Below, piece after piece: positions 1 through 64,000 of a DNA stretch of 64,000 nt (position 1 is the stretch's first letter; every line of letters starts with the position of its first letter). The stretch covers positions 612,522 through 676,521 of the forward strand of contig VCJN01002992.1 in assembly GCA_006384855.1 (NCBI GenBank), read 5' to 3'. The notes beneath the pieces are model-generated. The model ran no database searches. It was not told the origin of the DNA and was given only the letters and a program-made list of their open reading frames with translations. The position numbers were made by a program, and so were the translations under genes. This stretch comes from Tetraselmis striata. Taxonomy: Eukaryota > Chlorophyta > Chlorodendrophyceae > Chlorodendrales > Chlorodendraceae.

Positions 1-1464
1 GCCGCCCACCATGGACGCTGGCCTTTGCTGACTCATGCCAAGGAAAAGCAGCGCGAGAGGCTTGCCATACCTACGTGGGCCTACAACCATAACAGCATGG
101 ATTTTGCTTATTGAATTGCCCTGATGGTGAAATTGCTTATTTTGGAATGTTGCATGTCCTCAAATTGACACATTTGTATTGTTTTCAACGCCCTGCTAAA
201 TGTCTGGGTGGGTAGGTCCCAGACAAAGGGTCATGTGGTTGGAGTGCGGCGCGGCTCGAAATGTATCCATGGCTATACATGATGCACACAAATAACGCGT
301 GCGGCAAGTGGGCTCGGGTAGATGCCCGATGTGCGTAGAAGTGCGACACGCGCAATGCTGCTTTCACAAAACTGAACAAGCGGCGCTAGCGACAAGTGCA
401 TTGCCCCACCACAAGGTGTATACCACCATGCTTTCAAAGCAGTGTCATTTGTCCCAATCAGATATACTCGTATTAACGACCTGCAGCAGCATTCCCGCGC
501 GCGCTATTCGCCTCAATTTATTGTCCACGTGCCAGTATGTACTTGTCGATCTTGAATCCACTAACCTCGGAATTGTGTGAAAAGGTATAAACAAAATGAG
601 AGGACGGCGCGCGCGCGGCGGCGCGGTGATGACTACTATCATCAATTAATACTACGATGCACGTCCTATTGTATCGTACATGCTACTGATATGATTTACA
701 TAGACGATCATGACGATGATAGTCGAGCGCGCGACGAACTACGACGACGAGCATAAACGATATCGCGTGTTATTTTGTGGCCCGGTATATCATAGTCGCC
801 GCGCGCGCGCGGCGGCCGCGCCACCATGGATAATCACATATCTATAATAAGCATCAGCATATTGCCGTTCCAATATCAGGTACCAATACTTGATTATATA
901 TATATAATATTATAGTACACAACATATTACTGCCGTATGAGGTAGCGTTCTGTATATACTGGGGTTGCTATCCTTCCCCGCGATGCATCATGAATATGCG
1001 CGCGATCCTTGATGCTCTTGCTGCAGCAACAGCGCAGATATTGTCAGCTGGGAGGGAGTAGGGTTACAGCGGTCTGTGGGTGCAGGCGCCGACCTAGTTC
1101 GTCATCTTTTATGCTGGCCGGGATGCTGCTTGAGGATCAGCATTAACCCAGCGAGGCTTCGATCTATTGATCCGCGCAAGCTTTGCATGAAACCACGCAC
1201 ACATGCAAGAGGACTCCCGCCGACACAGGGCAGCAAACTTCCATCTTTTGCTAAGCAAGCAAGCCACCCTGGTGGTCAGTTTCTAGCCATAGCCGCACCG
1301 TATACCACGACAAGTGAACAACTCATGGCAAGTGCCACAGATAGTTATTTCTGCCATCTGGCAAATTTTGTGGCGTCGGCTTGGCACTAAACTAAATATG
1401 TCTAGCGGCCCAGAATACACTGTGTTGGTGCGGAGGCGCGAATGTTTGTGCCGCGGCTCCGCTC
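1..1464. other. No gene recognised
   Basis: I see no convincing coding exon here. The stretch holds CG-alternating runs near 605-625 and 795-815 and a short TA run near 893-905. It lies downstream of the minus-strand IQ-motif gene and should hold that gene's 3' untranslated region and poly(A) signal, which I could not place. Confidence 0.5.
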
Positions 1465-4400
1465 TCAGTCGCCCACCTTCCAGGAGGAAGTGAGGCCAGC
1501 CTTGAGGCTGATGTTGCACATGAACAGCCGCGTCTTGAGGCGCGCCATCACTTCCTGCACGCGCTCCTGCTCCTTGGGCGACAGCGCACTATGCGACCTG
1601 CACCGCGCACGCCGGGGACCAGGCATCCACCTCCGTCAGCATTAAACGGCGGCGGGTGCGCAAGCAATGAGCCGCCCCTACCGTTCCCAGGATGTCAATC
1701 AAATGCACGCTGGATGTGGACCAAACCATAGCCTGACCAAATCAAGGGAGTCGTACCCCGTTATGTACAAACATCACAAAATCTTCCCCTCCCGCCTAAC
1801 AAATTAAATCAACACGCAGATGCCATTTTGAGAGACTTCGAGAGACATAAGTGCACACTCCTGCCCTGCATACTGTGACATTGAATTGGGTTTGCGGTCC
1901 AAAGCGTGGTCACATGTCATATCGTTTCGACACTTGAGGTACCCGGGGTCCGCGGTAAGGGGGGGGGGGGGGGGGGGGGGGCGCCAACGCACTCTTCCTG
2001 CGTCTCGCCCTCCTCATGCTGCCGCTCGCGGCGCGGTCCCAGGTCCCAGGTGCCCTCCTCCTGCATGATGTACGTTTCGTACACGCCCTGCTGCATCATG
2101 ACTCGGATCTCCGACGCCCGGCAGCCGCGCGGCATCGGCAGCAACACGGGCGGCAGCGGCGGCTGCCCCTTGTATGCGGGCTTGCCTTTGTTACGGTCGT
2201 GGGTGCGCCGCTTGCGCAGGTACTTGGCGCGGTTCAGCCAGTGAAGCCCCATCACGCGCACGTACTGCTGCGTTCGCAGGTCGATGAACGCCTCCACCAC
2301 CATCAGCTTGGCCAGGCTGCGCGCACGGCGAACCACCCGCGGCCGCGGCGTCAGGCGGAGCGGGGACGCGCGATGCTCAAAGGCGCGAAATCCGGGGGGG
2401 GGGGGGGGGAGGGAGCGAGGGGGGGGGGGGGGGGGAGCGGGGGGGGGGGGGGGCTCACTCTGGCGCAGGCGTAAGATCGTCCATGACGGTGGAGGCATTG
2501 GGCATCGACTGTGCCGCCATCCGCTTGACGGCCTTCTGGTGCTTGGCGACAACAGCCTTCAGCCCGCCGCCGCCCCCATCGCCGCCGCCAAGCTTGCCCT
2601 TCATCAGGCCGCCCATCCCCATCTTGGGCTTGGCCGCAGAGGCAGGTCCAGCCGCAGGCTTGGGCGCCTCGGCCTCCTCCGCGCCCTCGTCCCCCTCCTT
2701 CACGGGCGCCAGATTGGAGGGCAGTTTGCCTAGCACCCGGTGGCAGCATTGCTAGCGTCATTCCTCAGACTAAGTAGTGTATTAGGATGGAAATTTGGCA
2801 CTGAGAAACAGAATAGAATATAAATAGAAAATGCGTGGATAATTTAGACTTTTATGAAAGATAGTTGACAGATAGTCGCTACATCTCAGTCGTAGTGCGA
2901 TTCGATTTCAGAAAGTACTAAGTACATTGTTTGTTTTCGTAGTGCCCATTTATCAAGGGAAAGTATACATACATTGTTTGAAATTAGATGGCAATATGGG
3001 AAATGCGGACCGATGCAGAAAAATAAGGTTAGTTTAACGATTATTACGCGGTATTAAATCGTACGGGGAATATCCTTATTATCGTATTGTCGTGATCCTT
3101 ACTGGTACCGGGCAAATAACTGCTGGGTAAAATTACCGTATACAGCGCGTATATACTGGGAAGGACTATCCATAGCGCGTTTGGTAAGGATAACAAATAA
3201 CGTCGTGCTTGATATCAAGCAGTGTAGACATGAATGATCGCACAATCCTTAGTAGTAGCGCGTCTGCACAAGCTACTACGATGGAATACCTTCAGCAAGA
3301 ATAAGAATAATAGAATGGAATAGCGGAATAGAAGAGAAACAGAAAAAATGCTAGTAGAAGGGTGGCAAATTAAAGACGGCCAGGCACCGCCGTTTCAAAT
3401 TATTTCCCATTTACGCGCTAGTTCTTAATGGAAGGCGCAGATACGCAGGTTAATATTTAGAGTTTAGGGTTTTGATTTAGGGTTTTAGAGGTTGCATATA
3501 TTCAATGGGGTTTAAGGGTTTTGAGGGTTACAGAGCTTTTTGGGTTTGGGTTTTAGCCTTCGTCATGTCATGTGCGCAAACGCTGTGAGCACAATCATCT
3601 ACTCCCCGCCGCGTAAAGAGGGTGGGTAGCTTCAGGAGGTGGCGCACCTCCGTTGGCTTCCGTGGCAACTGCCAGTAGCTTGAGGAAGCGCGAGGTCTTC
3701 TCTTGGCTCGCCGCCTTCTTGCGTGCGATCTCCTCATGCTCCAGCTTGCTCCACTGCCCGCGCAGCACCGTGGTCTGCGCAGTTGAGAGGCCACGCCTCA
3801 GCACGGCGACCGCGGATATGGCAGTGGGGCAGCGGTGCGGGATCAATACGCCGGCAGTTCCAGGGGGGAGCTAAGGGGGGGGGGGGGGGTAGGTTAGGGA
3901 AGGGGGGCAGGAGAAGGGAGGCAGCAAGGGAGAGGACAGCGCTGCGCTCACCATGATGCCACGGGACAGCGTCTTCATCTGAGTCTTCTTCCGGTTCTCT
4001 TTCACAACTGTCAGCAGAAGACACGGCGCGGACAGTAAGCGCGAGCCCTCCCATGCGTGAGTCAATCAAGCGATGGCGCGAGCTGTGTAGTTGCCAAGCA
4101 GTGTGGGTGCGCAGTGCCACATGTGAACATGCCACATTCCACGCGCGCACTTCTGTGGATGGCCGTCTTGATGGCGCCGATGAAGTCGCTCTGGTTGTGC
4201 ACATCCGACATGAAGGCGAGCAGCTTGTTGGCGGCGCGCCGCTTCCTGTTGCCCATGTCGGCATGTCAAGAGGATGGTCAACGCAAATCATCCAAAAGAG
4301 AGCGAGCGCTCCCCGCCCGAAACGGCCTCCCGGAGTTTAATGCACGGGGGGTCTCAGGAGGGGGGTGGCAGTGGTGGTGAGGGGACGCACTTAATCTTGA

Positions 4401-7400
4401 GGATCCAGTAAAAGGTGTTTCGCCAGTGCCGCTGTAGCAGGATCGCAGAGCTCTGCCAAAGCAGGAACTCCCGCCGCTTCTTGAAGCCGCGGATGTACCT
4501 CTGGATGGTGATCACCGCCAGAAGCTTGAGCTCGTACATCTGCGGCGGGCGAGCGGCACAGCCGCATCGAAGGTCGTCAGGCCGAGGCGCCGGTACTGCT
4601 TGCGGTGGCGCTGCCAGTGCGCAGTCCAATGTGACCTGGATACCGCCCGGCGGCAGGGGGGGGGGGGGGGGAGGGGGAGGCGTGCCTTGTTCTCATGGCG
4701 ATGCCGGTTGAGACGGTCCGCCAGGCAGTTCATGTTGACAACCAGGTGCAGGATGGGGATCATCGCCTTGGCGCGTGCCAGCTCGGCGTCTCGCCGGCGC
4801 TGCTCGCAGGCCGCCTCCCGGATGCGCTCCGAGCGCTGCGCCGCCGCGATGCGCTGCTGCTTTACCTCCTCCTTCGCCTCGCGCGCCTTGGCTTGCACCC
4901 TGCCCAGGCGCACCGACAACGGGGGTCAGGTAACCGGACAGCCACACCGTCCTACTGCGATCCCGATCCGTCACAGACAGGTGGGAGATCAAGCAGCAGA
5001 TTGCTTAATTGCGGAGACTGCGCTGTGCGTGGCTTGAGGATATGTCGCGCTTCCAGTGGAAAAAACAACACGAGGCGCAGAGTATATCAAAAACTAGCGC
5101 GTAGTTGGCAAAAATATATACGGCGGTGCCTGGCCGTGTTTTGCCCCCCTTCTAGCGTTTTCAATTTTTTATTTCCATTGTATTCTGTTTCTATTCCACG
5201 CTTCTATTAGTATTGTTGCCCAAGTTCCATCTCGATATACAGTATACAGTTTGGACGCGATAGTGAGGATTACATAATCCTTCATGTCTGCGATATTCTT
5301 ACCAAACGCGCTACGTAATCCTTACCAGCAATATGTTAATGCGTCAAGTTATACCGTATAATGATTACCTAACGCGTAGTAACGCTGCCCATATGAGTAA
5401 CGTTATCTCATCGCCGCTGCATCGGATCGCATTCCTGTATGGCTATTTAATTTCAAACAATGCACATAACTTTTCCTGAGTAAATGGGCAGTACAAAATA
5501 AAACAATGTCCTTAGTGCTTTCCGAAACTATCAATTTGCAATACGACCAAGGTGTATGTCAGTTTTCTTTCAAATAATCCAAACTAGAAGCACATTTAAT
5601 ATTTCTATTCTATTTCTATTTGCCAAACTTCCATCCTAATAGACTGGTGGGTCACTCCCCAACCAACATGCACTGCCAGCCCCCCTCCCTTCCACCCCCC
5701 TAGCTCCTAGGTTAAGCCAGCGAGCTGCCAGTCTGGACGTCATGGCAAGCTGGAGCGGAACCTCACCGGCGCAGGTGCTCCTCCTTCTCCACAATGCGCT
5801 GCTCCCGCTCCTCTTCGTCCATCAGGCGCGTCGCCGCTTCCTTGTTGCGCTTCACAATATCGACGTCCGCACCCCTGCGCCCCTCGTGCTTGAACTCTGC
5901 CGCGCAACGGGAGGCAGGGAGGGGTTTCAGGCCCAGCTAAACTGCGTGTGTACAGGTCTCCGTACACTTGTTTAGGCAGATTTGTATGAGCTGCAGACAC
6001 TTTCCATGCGCATGCGCATCCGTCGCAGATGACAACGCTACCAACATGCCCATTATGTACGACAGTCTGCTATGGAGTACAGAGGGCAGGGACAAGAAAA
6101 AGGTATGACTGTGCATGCATTATGTGTCTGCATGCAGATATCGTAACACTACTCTGGATGATGCTGATCATACATGGGCGGCTTCGGGTGCAGGCAGTCT
6201 TTTGGAGGCAAGCCGGGGCGGGGGGCGGGGGGGGGGGGGGGGGGGGGGGCGCACTCCGCAGCGCCTCCTTCTCCTGGTCGATCTCGTACATCAGCCGCTG
6301 CATCTGCCCGTCGTTATTCTCCAGAGCCTGGAGCTTCTCCAGCACCCGCGCCGCGGCCGGCGCGTCGCCCAGCCTGCGCAGCCTCATGCGGCGCTCCGCC
6401 TCTCGCGGGGGCCCGCGCACAGCATCTTGCGCCCGCTGCCGTCGGTCCCGTGGTGGCGACCCGCCTGCGGCCTCGCCCTCGCCACGAACGTCAACCTGAA
6501 AACAACAAACCAGATTTGGATATGGGTTGATTCGGATTCACTCCCCATACATACATACATACATACAATATCATCATATATATGTAATTCACCGCACAAA
6601 CAAAGCCATCCATGAATAAATAACGTTTTACCCCCCCCCCCCCCCCCCCCTGGGGAAGAGGGAGAACTATTGAAACAGTGATATAATTCAGAGGAAAAAC
6701 CCTAAAACCCATCAAAACTATCAAAATGGAGAAGGAAGTCAAAGTACAGCGAGAATGCATCACAAATATTACGACGCAAAGGTGCAAATCAAGTCATTAT
6801 TTTTGGCACTGCGGACCGTATTTAGTGTGTGGTATGTAATATATGTATAATGTAGGAGTAAAATATATGTTATGTATACGCGCTGAGGGAGTACTCCTTC
6901 GTTACAGAATACGTTAAAATGGGCACCGCAATATTTAGATTGCGCAAAAACAATGACCGCAAAGCGGTCAGAAAAGAAGGGCACATATCAGGCGTGCCAA
7001 AACCGTGTTCCGGGGGTGGGGCAGGCACCGACACAGTTTACGGTGATGAACGTATGAATGGATCGAGCTGGGGTGGCCTCTGACCTCCGAGGGGGGTCCC
7101 ATCTCACCTTGGGCGCCTCCGCATTCACGCCCCCGCGAAGGTTGCCCTTGCGGACCTTGGACGGCAGGGGCGTGCGCCCGATGGGCCGCATGCGCTCAGT
7201 GCCGCCGTCCTTGCGGGGCCGGAGCGCCGCGAGCATGGCCGGGTTGGGCGCCACCAGGCGCACCAGCGTGCTGTCGGTCTCCGCGCGCGGCATGACGGGC
7301 ATATGGCGCGGCACGCCGGGCGAGCATGTGGCGGCACGCAGATGCGACGAGGCGTATGCAGAGGACGGGTGCGTGTTGCGGTGCTGGCTGTTGAGCAGCG

Positions 7401-7527
7401 GGAAGCCGTCGAACTCGCCGAGGTCGGCGCCTCCCGCCTCTGTGTCGCCCTGAGGCGGCCCGGGCTGAGTGCGCGCATCTCGCAGCGGGGAGATGGCGCG
7501 TGGGTTGAAGGACACCGTCGTTGTCAT
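1465..7527 (-). CDS. IQ-motif coiled-coil protein, 11 exons, 751 aa
   Basis: Exons read on the minus strand: 7527-7108, 6495-6255, 5896-5767, 4899-4686, 4539-4391, 4245-4151, 4007-3952, 3870-3648, 2729-2459, 2316-1993, 1597-1465. All phases agree and the sum is 2,256 nt. Residues 1-140 are Pro/Ser-rich. Residues about 140-335 are charged and helical (MQRLMYEIDQEKEALR, then DEEEREQRIVEKEEH). Exon 5 carries a calmodulin-binding IQ motif (ITIQRYIRGFKKRREF, near residue 345) and a second weaker one (LLQRHWRNTF). A Lys-rich linker, an Ala/Gly/Pro-rich stretch and a basic C-terminal domain (LHWLNRAKYLRKRR) follow. Intron 4 has a GC donor; the rest use GT. Introns 3 and 8 each contain a copy of one repeat family. 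The family is not recognised; by inference it binds calmodulin or an EF-hand light chain and could be cytoskeletal or flagellar. An upstream exon at 8,110-8,721 could belong to it. Confidence 0.75.
2395..2453. repeat. Interrupted poly-G (sense poly-C) tract at an intron 5' end
   Basis: Three G runs of ten or more lie together. On the gene strand they are C runs starting directly after the GTGAGC donor of intron 9 of the IQ-motif gene. Similar tracts lie near 1,962-1,981, 4,658-4,670 and 6,222-6,250, each just inside an intron of the same gene. Confidence 0.8.
2765..3435 (+). repeat. Dispersed repeat family R1, copy 1 (in an intron)
   Basis: This AT-rich stretch in intron 8 of the IQ-motif gene aligns by eye with 5,055-5,645 read in reverse and with both ends of 10,540-13,190. 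Shared landmarks in order are GGATGGAA near the left, TACATCTCAG, TGCCCATTTA, GCGGACCGATGCAG, CCTTACCAAACGCGC-like words, and GGCCAGGCACCGCCG near the right. No long coding frame lies inside, so this looks like a non-autonomous or internally deleted copy. Confidence 0.6.
3457..3540 (+). repeat. Degenerate telomere-like TTTAGGG/TTTTAGGG words
   Basis: Five or so imperfect units (TTTAGGG, TTTTAGAGG, TTTAAGGG, TTTTGAGGG) sit at the right edge of repeat copy R1 within intron 8. They resemble the green-plant and Chlamydomonas telomere words but are interstitial and worn. Confidence 0.45.
5055..5645 (-). repeat. Dispersed repeat family R1, copy 2 (in an intron)
   Basis: This is an inverted copy relative to copy 1, in intron 3 of the IQ-motif gene. 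On the minus strand it reads GGATGGAAGTTTGGCA, then TGCCCATTTACTCAGG, GCGATCCGATGCAG and GGCCAGGCACCGCCG, the same order as copy 1. There is no coding content. Confidence 0.6.
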
Positions 7528-7974
7528 CCTCTGCGCGCAAGGAGTGAGCAGGACCGCCACTCAGCTGGCACGAGGCAGGCGGCGAGGGCATGGATGACCC
7601 ACCCCACGTCCACACGCTCCTTGCCCCGTGGTGCTCAAGTCAAACAGCACTACACAGCAATCTGCACCACTACCGACACCACACCAATGGCCGCATCACC
7701 CCGCCCCCCCCCCCCTCCAGCAGCAGCAGCTGGCGGTTTCTCAGTGGGTGCATGTCGGCGCAGGCGGTTCTGGCGGTTGTCCAACCGGTGTCGAATAAGG
7801 TTCCGATACAGTGTCCGGGGGTCGACTCAGCGTAGGACTCGCTCACTCACACATGATCGCGCACCTGATGACATAAGTACAGCCACCGAATACATGGCTG
7901 GAAAACAATCACAGCGGAGTACTTTTGAATAGCGTTGTTGCAATGTATCACTGCAAGAGATGCCGTAGCGGTAA

Positions 7975-8721
7975 TCAACTGCCACTGTTCAAGCCGGAAC
8001 AGCTAGAATTGGCGGATTGGGCGGGACAAACGCGGTAGTGGCGGTGCAGACCGGGCGTGCAGGGGTGGGCTGTTGTTTTGGCGGGCGATGCAGGCCTCAG
8101 AGTAGGCCGGGGAGCTACCGAGAGAGGCGGCCCCGGCGGCACCACTTGGCTTGCAGCGCGCGACAAAGCGTCAGCCCGCCACTCGATGGCTAGAACCGGC
8201 TCGGGAGTGCCGCTGTCCAGCGCCTCCAGGCGGCGCGCATTGTACTCGCCAACTCCAGAGCCCGTGGAAATGTCGTGGTGGATGCGGCTCAGCGCCGCAC
8301 CGAGCTCGCTGGTACTGGGTTCGACCGACAGGGTGCGAGGCGGCAGCAGCGGCCGGACAGGGCGCCCCCACATCACGTCCGACACGCCAGGCATCTTGCC
8401 GCCGCCTGCCGTCGCTGCAGCATCCAGTGCGCCATGGATGCTATCCTTCACCTCCGCCAGCAGCCCCGCCGTGCCCACGGATGTGTCCCACTGCGGCAGC
8501 TGCGGCCGGCCCTTGCGCCGCTTGCCAGCAGCCCCGGCCGTCATCGGCACAGCCAGCGGCGGCAGTGCCCCATCCTGCTCCTCCTCGTCACCGGCCGCTA
8601 GACGGATCGAGGGGAACAGCGCCTGCGGCGCGGCCCCGCGATCCACGTAGCCAAACGTTCGCGGCAGTACCACCTGCCCTACCTTGCCATGCGGGCCTGT
8701 GCCGGCCCGCTGCGCTGGCAT
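7975..8721 (-). CDS. Uncharacterised coding exon, up to 248 aa
   Basis: An open frame from an ATG at 8,721 to a TGA at 7,975. The first two thirds look like real protein (KVGQVVLPRTFGYVDRG, QLPQWDTSVGTAGLLAEV, ELGAALSRIHHDIS); the last 45 codons look poorer. A donor-like CTCTCG/GTAGCT lies near 8,115. Splicing from it to an AG just before 7,531 would be in phase with the IQ-motif gene, so this may be an upstream exon of that gene rather than a separate one. No known domain is recognised. Confidence 0.4.
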   Translation of the reverse strand: MPAQRAGTGPHGKVGQVVLPRTFGYVDRGAAPQALFPSIRLAAGDEEEQDGALPPLAVPMTAGAAGKRRKGRPQLPQWDTSVGTAGLLAEVKDSIHGALDAAATAGGGKMPGVSDVMWGRPVRPLLPPRTLSVEPSTSELGAALSRIHHDISTGSGVGEYNARRLEALDSGTPEPVLAIEWRADALSRAASQVVPPGPPLSVAPRPTLRPASPAKTTAHPCTPGLHRHYRVCPAQSANSSCSGLNSGS

Positions 8722-9344
8722 CGCCAAGCCCGCCTTGCCCGACGTGGGCCAGGCCCTCCTCTGCGTGACACTCCAAGTGCGCCTCTTTGCGTGTGTGTGG
8801 CTGCCAGCCCCGCAAGCAGCCCGGCTCACATGCTATGTGGCCTGAAACCAGCCCATCATAAAATACTTCGCCTGCCTGCAAGACAGATCCGAACAGGCAT
8901 ATCATGGGCAAGCATGTCTTCCACAATAACAATGGGAAATTCACTGCTGCCCCCCCCCCCCCCCCCCCCTTGCAGTGATATACTGCGAGTTTCGCCTGCT
9001 TTTCGTTCTGAATACGCCGCCAAACTAAGTCAACGCTTTAGCGTGGTCGATGAACTGGTTTCCGATACCGCCATAGAAATGCTGGGGCTGCGTGTGTGGG
9101 TGCGCGCACGCGCGCCGAGGGAGGCAGGGGATGCACAGGGTATGCTGCCTGCCGCACACCCAGCCCCTCGTCCCCACCACTCCTATTATCTGCCCCGAAC
9201 ATGTGGTCTACTTCAACGCCAGCCAACGTCGCCGATGTGGCCACCACGAGGGCCGACCTCATGCGCCAGTTTCGAAAACCCACTGGGGATGGCTAGCTCA
9301 GCCCCGACGGAGAACGCTGGACTGCAGAACTCGTACGGGAACTT

Positions 9345-9375
<31 letters not shown>

Positions 9376-10089
9376 TATTACGGGGAGAGACGTTGTCGGC
9401 TCGACTGAGGATCGGCTGTTCCCGCACACCACCAGGCAGAGTGGTTCGATACCATAACATAGCCCCCACTCCTCCCACCTACCCCTTTATCTTCCCCACG
9501 CTTGTCGGTTCCCTCGGTGCGAAGCGCCATCGGTTCAACGAGGCGGGCGCATGTAGGGTTTCAAAAACCACTATTATAGGGGAGGCGCCCGTAATACTCA
9601 AGTACGCGGCCCACGGCTTGCAGCATCCCGGCCGGTGGGCGCGGGCGTGCGAGGGGGCCTTCCTGTGCATGCCGAGATGGAAGGGTGTCTCGCTCACCTC
9701 CCAGCCCGCCTCGCAGTTGCGACGCTTCGCTGGTTCCGCTCGTGGCGCGTTCCGGTGGCGTTGTCTAGGCCGTGGGTAAGCACGCGGCGGCAGGTGCGGG
9801 ACTGGCGGCATGCCGACCCCTTTTGTTTGTTCGCCCCCGCCCCCGGAACCAGTCGGGGATCGCGATGCGCGATGAAAACCTATTTACTGTAGCAACTATT
9901 AGCTAATAAGTATAGGATACATACCCTCACCCTGTTAAGACAGTTTTTTCCTTTTTCTCCCGAGACGCTACGACAATAAGTAAATAAATCAACAACCTTG
10001 ATTTACTTCTGGATTTCTGTATAGATTTCTTGAATGGTGCGTATATAGCACACGTAATCATCAAATAAATCATCATCATGCTTTTTCCC
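8722..10089. other. No gene recognised; mononucleotide tracts
   Basis: Several open frames overlap here but none has consistent protein character. A C tract lies at 8,949-8,969 and a long G tract at 9,346-9,375. The stretch from 9,890 on is AT-richer. Confidence 0.4.
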
Positions 10090-10436
10090 GCCCCCGGGAC
10101 AGGACTGAAAACCTTAATACTTAATGTATTACTTCCAATGCTGTAGCGACGACCTGTAACCGTAATAGCCGATAGCGCAGCAGGGCAGCATGAACAGTAG
10201 GTGTTGGAAATCCCGTCGTTACCTGTAAGGATTAGTCCGCAAATATAATTACATGAGCTAATGGTCCGCAAATAGTAGCCCTGTGGAATGCTTCGACCAT
10301 CTGCTTCATGACCATAATAACCTAGCCTGGTGTACATGGCTCTCCGTAATTTGATCCTAAACGGTAAAATGGCCGTCGTGAAGACGCTGCAGTATATTAA
10401 TGAAGGATTTCACTGTTGCCCGTCCTGTCCCGGGCA
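10090..10436. mobile_element. Short inverted-repeat element (MITE-like)
   Basis: The left end reads CCCCCGGGACAGGACTG and the right end is its near reverse complement (GTCCTGTCCCGGG at 10,422-10,434). The similarity continues inward with CTTAAT- and CGACG-like words. About 345 bp long with no coding frame. Single-ended relatives of the same terminus lie at 25,447 and 49,602. Confidence 0.45.
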
Positions 10437-10539
10437 CGCGAGCCGCCATATCGCATAACCTCACCACCACATAAGGGTTACTTGCCATTCTCTAGCTACA
10501 GTAGTAGCGACTGTCGTTACAGTAGATGGAAGTTCGTCG

Positions 10540-13190
10540 GCAATTAGAATAATATGTATATCAGAGAATATTTAGAGAATAATAAAGGAATATGATAGAA
10601 TAGAAAATATGTCGAAAATTAGTATGATTGGCGTTTTTTAAAAGAAATATGACAGATACATCTCAGGCGTATTGCGAATCAATTTTGGAAACATGAAGTG
10701 CATGTTTTCATTGCTTATTGCCCATTTATTTAGGAAATTAAAAGGATGTGTCTGAAAATAGATAGCAATACAGGATGCGGACCGAGCTGGCACGACGGTG
10801 AGATTACGTCAAATAACGTTTACAAATATAGCGTTGTAGATTACTACAGTAGGTAGCGACTAGCAGGAGCCAGGCGGCACGATGACGGGTAACAATATCG
10901 TTTTCGTATCGTTGCTACCCTTAATCTTTACTTCCTGGTAGCGGTGTACGGTATATTAAATCAACGCGTACACTACAAGTACACAACGCGCATAAAGTGA
11001 GAAACGCAGCAGCGGAAGATCAGTCAGTAACTTGCAGCGACGAACGAGAATCGGCAATCAACAAGTAGTATGGGCACGAGCGATTACAATGGGTGATACT
11101 ACCTTTGGTACCCCGCCAGGTACTACCTTTGCATAAGGGAAGGCAGTAGCTAGGGCTGCCTGCCCTCGCGCCGCTCCCCGTGTCGCTGATTACCGCACGA
11201 GGTTCGACGGGCAAACCGATAAAGTCGGCGCAAGTATTCTTCAAGCCGGAGTAACTATGAGGTCTCGAAGGTTGTTGCACTCTCCGACTTGGCGAAACAA
11301 AAGAGATGGGCACGAACGGATTCTCGAGGTTGTGGGGGAGGGAGGTGATCGGACTTCTTGATTGTTGTTGTTCCAAGGGTGAGTAACACCCACTTGGCTT
11401 GCTCAAATTTATCTGCTTATGTGTGCCATCCGTCATCAAGTGTAGCGGCAAGCCCCACACAAACGCCTTCCTAAGGTTCCGAAGTTGGTCAAGGCTAGAA
11501 ATCAACGCTACAGCGACAACAAGTCGATGGACCCACCACGGAGAACAAGAAGCCTCGTAGTGTGCTCCACCCCATCAAGGTATTCAACCTAACTCGTCGT
11601 GTGTGAATCCGCCCAACCTTGCAAGTCGCGGAAGCTCGAGATTGAGCTCCAACAGCCTACGTTGCTTTGGCATGACTGTCTTCTTCAGACGACGGACCAT
11701 CTTACTCACTTCCTCTCGCGAGCCCAGCGGGACCCCTGCATTTCGCAAGTCGCGCTATGATACATGCTGCATGGCCTCGAAGGGCGTCAACTCCTGAAGT
11801 TAAGGGAGAAAGGTCTTCATAAACCTTGCAATACACCCTGGTACAAGGCGAAGGGCGTTGAGGCGCCCGAGTGCTCGAGGCCGCTGTGCCGAATTCTCCA
11901 CATCCCGGACTCGTTGTGTTCCACGCGAGCACGAGCGGGGCACCCGACGTTGGTGTAACAGCAAAACACATGCCACACATGGTGTGTCAACATTGCAATT
12001 TACACGCCACTCCAAAGCGCAATCGGTGCGAAGGCGCAATAGCCGGACAGTGCGAATTCCTGCCCGACTGCTTGCAAGCTCCCACCTTGTATGCCATCCC
12101 ATTGTATAGATACCGCCACTTTACGGCCGCCACGTTGAATACGACATGACGTGTGTACAGCTTTCAAAGCATTTCTTCCCATGCACGGGGTCTTGCCAGC
12201 TCCTGCCGCATCCTCTATGCTTTCGTGATGAAATCATATGAGCGTGTGTGGCGCGTTAAAGCGGGGAGCTGGAACCCCACGGCTTCCTCTGACCGGCGCT
12301 TCTTAGGCTGAAGGGGATGCATGTGAGGGAGCCGACGCTTGTTGGGCGCTCCCATGTTGACCGGCACTTCTGGGTGAGTTGCACATCGGCGAAGGTTCCG
12401 TTGAGGCTTGCGTGGTGGTTTGGGGAGGGGCGTGGCTGGTGGGGCCAGCAGTAAGTTATACTCGTATGAACACCTACGCCGGCGCCGATTTTATCTGACT
12501 TCCTAGTAATGATCGTGTACATGTGATGCCGCATCTTACTAACTACGCCGAGGAGTTGGTTGTGCCTATCCACGCACGACCCCGCCGCATGGAAGACGGA
12601 GTCGAGCTCATCTAATTCGCTCAATACCTCGCTTACTGTGCCGGATACCTTACTCATGTAGGAGTCAAACATGATAGGAGAGACGAAGGCGGGGACCGCA
12701 TGACGAATTGAGAGAAACGTGGAACTGGCGTGGCGTGGGGTTGTAGGCGCACGGCGTAGTGGTAGCGCGGAACACAACACATTTATTACTTCCTGACCAG
12801 TATTGTACTCATTAACCCTGACGTCGTCGAATAGTGCCCATTTCGGCTCGCAATCCGTACTGTTCACCGTTACGGAATACGAGCTCGCAAAACGCCCCAA
12901 AACGACTCGGAAATGGTGCTTGTCCCCATACTGGTAGAGATGTTTTAGCGCGTTTGGGCGGTTTGGTAAGGATGTAACGCCGGGATTGTAATCATCAAGC
13001 AAGAGTTCAATGATCACAGCAAATCCTTAGTACTGCGTTTAAACAATTTATGTCGATGGAATAAGTTTAGCAAGACTAAGAATGAACGAATAGAATCGCG
13101 GGATACAATGTAAATAGAAAAACGCTAGACGGGTTGGAAATTAAATACATCCAGGCCCCGCGCCGTTATTTGAACTACTTGCCACCTACG
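10540..13190 (+). mobile_element. Dispersed repeat family R1, long copy 3
   Basis: The left 430 bp and right 170 bp match the ends of copies 1 and 2, but here about 2 kb of extra sequence lies between. That inner part holds minus-strand open frames, the longest at 12,256-13,017. This suggests copies 1 and 2 are deletion derivatives of a longer element. The class is undetermined: I see no clear terminal inverted repeats, reverse transcriptase or transposase. Confidence 0.45.
12256..13017 (-). CDS. Open frame in repeat R1, 253 aa, weakly ubiquitin-protease-like
   Basis: The first 20 or so residues overlap the conserved repeat end, so the true start is uncertain. Residues about 30-75 (HFRVVLGRF, then KWALFDDVRV) resemble the end of ubiquitin C-terminal hydrolases, where a histidine region and a W-x-x-FDD-x-x-V strand occur together, but no Cys box is present. 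Residues about 105-170 look helical. It could be the cargo or remnant of the long repeat copy. Function is not assigned. Confidence 0.3.
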   Translation of the reverse strand: MIIELLLDDYNPGVTSLPNRPNALKHLYQYGDKHHFRVVLGRFASSYSVTVNSTDCEPKWALFDDVRVNEYNTGQEVINVLCSALPLRRAPTTPRHASSTFLSIRHAVPAFVSPIMFDSYMSKVSGTVSEVLSELDELDSVFHAAGSCVDRHNQLLGVVSKMRHHMYTIITRKSDKIGAGVGVHTSITYCWPHQPRPSPNHHASLNGTFADVQLTQKCRSTWERPTSVGSLTCIPFSLRSAGQRKPWGSSSPL

Positions 13191-13555
13191 CGCTACCCAT
13201 TATAAGCAATCATGAAGGTAGGAGCGCTGCTGATCCACCGCCCTATAATCCTTCCTAACGGCTGCGCTTTATTAGCGGTATATATTGCGACGAGTCCCTA
13301 CATATGTGGCAGTCGATATTATATGCTGCTGTTGCTGCTGCTAGCTCGTGTAAGTATATTATATGCTGTTGCATACATAAATATCATACTGCTGCTGTGC
13401 GCGCTACTCGTGTGAATTACAAAGGCCAGTATTGAAGAAAGCCACCGCTAAAGCCAGTCCTAACTATGATATTAACACAATTTTTAACACAAGACGCCAC
13501 TCGTACGGATACCAGTACTCATTCTCTGCTGCCCTAAAAGTTAACAAGCAAAGTT

Positions 13556-13795
13556 CGCCCCGGGTCATCGGCCGAAGCCGACCCAGCACTTGACCTCCTG
13601 CGCCAACTGTAGTGCAGGTCTAGCATGGCCCTCAGACCAGTGCCTCATTCGAACCCCAGAGGGCTAGTGCATCAACCGGGGAAACACTGACCGGCCATGC
13701 CGGGTCGATATTGCCCCCATTGGGAGAACCAGGAATCGAAGTATCGAGCCCGGGACCTCTTTGTACAAGAGACCACCGCTCGACCGAGCGGACAA
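13556..13795 (-). mobile_element. tRNA-derived SINE, uninterrupted copy
   Basis: Read on the minus strand, a tRNA-like head comes first: an A-box-like stretch CTCGGTCGAGCGG near 13,780 and a B-box-like GGGCTCGATAC near 13,745. A body follows with GGCAATAT, ACCCGGCATG and TTTCCCCGGTTGATGCA, then a tail with GGGTTCGAATGAGGC and a hairpin GTCGGCTTCGGCCGA, ending near GGCGAACTTTGCTTG. The head and body match 60,504-60,639 and the tail matches 63,862-63,988. RNA polymerase III would read it from the internal boxes. Confidence 0.65.
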
Positions 13796-13819
13796 GGAAT
13801 CCACCAAGGAATATATATG

Positions 13820-14185
13820 CTTCCCTGTGAGGAGATTCTCGCGATATAGCGACTATAGCAATTATACGATAAACTCCTACATGGTGCCATCAACGGATCC
13901 TTCGCGCTTTGATAGAGCGTGGGCACCTTCTTATATTAATAAAGCGCGGAGTCCACGGATCGATTCCCGGCGTGGGTCGAATTTCGGATATCTCGCATTA
14001 CAGACGATCTGATATGCCCAACTAACAGTGTCACATCATACCGCGGCCAACTAGCAGTGCCAACCGATACACCAATCTTTCAGGGGGGTGGAATGTGAGG
14101 AGATCCTCATGATATATATACGATACACTCTCGCAGTGTGTCACCCACGGATCCTCCGCGCTTTTGATATAGCGCGGCTATCGAA
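13820..14185 (+). repeat. Pair of related degenerate repeats
   Basis: About 90 bp beginning TGTGAGGAGATTCTCGCGAT at 13,825 recurs at 14,094 with changes. Both end in CACGGATCCT/CAACGGATCCTTCGCGCTTTGATA-like words. Between them is CACGGATCGATTCCCGGCG, a further B-box-like word. The block is probably worn repeat debris. Confidence 0.4.
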
Positions 14186-14800
14186 AGCTGCCTCCTTACA
14201 TGCCTCGGCGGACAAACGCGTTAAAGTACGAATCGTACCGCCATATATAAGCACCCGATTGCTTCTCATGTAATACCCCCATACCGTTATCTACTCTGAA
14301 GAGGTCTTGCCGTCTTCCTTGCATACATCGGAAGCAATAGCGCAAGTAATACGTGGATGTGTAATACCCATATGCTGGGCGGCTGTATGATCGGGTAAGG
14401 ATGCCGTTTTATGATGATGTATGTACGATGTGCGAGATGTATGGAGATATGAGGCTCCAGCCGCGCCCGGCAAGTCCGCCGCCTCATGTACGCAGAGGGC
14501 AGTCATGGGTATGACAAGACATTGTTTCCTGCAGCAAAAGCCTGAGCCAAACGACTGCTGGACGATACAGCCTTCGCCGGCTCGCGTCAGTGTGCACGTC
14601 CTCATTTTGCATGTAATGCGTCGACTTCAGGTGCTGCCAGCGGGGCTGAGTCCGGCATGCTTTCCGCCGCCACGACTACATCACGCACCAGACGGCGCTG
14701 CTTATCTGCCACGCAGGCGCGGGCCTAAGGACAGCAGCCAGTGAGCTGTCATTGTAGTTGTCGCCCTCAACCGCGGCCGGATGGGTCCAGTGGCCTCCGC

Positions 14801-15670
14801 TCACCCTTGCGCAGGTGGCGCCTCCCCCGAGCTGGCTGCCACCAGCTTCTTCAGGCTCTGCAGCGTGGCGGGGCCGCGGCGGGCCTTGCTGCTGGGCTCG
14901 CTCATCCCTGGACGCCCGCCGCCCCCGCGCCGCTGCTGCCGGTAGTTCTCGATGAGCGTCAGCCTCAGCGTGGCGTCCTGCATGGCAGCGACCGGGCGGC
15001 ACGCACATGCATTCAGTCGATGTTGCTCTAGGTACACACCGATCACAGCGCATGTCTATTTATCAAAACATGTATGTTATGGGCATTATGTTGATGTCTT
15101 CTCACTAAATAGACGATCACATATTCATTTTTCATTTGTAGTTGTTGACTCAGCACAGCACTTCCACAACATAGCTTATCAATGTAGTTGTGCCGCATGG
15201 TGACCACTGTGTGTACTGTACGTCATGGCAGCGGCATGAGCAGGCGCGGACCTCCGCGTCCATGGCGCCAACATCTGGCAGCGGCTTGGCGCCTCCCCGT
15301 GCCGAGGCCGCAGCCTGCGCCAGCTGCCGTTGAAAGATCCCCTTGCAGCGCTCGGCCTGCTGCTGCGGGTCCCAGTGCCGCTGCTTGAGATTGAACTCGG
15401 GCGGCTGCGCCACGGTCTCGCCAAAGCGGACCTGCGGGGAGAGGCGGAGGCGGCGTGGGCAGCCGCGAGTCGTGCAGAAGCGGGACCACCGCGTTCAGAG
15501 CCATCCATGCCGTTCCACGTGTTCTCCATGTCACCCCAACACCTACTTCGCCCTTGTGTGCTGTGGGCATGTACACGGACAGAAATTGTACTGTGCGCGC
15601 GCGATAGTGTGTCTGCGCGTGTGTGCGCGAGAGAGAGAGAGTGTGTGTGTGTGTGTGTATGTGTGGGTGT

Positions 15671-15721
<51 letters not shown>

Positions 15722-15723
15722 GG

Positions 15724-15761
<38 letters not shown>

Positions 15762-16611
15762 GAAGGGGGCGGAGGGCGGACAAATCGTGGGCGCAGTAAA
15801 TATCGCGCCATTAAAAAGGGTTATAGCCAGGTACCAGCACCCACTTCCGGGACACAGTAACTGACCTTAGATATCCACTGTGTAAGACCGTTGGGCTTGG
15901 CGCGTGTAACGAAACCATACCAAACCGCACGGTGGCACACTTTTTATATTCGCACCCTCGGAGCTCTGCTCAATCCATCGCTTCCCCCGGGGGGGCGGGG
16001 GACGGGACGGGGCGGGGGGGGGGGGGGGGGGGGGGTCTGCCTCCCCTGGATGGTGTCTGCCCGGGGACATGCTAGCAAGGTAGGTCGTAGGACTCTAGCT
16101 GCTTGCCCACCTGGGAGACGGTGATGCCCTCTAACCACCTGAAGCTCCATGTAAGGTCTTTCTCTCCCCCTCTATATACATATATATACACATATACAAT
16201 TAACGTTATACATAATACAATATATATATATATATTTGCAAAAGGCAAAGCATGTTTATGATACCTATGGTGGCTGAAGGGCATCTTTAATTCAGCGCAC
16301 TGGACAAGTATACATGTTCCCTGCCGGAATTCATGTATGTGTATGTATAAGCAGCAACGGCACGGTCCATCCATTGACGGAGTAACAGACAGGCAAATCT
16401 GCCCCAAGGCCGGCATGGGCACCTTCTCGCGCTGCGCAGGCGCCTCGTCCGCGCTGTCGCCGTTGTCACCAGGCACACGCACCCTGCTGTCCCGCTCCTT
16501 TTGCTTCAGCCGCTTCTGCTTCTTCCATCTGCAGCCACAGGTGTCGGTGAGGCTGCTGCAGCAAGCCGATCCTGATCCCGACGCGACATTGGCCACGCCG
16601 AATAGGGGGAA

Positions 16612-16657
<46 letters not shown>

Positions 16658-18153
16658 CTCACTCCTTGGCGCGCTCCTTCCGCCGGGAGCGCTCCGCCGC
16701 TTTGGCGCTCAGCTCCTTCTGCGCGTGATCCACGCCCGTCAGGTCCTCCCGATGCCGCGGTCGCTTTGCCGGCGCCTGCTCAGTCCGCAGCAGCAAGCGG
16801 AGAGGATCTCAGCAGCGCCCAGGAGGAGGCGCCTGTGCACAGCATGCCGCACTGTCTGACCCGCGGGCATCCGCTGAATGGCCCCGCTCCATGACTGTCC
16901 GGGTGCTTGTGAACGAGCAAAGGGGGGACCCACACGCTCACACAAACATCAAATGCATTCCTGGGAGGGAGCTAGGTTCGCTTGGCATGACAGAGGCGAC
17001 CCTGGGCGGGTGGTAGCATCGGTGCAATTGCATGCCATGAGCCCTGCCTACGTGCCATGCACATCGATGCGGCTGCTGCGCACCTCTTCCGGTTGAACAG
17101 CCGCAGCCTCCGCGCCCTTCGCCGCTTCGGTCGCGTCCCCGGGTACGGACCCGCCTGCAGGTTGTGCCTCCACCGCGCCGCTGCTGCGGGCACCCTCCTC
17201 CTGATCATCGCTATCGCCCGCCTCCGCCTCCGCGGCCGCGGCCGCTGCTGCAGCCTGGCGACGTGCCTGCTGGCCATGGGTTCACGCGCGGAGTCAGCCC
17301 CTCCTCGATGTGCAATCCTGCCCAGCGCCTGCCTGCCCAGCTGATGAGTGGCAGTGGGAGTAGGTCAGGATTGTCAGAGGGCCAGGGGAGATGAAGAAGA
17401 GGGGGGGTACATGCCTCCTCCGCTCTTGCTGCTTTGGCTTGCTTGTCCGCAAACGCCTGTGACATTGACGCCAGCCCGGGGTCAGTTCTTACTCATCGAC
17501 ATGGCAGGTATGGAGGCAGGCCAGGGAAGCTTGATGCCCAGCGACTTATGCATGTGGCGGTATGCAGGAATGAGGGGTGAGGGGGGGAAGGGAAGGCGCG
17601 GGGAAGGGCGACGAGCGAGCGCGCGCGGGGGGGGGGGGGGGGGGGGGGCGAGCGGCGCACTTTCAGCTTGATCATCTGCCGCATGTGGCGCGGCAGCCCG
17701 TCCAGCTCCGCCTCATCCGCGGGCAGCTGCCCCTTGCGCCGCTTCTTCTGCTTCTTGTCAATGGCATCTGACGCATCGGGTAGGATGCCCATGCCGTGCC
17801 GCTACACGCCACCAGCGGAGGCACCACAGCCGTTATAACGCAAGGCAAACAGCTCGATACTATTCGCCACAGAAGTCTCGCAGCAGAAAGTACACCTGAG
17901 CGGGTCAGCGGCTGGGGGGACTTCTGCACGATATCCAACCATAGACCACACGCTCAAGTATAACTCCGTCCACTGCTTTACGCCCGATACGTCTGTACAG
18001 CAGCTGCCCATGAATTCGCCCTGCAGCCGGCGCCGCCCGCGCGCCGGCGCGGTCGACGAGCGCGTCGGCGGCCGATACTACGCGGCGCACCTTCTCCGTC
18101 GCTGCCCTCGCCGCATTGCGCTCCCGCCGCCGCTTGGCGCGGCCCTTCCCCAT
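14801..18153 (-). CDS. CCDC137-like nucleolar protein, 8 exons, 335 aa
   Basis: Exons on the minus strand: 18153-18091, 17801-17661, 17456-17415, 17269-17084, 16775-16663, 16528-16423, 15431-15252, 14977-14801. The sum is 1,008 nt and all phases fit. The N terminus is very basic ([17 protein letters not shown]); exon 2 has [13 protein letters not shown]; exon 4 is Ala/Glu-rich; exons 5-6 are Lys/Arg-rich. Two landmarks suggest the CCDC137 family: [13 protein letters not shown] in exon 7, like the family's FGEVV-x-x-PP box, and [14 protein letters not shown] in exon 8, like its C-terminal ERLR-x-x-AIEAYR box. Members are basic nuclear or nucleolar coiled-coil proteins. Intron 3 uses a GC donor. 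Intron 5 opens with a CA repeat and intron 2 with a C tract. The start is the first ATG of the basic exon; a further upstream exon is possible. Confidence 0.65.
15640..15758. repeat. GT/CA microsatellite
   Basis: A long GT run with TAT and GGGT interruptions lies inside intron 6 of the CCDC137-like gene; on the sense strand it is a CA run. A second, purer GT run lies at 16,615-16,654, directly after the donor of intron 5. Confidence 0.95.
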
Positions 18154-20371
18154 GTCCGAGCGCAAATTCAACGCAAAGAGCGGGGTAGTAGTGTATGCTC
18201 GCAACACTCACCCCCCTGCTGCTGCGGCTGGCGATGGGCGACTGCTGCTGCCGGCGTTACACGCTCAAATAAATGCGGCGGCGTCCACTGCGGCGGCGGC
18301 ACCGGGCCGTCTTCCTAGTATTAACGGCGCGCGCGACGAAGCGCGGGTAGTAGCGCGCATATCGTCGTCAGATCAGCACCGCCGGTGTAAAGCATCGACA
18401 TGTACACTTTTCCACAAAAGTATGAGACATACGGTTTGCGAATTTGATCCACATGCCCATGCGCGGCTACACTGAGACCGTGCGCGCGTGCATGCATGTT
18501 AGGGTCGTACCGCTGGGGGGAAATGCTGCGATAGCGCGACACACCCCATATTGCCATGCGGTAGCCGTTGCCGTCTACACTTTCATTTAGGCAAAAAGCA
18601 GGGCTTCAGGCGCTTCAAAACCACAAATCGCGCCACTCGTGTGCATAAATAGGTATGGGACAGCACTGCCCCCGTACTCATACCACATCACCCTTGGTAT
18701 AATCACTATCCACCATACACGTAGGGCATTGAAATTAAGTCATTGATGCTGACATGGACCAAGCCCTACGTGTCGCTGACGGTGGTTTATGGGCAAAATC
18801 ATATATGGACAAAATGCGGCTGTGATCGTTGCACGCGCAGGCGGGGGAGGGTTCTTGCGGCCTCCTTGCCGTAGGGCAATGTTTTTTCTATGGTAGTGCA
18901 TGGCCGCATGCTCATAGCGCGCCATAGTGAGCCCAGTGGGACGGCAATGGCGTGCATCTTAATGCGTCGATGCTGGTGGAAATTATGTTGTGAAAGGGGG
19001 GATCTAGAATGGCGGCCGTGAGCATCGCTCAAGGGGGACATGAGCCAAGTATGAGTGGTCCGTGCACGAGTACACACAACACACTGCCCCACCACCGTGT
19101 ATCAGGTTTTGACATCCCCTTGGCGTAAAGTTTCATGCCGACGTGTTGACCACACGCTGACACAGACGTCAGATTCAGACATAGTATCTCTAAAAAGCTT
19201 TAAAAGTGCCTATTGACCCCGGACGACCATGATGCGAATGTGGGAATTGTAGCCCTGCTCGCGCAGTTTTTAGTGGTATTTATATGTTTATTTCTGATGT
19301 TTCCTCGCAACCCACTGAGCGATACCGCGAGTTTGAGAGCTGCACCACAACGCAGCATTGCAGTGGCGATGGCATCACGCCACATTGTGCACGGGCGCAC
19401 GCCACTATGGCCACACCCCAGACAAAAATACCCTAGCCTCTTTGCTGACATGTTTCCTCGCCCACCCATGGCCATCCCACTATGCAATGGTCTATGCATG
19501 CATGCGCGGCGGGACGCACGTGCGGGGCACCAACCTCCGTTGTTGTGGGGGTACTAGAAATGCTCAGTATGGCGCAAGTGCCAATGAATGTCTCATGTAG
19601 GACACTTATTAGGGCCAAAGGGGTTGCTTATACCGTATGGTGAGAAAGGCTGAGCATAAATGTGCAACATTCAGGATTTCAGGTCATAAACCCTAGATTC
19701 AGCTGCCCTGCGATTCGTAAGCTCGGATTCGGCGAGAAAGGGGGTTGGGACTTAGTACGACGAGGACGGTAGTACGGGTTTTGGTATTGCTGTAAATTGC
19801 AAAATACTGCCGGTTACAAATAAAAACAACCGCGGAAAGCGATGCTGCTAGGATATCAAATCATCAACACAAGATGTTTGTGGTGTGTATCTTGTGCGAC
19901 ACACTCCGCTCATGCTACAGCCAGGCACCTAATCGGGGCCTCTCGGGTGATGCCATGTAGCAACGTTCATGCGCGTTTAAGCATACGCGTTTTGGGCGCG
20001 TTTAACCACGCCATACCATATCAACACAGTCCCCTTAGAAGCGGCCCGCATCTCGCACAAGGCCGGATGGATGAGTGATGCGTGCCCGGTTAAGAGTCCG
20101 GGTCGCACGTGTACGTGTGTGCGGGGGTGATCCACGGACGCGCTGTGCAGCTTCGGCAACGGGATGACGGACTGGCGAATATACGCCATATGATCATGCA
20201 ACGTGCACACACTCGAGCCGCCACCAAGCTCAGAAACCCAAGGAAACCTCCTGCGGGTAAGACCTCCCGGTGAGCCCGGGTGGTGCATTGAGTGCCCCGA
20301 GATGAGAGGGCGCCCCGATCCACGGCCTAACACGCGACAGCACGCACTATGCGGAGCACCCCCTTGCTCAC
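18154..20371. other. No gene recognised
   Basis: I see no supported exon. Minus-strand sequence at about 20,100-20,260 after a CAG acceptor-like site (RFPWVSELGGGSSV) could be the next exon of the gene at 20,372, but its phase does not match that donor. Confidence 0.35.
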
Positions 20372-21046
20372 CTCATCCACTGTGCTGAAGACCATGCCCG
20401 TGTACTCCGACATGTCCAGGATGTCTCGAAGCTGGCCATTGTGTCCCGGCTCCCTGTTATGCCACGCCGCATCCCGCGCTACCAGCCCCCGTTGCATGTC
20501 GCCCAACATGGTGCGATGAAGCCAATGCCTCAGCCGTGGCCCGGGGCACTGCAGTACATACCTGACCCCGTACCGCATGGTCTTGAACTCCAACAACGTG
20601 GACTTCAAGCTCCGGGGATCATAGCTCCCGGTCACGACATTGAACGCCAGGAGGGAGAGCTCGGCGTCTGGCACCATATCCTTGAGCTCATCCATGGGTA
20701 CATTGTTGCCAAGAGGCATTGCCGCCATGCTGAAACAAGTCGTCAACCTCTCGCGCACAACGATACCCATATCGTGAACACAGTCATCGCGAAAAGGCGA
20801 CTGCGGTAGCATCGTGCTGCACAAGCCATTGAGCGTCGCCAATGCCGGGAGGTTCATGGGCGCGTCGCCATTCAAGTATCGTCGAAAGTGATGGGGTTGT
20901 GCTCTGCCGAGGGCATAATGATCTAGCTCCCCACCACCGGCGGCAATGCATGGGTTAGGCGAGAAGAAGAACCTAGCAGCGTCCTCCCGCAGCTCCTGTA
21001 CTGGAGTCATGACCGTCCTCGCAGTGGGAATGGCCACTGTCCACAT
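20372..21046 (-). CDS. Uncharacterised gene, first or internal exon, 225 codons
   Basis: An ATG at 21,046 opens a frame that ends at a good donor (GATGAG/GTGAGC) in phase 0. The protein is globular and ordinary in composition: ALATLNGLCSTMLPQ, DELKDMVPDAELSLLAFNVV, EFKTMRYGVRYVLQC and RDILDMSEYTGMVFS. There are no repeats, membrane segments or motifs I know. If an AG at about 20,259 is the acceptor, the reading would close after six codons; otherwise the remainder is unresolved. Confidence 0.5.
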
Positions 21047-23583
21047 GCATGACGTCGCGTCGAGCTCTCAATGCATGCTACCGTTGCATGGGCATTTCCA
21101 TGAGAGTATGCTGATAATGCGGACAATTCTCCACAATTTTCAATCCCATAATTTCATTCCAAGATGCGAGACAAGCGCCGTGGTCTGTTGTGCCTCGTTG
21201 GGCTACAGTAGTACACATAACGTGCTTTCGATTCCATAGGGGTGTGCTTATGCCAACCTCACCGAGGGCTAAGCGCAGGCTCGCTCCCTCAACAACACTT
21301 TGTCGACTAGTGCACATGTCCGCGCGCATGCGCTATAACCCATGTAACCCATGATCCATGGGGGGAGCTGAAATGACGATGGGACCGATGCGACATGAAG
21401 ACACCTCCAAGAGGTCCTCCCGCCTGGGGGCTGTGTGCAGGGGCACATTGCATTATGCCCACATCATGCGACATGCATTGCGACATGCGCCCCTACTCGT
21501 ACCCACAATGACTTGGATAGTTGGCAGACCAGAGTATGAGGGTATCTTTGACATTCCACAGATTTCGCCGTTTGTCGGATAGAAGTGCCATTGAGTGATC
21601 CAGAAAGTTCTGCTCGCAGGCTCTACAACCCGCTATTCAGATCTAAACGGCGAATTGTTAGGAATTTCCGTGCGATTGCGAGATTATCATTGTTTTTAAC
21701 AGTAGGGCAAACAACCAATTTGCGAATGTCGCATGCAGCCCGCTAGCTGACCATAGACTCTAAATCATGCGCCGAGCAGCGTGGTGCAGGTGGCTAACAC
21801 ACGAATGTCGAGTACCATCGGAGGAAAAACACGGCTCTTCATGTCCATGTCGGCGTGCCGTGCGCTCAAACAGCATGCCACAACCCCGTTTTCCAACACT
21901 TGTTACACTACTTGATATTGCCGCATTACATGCGGTGCTTCACGCGCACCGCACACCGCCGCATTGGCCCTCGCATACCATTTGCACCCTTTTTCATGAG
22001 TTTTCCGCAATGGCCGCAACGGTACAAGTTTGGCATGGTTTTACCAACACAAGTGAAATCACACCCGCGTAAAAAATGCAAAGACTTATGTGGACTTGTA
22101 TATTTTGGATGGGCTTGTGCACAGATTTGATAATTGATTTTTTACAGCTTTCTTTCCGTTTAGTCTTTGGCGCTAAGCAGGCCAGCTATCTTACGGCGCG
22201 GCTGCACGAACCCACATAGGGTCCACTAATTAAAGTGCGTGGTGTGCAGCCCTCTGAAGGCCAGGTCCCTGGTCCCCCCCTCCTAGCAGCTGGCAGAGTG
22301 ATTCCTCGTGGGCTTTAGCACCTCCTACAGCACTATGTACCCAGCCCCAGGCACTCCTCCTATGGTGATGTGTATCTTTTTTTGTTTCCCCCCCCCCCTC
22401 CCACCCCTTTGCGCCAGCTGTACCCCTGGCTGGGTACTAGGAAGCGGGGGGAGGGGGGGGGGGGGGGGGGGGGCAACGTCCCCCAACTCGCGTAGTGCGG
22501 TGGGCCCCCAGCCCCACCCCACCCCCGCATCTTGCCGTTGCCAGCATCTAGCAGAGTACGGCATAATAGAAAGTATGCGTATTACCACCGCCAACTACCT
22601 GCACCACCCATGTGGCAGTGCTTGCTCTGCCCCCTTGTGCACAAACATACATACGCCGTGCACAAAAGATAGCGTCAGGCCCGGCGGCTCGGGGTGGATG
22701 AAAAACAGCACCAACTCAAGCAGGAACCATATAATATCTTTAAACAGCCGTACAGGGCAGCACAGCTTAATCGATGTTATTGATTCTTGCGGACATGAGC
22801 AGTGAGCCAGTCGCTAATTTCCATATTCACCAAACGCCTTTTTAGGCCACATGACCCATATATCCCCGGTACGGTTTGTTGCGAGCTACTGCCCATGTGA
22901 AAAGCTGAAACAGAGTTGTTCTACGCCACTCGCTCTATAGGCATGTTTGGTGGTGGCCTGTGGGGCAGGGCCACACCGGTTTTCTGCAGAGATGAAGGAT
23001 GTGGCAACAGAAGCTCAAGACCAAGAATTATTAGAAATAAAATACATAGTTACAATGATTCGTTGCAATGATTAGTAATTGGTAGTTGGATCCGTGATGA
23101 GGGGGGCCAACTGCCAGGCTGCCCCCGTGGCTGTCTGGAAACGCGGTGCGTTTGTTAGAAACTAGGGGGGCAGTCGGGGCTGTTCCTCACAACATCCAGT
23201 TTTTTTCGAATGCCAACATCCTGTGTGGCTGTCATCATCACCGACGTGCTGATTCCATGATGCTGAGTGCAGCTGATCCAATAAGAACAAGTATCCCGCT
23301 CGCAAGCTTCACCAGAGTCCATCGCAAGGCATAGCGCCCACTGTCATTCCAATGCGTGGTTGAGCGGGCATGCGCTAGCCCGTAGGGACAGTTTAACTCA
23401 CACATATTTAAATCAACCCGGTGGCTTAGGCACTCATTGTCTGCGTATTTGTCATGTGTACAAGCCAAGAGGGCACTGGCACCGCACAAGTGTGCCCCTA
23501 ACGATATGGCAGGTGCGAGCATGCAAAGCTCTGTTAATATGTTGCCTTGATGGGTCACCAGTGATGGCAGCCTCACTGCGCGT
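21047..23583. other. No gene recognised
   Basis: No exon could be supported. The stretch contains a poly-C run with a T5 leader near 22,375-22,400 and a G tract at 22,452-22,474. It ends just downstream of the membrane-protein gene. Confidence 0.4.
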
Positions 23584-25041
23584 TCACACTTGCGGTTGGT
23601 ACGCTGGCACCTGGGGCGCATAGCCTGTATCGGCTGGTGGGTATCCTGCCGGAGGAGGAGGGTAGTAGTTGCCAGGTGGTGGGGCGGTTGCCTGGACAAC
23701 GGGAGGCGCGCCCATGCCCGCCATCTCCACGCCGTCGCCAGCGCTGAGCTCCATAGGGCCAAAGACCCCTGTAGTGCCGCAGTACGTGCCCTGCATGCGG
23801 CTCAGGGCGCCTTCAGGGTCGTGCGGCAGCCCTTGCAGTTGCACCGCCACCTGCACGCCCGCAGACGTGATGTCCTCCGCCCATGCCACCCGGCCATTTG
23901 TGGGGTTGTAGCGCCCCGAGACATTAAACTGCCCGTCTTGATCATGGCCGGTGCCAGAGACGGCGCCTTCTGGGCTGAAGGCCAGGTAGTAGTCAGTCCT
24001 GCGGGCAGCACCATCCTCGGTGTAGCTGCCCACCCACCAGGTGGCGGCACCGCCCTTGCCAGGCAGGTGCATGCCGCCTGGCAGTGGGGGCAGGGGGGCG
24101 CCCAGCAGGGGACCTGGTAGGGCGCCAGAAAGGAACTCTGCTTCGCTCTCCTTCACCTGCATGGGGCCAATGCGCGGAGCTTGGCAAGTGTATTGTGGTA
24201 CAGCAGACAATGACATACGACCACATCTTGACAGTGTGAAAATATGTCATGACGGACCTACCAGAGCACTCTCGTGCTGGAAGCCGCTTGTGGGCGATGG
24301 CAAAAATGGGCTCATCAGATGTGCCGCAGTGTGAGTAATATAGCTGCTATCTGCTATCTGCTACCTTCGTTTCATGTGCCCCGGCACAGATGCGACCCTA
24401 TCAGTTAAATACATCGCGTTACCCGTACAAAAGGATAGACAGGGTCCGCTACTCGTGTTGCCACAAGAGTACGCATACAATGTTGTGAAATTGTCTTGCA
24501 GAAATGCATGTAGAATAGCAACTTAGTACTGCGCGAAAATCGCATGTAATTTATTATTCAAGGCAAGGCACAACCCAGCTCGACCACGACCTGCAAGAAG
24601 GCGGCTCAACTAGAGTTTCGGGGAGGATATACGAATCCTTTCGTATCGAATCGACCCAGAGACCGAGAAGACAAAGGTTTATGGACAGGTCAAGAAGGAA
24701 GGGGGGGGGGGGGGGCGGGGGAGGCGCACCTCCTTAAACTTCTTTTGGTCGGCTTTCTGTTTCTTGACGGCGGCGGCTCCGCCACAGATACAACCGAGCA
24801 TCTTGAGCGCGCAGCAGAACAGCAAGAGGCCAGGGATCAAAAGCAGCAGCAGCAGCCACATCAAGCCTCCTCCCTGCTTCTTTGTGCCGCCACCAGACGA
24901 CGGCGGCGGGGAGCCGCCGCCAGAGTTTTTGTTGTTGCTCTTCGCCTCCGCCCGGTCGGTGCAGGCAGCGACTAAAAGCAGCCCGAGCACCGCGAGCGCC
25001 GCGGCCCGCCGGAACGAGCAGGGCAGACAAGGAGGCCTCAT
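23584..25041 (-). CDS. Membrane-anchored protein with a beta-type domain and Pro/Tyr tail, 2 exons, 294 aa
   Basis: Exon 1 is 25041-24730 and exon 2 is 24156-23584, joined in phase 0. Residues 1-33 look like a signal peptide (AALAVLGLLLVAACTDRAEA). A Gly/Ser/Pro linker and one strong membrane segment (about 59-84, MWLLLLLLIPGLLLFCC) with nearby cysteines follow, then a Lys-rich stretch. Exon 2 carries a domain at about 143-231 with WWVGSYTEDG, SGTGHDQDGQFNVSGRY and MQGTYCG, the pattern of a small beta-rich domain repeated in algal and fungal proteins, for which I have no firm name. The tail is Pro/Tyr-rich (PPPAGYPPADTGY). Predicted topology puts the domain inside the cell or lumen opposite the cleaved end. 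The intron begins GTGCGC and then a long C tract. Confidence 0.7.
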
Positions 25042-25546
25042 CACGCTGTTGGTGGGTTGATGTGTCGCTTCGATGGTCGCCGGCTGTCAGGCTTACACTG
25101 AAGGTGACGAAGGCGTGCGAGGGCTCTAGGAAGACAAGTTGTTTGGTGCGATACCGGCTTGCGATCAACTCCTTCGCAGGCGGGCGCGGCTGTGAGTGGA
25201 CGAAGCGATGCCGGCGCGACGGGGCGGGCTGGCTGCCCGGGGGGCACTTGAGCGGGGCGGGGCTGTGAGCATAAGTATCTGCCCAGCATATAAAATATCT
25301 AATCCTTACTGAGCGCTGTAGTGAACTGCAAAAAGGCCAGGAGTAATAAATCCACCGCATATTACTGTAATAAAGCAGTACTAAAAGATCAACACAACAG
25401 CAAGCCGCCTAAAAGCGCCCCGCATCCCGTACTGAGTACTACTGGTGTTTTTTTTCGCCCTCGAGACAGGACTGGCAGTGAAACCCTTGCAGTGTCCATA
25501 CGACGGCCGGTTTGTCAGCAATCCAGTCATGTAAAGCCCTGGGTAC
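25042..25546. other. Upstream gap with one short repeat terminus
   Basis: The promoter of the membrane-protein gene should lie here; no box is recognisable. From 25,447 the sequence TTTTTTTTCGCCCTCGAGAC starts about 70 bp that match 49,600-49,670 and the left end of the MITE-like element at 10,090. Confidence 0.4.
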
Positions 25547-26338
25547 TGCCGCAGCATCCGTCATATCCGCGTGCGCGTGAAGAACGGGACAGCCAAGCCC
25601 TTCCGGGCCGGCTAGGGTTAAAGCTAGGGTTCCATACCCGGTTGAGACCACAGGCAGGGCACCTGATTGGTTAGGGTTCCATACCCTGGCCATAGCCCTG
25701 AGCGAGGCGCAAGGAGACATACATACCGGAGATCAGAGACCCGCCCAAGCACACCTAGGCGGGACTTCTAAGGGAACTCAGATAGCACCTCTATCGGGAC
25801 CTCTAACAGGGACCCCTAAGGTGGACTACCTGCAGAAGACGAAGTACTGTACTGCTGCTGGTACAAGGCGCAAGACTCACTGATGTAGCCGCAGCCGAGT
25901 AGTAGTATAGGACTTGATGAGTACAATTAGACAAGGGCAGTGCGTAATGCGTCTGGCGCGCGGTGCGCGCACGGCGCGCGTGCTATTAGCACTTAGCGTG
26001 ACGTGCGGCTGCCTTGCCATGGCTGCGATCGCGTGCTTATAGAGGGCCTCCGCCTTCTAGCGGTCCCTCTTCCCCCTTGTCTTGCCTGTGTGTGCCTGTG
26101 TTTGCCTATGACAGGCATAGGCAAGAGCCTGTGTACGGGACGGAGACGGTGTAAGAGACGGAGATCGGCTTGAGGAACGAGGGCCAAAGGTAATCACGGT
26201 AGCCTGCGTGCTTGTCGTACGGTCGCACGCGTGCTGCCCGCTGCATCGTGCGCGCGCGGTGCTGGTGGTGCTGGGTTGTCACCATTCGACCCGGTACCGA
26301 CGTAAAGTACTGTAGGAACGGTTGATAGCCGCGACCGG
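25547..26338 (+). repeat. LTR of the plus-strand Gypsy-like copy
   Basis: About 790 bp that recur, reversed and nearly identical, at 32,337-33,124. The repeat contains two direct copies of TAGGGTTCCATACCC near 25,626 and 25,672. Its orientation relative to each coding body is the same (LTR before leader here, LTR after pol there), which is why I read it as an LTR rather than a terminal inverted repeat. The exact outer ends and primer-binding site are not settled. Confidence 0.7.
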
Positions 26339-26939
26339 CACTGCATAAAGTACTGCACGGCGTGGCAGTGACCTGTGGTGAGAGGCTTCATTGCCACTGG
26401 CATTCACCCCCCTGAGTACGGGCAAGACCAGCAACGCTGGTCTGAACTAAAGCCCTATAGGCGTCTGAGAGGTGCCTGTAGTGACTTAGGTTCGCGTTCA
26501 GACAAGGGGGAAGAGCTCTCGTGGGTGAGAGTGAGTGCTAGAGGTGAGGAAAGGTCCAAGGGGTGTTGGAGACAAACCTATATGGGAACTGCTCGTAAGA
26601 GTACATAAGACTCGAAGGGTGAGGGGACAAAACCCACTAGAGGGTGGGCCAGGAAGGCCCTCGGACTAGTGAGGTGACGAGGTGTGGAGTGGTTCGAGTT
26701 TCCTTTTGGGTTTGGTGACGAGCGAGAGGCAAAGGGTTTGCCACCTCTGGGGACACTTTGTGTTTGTGCCTGAGCGAGCCGTGAACAACGGGGCATTGAG
26801 TGGGCGAAGGGCACTAACGTCAAGCTAAGTGTGTTGCTGAGTGGCTCTTTCACCCAGCGCGGCCTCTGAGTGAGAGCCGCGGCGTGCCGACGCTCTTTCA
26901 CCATCCCGCGGGAGGTGAGAGAGCGGCGTGTTCCTTTGG

Positions 26940-27030
26940 GTACCAATTGGCCTGCTCCGGTTCTTTTGGCCTGCTCCGGTTCTTTTGGCCTGCTCCAGTT
27001 CAACGACCTGCTCCAGTTCAACGGTTCAAC
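26940..27030 (+). repeat. Short tandem repeats in the retroelement leader
   Basis: The word GGCCTGCTCCGGTTCTTTT occurs about three times in a row, followed by two copies of CCTGCTCCAGTTCAACG. They lie between the LTR and Gag of the plus-strand copy. Confidence 0.8.
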
Positions 27031-27393
27031 GACGACAGGTGGTAGGAGGGAGGCAGGGCGTGAGCCCGGGAGTGGGAAGGCGCCGGCTTCACAGTCGTGT
27101 GTCAGTGCCGGAGTGCACTTGGAGGGAGCGGCATCGCCGCCTGAGGGCCCCGGCGAGGGTGACGGCTGGCGGGTGCGTGGCTCAGCTCGGTGCCAACCTC
27201 TTCGTGGCGGTGGTGTGGATCTGAGGTTCATCGGCACTGAGTTATACCGGACGCTGGAACTGTTCGTGTATCGGCTTGAGACGGGTGTGCGCCAACACCG
27301 GCGAAGCGACGCGGCAGCGGCCCTCAGATTTCTGAGGCCGCGTGGACGCAGCCCCACTTCTGAGCTTGAGGGCCCCGGCGTGGGCGACAGCCA

Positions 27394-30300
27394 GTGGACG
27401 CGCTGGAAAGCGCAGAGGGCGGCTTTGCCCTGGGCGACCTGTGGGCAGCACTGGACGAGCTGGAGGAAGACCAGCTGATCGAGGAGATCGTGAAGGGGCT
27501 GCTGAACGACGTAGACGCATCCAACCAGGAGGGTGAGGAGTGCGATCACGAGAACGCGTACGCATACAGCAGCAGCGAAGCAGAGGACAGCGGAGACGAC
27601 GAGGACGAGCTCTACTTTTCCCCGCTGCCAACACGCAACCCTAGGCGAGACACTTTGTACGGACACGCGTACTTTGTGGACGACGCAATGAGCGACGATG
27701 AAATGGAGCCGCGGAGGGGCAAGGGCTCCAGCGGGAGGTTGTGGGCGGGTCACGAGAAGGCGACCTCAGAGCACACGTTTGAGACGTGGAAGAACTCTAC
27801 GGACTGTGCCATGGAGAAGGAGCAACAACAGGCATTTGACCGCAACAGACCGTTCAACGAGATCCACGAGGTTCACGTGCTGCGGAGCCGCATTCAGCCA
27901 AAGTACTTGGAGTCGCTAGAGACTACACTCATCAGCCGGGGCATCAAGTACGAGGACTCGAGGATCGTACGGAGGCTGGAAGGCGCAGAACGGCTCGACT
28001 ACTACCGCCGGTTGTTGGACGGCATGTGGGAGGAGCTCGTCAACATCACCAAGCAGATCGAGCTGCATTCGGAGCGGTACAGCAAGTGCCATCGCTCGCC
28101 TGGTGAGACTGTGCGCGATTTCCGCAATCTGTTGCTAACGCACACCAGGGTCAAGAACCTGGTCACCGAGGAGACGACACGCATTGTGGAGATATCGCGC
28201 GTCAACGTGGAGTTCATCGAGCGGGCCTGGGGCAAGACGCGTTTCAGCCCCCGCATCAACTTCGCACAACAACAACTCGTGGACTACACGATGGACACCC
28301 AGGTGGACAGGACCTGGGAGATGGCTGAGTGGCTCGACAAGCAGGAGCGCGGCAGCATTCACATGCGCGCTCACTCGCGCGTCCAGAGCGGAGGCGGCAG
28401 GCGGGGTTTCGACCACGAGGAGCACAACAGCCGTGGTGGCGGTCGCGGCAGCAACAGCCGTGGTCGTGGAGGCAGCCACGGAGAGGGTGGCAACTACCAT
28501 CGACGTGGAGGTGGAGGAGGTGATCGTGGAGGCGGGCGCACGGAGAGGAGCGCTTACGCCCGTGATGGAGATGATGGTGGGCGAGGCAGCCACGTCAATG
28601 AGGCAGGTTGCTATGGTTGTGGGTCGAAAGATCACTACAAGAGCGACTGCCCTCTGTGGAGCAAGACGTGCTCTGAGTGTGGCAAGAAGGGCCACATTGC
28701 CAAGCGGTGCTGGAAGGCCAACCCTGATCTCCGTCCGGAGACCGCCATGGCAGCAACCAATCCCAGGGAGCACATCAGAGTGCGCGAGGAGCCCAAGAAG
28801 CCGGACCGCAAGTCGTGCATGATGTGTGGCAAGGATGCGGGCCATACAACTGAGGAGTGCGGGAAGCTGCGCAAGTTCGTTGCGAACTTGCAGGCGACAG
28901 ACGGCCACGAACCCAAGCACCCGCCGCTCAACGGCTATGCTCAAGTCGTCGGCAGCGAGGAGGGCGAGGTGGTGGGGCTGGCAGCAGCCAGCCAGTTGCG
29001 CCCACAGCGTAAGAGCACGGAGGCTCAACGCCATGGCGTCAACACGGTGCGCATGGAGGACGGAGAACGTGAGGCCAGGCAGCGGAGGCTGCCTCGCGGC
29101 TTCACCACCCCATCGATGGAGATGGCGCAGCAAATGCACAGCCGTACAGAGCTGACGGCGAAGCTTACCAGCGCAGCTCAGAGCGTAACGGTGCCTGTGT
29201 CACTGGCCAACGGCGGTGGACAGCCGCGCATGCCACTGATGGAGATCGCCAAGCGGCTGGTCAAGCACGAGCCCGTGGAGGATGGCTGGGAGAAGCATGC
29301 TGTCATGCGTGCTCTGGAGAGCAAGCGAGTCTCCATCAGCCTGATGGAGGCTTACCAGCTCGAGCGCAGCGGCGGCGGGATGATGGAGAGCGTCATGGCA
29401 ACAGCATGGGGCGGCGGTGCCCTGAGTACCGAGCCGATCAGCAGCCACGCTCACTCAGCCAGGACCTCGAGCGGGGAGCGCGCCTTCGAGGCAGCGCTGA
29501 TGATGGTGGAGGAGGTCGCTGACCAACAAAGCGGCGGCAAGTCTACCGCGGAGGAGAAGACCGCTGGCGGAGAGGCTGAGACTGAACGGTCTTTTGCCAT
29601 TTACCGGCCAGGTCAACTCGCGAGACAACGCGAGGAGGAGGAAGATCGCAAGCGTGCAAATGCGCAGCGCAATGCCAGCACGGCGGTTGAGGAGGCATCA
29701 GTATGTCGCCGCAGCGGCAAGTGGGAACCCGCCACTGACTATCGACGCAGTGCCACTGAGGCAGACATCAGGGAGCAAGCACTACGGCTGCCCAAAGGGT
29801 CTGAGACCCGACGCTGCCTGGAGCAGCAGGCGGAAGTCGCCCACAAGGGCATTTTTGCCCTTCAGCCCACGGGGGCTGAGGCGAAGGAGCAGCCGGAGAC
29901 GGCTCGGCTTGACACCATCACGTGCGAGTTGCACGCCAACAATACCCTGCTGCAGTGCGAGACCATTTCCGACGGCGGGAGCAGCCACACCCGCATGAAC
30001 GCGTCAGCGATGGAACCAAGCGCGGCGGAGGCCGTGGTGAAGGGCGCTGGCGGGTGGGTGGACGTCGACATGGTGGTGGTGCTCGCCAATGGCAAGCGCT
30101 CATGCGAGCAACAACGACGATTGCGGGATGGCGTGGTCTTCACGCTTCGGGACCCCGTCACCTCAATCATGGCAGCTCATCACGCACCGCGCGTGTACGA
30201 GAATGGAGGCGAGGCACCGGGCTTGCTGCTCGGTGGACCCACCATCACAGCCCTCGGGCTGCGACCGGACCCGGCGACCAGGATCTGCACTTTCCGCGCA

Positions 30301-30600
30301 CCCAACCGACCGGCCGGCAGAGTGCCACTGCTCAGTCAAACGGCGTGGGAGCGGCGGGTACGCGAGCACCAACCTGTGGTGCGCGTGGAGAGAGCGAGCT
30401 ACTGCCATGGGGTGGAGCTCGGCGATGATGAGATGGGGGAGGAGAGTGGGGGGGGCAGTGACGTGTCTCACAGCCACGCCGCCCACGAACCCTCACGGCG
30501 TGACGTGCAAGAGTCCAAGACTTGCGAGCCGGCAGACCTACCGCCTTTTCGGGAGGTGCAGAGCCTGCAGCGTCACGGGCTGGCGAGGCTGAGCACCCGC
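27394..30600 (+). CDS. Gag and protease-like region of the Gypsy-like copy
   Basis: A long open frame; the first in-frame ATG is at 27,688, though protein-like acidic sequence precedes it. Residues from about 130 to 330 form the Gag core (helical, charged), followed by an RGG-rich stretch at about 28,380-28,560. Three zinc knuckles follow at about 28,610-28,870: CYGCGSKDHYKSDC, CSECGKKGHIAKRC and CMMCGKDAGHTTEEC. These bind nucleic acid in the family. Near 29,930-30,100 the sequence has the build of an aspartic protease region (ETISDGGSSHTRMNASA), but the usual DTG triad is not clear, so the protease call is tentative. Confidence 0.75.
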
Positions 30601-30604
30601 GAAG

Positions 30605-31570
30605 AGGGCATCAGCCTGTACGAGCCATGTGGCGGAGGCTACGTTGCCGTGTTGAATGCCATGCTGGCCAACGGCCAGAAGGTGGCCAGATACCGGCATT
30701 CGGACATCGACCCGGCAGCCCGCAAGGCCGCTGGGCAGCGTGTTCAAGGAGCTCAGTAGGAGATATCCGGATCTACTACCAGCTAGCGCGATCAAGGGGT
30801 GGGACTCGTTTCCACAGGACATCACGGCGATCACAGCGGAGGACGTGAAGCGCCTGCCATACATAGACATAGTGGGGTGTGGATGGCCTTGCCCAGGCAT
30901 GAGCAGAGCCAATCGCAACGCGCTGGGATTGCGCGACCGGAGGTCACGTTTGCTCTTTCACGTGGCCGCGTTCATCGAGAAGCTCGAGGAGAAGCAGCCC
31001 ACCGGCGTGGGGTGGCTGCTGGAGAACGTGGATACGAGCGGAGACGAGAGACTGTACATCAAAGAGTCTGAGAAATACATCACGAAGATCATCGGGAGAG
31101 CGCTCGTGATTGATGAGGCGGGCTGTGGAGCGAATCATCACCGAGTGCGACGATTCTGGACGAACATGGGGGACGTGGAGAGACTGAAGTTGGCGTGGGA
31201 GAGGCGGGCGGACATGCAGCCACGACTGCTGCGAGAGGTGCTGCCACCGCACCTACGGCCGCATGTCAATCTGCCGACGCCACCCAACGGAGTTCGCGTC
31301 AACAAACCGGGGCAGCCACGCGCGTTGCCAACGATCTTGGCGCGATCGGACTCAGATGCCTACTCCGGCGAGGGGGCCGGCATGTTGTTCAACATCAACA
31401 CGGGCGAGTGGGAACGGCCCACTGTCCACCTGAAGGAGGAGCTTTTCGGTTACGAGCCGAACGTAATTCACGGCATATCGCTGCCGGACCATGAGCGCCT
31501 CATAGGCAATGCCATGGGTCTGCACAGCGTAGCGTGGATCGTCGGGCAGCTCTTCGTGGAGCAGCAGCGA
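30605..31570 (+). CDS. C5-cytosine DNA methyltransferase domain inside the retroelement
   Basis: Known family motifs appear in the right order. A SAM-binding region comes first (SLYEPCGGGYVAVLNAML with HSDIDPAA following). The catalytic loop is IVGCGWPCPGMSRANRN, with Cys in the PC pair near 30,890. The motif VI ENV is in WLLENVDT (31,020). The motif VIII-like stretch is HHRVRRFWTN (31,140). The motif X-like helix is LIGNAMGLHSVAWIVGQLF (31,500-31,556). Between VIII and X lies the target-recognition part. This family transfers a methyl group from SAM to C5 of cytosine in DNA. The domain sits between the protease-like stretch and reverse transcriptase. Capture of such enzymes by retrotransposons has been reported in some algae and dinoflagellates; whether this lineage is the same is not known to me. 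Confidence 0.85.
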
Positions 31571-31657
31571 CTGAGGGACTTGGAGGAGCTGGAGCGCGCA
31601 GCTCGGGCTGCCCAGGCAGCTCAGCGCGCGGAACGAGAGAGACGAGAGCAACGCAGG

Positions 31658-32336
31658 ATGCAGAGATCCTGCGGGAGAGCATGGCAGCAGCTGTGTCAAC
31701 AGGCGCTATGCTGCTGGCTGCTGCTCATTTGGTTGGGCGGCACGTCAATGCACTTCGGCGAGGCGAGTCGTCTCGGCAACACCACGGTGTTAGCCATGTT
31801 CGTGGCAGTGATGGTGCGCGCGAGCGCGCGCTACCGCCGCGAGGTGACGGCGACAAGCAGGGCGGGGCGCCGAGCTTTCGGCGCCAACGCCGTGTCGGAC
31901 GACGGCGGGACTGCGGAACGGAGTAGCGCTGCTGCGTGGGCCAATCGTGGCTACACGCAGGCAAGTATGAATGATCACGTGGAGGATGTTCGCAGCCTGA
32001 AGGATCCTGAGAAACACTGGCGGTGCGGGCGCGAGTGCGAGGCTTCACAGCAACAACAGCTAGTGGAGCTCTGCGACAGCTTTTGGGATGACGTGTGGGT
32101 GTGGTCCGTCAGCGACCTACCGGCCGTCAACCACTGGGAGTTCAGGATACCGACGACCAACACGCAGCCCATCAAGCGACCCAAGTACCGATTGAGCAAG
32201 ACTGAGTGGGACTTCGTGGACAGCTGGTGCAAGGAGCTGTTGGCAGCTGGGGCGATCCGCGAGAGCCAATCTCCCTACAGCATCCCAGTAGTGTGTCCAC
32301 CGAAGAAGGACGACGACGGCAACTGGACCGGGATCC
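31658..32336 (+). CDS. Linker and start of reverse transcriptase, plus-strand copy
   Basis: This 680-bp stretch is almost identical to 37,560-36,882 on the other strand. It starts with two hydrophobic segments (CCWLLLIWLGG and TTVLAMFVAVMV), then a linker, then the usual N-terminal RT words IRESQSPYSIPVV and PPKKDDDGNW. The copy ends here, before the catalytic core. Confidence 0.85.
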
Positions 32337-33124
32337 GGTCGCGGCTATCAACCGTTCCTACAGTACTTTACGTCGGTACCGGGTCGAATGGTGACAACCC
32401 AGCACCACCAGCAGCGCGCGCGCACGATGCAGCGGGCAGCACGCGTGCGACCGTACGACAAGCACGCAGGCTACCGTGATTACCTTTGGCCCTCGTTCCT
32501 CAAGCCGATCTCCGTCTCTTACACCGTCTCCGTCCCGTACACAGGCTCTTGCCTATGCCTGTCATAGGCAAACACAGGCACACACAGGCAAGACAAGGGG
32601 GAAGAGGGACCGCTAGAAGGCGGAGGCCCTCTATAAGCACGCGATCGCAGCCATGGCAAGGCAGCCGCACGTCACGCTAAGTGCTAATAGCACGCGCGCC
32701 GTGCGCGCACCGCGCGCCAGACGCATTACGCACTGCCCTTGTCTAATTGTACTCATCAAGTCCTATACTACTACTCGGCTGCGGCTACAGTGAGTCTTGC
32801 GCCTTGTACCAGCAGCAGTACAGTACTTCGTCTTCTGCAGGTAGTCCACCTTAGGGGTCCCTGTTAGAGGTCCCGATAGAGGTGCTATCTGAGTTCCCTT
32901 AGAAGTCCCGCCTAGGTGTGCTTGGGCGGGTCTCTGATCTCCGGTATGTATGTCTCCTTGCGCCTCGCTCAGGGCTATGGCCAGGGTATGGAACCCTAAC
33001 CAATCAGGTGCCCTGCCTGTGGTCTCAACCGGGTATGGAACCCTAGCTTTAACCCTAGCCGGCCCGGAAGGGCTTGGCTGTCCCGTTCTTCACGCGCACG
33101 CGGATATGACGGATGCTGCGGCAG
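32337..33124 (-). repeat. LTR of the minus-strand Gypsy-like copy
   Basis: The reversed, nearly identical partner of 25,547-26,338. A run of nine or ten C on the plus strand near 33,187-33,196 (a G run on the element strand) lies just upstream and may be the polypurine tract that primes plus-strand DNA in this order. Confidence 0.7.
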
Positions 33125-33128
33125 CTGC

Positions 33129-33185
33129 CGTCGCATGCTCGCATTCCCGCGTGGGGCGCTGTCACCAGCTCAATGGGCGGCCCAT
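33129..33185. repeat. 57-bp inverted repeat flanking the minus-strand copy
   Basis: About 57 bp here (ending CACCAGCTCAATGGGCGGCC) recur reversed at 37,602-37,658. The pair brackets the pol part of the minus-strand copy. It may belong to the LTR or to flanking DNA; I cannot decide. Confidence 0.7.
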
Positions 33186-33246
33186 CCCCCCCCCCCAGAC
33201 GGTTGGTCGCCAGAAGGGTGAACGGCCGCTGGGCGCCAATCGACGC

Positions 33247-36200
33247 TCAGTGATGCTGGTCGCCAGCGCACGCCTCGGTGTGGAAGTGAATTGACGCCAC
33301 GGAGTGACGCCACTCAGCTCGCAGTTCTCGCTCTCGCAGCTCGTTGTCGCGGAAGACCGCGAGCCACAGGGTTGATCGGCGCGTACTGCGGTTACGCTGC
33401 ATGTCGCCGGCAATAATGTGGAGCCGCCCACAGTCGCCTAGATGCCGTAGCCACTGCATGCGCGGGGAAGGTCCCTGCGCGATGTAGAAGATTGGTACTT
33501 GCACGAAAAGGATGTCCGCGCATGACGCCATGATTGGCAGCGCCAGATCAAGTAGTTGGAACCACGGGGAGGTCACCACTATGAAAGGGGCCTCTAACCG
33601 CGGCTGTGTTGTCATCATCGTTGTCGTCATCGTCGTCGTCATCATCGTCGTCATCGCCACAGTTGCGGTTACATCGCGAGCGCACTGGTACACAAAGGAT
33701 TCCAGCGCGTCCTCGCACATCTCAGTTTGGTACACCGGATTGAAGTCGTTGTTGATCACTGTCGCACCGCACGGCCGCAAGGCCTCAGCGGTGCTGCCAT
33801 GTCCCGCCCACGGATCAAAGATTACTCGGCCGCGCCAGCTGATCACGTTGGCTAGCGCAGCGTACTCGCTCACTTGGTTACTGATTGCCGGTAGATAGTC
33901 ATTGGCTGCTTGAAGGTTGTTCATCGTTCTTGTCACAGTTGCTGGGTGCCAGGCGCCAGGCATGCCCCAGTTCAGTCTTGCTGCCACTGCCGCTCTTGTC
34001 GGCTGCAAAGGCGGGGCAGGGTCTTGAATCTCCTCGTCGCTGTCGTCGTTGTCACTGATTGTTGTGGCGGCTAAAGCCACCGATGTCCACTGTGCCGGCA
34101 ACGCTGCGTCATCAGCGCTGCACTCCGCACACCGCCATGCCCCCCGCGGCACACGTGCCACAGGTGGCTGATGACACAACTTGTGCCAGCCTCGTTCACA
34201 GTCTTCGCAGATGATGATCGGGTTGCGCTGGGTGCTGACGCGCCCGTCGCACTCCTCGCACGCCATATTTGGGTCTTCAAATCCTGCTGGCAACACCACG
34301 TATGGAACGGCGCACCGCGCCAGCTCCTCAACGCGCACGCGCGCCGTGTCGCCGTCAGCTCCTTGGATGACCACCACTCCGTTGTCGTTCACCTCGTAAA
34401 CCTTGTAGACAGCCGGTCGCACTCGTGGATCGAGCGCGTCTTGCTGCCGCTGTTGCACGTAGACGAAGTCGCCGGGGCTGAAGCGTTGCACTCCGGGCGC
34501 CACCAACCCCGCGCGCCTCCTGCGATAGCGCATCACTTCACGATGCTGCGCCGCTTCCACGTTGTGCATCGCCGTCGGCACCATGAGCGCCAAACGCTCC
34601 GCGCGCACTGTCATCAGCTCCCACATGCCCTCCGGGCTGTTGAAGTCCACGGCGCTCTCCTCAAAGAGCGCTCTCGCCTGCGCGGGAAACACGGGTGCCC
34701 TGCCGTACACCAACTCGTATGGGCTGTACCTGGTGCTGGCTTGCTTGCTGCAACGGTAGCCCAGCTCGATGGAAGGCAGAAAAGTGTCCCACACGACGCG
34801 CTTGCCGGGCTGAACCACATAGCGCATCAGTGCCTCCTTGACTGTTTTCACCATCCCTTCCGCCAACCCATTGGGCTGCGGATGATAGGGCAGCGGCTTC
34901 GGATGATCGATGTCATGCTCCACGAGAAGCTCGTGGAACTCGCCGCTGAACTCGGTACCGCCGTCGGTACACACCTCGCCTGGTGCCGCGAAACGCGCCA
35001 GCACTCTCTCTTGAAAGGCTTGTCGTATGTTGGCTGCCTCCTTGGTGCGCAGCGGCACCAACTCCACCCACTTGCTCGCCGCTTCCACCATCACCAACAC
35101 CCAGACATTGCGACTGCGGGTGGCCTCAAAAGGCCCCGCCAAGTCCAAGTGCCAGCGGTAGAACATGCCGAAGTGCGGCAGCGGCTGCATGTCCAGCGGT
35201 GAGGCTGCCTTTGGGCGACCGCTGGTGCCGCCGGGTCGATGTTGCAGCCGATCGCAGTCCGGACACGCCTTCTTGACTCGGGCTACATCCTCCACCATCC
35301 CTGGCCAGAAATATGAAGCGGCGATAACACTGCGCAGCCGATCCCGCCCCAAATGGCCCATCTTGACATGCACATCCATAATCACCGTGTCTCGCTCACT
35401 GGGTGGCGGTACCTCGCGGTGCGTGCCGTCCTTGTGTAAATACCACAAGATGTTGTTTCTCCATGTATAGCGGGCATAAGGTTGCGGCATGTTGACGTTG
35501 CCCGCCTGCAGCTCCGCCATCGCCTCCGCGTCCATCCACGGATCGCCTCTCCGCGGTCCCGCCGTCAGCTCGCCGGTAACCGCCACCAAGTCGCCGTTGG
35601 CCGTGCCCTCATGGGCGGTGTCCAGCACGCGGCGTCGCGCCCATGCTGACAGCTCCGGCTGCCGGCTGCTCTGAGCCGTTGCGCACCAAAAGGCTGCCGC
35701 ATGTCGCACGGTGCCCTCCGGTGAAAACTCACCGCGCCCATCCAGCTCCGTTGGGTCGCCCTCCACGGGCCCCCGACTCAGACAATCTGCGTTGACGTGG
35801 TGAGCGCCCTTCCGATAGCGTACCACGAAGTCGTACTCGCTGAGCCTCATCGCCCACCGCGCCAACTTCCCACGAAGCTGAGCGGTGTTCATCAGCCATT
35901 CCAAAGGCCGATGATCTGTCACCACCACAAACTGCCTGCCAAACAGATAGTATCTGAACTTGTCCATGCCATACAACATGGCAAGACACTCACCCTCATA
36001 GCTGGCATAGTTGGGCTCCGCGCCTTGGCAGGTGCGGCTCGCAAACTCCACCACGTACTCCTGTCCTTCGTCGTCCTCCTGCGCCAACACCGCGCCCAAT
36101 CCAGCTCCGCTGAAATCGGTGTGCAGGATGAAAGGGCGGCTCCAATCCGGATTTCTCAGCACGGGAGCTGAAACCAGGTCTGCCTTGAGCTGCTCGAAGG

Positions 36201-37560
36201 CTCGTTGCTGCTCCGATCCCCACTCCCACGGCACCTTGCCAGTGAGCTTGGTCAGCGGCTTGCGCTTGACTGCAACTTGCTCGATGAACTTACCGTAGTA
36301 GCCCACCATGCCGAGGAAGCGCCGAAGCCCCGCAACGTCAGTCGGCGGCGGCATCTTCACCACAGCCTCCACCTTGGAGTGCTGCGGGAATACGCCTTCG
36401 CCGTCGACCCAATGGCCCAAGAAAGCAATCTGCCTCACGGCCATGCGCCCCTTGCCGGGCGCCAGTCTGATGCCCGCCGTTGCGAGCCTCTGAAACACCG
36501 TCTCCAAATGCTGAAGGTGCTGCTGAAACACCTCAGCGTCGCTCATCTCGGCTGCGCCTGAAAAGACACAGATGTCATCGGCGTAAACCGCCACGAACGG
36601 CAGATCGCCAAGGGCCTCATCCATGACACGCTGCCATGCTTGGCTGGCGTTCTTGAAGCCCATCGCCATCCGGCACCACTCATACTGCCGGTCGCTGCCC
36701 CAAAAGGCAGTCTTGTGTCGGTCCTCCTCTGCGATGGGCAGCTGATGAAACGCCGACTTGGCGTCAAACCCGCTGTACATGCGCGCGCCTGCGACCTTGC
36801 TGAGTAGCTCGTCTGTCTTGGGCATACAATACGCCCACGACTCAGTGACACTGTTCAACGGGCGAGCGTCCAAACACACCCGGATCCCGGTCCAGTTGCC
36901 GTCGTCGTCCTTCTTCGGTGGACACACTACTGGGATGCTGTAGGGAGATTGGCTCTCGCGGATCGCCCCAGCTGCCAACAGCTCCTTGCACCAGCTGTCC
37001 ACGAAGTCCCACTCAGTCTTGCTCAATCGGTACTTGGGTCGCTTGATGGGCTGCGTGTTGGTCGTCGGTATCCTGAACTCCCAGTGGTTGACGGCCGGTA
37101 GGTCGCTGACGGACCACACCCACACGTCATCCCAAAAGCTGTCGCAGAGCTCCACTAGCTGTTGTTGCTGTGAAGCCTCGCACTCGCGCCCGCACCGCCA
37201 GTGTTTCTCAGGATCCTTCAGGCTGCGAACATCCTCCACGTGATCATTCATACTTGCCTGCGTGTAGCCACGATTGGCCCACGCAGCAGCGCTACTCCGT
37301 TCCGCAGTCCCGCCGCCGTCCGACACGGCGTTGGCGCCGAAAGCTCGGCGCCCCGCCCTGCTTGTCGCCGTCACCTCGCGGCGGTAGCGCGCGCTCGCGC
37401 GCACCATCACTGCCACGAACATGGCTAACACCGTGGTGTTGCCGAGACGACTCGCCTCGCCGAAGTGCATTGACGTGCCGCCCAACCAAATGAGCAGCAG
37501 CCAGCAGCATAGCGCCTGTTGACACAGCTGCTGCCATGCTCTCCCGCAGGATCTCTGCAT
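33247..37560 (-). CDS. Pol polyprotein: RT, RNase H, integrase, PHD finger, methyltransferase-like domain (1,437 aa frame)
   Basis: Residues 1-60 include two hydrophobic segments. Reverse transcriptase spans about 195-385, with FDAKSAFHQLPI and the catalytic VYADD at 326. RNase H spans about 475-600, with HTDFSGAGLGAVL, EGECLAM and VVTDHRPLEW. Integrase spans 731-910: an HHCC zinc site (H731, H736 area to CPDC), then D in WHLDLAGP, D in CTDGGTEF and E in GLAEGMVK, with 35 residues between the last two, as in DDE enzymes. The order RT-RNase H-integrase is Gypsy-like. After it come a PHD finger (1101-1148) and a methyltransferase-like domain (1245-1400). The whole frame is open. Confidence 0.9.
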   Translation of the reverse strand: MQRSCGRAWQQLCQQALCCWLLLIWLGGTSMHFGEASRLGNTTVLAMFVAVMVRASARYRREVTATSRAGRRAFGANAVSDGGGTAERSSAAAWANRGYTQASMNDHVEDVRSLKDPEKHWRCGRECEASQQQQLVELCDSFWDDVWVWSVSDLPAVNHWEFRIPTTNTQPIKRPKYRLSKTEWDFVDSWCKELLAAGAIRESQSPYSIPVVCPPKKDDDGNWTGIRVCLDARPLNSVTESWAYCMPKTDELLSKVAGARMYSGFDAKSAFHQLPIAEEDRHKTAFWGSDRQYEWCRMAMGFKNASQAWQRVMDEALGDLPFVAVYADDICVFSGAAEMSDAEVFQQHLQHLETVFQRLATAGIRLAPGKGRMAVRQIAFLGHWVDGEGVFPQHSKVEAVVKMPPPTDVAGLRRFLGMVGYYGKFIEQVAVKRKPLTKLTGKVPWEWGSEQQRAFEQLKADLVSAPVLRNPDWSRPFILHTDFSGAGLGAVLAQEDDEGQEYVVEFASRTCQGAEPNYASYEGECLAMLYGMDKFRYYLFGRQFVVVTDHRPLEWLMNTAQLRGKLARWAMRLSEYDFVVRYRKGAHHVNADCLSRGPVEGDPTELDGRGEFSPEGTVRHAAAFWCATAQSSRQPELSAWARRRVLDTAHEGTANGDLVAVTGELTAGPRRGDPWMDAEAMAELQAGNVNMPQPYARYTWRNNILWYLHKDGTHREVPPPSERDTVIMDVHVKMGHLGRDRLRSVIAASYFWPGMVEDVARVKKACPDCDRLQHRPGGTSGRPKAASPLDMQPLPHFGMFYRWHLDLAGPFEATRSRNVWVLVMVEAASKWVELVPLRTKEAANIRQAFQERVLARFAAPGEVCTDGGTEFSGEFHELLVEHDIDHPKPLPYHPQPNGLAEGMVKTVKEALMRYVVQPGKRVVWDTFLPSIELGYRCSKQASTRYSPYELVYGRAPVFPAQARALFEESAVDFNSPEGMWELMTVRAERLALMVPTAMHNVEAAQHREVMRYRRRRAGLVAPGVQRFSPGDFVYVQQRQQDALDPRVRPAVYKVYEVNDNGVVVIQGADGDTARVRVEELARCAVPYVVLPAGFEDPNMACEECDGRVSTQRNPIIICEDCERGWHKLCHQPPVARVPRGAWRCAECSADDAALPAQWTSVALAATTISDNDDSDEEIQDPAPPLQPTRAAVAARLNWGMPGAWHPATVTRTMNNLQAANDYLPAISNQVSEYAALANVISWRGRVIFDPWAGHGSTAEALRPCGATVINNDFNPVYQTEMCEDALESFVYQCARDVTATVAMTTMMTTTMTTTMMTTQPRLEAPFIVVTSPWFQLLDLALPIMASCADILFVQVPIFYIAQGPSPRMQWLRHLGDCGRLHIIAGDMQRNRSTRRSTLWLAVFRDNELRERELRAEWRHSVASIHFHTEACAGDQHH
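33361..33828 (-). other. Second methyltransferase-like domain at the Pol C terminus
   Basis: Residues about 1245-1400 of the Pol frame. VIFDPWAGHGSTAEAL followed by ATVINNDFNP has the build of a SAM-binding motif I with the acidic residue after strand 2. FIVVTSPWFQLLDLALP has the build of motif IV, where amino-methyltransferases carry (D/N/S)PP(Y/W/F). ADILFVQVPIFYI and then RSTLWLAVF fit later strands. A Met/Thr-rich stretch coded by an ATCGTC-like repeat interrupts the fold. This resembles DNA N6-adenine methyltransferases in outline; the second P of the motif is replaced by W. Activity is unproven. Confidence 0.55.
34117..34260 (-). other. PHD-type zinc finger in Pol
   Basis: Residues about 1101-1148 of the Pol frame: CEEC, then CEDCERGWHKLCH, then WRCAEC. 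This gives the C4-H-C3 order and the conserved W two before the last Cys pair that define PHD fingers. Such fingers bind histone H3 tails. It sits just after integrase, where other Gypsy elements carry a chromodomain, so a role in choosing insertion sites in chromatin is a fair inference. Confidence 0.8.
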
Positions 37561-37576
37561 CCTGCGTTGCTCTCGT

Positions 37577-37599
37577 TTAGGGTTTTAGGGTTTTAGCCC
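37577..37599 (+). repeat. Interstitial telomere-like TTTTAGGG units
   Basis: About two and a half perfect TTTTAGGG-type units lie exactly at the upstream edge of the minus-strand retroelement copy, followed by CCCGGGC and one arm of the 57-bp inverted repeat. Confidence 0.7.
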
Positions 37600-37601
37600 G
37601 G

Positions 37602-37658
37602 GCCGCCCATTGAGCTGGTGACAGCGCCCCACGCGGGAATGCGAGCATGCGACGGCAG
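37602..37658. repeat. 57-bp inverted repeat, second arm
   Basis: The reverse complement of 33,129-33,185. See that entry. Confidence 0.7.
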
Positions 37659-37660
37659 TA

Positions 37661-38431
37661 CGCGACGCTCCCTTACAGTCATTAAGCAAATTGCCGAAGC
37701 ATTCTGCAAGACTAATTGAAGGCCCGGCTCGGAATTTCCAACACTGTTGGATCACCGTCTAGCGCTAAAACACTGCCATGAAAATACCCGACAGTGACCA
37801 CGAAAGGTCCGCCCTACCCATTTGGGCGTCGGCCCATTCGAGTAATGCGAGTTGGGGCAAGCCCCAACCCGCGGAGCCAAGCATTTCGGGAGTGAACATT
37901 GGTTCAAAATAAATGTTAGGTTAGCCAAAAGTTTCATGGTTGCGGTGTTAAGCAATGTTGGCCTCAAAACCCTTGTTTTCAGGGGACCAGACACACGCCA
38001 CAAAATAATCTAAGTGCCGAGCGACGTCTTGCCCCCGGGCTAGCATGGATGGGTCAACGTGATGATCATGGATACAACTTGGTACAGATGATGATCACGG
38101 AAATAACTTGGCACTGTATTGTCAAGTAACTAACGTGGGGCGGCCGCGCTGTGGTGTTAGTATGGCTAACTAAGTCTGTAATAGAAATGGTCTATCATCC
38201 TTTGAAACCATAACATTGCCATTGCTATTTTCAAGTAAACTATGATCAAAGCTAGCATGCAGCAAAGCATGGATGGTAATAAAAGCAATGCAAGAGTAAA
38301 GTTCCATAACATAGACAAGCTCCGAAACCATCATGTTTGTCATGCAGCCAAAAGGCATGAAGTGAGGACATGAATAATATGCAGATGATTGCTCCGAAAC
38401 CAATTGCGGTGACACATTGTTACACATGTAT
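37661..38431. other. No gene recognised
   Basis: Mixed-composition sequence without a supported exon. No tandem repeat or known element end was found. Confidence 0.45.
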
Positions 38432-38516
38432 TCATGGCCGGCTCTCAATTGGAAAGTAGGCGCGGCCGCTTAAGTGCCTACGCGCACACATGAGGCCGCT
38501 TGCGGCAGGAAGCGGC

Positions 38517-39183
38517 TTAGTCACCCACCGCATCATCATCAGCATCGCTGGAAGCATCATCCTCGACATCATCATCACACTCCGAATCCGCCGCCTCGGA
38601 GGAGGAGTGGCCACCCTCCTCCTCCTCCTCCTCCTCCTCGGTTTCCTCCTCCTCATCATCATATTCATCCTCCTCCCCCTCCTCCTCCTCCTCCTCCTCC
38701 TCCTCCTCCTCCCCCTCCCCCTCCTCCTCCTCCCCCTCCCCCTCTTCCTCCTCCTCCTCCCCCTCCTCCTCCTCCTCCTCCTCCTCCTCCTCCTCCTCCT
38801 CCTCATCATCATCATCATCATCATCATCCTCGCCAACGGGATTGGCGAAATCCTCACTGGCCTCGACTTGCTCGTTTTCCTCAGTGGCGTGGCCATCATC
38901 TTGCCCCGCAGCAATACTCTTGCCCACATGTGCCAGCGAAGAGAGTTCTTGCGTCGCTTTTTGGTCCAATCATAGGGAAGGTTATCGATGACATCTCTTC
39001 CCGCTTTACGCTTTGCGGCTCTCTCTTCGGCCGACAAGTTTTTATCTCCCGGATCTCCTCGGGTAGGCCGTGAACGTGATTTGCCCTCCGCGGCCAACAT
39101 TTTGGCGGAGAGATTTTCCCCTTTTCCCCCTTTCGATCTCGAGGCAGCCGCTCGGAGCGCCTCCAGGTCTGTGCTATCTGGAG
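38517..39183 (-). CDS. Acidic low-complexity nuclear-type protein, 3' part
   Basis: An acceptor-like GTCTCCAG precedes 39,183. The first part reads STDLEALRAAASRSKGGKG, KMLAAEGKSRSRPTRGD and AKRKAGRDVIDNLPYDW, a basic region. The second part, in another frame, reads GQDDGHATEENEQVEASED and then a very long Asp/Glu run to a stop at 38,517. The frame changes near 38,957, at a run of five A on the coding strand; either an intron or a one-base homopolymer error could explain it. Acidic tails of this type occur in histone chaperones and nucleolar proteins, but no domain supports a specific name. A poly(A) site and 5' exons were not found. Confidence 0.45.
38615..38832. repeat. CCT/CAT microsatellite
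   Basis: About 220 bp of CTC/CCT units ending in ATC units. On the minus strand it encodes the Glu and Asp runs of the acidic protein. The poly-Pro and poly-Leu frames on the plus strand are artefacts of it. Confidence 0.9.
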
Positions 39184-39469
39184 ACACGATGGGCTGGTCC
39201 AGAGCATGGTACACGACATAAGCATATTGACAAAATAGTAACAATGAAGCATGTCGGACTCTTAATTTCTAAAATTACATTATTGCTTCCATGCTGTGAC
39301 TGACCACATGGTCCACACTAAAAATAATGGGATATCATGCCTCAGAAACACCCCACCAGAATATGCTCCCGAAAAGTTTCATAATCGATCAGCATATAAG
39401 GGCGATCTGACTAGATAATTCGCTGACATGTACATTTATCCAGAATTACGCTTATTTCTACAGTATTTA

Positions 39470-40515
39470 AACCTTTAATCGATTTAATTGTCCCATAAAT
39501 CAGTGCACGCAAAAACAGGTAAAACAGACACTTTCTTTCATTCACACAAACAAACGAGCTTAGGTAATCCATAGCTTTAGGTTGGCTTCCTTTGGAAGTA
39601 TATCGATCCACCACACGGACGCTTGCTTCCATGCTCAGCATGGAAGCATGTGTCCATCCACAGCATGGACGCATATGTCCAGCTAATGCATGTGAGAATG
39701 CTTGCAGACAAAGGATTTATGACAAGATCTACAGTAATTGAACATTAAATCGGTTTTAGAGTCCCATAATTCAGGACTTGGAATATCAGATAAATTAGAC
39801 ACTTTCTTTCAATCACACAAACCAACGAGCTTTATGTAATCCATAATTTAAGATTGGTTTCCACTGGAAGTATGTCGATCCACGACTCGGACGCTTGCTC
39901 CCATGCTGAGCATGGACGCATGCTTCCATGCTCAGCATGGAAGCATGTGTCCATCCACAGCATGGACGCATATGTCCAGCTAATGCATGTGAGAATGCTT
40001 GCAGACAAAGGATTTATGACAAGATCTACAGTAATTGAACATTAAATCGGTTTTAGAGTCCCATAATTCAGGACTTGGAATATCAGATAAATTAGACACT
40101 TTCTTTCAATCACACAAACCAACGAGCTTTATGTAATCCATAATTTAAGATTGGTTTCCACTGGAAGTATGTCGATCCACGACTCGGACGCTTGCTTCCA
40201 TGCTGAGCATGGACGCATGCTTCCATGCTCAGCATGGAAGCATGTGTCCATCCACAGCATGGACGCATATGTCCATCTAATGCATGGAATAATGCTTTTA
40301 TACACAGGATTGGTAAATGTCTCCATGCTCAGCATGGACGCATGCTTCCATCCACAGCATGGACGCATATGTCCATCTAATGCATGAAATAATGCTTTTA
40401 TACACGGGATTGGTAAATGTCTCCATGCTCAGCATGGACGCATGCTTCCATCCACAGCATGGACACATGCTTCCATCCACAGCATGGACACTTGCTCCCA
40501 TCCACAGCATGGACA
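39470..40515. repeat. 297-bp satellite plus palindromic GCATGGACGCA clusters
   Basis: A unit of about 297 bp is repeated twice closely (anchor GACAAAGGATTTATGAC at 39,707 and 40,004), with a more diverged unit to the left. Each ends in clusters of short palindromic words such as TCCATGCTCAGCATGGA and TCCATCCACAGCATGGACGC. The clusters then continue alone to 40,515. The same short word forms the array at 42,775. Confidence 0.85.
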
Positions 40516-40620
40516 CTAAAGCGACACAAGGGCTAAAGATAATTATATTTAGGCAGGCACGATAGACAAGCCCCTGTCACCTGTCGCGTCTCAGTTTCAG
40601 GTGGTTCCGTGCTCCTGCTC

Positions 40621-41392
40621 TCACCAGGCTTTGTCTGCTGTTGCCCGGGGAAAGCTATCCTTGGCGAATTCCAGATCTTCGATATCCACGCACTCATATG
40701 GCCGAGCGGCCGAGTGGCCGCCGCCTGCATGCGCGCAGCATCGCCATCGGCACATATCAGTCACTACAGATAAACGCGGGGACACAGAGAACCCGAGGTT
40801 GAGAGAGCAGGCTAGCGGCGCAGGACTCGACACCCAGTAACTGAGGTGGGCAGGAAGGGGCGAAGTGCGAAGATGTGGGTCCTTGGGCGTTACCTGGCGG
40901 TTGACCGGTAGGGGCGTGGGGCAGATGGGGTGACCGGATCCAGCGCTTGACCTGCTCTGTCGCGAACCATACCGCAGCCAACCACAGGTTAGTTTCAAGC
41001 AAAGGAAATGGCAAGGCTCGTTATCGTGAAAGCGGCGGACCTATCTTTGCGGGCTCGACTATCAGTAACAGAGGTGGGCAGGAAGGGGCGAAGTGCGAAG
41101 TTGTGGGTCCATGGGCGTTACCTGGCGGTTGACCGGTAGGGGCGTGGGGCAGATGGGGTGACCAGAACCCGCGCTTGACCTGCTCGGTCGCGAACGATAC
41201 CGCATCCAACCACAGGTTAGTTTCATGCGAAGGAAATGGCAAAGGCTCGGCATCGTGAAAGCGGCGGACCTGTCTGGGCGTGCTCGCGAGGAAGTGGATG
41301 GTGGTGTTGCGGTTGTGGAGAAGTGCGTTCTGAGCTCTCGTCAGCAGTCCTTGGTCAGCAATTGGGTCCCGATGGCGGCGGCGGCGGCGCAT
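40621..41392 (-). CDS. Small two-exon gene, 124 aa, unknown function
   Basis: The ATG at 41,392 opens MRRRRRHRD. Exon 1 runs to 41,122 and ends at the donor CCAG/GTAACG in phase 1. Exon 2 is 40,724-40,621, opening after GCAG and closing with DLEFAKDSFPRATADKAW and TGA. The sum is 375 nt. Middle words are QNALLHNRNTTIHFLAS and NLWLDAVSFATEQVKRG. No domain is recognised. It is divergent from the large gene starting at 41,721, with about 330 bp between starts, so they may share a promoter or belong to one element. A worn second copy of the exon 1 end lies in the intron. Confidence 0.45.
40843..41252. repeat. Tandem duplication of about 180 bp around an exon end
   Basis: The stretch from GGTGGGCAGGAAGGGGCGAA to AAATGGCAA occurs at 40,843 and again about 229 bp on. 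It includes the donor and last 40 codons of exon 1 of the small minus-strand gene. The proximal copy has lost one base near its start relative to the distal one and would be out of frame, so the distal copy is probably the one used. Confidence 0.75.
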
Positions 41393-41720
41393 ATATGACG
41401 ATAAATATTTCACCTAATAATACCGTTCGAAGTATTACGGAATGTACTGTATATCATCACTTTCCGCAGTTTTACAGTAGTACTGGTTAGTGAAATAAAT
41501 CCATACTGTACGATGTACTGCGATGATCGGTATGTGAAACGCGTTGACCGGGTGCTCGCAACCACAGATATGGAGGGTAACCTTTGACCGACGAGTCAAC
41601 ATGCAATCCGAAATACTACGTAAGGTTTGACTGAGGGGGATCGTGGGGCGGTCCACCATCAAAGTTCTTCTCATTTCACACTCTCTCGCCAACGCTCATC
41701 CCCAACCCCCGTCCTATCCG

Positions 41721-44700
41721 ATGGCGCTCACTTCATCTTCCAAGCCGTTTCACGGCACTTGCGTCGTGCCAAATAAACCTCGCAACTCCGGTAAGCTCGG
41801 CCAAACCGAGTATCGCTTTATTAAACGCGATCGCGCCATCGGTGAAGGAAAGACCACCGGTTTGAGCTTTCGTCGCGATACCCCAGAGGGCATCCTCTCG
41901 TGCGCGTTTGTTGTTGACTCGCGCGGCCGCAAGGCCGTTCACCCGTGTTGCAAAGGCAGCAAGTGCCTCTTTCGACTCATCGGCTCGCCCTTTGACCCAT
42001 CGGCACCAACTGCGGTAGAAGCCCGTTGCCGCGACGAATTCCTATTTGACGTTCTCGAGACCCGAAAGGAGGTGCATGCGGAGGGACAAAATCGGTCACG
42101 CGATATCCTTGCTTCCCGACTCAAGCTCGCGTTCCAACCGGAGGAGTCTTCGACATCCTTCGTTGAATGTTATTCCTACATTGAGACCCGCGACGACTCG
42201 GAGTCGAAGCAACAATGGTGGTGGAAGAGGCCCAATGGAACCTTCATCCGGGTGAGTGCCTTTCCCTTACTTTAGCCTTCGATTACTTCAGTCGAGTGTG
42301 CTCCAACTGTGTATCGACGCAAGTGCCCTTTTAATAGACTAGCCAAAACTCCAAATACCGATCATGAGTAATTATAAAGTTTTGTCTTGGTATGTCAAAT
42401 GATGCACTAAATTCCTTTGCTGCTTTCAAGCATTCCTAATATTGTCTAGCTCGAATATATTTGTGTGCATCCTGTGGCGCGCGCATGTGTTCATGCTAGA
42501 AACCGACGATTGTTAACATGTTGAGCTTAAGTAATAATACCGTTTTCCTTTGTTCGCACATGTATTGCTGCATTGAATTCATTGCTTGATTTGAAGCAAG
42601 GCCATTATTCTATTTAGCTGTGATATATTTGCGTCCATGCTGTGGATGGACGCATGGCGCTGGGAGAAATAACTGAGTACATCAATTAGTATATTCGAGT
42701 TGAGGTAAAGTGCTACTATCGCATCGAACTCCTCACATGGATTTGGTTTTCGTTTTCCCGCTAGAGTAGGCATGCGTCCATCCACAGCATGGACGCAAGG
42801 TGCGTCCATGCTGTGGATGGACGCAAGGTGCGTCCATGCTGTGGATGGACGCAAGGTGCGTCCATGCTGTGGATGGACGCAAGTTGCGTCCATGCTGTGG
42901 ATGGACGCAAGGTGCGTCCATGTTGTGGATGGACGCAAGGTGCGTCCATCCTATGGATGGACGCTAGGCGTGTCTATCCTGCGGAGGGACCCGTGGTGAC
43001 TCGAGGGGATTGTGTCGGACACCACCACACGACCTACGCAATAATCTCAAAATGTTTTCTTTCATGTGTCCTATTTCGCAGACCTGCCGCGAGGCGTGGA
43101 AGTTCATCCACCATGTATCCGAGCGTAGGCTCTCCGAGATTCAGCGCGATGTCCTGGATGATCCGATTCCATTCAAGCGGGCCAAGGTTCCCAAGGTTTC
43201 TCCCCCACGCAGCCATGCAAGAGCATGGCTTCACCTCTACTTGTCCGACGCTAGCGGCAGGCTTGAGCATATTCCCAACCCCTCTGGCGGACAAGCGCAA
43301 AGCCATCTACCATGTTGGATGAGGAAGTCTCGGGTCTACAAGTTGTATGTGGCCGACTGCAAGGATCAGAACAGTGAGTGCTCGGTTCTATCATCCCCTC
43401 CCTGCCTCTCCCGGCCAATGGGCCTGCAACTCGTAGTACATGGTCTTTTGGCAAGGTACTAACAAGATTCCCAAATTGATTTAGGGAAGCCCGCATCTAT
43501 TTCCTCCTTCCGCCGAGCGTGGTTGCAGTTCTTTCCGCATGTGAAGGTACCGAAGACCAAGCGCTTCACCAAATGCAGTGTGTGTGCCAGTTCCGCCAAG
43601 ATTTTGCGGTGCGGCCACAAACCCACCATGAGTCTTAATGGATACTAAGTGTGTGGCATGAGCAAACGCCCGGTCGTTCTAGCGAGAAATTACTGCGATT
43701 TTGAATGCGGTACTAACTAACCTATCAATGGCATTGTTGCCGCAAACGTTATTCTAGGTACAACAAGGACCCTGTCGATAGAGCTGTCGCTCAGCGCGTG
43801 CAAGAGCAACATCTGGAGAGGGTACTGCACGAGCGGCATTTCTTGGAAGTGGCCTTGCAGTACTCCCGCAAAAACAGGGACCTCTTTGTTTGCGAGATCG
43901 ATGGCATGGATCAAGACAAGACCCGTCTTCCTCATCTTGTGCCATGGGACAAGGAGGTGGAGAAGAAGAACCTCCTGCAATGTCACTTGACATGCGTCAA
44001 GTACAACGGGAGCCAGCCGGACGACGTGTACTACTTTTTCGACTGCTTCCCTCACGACAGTAGCAACACCATTACCGTCATGTACAAGACTATCAAGAAG
44101 GAGATCGAGAGGCGTGGCGAGGCATTGGACACTGTGTGGTTCCAGCTCGACAACACTTGCCGGGAGAACAAGAACAAGTACGTCTTGTGCTTTTGCCAAT
44201 GGCTCGTGCACATGGGTTTTTGCAAGGAAGTCCGTCTCTCTTTCCTCCCAGTAGGGTAAGCCCCCCCCCCCCCCCCCCCTTCCCCCCCAAAAAAACCGCA
44301 CCATCCACTGACTTACATTATTTATGTTAACGGGTCCACCAGTCGCCAAGTTGGGGCCTTACTGACTTTTTACTATATTGTTCACCTTCCAGGCACACCC
44401 ACGAGCGCGTCGACCAAGTCTTCTCGAAATTCTCCGTGTGGCTTGACGACCACGCCGCATTCACCAAGGCTCAGCTTTTGCACGAGCTTCGTCAGGCCTT
44501 CACACCGACATGCAACTTCATGGAGCTCGAGGGAGTCCTCGACATCAAGACTTGGCTTGGCAATTGTCTTCCACGACAAGGCCAGGTGCTGAACACGGTG
44601 ACTTCTAACCAGTTCGTCATCAAGCAATCGGAGGCTGTGGTCGGTGGTGTACGCAGCGCCCTGTATTGCAGTCGTTGGTCCGATACCGCAGAGCATGGGC

Positions 44701-45995
44701 CAGAGTTCATCCTTCGCGGAGTCCCCGACGGCACCCCTGCGTACCTTGCTTCTCGCCCTCTCTACCACTCCAAGGCTGACCCGGGCAAGGCTTTTGCTGA
44801 CATGGAGAAGGAGATTTGGAAGGCGGCGGATAGGTTGCACTTCTCCGCGGATGAGAGGCGAGAATGGGAGGAGGAATTCGCTTCGCTCCGGGAACTGGAG
44901 ACGAGGGATCGAACTCCCTTCCTTGCGTTTTGGCCCGAGTCTACCACGGAGCTGGACACTTGGCTAGGCGCCTTGCTACCTGGCAGGGATCTTGATGCCG
45001 ATGATCCAATGTCTGCACGTATGCGTTCCCAGCCTAGGCTTGACCAAACATGCCAAGGCATGGCACGCAGGTACGCCGACCTTCAGGAGGAGCTTCGGGT
45101 CTTGACGTACAACCCCATCACCATCAACACCTCCACTCAACGCCGGAAGCGCCGGCGGGGGGCGCAAGCGGCTACAACAGCGGTTGAGCACTCGAACGAG
45201 GCCGAGGAGGGGGGTCAGGCCGTCGCGATCCCGTTGGAGAATGAGGACACTACCCGACGCGAGTTTGACGCCCGTCCCGGCAATTTGGTCGTCATGGACA
45301 ACACCGCCGACAACCCCGACGCGTACCGCGAGGAGGGTCTTCTCGGCGATTGGGAGAACAAGTACCTTGTGGCCTACGTAAGGTACCGATATGACGTCCA
45401 GGATTTGGATGGCTTGCCCGAGGACCACACCGAAGTTGACGAGTTGGACGTCACCATGTGCGAGCCTTGGTTGTCGACGCCGCATGGGAAGCCCGACATC
45501 CCGCTCACCTTTGCCATCGCGGCGGCCCGACAGAGTCGCGACCCAGAACCGGACTCATCTTGGGACGCTGCGAAGAAGATGAAATGGTTGCCTATCACCA
45601 CTATGCCTCTATCGCTCTTCAGCTTGCGTTTCCCGAACGTTCGCCGGACCGCCCGCCAGTGCCAGCACGACTTCCGTGGCACCAAGCTAACTGCCGTGAC
45701 AAGCATGAAGGGCGTCTCGGAGATCAAGGACTCCAGACACAAGAACCTTGTTGTGCGCCGGCCCTTGGCAAAGCTTCGCTACACCATGCAATTGCAGGAA
45801 GAGGCGAATAGGGAGTGCGGTGCTTCGTTGCCCCTCGACGGCATTAGGCACATGGAAATCACTTACGAGCTTGCAAGACTCCGTGCCGCGCTCAACGTCC
45901 ACAAACTCGATGTCGACAACAAACGCAGGTGGTTCAACGACCACCGCTTCAATGCAGACGAGAAGAAGTGCGTTTTGGACATGTTGACAATATAA
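41721..45995 (+). CDS. DUF7869-type DDE-like protein, 5 exons, 1,015 aa
   Basis: Exons: 41721-42251, 43082-43373, 43485-43608, 43758-44255, 44393-45995. All phases match and the sum is 3,048 nt. Two introns have a perfect TACTAAC branch site. Exon 3 begins a Cys-bearing stretch (KCSVCASSAKIL). Exon 4 has an acidic motif CEIDGMDQDKTRLPH and then WFQLDNTCRENKNKYVLCF. The junction of exons 4 and 5 makes VGHTHERVDQVFSKF. These are the landmarks of the DUF7869 family, whose D, D and H/E spacing suggests an RNase H-like (DDE) fold, as in transposases. The last 400 residues are of unknown fold. It is either a domesticated or a live transposase-like gene. Intron 4 begins GTAAGC and then a long C tract. 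Confidence 0.75.
42775..42985. repeat. 28-bp palindromic tandem array in an intron
   Basis: About seven units of 28 bp in direct order, each holding GCGTCCAT, CTGTGG and ATGGACGC with the arms inverted, preceded by one unit in the opposite direction and followed by two worn units. It lies in intron 1 of the DUF7869-type gene and shares its core word with the satellite at 39.6-40.5 kb and with a single unit near 42,633. Confidence 0.9.
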
Positions 45996-46460
45996 TGATA
46001 GACAGTGGTGTTGTACGTACGTATCTCTAGGGGCCTTTGTGGGGGGCGGGAGGGGGGGGTGCGAGTGTTGGCTACTCGTGCCCATTAGACAATGCGATTT
46101 GAGCACTGTAACAATTAGACACTTAAAGTATTTGCCATCGCACGCTTGCCCCACGATCATACGACGTCAAACGCAATGAATTGATGGGGTGGCGCGCGTC
46201 CTGACTTAGGTTTTTCCTCGCATCCGCTCTGCGCATGCCCAATTTTGCACGTTTTGCGCGGGTAAATAGCGAAATCGAGTGCAACCAAGGGGATTTTGTG
46301 CAATTGTGCCTCCAAAACATGCGTTTTGAGAATTTCGTGCAAAATGGCTCAAAAAAAGGCAACTTTCACAAGTGAACAACATAACATGTTTAATGAACGA
46401 ATGTTAGTGCGATACATGTGCAACAAAGAAGGCAATGTGAGGCAGGGCCCGACGCCATAG
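45996..46460. other. No gene recognised
   Basis: This is the 3' flank of the DUF7869-type gene with a G-rich run near 46,040-46,060. Open frames on both strands lack protein character. Confidence 0.5.
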
Positions 46461-47109
46461 CTAGAAAAATTTCCCATTCCCAGTAAAATCCAGGGCGCCG
46501 TGAAGGGGGGTGGGGGGGGGGGGGGGGGCGCTCAAAATAAAGGCATGTAAGTCCTCAGGTGTTGACGCAATAACTTGACTACTATTAAAATCCATGAACT
46601 CCGGAACTGACATCCCAAAATTATGACGGTGATACCCCCACCGCGGGCACTCCACCAACAATGTTCGATAGTCTCATATTCACCTCCGCCACATGTAGGG
46701 CAGTGTGCAAGGACCCGCATGGCATGAATCCGGGCCAATCGGCAGGCAGTGGGAAATACTCGGGTGCGTAATTTTATCATGACGTGCAGCCCGGCCGCAA
46801 CCCCCGTGCGAAGGGACACCCACACCGCACGGTGGCAACGGGTTTGACGAATAAGACGCCTGGACATATATACCCCATGTTTTAGTGCGTGTTGACGATG
46901 CCAACGATTCGTAACGCGCCCACACTTACGCCTTTACTAGTTTATCGCATCGCGCGCGGCTAGTGACCTCCACTCAAGTGAAAGGTGCGCCCCCTCAGCT
47001 AGCCCTACGTTCGCCCTAGCTAATCGATCTAACCACCGCACAATCCCCGACGTCCACGTGTTAGGGCGCGCCCGACTTAGCTCATCTACTAAATGGGTTA
47101 TACATGTAT

Positions 47110-48428
47110 TCAAGTCGGATATGCTTTAAGGAACGCCCGAGCCCGTGCCGCAGCGGCCGTAGCCTCTATGGGCGCAATATCCAGCTCCCGCATCATCGGT
47201 GCAATGGCCACCCCGGGGGAGTTTTTACCCACCCCAATGAGGCACCGCAAGCTTTGATTGAGTACGGTTTGTAATTTATTTGCGCCGCTACGTCTATCCA
47301 TGCCCCGTACTTCACACCCACCGTAAGTTAAAACAGGCAGTACACGGGTTTTAAAGACAGACACACGCACATTAATAGGAATTATGTCCCGTCCACCGAC
47401 TACTACCGAATCGAGCGCGTCAATGGCGCGTTTACCCTTCTTTACCCGGTCGTCTAGTATGTGTTGCATACCTAAATCCGACTTAATGACCGTACCCAAA
47501 TACCTATATTCTTTTACAACCGAAACCTGTTCCCCCGCCCAAGCTGCCATCGGGCAGCTTGTTTGCGTAACGCGGTCTCGTCGGAATATCGGCCTAATGC
47601 CATCACCCCACACTTAAGTACTCCAAACCCCATAAAATGGTCCTCCGGCCTCCGCCCACTGTGAGAAGTGGGCAAACATGGCATGCAGGTTATCGAACAA
47701 GCTTGTGATAGCAACAACGTCGTCCGGGTATAACTGACCTGGCACCCTTAGTATTTGCCTTGCCGCTACTGTGTCGGTGCACCCTCGTACATCACACCCT
47801 AGATGTTCGACCCCATCGAATATATCGTCAATAAATATGTTAATAGGATGGGGGAAGCAGGGCATCCCTGTCGGCGGACACGCTCTATGGGTATGGGGTC
47901 TGAAAGTGTTCCTAGGGCCACCTCTGTCTTGACCCGTACCATACTATCCCTGTATAAAGTTTTAATGAAGGTAAGCACATGACCCGTGACTCCTATGGCT
48001 TGTAGATTTAGGAATAAAAGCTCATGAGGTACGGTGTCATATGCCTTCCTAAAGTCAATAAAACCCGCGTACGTGGGTAGACCTGCCGCTTGGCGACGAG
48101 CCGCGATATCGAACAAGCTGGCGACAGGCATGGGGGCCTCCTAATTCCGCATAAAACCCGCTTGCCAACGGCGGATTATCTCTTTAGCTTGGCAGACGTC
48201 TTGCAATCGCTGGGTAATGACGGTCATAAGGAGTTTCATGGCGGCACCCATAATCAAAATACCCCTATAATTGTCCTTAACGGTTGAGTCGCCTTTTTGG
48301 GGCACCGATACAATGGCCGAGCTACGCCATTGCTGGGGGATACAGTTCTTAGTCCATATCCCGTTAATTAAGGCCAGCAATGCCTTGCCAAAAGGGATAT
48401 TCGGGGCATATATCGCCAATTTTAACAC
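47110..48428 (-). pseudogene. LINE reverse transcriptase, frameshifted
   Basis: 48,428-48,141 holds the RT N-terminal part (IPQQWRSSAIVSVPQKGD, DNYRGILIM). 48,131-47,799 holds motif A in FIDFRKAYDTVPHELLF and motif B in RRQGCPASPILL. 47,865-47,614 holds motif C as LYPDDVVAI, where FADD is usual. 47,613-47,110 holds the thumb and connection (YRYLGTVIKSDLG, RVLPVLTYGGCEV, LNQSLRCLIGVG). The pieces lie in different frames. Confidence 0.8.
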
Positions 48429-48449
48429 CTCCGCAGTAATCCCATCCTG

Positions 48450-48675
48450 CCCTGGGCCTTATTATTTTTAAACGCCTAAGAGCTTTGACTAGTTCCTCCC
48501 ATGTTATTTTATCTGCCCATTAATCCCGTCTAGTGCGGGGGCAATGGGTGGCGATGTACCGTACTGCCCCGGGGCCTTATTATTTTTTACACGCCTAAGA
48601 GCCTTGACTAGTTCCTCCCATGTTATATGCCCATTAATCCCGTTTAGTGCGGGGGCAATGGGTGGCGATGTACCG
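48450..48675. repeat. Tandem duplication of about 107 bp within the LINE
   Basis: The stretch GGGCCTTATTATTTTTAAACG to GGCGATGTACCGT is repeated directly, the second copy with a few changes and a short deletion. It lies between the endonuclease linker and the RT of the LINE. Confidence 0.85.
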
Positions 48676-48824
48676 TGGCGGTGTTCTCACGCCGCACGGT
48701 ATATCGCAACCCGTTGTGCTAGGGGGTGGGGGTCACGCAGCAGCTCCCGATAGTGCCGTGCCCAACACGCATTGATTTCGCCCGGCTCGGTATGAAGTAC
48801 CCCCGATACCGGATCGCGTACTGG

Positions 48825-49590
48825 CTAGTTTGCGCCCTCGAATGATCCCTGCCCCTTACGGAGAGAGCGCGCCCACTTCCAAAATTCCCGTCTCCCACTG
48901 CCCTTTTTAAAATCCTGAACCGCTTTTTGCACGGCCCGCTCTCTCTGGCGGCGGCGGTTATTACGTACTAGTGCCCGGACCCTATGCCGTGCAGCAACAT
49001 AATGTGCCGACGCTAGAGCGGCATCCCGAGGGCCCCTAGTCCCCCGGCATGCCACAACGGCCATGCGCCGACGATTAATCGCACCTAGGATAGACCGTTG
49101 CAGCGGCGGCCCTAAGCCACGACGCATGGGCTTGGCAACAACCCCTACCCCACGCGCCGCCGACCATGTTGCATGGATAAAGTGGCCGGCGCCTGTGTCT
49201 AGGGATCTCCCGCCTCCCGATACCCGCCCGCCGTCTACATGTGGGTCATCTAGAGGGGTGAGCACCGCGAACGGATTAGCGGTGACAAAATTGCGGAACG
49301 GCTTCGGCCATTCAGAGGGAGAGTCACCGTGGACTGGTTTGGGAATGGACCTTGCAGACATGCGTTCATGCATGGGAGGTGGACAGGTATTCTCACGGAT
49401 GGCGGCCACAGGGAAAGAAGACATGACAAGGAAGTGATCGGAGGTGTCCCAAGAGTTGTCCACCCATGCCGAGGGCGAGAGAGGGGGGGAGGGCCTACGG
49501 TGGGAGGTCATGCGATGAAGTGGTCGAGAACGTGGTAGCTGCCCCTCCGACAAGTACCGCGTTATTCGCGCGCCGATGCATCCCGCGGCC
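48825..49590 (-). pseudogene. LINE endonuclease end and linker
   Basis: An open frame with SAWVDNSWDTSDHFLV (the conserved SDH near the end of APE-type endonucleases), then SEWPKPFRNFVTANPF, then a basic helix-rich stretch ending WARSLRKGQGSFEGAN. This is the usual bridge between endonuclease and reverse transcriptase. Confidence 0.6.
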
Positions 49591-49599
49591 ACATGGGCT

Positions 49600-49680
49600 T
49601 TTTTTTTCGCCCCCGGGACAGGAAGGGCACCATTGAAACCCTTGCAGCGTCTCGTACGACGGCCGTACGACGGCCGATGA
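49600..49680 (+). repeat. Short repeat terminus shared with 25,447 and 10,090
   Basis: TTTTTTTTCGCCCCCGGGAC followed by GAAACCCTTGCAGCGTCT and a duplicated ACGACGGCCGT. It resembles one end of the MITE-like element at 10,090-10,436; no opposite end is visible nearby. Confidence 0.5.
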
Positions 49681-49879
49681 GCTTGCCGCCGGGAAGGCAC
49701 CTCCAACGCCTGAGTTGAGCCGTCAACTCCCTTTCATCCATGTTCCAATCCCCCCCCCCCCCCCACCACGATTATATCCCTCGGATAACTTGTACGAAGC
49801 CGCGCTAATCCCAGAGCAACATGGCGATGGTCTCACTCGCGTCGTAGCTCGGCCCGCGACCTTTGCCAGTACCTGACCT

Positions 49880-51050
49880 GTCGGCGTCCACGTTTTCCTC
49901 GTCGCCCCTCGCCCTCGTCCTTCTCATCCCCTTCGTCCTCGTCGCTGCCGTCCTCGTCCTCATCCTCATGCTCATCGATGTCCTCGGTGCTCTTGTTGTT
50001 ACCCGCACGGCGCGGTCAGCCGACCCACGTCCATGCCCAACTTGCTCTTCGTTCTCCTCGTCCGCCCTTAAGTCGTCGTCATCCATGCCCATAGCGCATG
50101 GAAGCGGGGCTTGCGGCCGCGACGGGCTAGCATCAGCACGCCATGGCGCCCGGGCTGGTGCCGGGCCGAGCAGCTAGCAAGGCGCCGCCTGGGGCCCCTA
50201 CGACCCTTTGCGACCGGCATGTACATTGCACTGAACATGTATATTCTGCGTAATGTATGACTTCGATTTACGGCTCAGTGAGCCAGATGTAGGGCGGTCG
50301 TAAGGCTGCATTTCATTTCGGCCGTACCCGCAGTCGCAAATATTCGTACGGGTACTAAAATGCTCGTAGGAACCGCAAATTCGGCTTGTTTACGGTTGCG
50401 GCTGGCACCGTGAAATGTGACATCCCAGTATCCGCCGATATTTTCCTAGTTGCCCTCGCCCTCGTCCTCCTCATCCCCTTCGTCCTCGTTGCCGCCGTCC
50501 TCGTCCTCATCCTCATCCTCATGATCGCTGTCCCCGGTGCTCTCGTTACCCTGCACGGCACGGTCAGCCAACCCACATCCATGCCCAACTTGCTCTTCGT
50601 TCTCCGCCTCGTCCGCCCATAAGTCGTCGTCATCCATGCCCGTAGCGTCTGGAAGCGGGGCTTGCGGCCGCGGCGGCGCGGGCGGGAGGGGGGGGGGGGG
50701 TTGGTGGCCATCGCGAGCAGTCGCTTGGGAGTGTTGTAGCCTGATGAGCACCCAACACGGCACGATGTGGGCGGGCGATTGGCAAATGAGCTTGGTCAGT
50801 GACGTTTGACCGCACCCCCTCATTCATGTGAGTTCAAACGCTCAAACGGGCCTAGCATCATCACGCCCTAGCGCCCGGGCTGGTGCCGAAAGCAACAGCA
50901 AGCAGGGCGCCGCCTGGCCCCTACGACCCTTTGCGGCATGCGTGTACATTGCACTGAACATGTATATTCTGCGTAAAGTATGACTTCGATTTACGGCTCA
51001 GTCAAGTGAGCTATATTTAGGGCGGTCGTAAATATTGCCATACTTGCAGC
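49880..51050 (-). repeat. Duplicated segment encoding an acidic stretch
   Basis: About 430 bp at 49,880-50,310 recur at 50,445-51,050 with divergence and an insertion containing a G tract (50,689-50,700). On the minus strand the second copy reads GMDDDDLWADEAENEEQVGHG and then an Asp/Glu-rich run to a stop; the first is out of frame in that run. It could be an exon of an acidic protein or part of a repeat. Not resolved. Confidence 0.45.
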
Positions 51051-51379
51051 GAGGCCAGCCGCAAATCCCAGAGCCGCAAATCCGCCAGTTTATGGTTACG
51101 GCTCAGAAATAGCGATTAAGCGATGGTTAAGCAAAGTAAGCGATGGTTAAGCGATATACTACGACTACTCGCGACTAGCCGCAACCGTAAATTCGTACCG
51201 GTACCCGTACGATTATTTGCGGTTACGGCCGAAAATGAAATATAGTCTGTGACCTGGAGGAGACGAAATCCTGATAATCGCGCGAGAACGCCGGACGCTG
51301 CAGGCGCTATCGATGTCTTCAGTCTTCTTCCACACCTTCCAGTAGCCTTCATCGCCCCCATCTCAGTCCTTCCAGTCTG

Positions 51380-53870
51380 ACGACATCTGCGACGACACCT
51401 GCGACACCGTCAGCGACACTGCCGACCTGCTCAACGACTTCACATTCGGCACTTCTGCCTCTTCCACGGCTGCCGTTGTCCCACTGACGCCAGCGCCGTC
51501 CTCACCACCACCACAACCTCTACCAGTCGCGCATCCCCTCCTACGATGCCCGCGACTGCGTCCCCGTATGCCCGCATCTGTCGAGATAAACTATTCTGAC
51601 GCTGTGGTGGTTTAAATTCGCCCTGATGATGCGCAATTGGCCGCCACGTCTGCGTGAACCTGGATCGCGCGCACTTAAAACTCCAGCGAGGACTTCGCCA
51701 CCGCGTTCGACCAAGCCGCCCCAACCAGCATCGTCGCCACCTATGCTAATGCCAAGGCGCTTCACTCTTGTGAAGAATATGATGACTCCCTCCGCCACCG
51801 GGCTGGATACCCACCCAACTCAACCTCATCGTCATCACCATCCAAAGCACCCTCAACGCTCTTTATGGACAACTTCACGCCTGACGCCTCACCACGTGGT
51901 CAACGTCATTAGTGCCCCCCCCCCCCCCCCTGTCGCCACGGTGTCTGCGCCTTCGCACACCCGGCCGACTCAAGATTACTCCCCCGATGATCTGCTACCC
52001 TCTGTGGCGCTATCCTGGAGCGTGGCTCGCGCTATCACATCATGTACGACGCTGCTACCAACCCCACGTCGCGTCCCACCTCGCCTTGCGCTACAGCTCC
52101 TGTCCTACCTATCGGCCGCAGCTCCACTCACCTGCCACAGTCGCCGTCGGCTCCTACGCGGCGTCCGTGCCTCCGTCTGTGCAACACACGTCTTTAGTGT
52201 CCCCGGCGTCGCGGTTGTACCAGCGCCGCAATCGGCGCCGCCGCCAGGGGATCGTGCCTCCACCGCGGCCGCGCCGCGATCCAGCTTGACGCTGACATGT
52301 TCAACGCTGCCATCAGACATCATGCTCAGGCTCTGAATGCAGACCCGCCCGTTGTCAAACCCCGCCGGCGTCCCCCCGCTCGTCAGCCCCGCAGCCCGAT
52401 GCCCGCTCGTCCATGGCTGCACCGACTGGCATGCCGTACCGCCATCCAGAGGGGTACCAATCTCACCTCAGCCAGTCCTCGTAATGGCGGGCGCCATGCT
52501 GCAACCATCAATGCTCCACGTTCATGGCCGACTACATGGCTACACAGACAAGGCGTTAGCGGTCGTAACACCAAGCCACTGATCATGACAACATCGCAGA
52601 CATGGAGCCCAACAACAGCAGCAACATAGATGACCGCATGCCCGCCCTGACGCAAGACAGTGACAGCGATGAGGACGACGCCATCACTGACGGTGATGAT
52701 GACATCATGCCCGATCTCCGCTCGGACAGCGCCAACGACGAAGACAACGTCTACACCTCCTCCAACTACGGCACAAGTTATACGGACAGCATGCTAGACC
52801 TCGCGCCCGATAGCGACAGCGATGTGGACTACGACGAGGCAGACTATGTTGATCGCGACGCAGCCTGGAGCGAGTACGCACGGACTTCATCGACTGCACA
52901 ACGGAGCTCTGCGGTGACACCGACAACGACTGCGGCGATGGCATGTAAACCACCATGCACGCGCCTGCATGTGGCACCATTGGACCCCTATCTCCACATC
53001 TATGGACATCATCCATGAAACCACGCTTTAGCTCCTGATGCCATCGACGCCCTCATCGCCGCAGAAGAGACAGCACTTCATGCCAATCTCTCTGCAGCTC
53101 CGCTCCCTTCCATTTCCCGTATCAAGGCTGACATCACAGCATTCTAAAGCCGCCCACTTCATGCCCTACTACTGTGCTCCGGGGCAGTACCCGGCTTCAT
53201 CTCTCACATGATTGCCGCTGGCGTGCATATCGTGCTGGCGCTGGTGGACTCCAATCCCACGGCGCGCACCGGCATGATGGCGGAACTCATGAAGATAATC
53301 TCATCATCGCCTGTAGCACTGCTCACATCAGCCCATATTGGCGTTCACACGTGCTTGCCTCACGACATCACGACCATCATCGATGTCCATCTTGCGACAC
53401 TTCCCCACGTCGACATCATCCTCGCTAGTCCACTGTGCGATCCGTTTTCAACAGCCGGCCTTCAACGAGGACTCCATGACCCCAATGCTCTTCCCTTCCA
53501 CTCGGCATGTCGCATCATCTCGCAGATTACAGCAAATCAGGGCAGTCTGGCCTACACCGTGAAGAACGTTTCCGGCGCAGCCCGCTTCCCCGAGCTTTGA
53601 ACTGCCCTTGGGGACCCCATCCTTGCCCGCGCTCACGAGCTAGGTTCTACTGCTCGACGCAATACCCTCATGTGGACAAATACCCGTGAACCCCCGTCTT
53701 TGCAACGTCATTGCCAGGCGTCCCTGCGCACACCACTCCCAGTGGGTGATCTGCTTACCCAATATGGTTTCTCACCAGTGTGGACGGTGCCCCAACATCT
53801 CCAAGGCAGCGCCTTCCCAAAGTTTGTCTCGCCGAGGCAGCTACGCACACCGTGTACACCCTGATGGACC
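51380..53870 (+). mobile_element. Decayed coding region ending in a C5-methyltransferase-like stretch (probable old retroelement relative)
   Basis: The plus strand shows protein-like stretches in several frames: a possible Gag-like part near 51,660-51,780, Pro/Ser-rich sequence, an acidic run at 52,602-52,880, then from about 53,160 a C5-cytosine methyltransferase-like part. The last has a SAM-binding-type start (LLLCSGAVPGFISHMIAAG, then LVDSNPTAR), a catalytic-loop region DIILASPLCDPFSTAG, a motif VI-like VKNVSGAARFP and a motif VIII-like LGSTARRNTLMWTN. It is broken, with many breaks, and clearly older than the 25-37 kb copies. I link it to retroelements only because of the similar domain and the acidic upstream part; a host pseudogene is the alternative. 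Confidence 0.5.
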
Positions 53871-53989
53871 AGGCCGCGGCATGTTGCAGCTCAACGGCGC
53901 ATGGACAGAGGCATGATGTGATGGTTGGGCGCTCGCGATGGGTTACCGGACAAACCTGTGCCTGTCCGAAGATACACTACGCTTCCGGT

Positions 53990-54160
53990 GCACATGCATA
54001 TGTATGGTGTATGTATATAGTATATACATATACATATGCATATGCACATACATTTACATTTACATTTACATTTACATTTACATTTACATTTACATATATC
54101 TGCATACATACAGACATATACATATATATGATATATACATATATATATGCCACATCTGCA
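53990..54160. repeat. ACATTT hexamer and TATA-type microsatellite
   Basis: About eight ACATTT units at 54,050-54,100, flanked by TATATACATA-type repeats on both sides. Confidence 0.9.
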
Positions 54161-55706
54161 TTGGATGCAGATCATCCAGTCAGTTTGCAGAAACTAGCAA
54201 TCAGAGGCTTGCTAATAACTGTGCAACAGACTTAGCAGTTGGCTCACACACAGTTACAAAGTATTACATACACAAGTGCCCACTGAAAGAATTCTACCTG
54301 GTGCTGAGTATAATCATCACCAGGACCAGCTTCTTTTATGTAACCACTTCTTTGTTTCCACTAGAACTCTGTAGTCTCCTGTCACCTGTGCATCACACAG
54401 AGCATCTCTCAGGTCTGATACTTCATCACCAATAAAACCCGAACCGGCGCAGGCGGGGATCGATGAAGGCCCAGGAACTGGAAGGAGCGTCTACATATGC
54501 CTGTACATTCAAACATTGGTATGGGTGCCGCTACCAGTCTAGGTGCTGCGACACAGGCTAGGGAACCAGAACATGCGCGTATACAGAAGCGAAGATGTGT
54601 AGGTCTGGGTACCGAGTCGTCTGCACTCTTTACCTGTAATATCAGTAAGCGTAAGTCCTACCCAGAACAGTCGAGCCAGAACCATGATTTCAATGCTTGT
54701 AGCGCATACATAATCACGAACAGCAGGTAATAAGAGATATCCGTAGAGGGACACTGAGGGACAGTGACTTTCTTGCCATAGTTGAGGGGCGAGCCACCAG
54801 GTAGGCTCCATGTGTTAGCTGTCGCGGTCACACCATGCGTTACATAGAGAGCAGGAGTCAGTCAGTGTTGCACTCGTCCTATCGACATATTACGCCTGAT
54901 CAAATTGTCAAATTACGACTAATCATGGACGATGGGCCGCAAAAGTTCGGAATCTCTGGGCTGTAGGATGGCTACCCTCCTTTCGATTTTCCTAGTCATA
55001 CTCATACTACAGTGTTTAATTCATCAATTTTGAATCCTCACAAAACCAAGTCCATGCTGTCCAGAAAAGTTGCGCCGAAACCTCCATAGTCGTCTATGAA
55101 GAATGACCTGCCAATGGAGGAGATGGCCAGGCTGTGCGGTCATGCAGTGCTGGTGCCCAACCGAGAGGGCACCACTAAGCGAGTTCATATCAATAGTCAG
55201 TGTTGGTTGCATCTGATGCTGCATCCAGCCCTGAACTGAACCCGCAGCAGGCTGGGTAGCGATGATGCAAAAGAATCCCTGGCCGGGGAATGCCAGCAGC
55301 GCTGATGCATGCACTGATAGTTAAGGTTTACCACTCAGCCGCAGATTTTACACACAGCCCAGCCAGCATACATGATGGGCCGCGCCAAGCTGGAGGCAGC
55401 TCCAAACGGGAACCACCACGCTACTCGTGTGCAGACAAGCGGAGCAAGCCTGCCGCCCTGCACTCTGCCTGCAATGCCAGCAGACATCCGGGCGTGTGTA
55501 ATAACGGCTGATGGACACCGGGAGCCATTGCCTCAGGCGTTGGTCAGAGGTTTTCGGGTTAATAAATCCTAAAATCCGTGTGTCACATGGGGCATTGTTG
55601 CTGTGAACTCGATCGCATCCCTGCTCCTGCACCTGTGACTGGGCGGGCTAAGCGCGGTGCGGGCCATCCTTTATTGGAATGCTGATGCTGTCTCCGCCAG
55701 TGCCGC
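54161..55706. other. No gene recognised
   Basis: I found no exon that I would support. The stretch is of mixed composition with no obvious repeat. Confidence 0.4.
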
Positions 55707-55958
55707 TCATCGCTTCTGCTGGTGGTAGCTGAATGCGGCGTGTGCGGCACCGGCTGCAAAGCATGAAGCGATGATCGCGCCAGTGCGTGCGAAGACGGGC
55801 GGCCCCGCCGCCTTGTAGAACTGGCCCCACGTCTTAATTTGCAGCGGCTCCCCCAGGGATTCCACCCCTGGTAGCAGTGGCGCACGGAAGTGTAAGCAGA
55901 CATGTCCTAGCTGGCAACAGTTGTAAGCGATGTGGCTGGGGAGGGGAGACGAGGCGAT

Positions 55959-55989
<31 letters not shown>

Positions 55990-56385
55990 TATGCCTCGCT
56001 TGTATCCGTACGCCCATTTGCCGCCCTCATCAAAGTGGTGAATCACCAGCCGGTGCTGCGCCTTGTAGGCCGCCCACAGGGCCGTGGCACTCGCGCCTGA
56101 CGCCCGATGGGGAGGGAGGTAAGCGGGCCACATGCAATGCTAGCCTGGTAGACCGCCAGCTCTGGCCTCATCCAAGCAAGTGGCCTCATCCTGTGTGACT
56201 CCCTCCTAGCCTTCACAGGGTGATGCGATCTCACTGCCAGGTGCCAAGTGCATGCAGTATTGGCCCCTGAAGCATGGAAGGCGAGTCACCTGCGGAGCTG
56301 AAGGTAAGAGGAGTCGTTGCCACGTCCAGATGCCGCGCCACCAGGTCCTGCCCGCCCGACCATGTGAAGAAGCATAGGATGCCAA
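55707..56385 (-). CDS. Unknown small protein, three 3' exons
   Basis: Exons 56385-56290, 56096-55995 and 55906-55707 agree in phase and end at a TGA. Words in order: ILCFFTWSGGQDLVARHLDV, ASATALWAAYKAQHRLVIHH, FDEGGKWAYGYKRG, EPLQIKTWGQFYKAAGPPVF and GAIIASCFAAGAAHAAFSY. The last stretch may be a membrane helix, and a basic tail follows. The intron before the last exon has a GC donor (CGAG/GCATAC) and then a long C tract. Upstream exons probably exist at 56,470-56,760, but I could not join them safely. The family is not recognised; a small organelle membrane protein is one guess. Confidence 0.55.
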
Positions 56386-57280
56386 CTGTACGTGCATTGT
56401 GTGTGGGTGGGTGGGTGTGTTTGCGTGCGCGGGGGGGGGGGGGGGGGGGTCATGTCAGTTGTAGTATCATGTCGAACACGCTTGGGTGGATGCGGCCATA
56501 GGTGGTCGACCAGGCAAGCGTTGTACGAGTATGCTCAGCGACGCACAGCGCCCCCCCCCCCCCCCCCCCCCCCACACACACACCCACATACACACACACA
56601 CCCGCTTTCTTGTGAGCGTCGGGGGCGAGTGCTGCGTCCAGATGAGCGGGCTGCAGGGCGCAGCACCTGAGGGTGGGCCACACAGCACAGCCAGCCCCAC
56701 GCACATCGCGTGGCAGCCGTGCGCTGCAGGTTGGAAGAGGTGACTGTAGCGGAAGCTGGATGTGTCGTGGTTGGGTTCGCGGGGCGGTAGGAGAAGCGGC
56801 TGGCAATTGACTTGTGTTTCTGAGGGTGCGGCGGCGGCCAGTTCGAGAATGCGTATCGGCCAGTTCGAATATGCGTGTCGGCCGCGCGGTAGTGGTATTC
56901 AGATGGTGACCGATGATGGTGACCGATTCGCGCAGGCGGCGCGGTAGTTGGCGGATGGACGATACTGTGGGATATCCTGATATCGCCTTCTGCTGCTAGC
57001 TCATGTAAATATACGATACTGTGGGATGTTTAGCAGTATGTATTTATCTCCGGAATGGATTTATCTCCGGAGATATTCTTCGGAGATAGCGACTTGTCTT
57101 TTTGGCGAATCTCCATCTGATTTCTCTCGCCCCTGGCCTGGCCGGCCGGGACTGGCGGCGGAATGGCATCACCAGTTCTCGCTATACGCTATACTCAGTG
57201 CAACAGTGTACGGGTGCCTGTACCTGTACGGTTCCTGTATCTCCGACATGCACAGCGCGCGGCACGCGGTAGTATAGGGA
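56386..57280. other. Probable 5' part of the small gene; mononucleotide and CA tracts
   Basis: Minus-strand fragments near 56,640 (LQPAHLDAALAPDAHKK) and 56,500 (HTRTTLAWSTTYGRIHPS) look like exons but lack firm borders. G tract at 56,431-56,449, C tract at 56,551-56,572, CA repeat just after it. Confidence 0.35.
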
Positions 57281-57629
57281 TTTCAAAGTTGAGTCTGGTT
57301 TTGCCAAAAAGAATGGTTTAGGATGGTTTAGCGAAAGCGTGGAGGGAAAACGGAGTCAGGGGGGTGCTGCGTGGAACGCAGCGAAAACTGGAAGATGGCA
57401 GGCTCAGCTGTTCTGGCTGCTTTTATGTCTACTCGTGCTGCACCCAACAAGGGCGCAACAACAGTTACTAGTTCCCGTACCACTGAGCAGCACTTGTAGC
57501 TAAAAAGCGGTTAGGTCAAGGATGGAAACCCCATAAACTAGTTTAGATCATTTCAAAGTTGAGTCTGGTTTTGCCAGTCTTGAGCGAACGTAGAGAGCGG
57601 TGGATTGACGGAGAAGGGGTAGCGCCAAG

Positions 57630-59255
57630 TCATGAAGGAGGCACTGGGAAGGCCACCGCTGCGGAGTCCTGTTGGACTTGGAAGTGGCGGAGGGGGGCGA
57701 TGTGTCCAAAGAAGAACCACGCGCCAGGAGAAGGAAGAACGTTGGTGTCGATGTAGTCCAGAACGACATCAGAGTTAGTGGCCCAACCGCCTTGGTAGCG
57801 GATGTGGGACAGTGGCGTTCCGATGGCGTTTGCTGCAGAGGCTGCGCCCTTGCGTAGACTGTGTGAAGTCCAGGAAGTGCCAGCAGGGGGGGCAGCGTTG
57901 ACTAGGTTGACTGCTGTAGACAACCAGTCTGACATCGTAGCCGCAGTCCAAGGTTTTGACTGCTCAGCCACATTGACAGCCCAGAAGTTGGAGGCAGCCA
58001 AGCCAACAGTAACCAGGGGGACAGACTGGACGTTGTCGATGAAGTAGTGCAAGAGACGCGCCACTCGAGGGTGCTCGGACACTGGAAGGAGAAGTACGCG
58101 CAGGTCGCCGGGTCCCCGCCGGCCAGCGCGACCCTTCTCGCGGTAGATCTGCAAGGTGATGTTGTAGGTGTCGACATGCACATCTTGCACTCGACAGGAG
58201 ACGCCAGTAAGGCCCCTGGCAAAGAACATGAAGTTGACAATCGAGGCCAAGAGGGCTCGGTAGTCGAGGTGGGACTCTGGGTAAGGAGCAGACACAATTA
58301 GCTCGGCCTTTGAGACGAAGCGGTAAGCTACATCCGCAGGCAGAGGGACACGCAAAGGGGCAGCGTCCAGTCGGCGCTGACGCAACATTAACCCACGTCT
58401 TGCCGAAGTGAGGTGTAGGCTGTCCTTGGCGATCGGGACGAGGTTGTGCAGCTCGAAGAAGGTGTTGATGGCAGACAGGTAGGGCTGCAGCGATTTAGCT
58501 GCGATGTGCCCTCGCTCCCCGATCCAGGCAACGTACCGAACAACAGTAGCAGTAGTCGCTTCCAGCGGGCTGATGTTCTCGGAGTCGTGGCAGAACTCAG
58601 CGAACTGAGACAACCTGCCGGCGTAGCTCTTGAGGGTCTGAGCGCTGAGGGAGCTGGAGAGCAGGTCGAGCGTCCGCTGGCCTAGCTCGTCTGAGCCGAA
58701 CGCGTCCTGCAGTCGAGATCGCAGTGACGCAGCCCATGGAGCGATAGCTGCGGGCTCGTCAATTACGTAAGTGCGTCGTTTTACTGACAGAGTTCCACCG
58801 GCACGGCTACTGTTCGCAAAGTACTCGGCAGCAACGGTTAGGTTCCCGGCGGTTGGCCGGTAGTTGCTGGACGGGTTTGCAGTAGCTCCAGTACGGGTTT
58901 GCGGGGCTAGGTTCAGGTAAGAGGGCCGCCCCGCGCGCCCTTCGCGCTCATAGCGCCTGTCACGTGCGTAACGTACACGCGCGAAACTTGGTCGTTGCGA
59001 ACCGGTTGTAACACGTAGTGTAACAACCGACGAACGCAGAGATGGGGTTGTAAGAAAGGCGGATGGTTGAGCCGCCATGTGCAGGCGTGCGGATGGTTGA
59101 GCCGCACTCGGCTGTAGCTGTAAGAAGCGCCGCACCGAGGAAGGTCTAAATGAAGTCTGTAAGGTGGGGGGGTCAGGTCCTGACACAGGGCGCTCATCCC
59201 GCCGTTGAGCTGCAAGGGTGCGTCTTGCGGCGGTCACCGAAAGGTGGCCTCGCAA
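57630..59255 (-). CDS. Tyrosine recombinase of the PAT-like element
   Basis: The open frame has its first ATG at 59,078. The N-terminal 120 residues are low complexity. A SAM-like helical core-binding domain follows (TLKSYAGRLSQFAEFCHDS, AAKSLQPYLSAINTFFEL). The catalytic domain has box I in NFMFFARGLTGVSCRVQDV, a Lys in IYREKGRAGR, box II in SHSLRKGAASAANAIG, RYQGGWATNSDV and the nucleophile Tyr in VVLDYID. These enzymes integrate circular DNA without making a target duplication. Confidence 0.8.
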   Translation of the reverse strand: MRGHLSVTAARRTLAAQRRDERPVSGPDPPTLQTSFRPSSVRRFLQLQPSAAQPSARLHMAAQPSAFLTTPSLRSSVVTLRVTTGSQRPSFARVRYARDRRYEREGRAGRPSYLNLAPQTRTGATANPSSNYRPTAGNLTVAAEYFANSSRAGGTLSVKRRTYVIDEPAAIAPWAASLRSRLQDAFGSDELGQRTLDLLSSSLSAQTLKSYAGRLSQFAEFCHDSENISPLEATTATVVRYVAWIGERGHIAAKSLQPYLSAINTFFELHNLVPIAKDSLHLTSARRGLMLRQRRLDAAPLRVPLPADVAYRFVSKAELIVSAPYPESHLDYRALLASIVNFMFFARGLTGVSCRVQDVHVDTYNITLQIYREKGRAGRRGPGDLRVLLLPVSEHPRVARLLHYFIDNVQSVPLVTVGLAASNFWAVNVAEQSKPWTAATMSDWLSTAVNLVNAAPPAGTSWTSHSLRKGAASAANAIGTPLSHIRYQGGWATNSDVVLDYIDTNVLPSPGAWFFFGHIAPLRHFQVQQDSAAVAFPVPPS

Positions 59256-59291
59256 GGCTCCTGCAGCTCCGACGAGCGGCGCCCCACACCG

Positions 59292-60182
59292 TCACTCGTG
59301 CTCACCTTCGCGGCCACGTCCACGTCCGCCGCCACGTCCTCGCCCACGCCCGCGACCTGCAGCTGCAGCCGCTACTCGAGAAGTAGCGGTCGCCTTGGCG
59401 CTGCTGGCAACGGTCGCCTCGAAGACACGACGCTCGTAGTCCCTCATGAGGTCCCCAAAAATCGCAGAACCCAAATGCTCCGAAGCAGGCTGAAAATGCT
59501 GAGCTCGCAGCACGTCCAGAACACCTTGGTCACCGTGCACCCACTTGATCTTATTCAGTCTCCGCAGGAAGGCTAGACGAAAACGAAACCTTGTCGAAAC
59601 GAGGCCCTTGTCGATGGCCTCGGCGTGATTCCGAGCTCTCGCGAGGTAGGGGGTGAAGTCCTGGTTAGTGGCGGGGACGTAAGGTAGCAGCTCGTCGAGC
59701 GCCACGAAAAGGGCGGCCATGTGGGCCCCGAAACACGACATCCACAAGTACTCCTCCTGGGCCGGCAGACGCCGGTCATCCTGCTTGAGGTACTCGTTCG
59801 TTAGGTCGGTGCTCAAAGGGAAAAGTCCAGGCACTCGGCTGACCGGTCGAACGGCCTCGTAACCAGACTCTGCTCTCTGCAGTAGCTCTGGCACCGCGAG
59901 GTAATCATCCTCGGCACTCACGGATTTTGCTCCGACACGGCCGCTCTGGGCTAGCTCTAGCAAGTCGGGGCGCTCTGCGGCTCCCCCGCTGCCTGTCGGC
60001 TGTCCCGCGAAGCGCTGCCCTGAGCCGGAGCCATGTGCCCCTTCTCCATCAACAACGCGATCACGAGCCGTCAATTGTGCCACAGCTGTAGCCAGCTCTC
60101 GCAGTAATGAAGACTGGGCCCTCATATCTGCGTTCAGCGACTGCAACATCGGCTCGGCGACGGGTTCTTCTCCATCTGACAT
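59292..60182 (-). CDS. ORF1 of the PAT-like element, Gag-like, 296 aa
   Basis: The ATG at 60,182 opens MSDGEEPVAEPMLQSLNAD, with a short coiled coil (LLRELATAVAQLTARD). A helical core follows with EYLWMSCFGAHMAALFVAL and FRLAFLRRLNKIKWVHG, then an Arg/Gly-rich tail (GRGRGRGRGGGRGRG) typical of nucleic-acid binding. Position upstream of the recombinase and this build suggest the Gag-like ORF1 of the DIRS order; no zinc knuckle is present. Confidence 0.55.
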   Translation of the reverse strand: MSDGEEPVAEPMLQSLNADMRAQSSLLRELATAVAQLTARDRVVDGEGAHGSGSGQRFAGQPTGSGGAAERPDLLELAQSGRVGAKSVSAEDDYLAVPELLQRAESGYEAVRPVSRVPGLFPLSTDLTNEYLKQDDRRLPAQEEYLWMSCFGAHMAALFVALDELLPYVPATNQDFTPYLARARNHAEAIDKGLVSTRFRFRLAFLRRLNKIKWVHGDQGVLDVLRAQHFQPASEHLGSAIFGDLMRDYERRVFEATVASSAKATATSRVAAAAAGRGRGRGRGGGRGRGREGEHE

Positions 60183-60491
60183 GGTGACGCACGGACGTAC
60201 GGACGAGAATATCACACTCGGGTGGCGAGCCGGGTGTGGTCTTGAACAACCTGGGGTGACCTTGCTCGCAACGGGTTACGAGACAGTTTTTACATCGCTG
60301 CGTGGAACGCAGCGAAAACTGGAAGATGGCAGGCTCAGCTGTTCTGGCTGCTTTTATGTCTACTCGTGCTGCACCCAACAAGGGCGCAACAACAGTTACT
60401 AGTTCCCGTACCACTGAGCAGCACTTGTAGCTAAAAAGCGGTTAGGTCAAGGATGGAAACCCCATAAACTAGTTTAGATCATACCGCCAGC

Positions 60492-60503
60492 ACCACTGTA
60501 CCA
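60492..60503 (+). repeat. Target site duplication of the SINE, left
   Basis: ACCACTGTACCA, repeated exactly at 63,989-64,000, on the other side of the interrupted SINE. Confidence 0.8.
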
Positions 60504-60639
60504 AGGTACATCCCTTGTCCGTTCGGTTGAGCGGTCGTCTCGCGAGAGATCCGGGTTCGATTCCTGGCCGATGCATTTTCGGCAATATTCACCCCGGCGT
60601 GTCATGGGTTTCCCCGGTTGATGCATTTCAATCATGCAT
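60504..60639 (+). mobile_element. tRNA-derived SINE, head and body (interrupted copy)
   Basis: A-box TTCGGTTGAGCGG near 60,520 and a perfect B-box GGGTTCGATTCC near 60,549, 30 bases apart as in a tRNA. The body has GGCAATATTCACCCCGGCG and TTTCCCCGGTTGATGCA. At this last word the copy stops and PAT-like sequence begins. The missing tail appears at 63,862. Confidence 0.8.
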
Positions 60640-62945
60640 TCGAGTCTGGTTTTGCTAAACAGGTTGCGGAGGCAGCTTTACACAGAAAAGCGCCATTTTA
60701 TGGCTAGGAAGGTTCAGCGAAAAGGGAGGGAATGTCGGAGGAGGAGCCCGCAGGGCGGAGGCGGAAAACGGGAGGGCGCTGCCGAAGGCAGCGAGCTGGA
60801 AGATGGCAGACGAGCTGCTGGTGGCTGTCCTTAGTAGCTCCCCGGCCGGGAGCGCAGGGCTCGCGGGCGATGGGGCAGCCCGTACCAAAACCCGATGGTA
60901 ACAGTTACTTACCCGCTTGAAAGCACTACAGACCGTACGGGTCGCACTAGGACAGTTTTAATCCGTAGGAAACCCCATAAACACGTTTAAATCATTTCAA
61001 TCATGCATTCGAGTCTGGTTTTGCCAGTTTACACGCGGTTCGTTTACGACTGCGAGCGTAGGCAGTCGGCAGGCGTGCCGACCAGACGAAAACGGAAGAT
61101 GTCTTGAGTTGTAGAAGGCGTCTCGCGCCAAGAGGTATTCGATCGAGGCGCATGCGCATCAGACGCGGACGGGAGATGTTGACGTCGGCACAACATAGGC
61201 CGGACGTGTCGCGGAATAAAGGCGCCGTCTCCCGACGGCGTACCATAGCATTGGCCGCGCGCCGTGGTGGCGTGCGGCACGAGCCGGAATTGCAGGCCAG
61301 TAGAAGCAGGGGTAGAAGTGGCCAAGTTGGCGACGAGCGCCAAGCAAAGCAGCGGCACAGGCACCAGTAGGACGAGTACAGCTGCGCGCACGAGCGCGCG
61401 AGCGCGCCGTGTACAGCCAGGTGAAGTACTGGTGCGTTGTACCCGACGCGATGGTAACTTTGTACCTGTACTGGCGGTGCACGTTACGAGGGGTGGACAC
61501 GCAACAACGCGCGATGACAGCGATGTAATGCTGCTGTCATCACCAGCGGTGGTTGTTTCGCCCCCTTGCGCAAAGAGCGGCGGGAGAAGCGCACAACGCT
61601 GAGGGGCGCGGGAACGTGGGACCCTGCAGCTGTGTGGTCGTGTCGTACCGGCTGTTAGGTGTGTCGGGGTAGGTTGTCGGCGACGTCGCAGAAGACCCGC
61701 CGACTCGGTAAGCTGTGGGTCTTTCTTCGCGGAGAGCGGTGAGAAGGCCGCCGCTGCAGCGCTGCTGCACCAGCGATGGCTGCTGACCACCCCACAAAGC
61801 GCAGGCTTAGGATGATGCCACGAAACGCACAGGTCGCGTTAGGTGGCAGAGCTGTCCCCGGCGGGCAGCTCGTGTTGTCACAGATGCGTTGCCGAGACGT
61901 TGGAGTCGGGTTGGCCGGCGCAGAGGCCCTCGTAGCCCATGCCGGCCCGTAACGATGACCATGGGCGAGGGTGACGACGAGGCGGCCGCTGCTGCTGCAC
62001 CAGCGACGGCCGCCGAAGTCCCAAACCCAGAGTTGGCCAGAGGTAGTTACGGACACCACGAGACGCCAGGCACGCCATGTGGTAGAGCTGCCCCCCCGGC
62101 GGGCAGTTGCAGGTTGTCGTGGTCCTTGTGACGACGACGTTGCGGTAGGAGGCGTCGGAGACGCATCGGCACGAGCCGCACAAACGCCTCCCACTGCGAC
62201 CACAACAAACGTTGCTGAAGCATGATTGGGGCGAGGGCAACGAGCCCTCTCAAAACACTGGCGCATGAGCGGCGCCACCCCCGTAACAGACTAATTACGC
62301 GAGTAGTTCCGGAAAACCCCAGCATGTAACGACCGTTGATGCCACGACGCCCCGCTGCAAGGACACGCGGACCGGGTTGTAGTGTCTTGCGGGGCAACAA
62401 GTGGCTGCCCCGACAACACAGACGTCCTCCTCCGTCCGCGCCGATTTGTTGCGGTGGGCGTAGTTGTCGTCGTTGACAACCTTGACGAGTAGCGGCCATG
62501 GTGCCGAGCGCGTCCACCTCACCTAAACCTCAAGAGTTGACTACTGCGAGAGGGCGCTCCACTGCGAGAGCCCCGAAGGCCTGTACTGCGACTCGACTTC
62601 GGGTGTTGAGGTTTAAACCCCCCCAACGGGGACCCCCCAGCTCCAATTCCTTGCCGTGCGCATCGCTACCCGAAAACGTCCCAGCTGCAAGGCCAGAGCA
62701 AAAATCGAAAAACGACCTCGGGCGCACGAGTAGGGAAAACCACACTACCGAGGGGATGTCTGTCGCTGCCTGATGATGTAACGCATATGAGCGGCACGAC
62801 GACTCACTACCGGGAGGATGAACCTCGGTGCGGACTTGTTCAGCCTTAGTGACCCTCGCGCGCACAAGTACGCGAAGCCGCTGCCGAAGGCAGCGAACTG
62901 GAAGATGGCAGACGAGCTGATGATCATAAACACGTTTAGATCATT
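60640..62945 (-). mobile_element. Second PAT/TOC-like element, decayed
   Basis: The left edge shows B, A and B pieces (TTCGAGTCTGGTTTTGC at about 60,640 and 61,010, with the hairpin GCTGCCGAAGGCAGC and TGGAAGATGGCAGACGAGCT between). The right edge shows a shortened A (62,879-62,944) with the same hairpin and AACACGTTTAGATCAT. The interior has Cys/His-bearing stretches on the minus strand but no recombinase. It is a related, probably non-autonomous and broken copy inserted in the SINE. Confidence 0.6.
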
Positions 62946-62946
62946 A

Positions 62947-63859
62947 CACTGACACTACCTATATAGTGAATATTCGGTCCCCCCCCCCCCCCCCCCATCG
63001 TTCACTATAGAGGTAGGTTCACTATGGAGGTATTCACTATAGCCTTCCGTCAGCCTACCTCTGCAGTGAATGTGTTCACTATAGGGGTAAGGTTTTCACT
63101 ATAGGGATAGTGTCAGACGGTTATCGTTGTGGCGGGGCGAGCGATTGACCTTTAGACAGGTGGGAATCGTTTCTTGCAATACATCAAACAGCACCCCAGC
63201 CATGAGAGGGATGGGTGTTGTCATCTGTGGGCTGCACCCTTTCTAATACAACGGTGAAATAAGAGCCCACGGCCCTTTGCCGATCTTGCTAGGCAAAAGA
63301 TGCACAGGTGGGCCATTGGCACGTCACTGCAATTCTCGGAAAACTTGGCCTCGTACTCCCCCTGGCACACGTGGTGCAAAAGTGCGGTGCAACCCGCTAT
63401 ACAACACACTCTTTCAGCTCTGGCCCGCCGGGCTCTCCCCTGGCGGGAACTACGCAGTGCATGCCATATATAGCAGCAGCGCTGAGCGGGTTCCGCCATG
63501 GCGGCTAGGCTTGCGTTGCTGTGATGGCAGCACCGATTGCAACGAATAGACAGTGTATGCCGCCAATAACACTGTGACACTGCAATACACTATAGAGCCG
63601 CCGCGCACGCCGCCACCGCAGCCGGCGCTCTACTTTACAGCGAGTAAAGTACTGGAGGTTCACTATAGAGGTAGGGAACCCCCATTCGGGACCCCCCCCC
63701 CCCCCCCCCTCCGTTTACTATAGGGGTAGGTTCACTATAGCAGTGTGTTCACTATAGGGGTAGCTAACACGGTGTTAAGCGTTCCGCCCCCCCCCCCCCC
63801 CCCTTTACTATAGGGGTAGGTTCACTATAGAGGTATTCACTATAGAGGTAGTGTCACTG
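62947..63859. mobile_element. TIR DNA transposon with TA target duplication, 913 bp
   Basis: Ends are CACTGACACTACC on the left and its near reverse complement GGTAGTGTCACTG on the right, flanked by TA on both sides. The subterminal regions on both sides carry several copies of TTCACTATAGRGGTA in both directions, interrupted by C tracts. The uninterrupted SINE at 13.6 kb shows the empty site GATGCACTAGCCC, which supports insertion at the TA. Too short for a transposase gene, so probably non-autonomous. Confidence 0.7.
63221..63499 (-). CDS. Zinc-finger ORF inside the TIR element, 92 aa
   Basis: The ATG at 63,499 opens MAEPAQRCCYIWHAL. A zinc-site pattern follows: VCCIAGCTALLHHVCQGEYE, then ENCSDVPMAHLCIFC, giving paired Cys, HH-x2-C and a last C-x2-C. 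This looks like the small DNA-binding finger found near transposase genes in several protist and algal elements. No catalytic domain follows, so this may be the remaining part of a larger gene. Confidence 0.45.
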   Translation of the reverse strand: MAEPAQRCCYIWHALRSSRQGRARRARAERVCCIAGCTALLHHVCQGEYEAKFSENCSDVPMAHLCIFCLARSAKGRGLLFHRCIRKGAAHR

Positions 63860-63861
63860 TA

Positions 63862-63988
63862 GCCCTTCGGGGTTCGAATGACGCAATGGTCAACGGGCTA
63901 TGCCAGACCTATGACTGCAGTTGGCGCAAGAGGTCAAGTGGCGGGGCGGCTTCGGCCGACGTCCCGGGGCGAACTTTACTTTGCTTTT
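63862..63988 (+). mobile_element. tRNA-derived SINE, tail (interrupted copy)
   Basis: It matches the tail of the SINE at 13,556-13,680 read in reverse: GGGTTCGAATGACGC, AGTTGGCGCAAGAGGTCAAG, the hairpin CGGCTTCGGCCG, GGGGCGAACTTTACTTTGC and a T-rich end. The 12-bp target duplication follows at once. Confidence 0.8.
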
Positions 63989-64000
63989 ACCACTGTACCA
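63989..64000 (+). repeat. Target site duplication of the SINE, right
   Basis: ACCACTGTACCA, identical to 60,492-60,503. Confidence 0.8.

Follow-up and report, generated by a model that had tools for sequence, protein, structure and literature searches.

A Gypsy retrotransposon of Klebsormidium nitens, KnitGypsy-Dnmt3, carries a cytosine DNA methyltransferase (DNMT) in its Pol ORF that was reported to be under purifying selection (de Mendoza 2018, PMC5890265), and the same report mentions DIRS retrotransposons with a Dam-like adenine methyltransferase. DNMT3 has also been described in Copia and DIRS elements, in an account whose excerpted text mentions neither Tetraselmis nor Cymbomonas (PMC12344493). 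Chromoviruses are gypsy elements whose integrase carries a C-terminal chromodomain (PMC3605345), and the LTR elements of bdelloids are described, in the excerpted text, as having no chromodomain (PMC5408684). PHD fingers occur in ORF1 of CR1/L2 LINEs, where a targeting role has been suggested (PMC4120745), and in p1, a partner of the ichthyosporean AMT1 (PMC12695648); that of PMC3286476 belongs, in the passage concerned, to a host gene near an insertion. An element with a PHD finger and a methyltransferase after the integrase was not found among titles and abstract starts of the papers listed in open-access literature searches, a scope outside which most subscription journals lie. This agrees with an earlier sequence-only reading of the locus, which knew of no described element with this set. 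As far as these sources go, what is new is the combination, retrotransposon DNMTs, LINE PHD fingers and DIRS adenine methyltransferases each being known singly.

Here we describe Ty3/gypsy LTR retrotransposons that form one family in green algae. Their Pol, judging from its anatomy, its conservation and a predicted fold, starts with a DNMT and continues past the integrase into a PHD finger, which is followed by a domain resembling amino-methyltransferases. The window, a stretch of 64,000 nucleotides from Tetraselmis striata, contains a Pol ORF piece of such an element (P0001, 1437 aa) at 33247..37560 on the minus strand, on which all the domains of this piece lie. Pfam identified a reverse transcriptase (RT; PF00078, 36409..36918, 82 bits) and an RNase H (PF17917/PF17919, 35833..36222, E 1.1e-34 and 1.2e-32), followed by an integrase (34291..35409) with an H2C2 zinc site, a DDE core (PF00665) and a C-terminal part that appears SH3-like by eye and by a weak MLVIN_C match. 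The order RT, RNase H, DDE integrase is that of Ty3/gypsy LTR retrotransposons; none of the three proteins scanned matched, at E <= 1, a tyrosine-recombinase model, which would point to a DIRS element, and Pol has an rve integrase. Behind the integrase lie the PHD finger (residues 1101-1147, 34120..34260; Pfam and alignments), an acidic linker (33976..34119; from the sequence) and the class I amino-methyltransferase-like domain (residues 1196-1428, 33277..33975; profiles of relatives and predicted fold). In a protein search, P0001 was 96-100% identical to gene models of Tetraselmis striata (Tetstr1) over the 50% or 8% of the query that they cover. At 38490-39070 the window also has a low-complexity tract with Glu-, Pro- and Arg-rich frames, likely a simple repeat and no gene.

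The copy in the window consists of two head-to-head pieces (25546-37576), at whose junction, near 32337, an LTR is cut short. The plus-strand piece comprises an LTR (25546..26501, ends approximate; 99.3% to the 953-bp LTR of the C1240 copy described below), ORF1 of 1121 aa (27394..30759), a Gag with a zinc knuckle (PF00098), and the beginning of ORF2 (30656..32338, the ORF extending to 32479), in which a C5 cytosine DNMT (PF00145, phrog_116) precedes the start of Pol. The minus-strand piece carries Pol to its end and most of an LTR (32337..33123, identified by LTR comparison). Common to both pieces are 697 bp of the Pol start, 100% identical as rounded, with a difference at residue 82 from the shared Met. 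The arrangement reflects either a rearrangement or a misassembly. Auto-integration of an LTR end was rejected as its origin, since the LTR of the minus-strand piece breaks off after about 788 of the 953 bp and the junction is therefore no LTR end.

Two other copies were tested for LTRs. Direct LTRs of 953 bp, 100% identical, flank the copy at C1240:83773-95252, which is for that reason probably recent, while no LTR match was found between the flanks fetched for the copy at C470. The flanks of one copy, judged by eye, were without a clear target-site duplication of 4-6 bp. The C1240 copy has an ORF1 of 1121 aa and a frame of 1771 aa around the PHD finger; as the 334 residues ahead of the shared Met and the 1437 of P0001 add up to 1771, the DNMT belongs to this frame. 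In genome searches, whose counts of PHD places are lower bounds, the finger lay inside 1771-aa frames at 11 of the 102 places listed and inside frames of 1753-1799 aa at 15 of them, and its score was equal at 31 places, that of the window included.

The PHD finger scores 27.5 bits against a Pfam cut-off of 24 and has all eight C4HC3 ligands along with the aromatic residue two before the last Cys pair, so that the clear finger claimed after the integrase by the sequence-only reading is borne out. That reading had also placed it where many Gypsy elements have a chromodomain; Pfam gave no chromodomain model after the integrase at E <= 1, and the PHD finger occupies that position. The closest fingers by sequence are those of DPF3 and ATXR5. 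Readers of H3K4me3 usually have a cage aromatic two residues before the PHD histidine. At this position the window has G, and the residue is non-aromatic in seven of the nine fingers compared, the window's included, which makes a reader of unmodified H3 the likelier reading for the window's subfamily; F or Y is found in P0029 and P0035, and histone specificity may differ between lineages. A decayed and distinct gypsy relative (C706:65595-65732) also has a PHD finger after its integrase; in the stretch fetched, nothing matched the methyltransferase at E <= 1e-4. In the relative P0008 all the PHD ligands are intact, while motif IV of the tail is lost (it reads TAPTSV) and the ENV of the DNMT is changed to EHV, suggesting that the finger may outlast the writer domains.

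The same arrangement recurs beyond this element. P0002 (1732 aa, 61% over the tail) has DNMT, RT, RNase H, integrase and PHD finger in precomputed Pfam annotation, PF00145 included, and P0008 (1634 aa, 37%) has RT, RNase H, integrase and PHD finger, its start aligning with the DNMT of P0002. Searches with a profile of the tail domain returned 17 proteins, and a wider profile returned 15, partly overlapping; among them was P0024 of Cymbomonas tetramitiformis. A PHD finger followed by the same methyltransferase domain was found in the divergent relatives P0018, P0023, P0024, P0028, P0029, P0032 and P0035, the fingers of P0023 (22.7 bits) and P0035 (22.4 bits) scoring just under the Pfam cut-off of 24. 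P0018 and P0032 start within an apparent integrase C-terminal part and continue into the finger and the methyltransferase, and P0018 aligns over its residues 2-135 with the equivalent part of Tetraselmis copies in 1771-aa frames. A Tudor-like stretch in the linker (PF21743, E 0.0062, 16.7 bits, below the cut-off of 27.2) was seen in P0024 only, of 10 proteins scanned.

Conservation within the genome was examined in 21 stretches, 20 fetched and the window; L025 gave no match and was excluded, leaving 20 aligned copies. The 20 regions were hand-picked from the 102 PHD places for long frames and divergent scores, and the proportions below are not those of a random sample. All eight zinc ligands were kept in 18 of the 20 (L026 and L027 had lost one each), TSPWF in 19 and FDPWAGHG in 18; the integrase DDE, taken by our choice as positions 806, 866 and 901, was kept in all 18 copies that cover it, the other two not extending there. 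The sequence-only reading had named conservation of the zinc ligands among copies, and recurrence of the C-terminal set in other copies and other algae, as checks on its proposal, and both were found, the latter including Cymbomonas. In 8/20 copies almost the whole of P0001 was matched without a break or a stop. The stop-free L009 (C470), L011 (C1767), L014 (C1944) and L024 (C2631) align to P0008 in one stretch from the DNMT through the tail; L017 and L018 do likewise, but contain stops.

Unique changes were counted against L009 in 15 of the 20 aligned copies (L015, L020, L021, L026 and L028 were left out). The resulting N/S ratios were 0.47 for RT through integrase and 0.44 for PHD plus methyltransferase (finger 0.36; two methyltransferase parts 0.43 and 0.51). 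In the nine stop-free copies they were 0.21 for the core and 0.29 for the tail (PHD 0.44 on 8 changes, methyltransferase 0.27), or 0.12 and 0.27 without L013, which aligns in two pieces; in the six copies with stops they were 0.47 and 0.43. Because these ratios are below 1, we conclude from the sequence comparison that the tail is under purifying selection. Selection is perhaps weaker on the tail than on the core; Fisher's test gives this difference no support (p 0.54 for the nine stop-free copies, p 0.70 for all 15).

Public Tetraselmis gene models, P0003-P0007 among them, skip 147 codons from the second half of the PHD finger to a point past motif I (within window 33250-34260, minus strand), and the skipped stretch is bounded by GT and AG by eye; the skip is either a real isoform or a prediction artefact. 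This speaks for the tail being a chance fusion with a neighbouring host gene, a misread frame, or a segment removed by the annotated intron. We regard this reading as highly improbable, given the 15 places where the PHD finger lies in a frame of 1753-1799 aa, motifs kept in 18 or 19 of 20 copies, N/S ratios below 1 and the pairing of PHD finger and methyltransferase in distant relatives.

For the tail domain, a structure predicted for one sequence, the first row of alignment A4, together with structure matches points to a class I SAM methyltransferase with a Rossmann-like fold, in which motif I and an acidic residue following strand 2 are present. This is in line with the SAM-fold-like domain that had been proposed to follow the finger, and with the C5 DNMT (PF00145) the family has the two methyltransferase-like domains proposed for it. 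A4 aligns 20 methyltransferase domains, the others being 27-69% identical to that of the window; omitted were the close Tetraselmis copies P0011-P0014, P0017 and P0027, as well as P0031 (very similar to P0029), P0035 (incomplete at its end) and P0036 (a fragment). The profile check that had been suggested succeeded for the PHD finger and gave no methyltransferase family for the window's own domain, which matched none in Pfam, PHROGs or NCBIfam and, after the finger, no Pfam model at E <= 1; annotation pipelines would therefore miss such a domain. Its putative assignment as a methyltransferase runs through relatives and predicted fold.

The top Foldseek matches, in the PDB set 'pdb_via', included RNA methyltransferases and one DNA methyltransferase, with Z tied, and a profile search of PDB with A4 yielded 11 matches, all of them weak (best E 0.073). 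LTR elements package RNA, and the tail enzyme might act on the element's own transcript, placing m6A or a similar mark that affects stability, translation or packaging. The links at the sequence level are to families all named DNA methyltransferase (phrog_799, phrog_11619 and PF02086). Nine of the 20 A4 members matched phrog_799, phage DNA methyltransferases, at E <= 1 (best 2.1e-8), residues 77-215 of P0033 matched phage DNA methyltransferases at E 2.9e-8, and PF02086, the D12 adenine methylase, matched P0033 over the motif I region only (23.9 bits, cut-off 22). The domain is moreover next to the PHD finger, on the integrase side of Pol, and a C5 DNMT lies in the same ORF. We thus consider an RNA target quite unlikely and prefer DNA as the substrate. 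Searches of limited reach found no relative in viral contigs (with A1, P0030 or P0018), in prokaryote genome contigs (with A1 or P0033) or in phage records (with P0030).

Residues of motifs I, II and IV have known roles in methyltransferases. In the window, motif I, the predicted SAM site, reads IFDPWAGHGST (33790..33822, minus strand), and motif IV, the predicted catalytic tetrad, reads TSPWF (33559..33573, minus strand), both placed by A4. P1332, D1338, R1367, R1379 and W1399 are invariant in the 20 rows, and D1249, P1250 and D1272 are present in 19; the D and P of motif I occur in 19 rows and the remaining row has a gap. In motif IV the P is found in 20 rows, the S in 18 and the F in 19, so that S-P-x-F stands in 18/20; the third place varies among W, P, F, R, S, H and L, and canonical SPPF occurs once (P0033, TSPPF). 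The SPWF of the window thus differs from the usual (N/D/S)PP(Y/F/W) of DNA amino-methyltransferases (N6A/N4C). Cytosine-N4 enzymes have S at the start of motif IV.

Since motif IV is unusual and variable, and P0008 has lost it, catalysis is apparently not needed in every lineage. Such departures, the lack of a profile match for the window's own domain and the perhaps lower constraint on the tail than on the core in stop-free copies would also suit a methyltransferase fold that is decayed or serves a structural role, binding DNA or Gag-Pol partners non-catalytically and leaving the real work to the PHD finger. We think this rather unlikely for the family, as the motif I D (19/20, one gap), the acid D1272 (19/20) and the P, S and F of motif IV (20, 18 and 19 of 20) are kept down to 27% identity, N/S ratios are below 1, and P0033 retains the canonical tetrad; an active enzyme remains our preferred reading.

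The same methyltransferase domain, with VTSPWF, also occurs in further multicopy Tetraselmis families, L034 (C891), L035 (C2453), L044 (C552) and L048 (C155), with no PHD finger in frame. By eye, the ORFs next to the methyltransferase ORF in L048 resemble those in L035, and they have no Pfam family; a dioxygenase-like reading of an ORF beside L048 was dropped, the H..D not being kept in L035 and Pfam giving no match. A stretch further upstream of the other Tetraselmis methyltransferase ORFs (L064) was uninformative.

At the other end of Pol, the C5 DNMT scores 24.1 bits to PF00145 (cut-off 22) and E 1e-8 to phrog_116, with PC at 30887, ENV at 31022 and RVRR inside 31136-31159. ORF2 is matched by phrog_363 from position 101 (of 327) onward. 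The end of ORF1, in a frame other than that of ORF2, has SDID and, by eye, a stretch resembling motif I, SLYEPCGGGYV (30613-30645), which had no PHROGs profile match. As ORF1 and ORF2 overlap at 30656-30759 in different frames, the DNMT looks split across 30613-30759, and we suggest that a working enzyme might form only through a Gag-Pol frameshift. Genome-wide, PF00145 matched at 123 places, and many matches in long frames begin at profile position 44-49, which fits the same ORF split in other families. A weak N-terminal profile match alone could also explain these late starts, because a Copia-type frame (L065) with the motif I-like stretch in frame is matched only from position 36. This L065 element (C1197:1000-8200, minus strand) has Copia order, rve before RVT_2, with the C5 DNMT in frame ahead of the integrase, and several other frames of about 2299 aa carry PF00145 at the same profile positions.

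The explanation that we favor, and hold to be fairly probable, is that the PHD finger tethers the integrase complex to nucleosomes while the tail methyltransferase and the DNMT mark new insertions. Riding on the integrase complex, the finger would do the job that the chromodomain does in chromoviruses. Acting on either the new cDNA or the target site, the tail enzyme would methylate DNA at an amino group (adenine N6 or cytosine N4); the DNMT would add 5mC. A new insertion marked by both might escape destruction, or the host might read it in a chosen way. 'Reader and writer', the roles that the sequence-only reading gave to the two domains, are predictions from sequence and modelled fold. More tentatively, the polyprotein could be a full epigenetic kit, in which a frameshift-completed C5 DNMT, an integrase-fixed H3 reader and an N6A/N4C DNA methyltransferase pick the chromatin and write two DNA marks on each new copy; in this complete form we consider the proposal possible and somewhat doubtful.

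If the favored explanation is true, integrase, chromatin reader and DNA writer are united in one Pol polyprotein of an element equipped with a 5mC enzyme as well, and the element may choose its landing place and mark its own copies. This would allow direct tests of whether retroelements mark their own DNA, whether mobile elements account for part of the 6mA or 4mC of algae, and whether integration can be guided by a PHD finger in the way it is by chromodomains.

Among known systems, KnitGypsy-Dnmt3 likewise comes from a green-lineage alga and is a Gypsy LTR element whose Pol ORF encodes a cytosine DNMT (PMC5890265). The main text of that report, however, does not contain the term 'phd', and its excerpted text names no second methyltransferase in the element. 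The DNMT of KnitGypsy-Dnmt3 is a Dnmt3, whereas the DNMT here is placed at the level of PF00145 only, and the repeats of KnitGypsy-Dnmt3 are described as DIRS-like. DIRS elements resemble this family, by the description in that report, as retroelements with an amino-type DNA methyltransferase; unlike them, with their tyrosine recombinase, the element here has a DDE integrase. As in chromoviruses (PMC3605345), a predicted chromatin-reader module directly follows the integrase, but a PHD finger replaces the chromodomain and a methyltransferase-like domain comes next. The CR1/L2 LINEs differ in being non-LTR elements with the finger in ORF1 and, in the excerpted text, no methyltransferase named (PMC4120745). 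In ichthyosporean AMT1/p1 a PHD domain is coupled to a DNA adenine methyltransferase, as it is here to a predicted methyltransferase, but that is described, in the excerpted text, as a host complex of separate proteins with no retroelement (PMC12695648).
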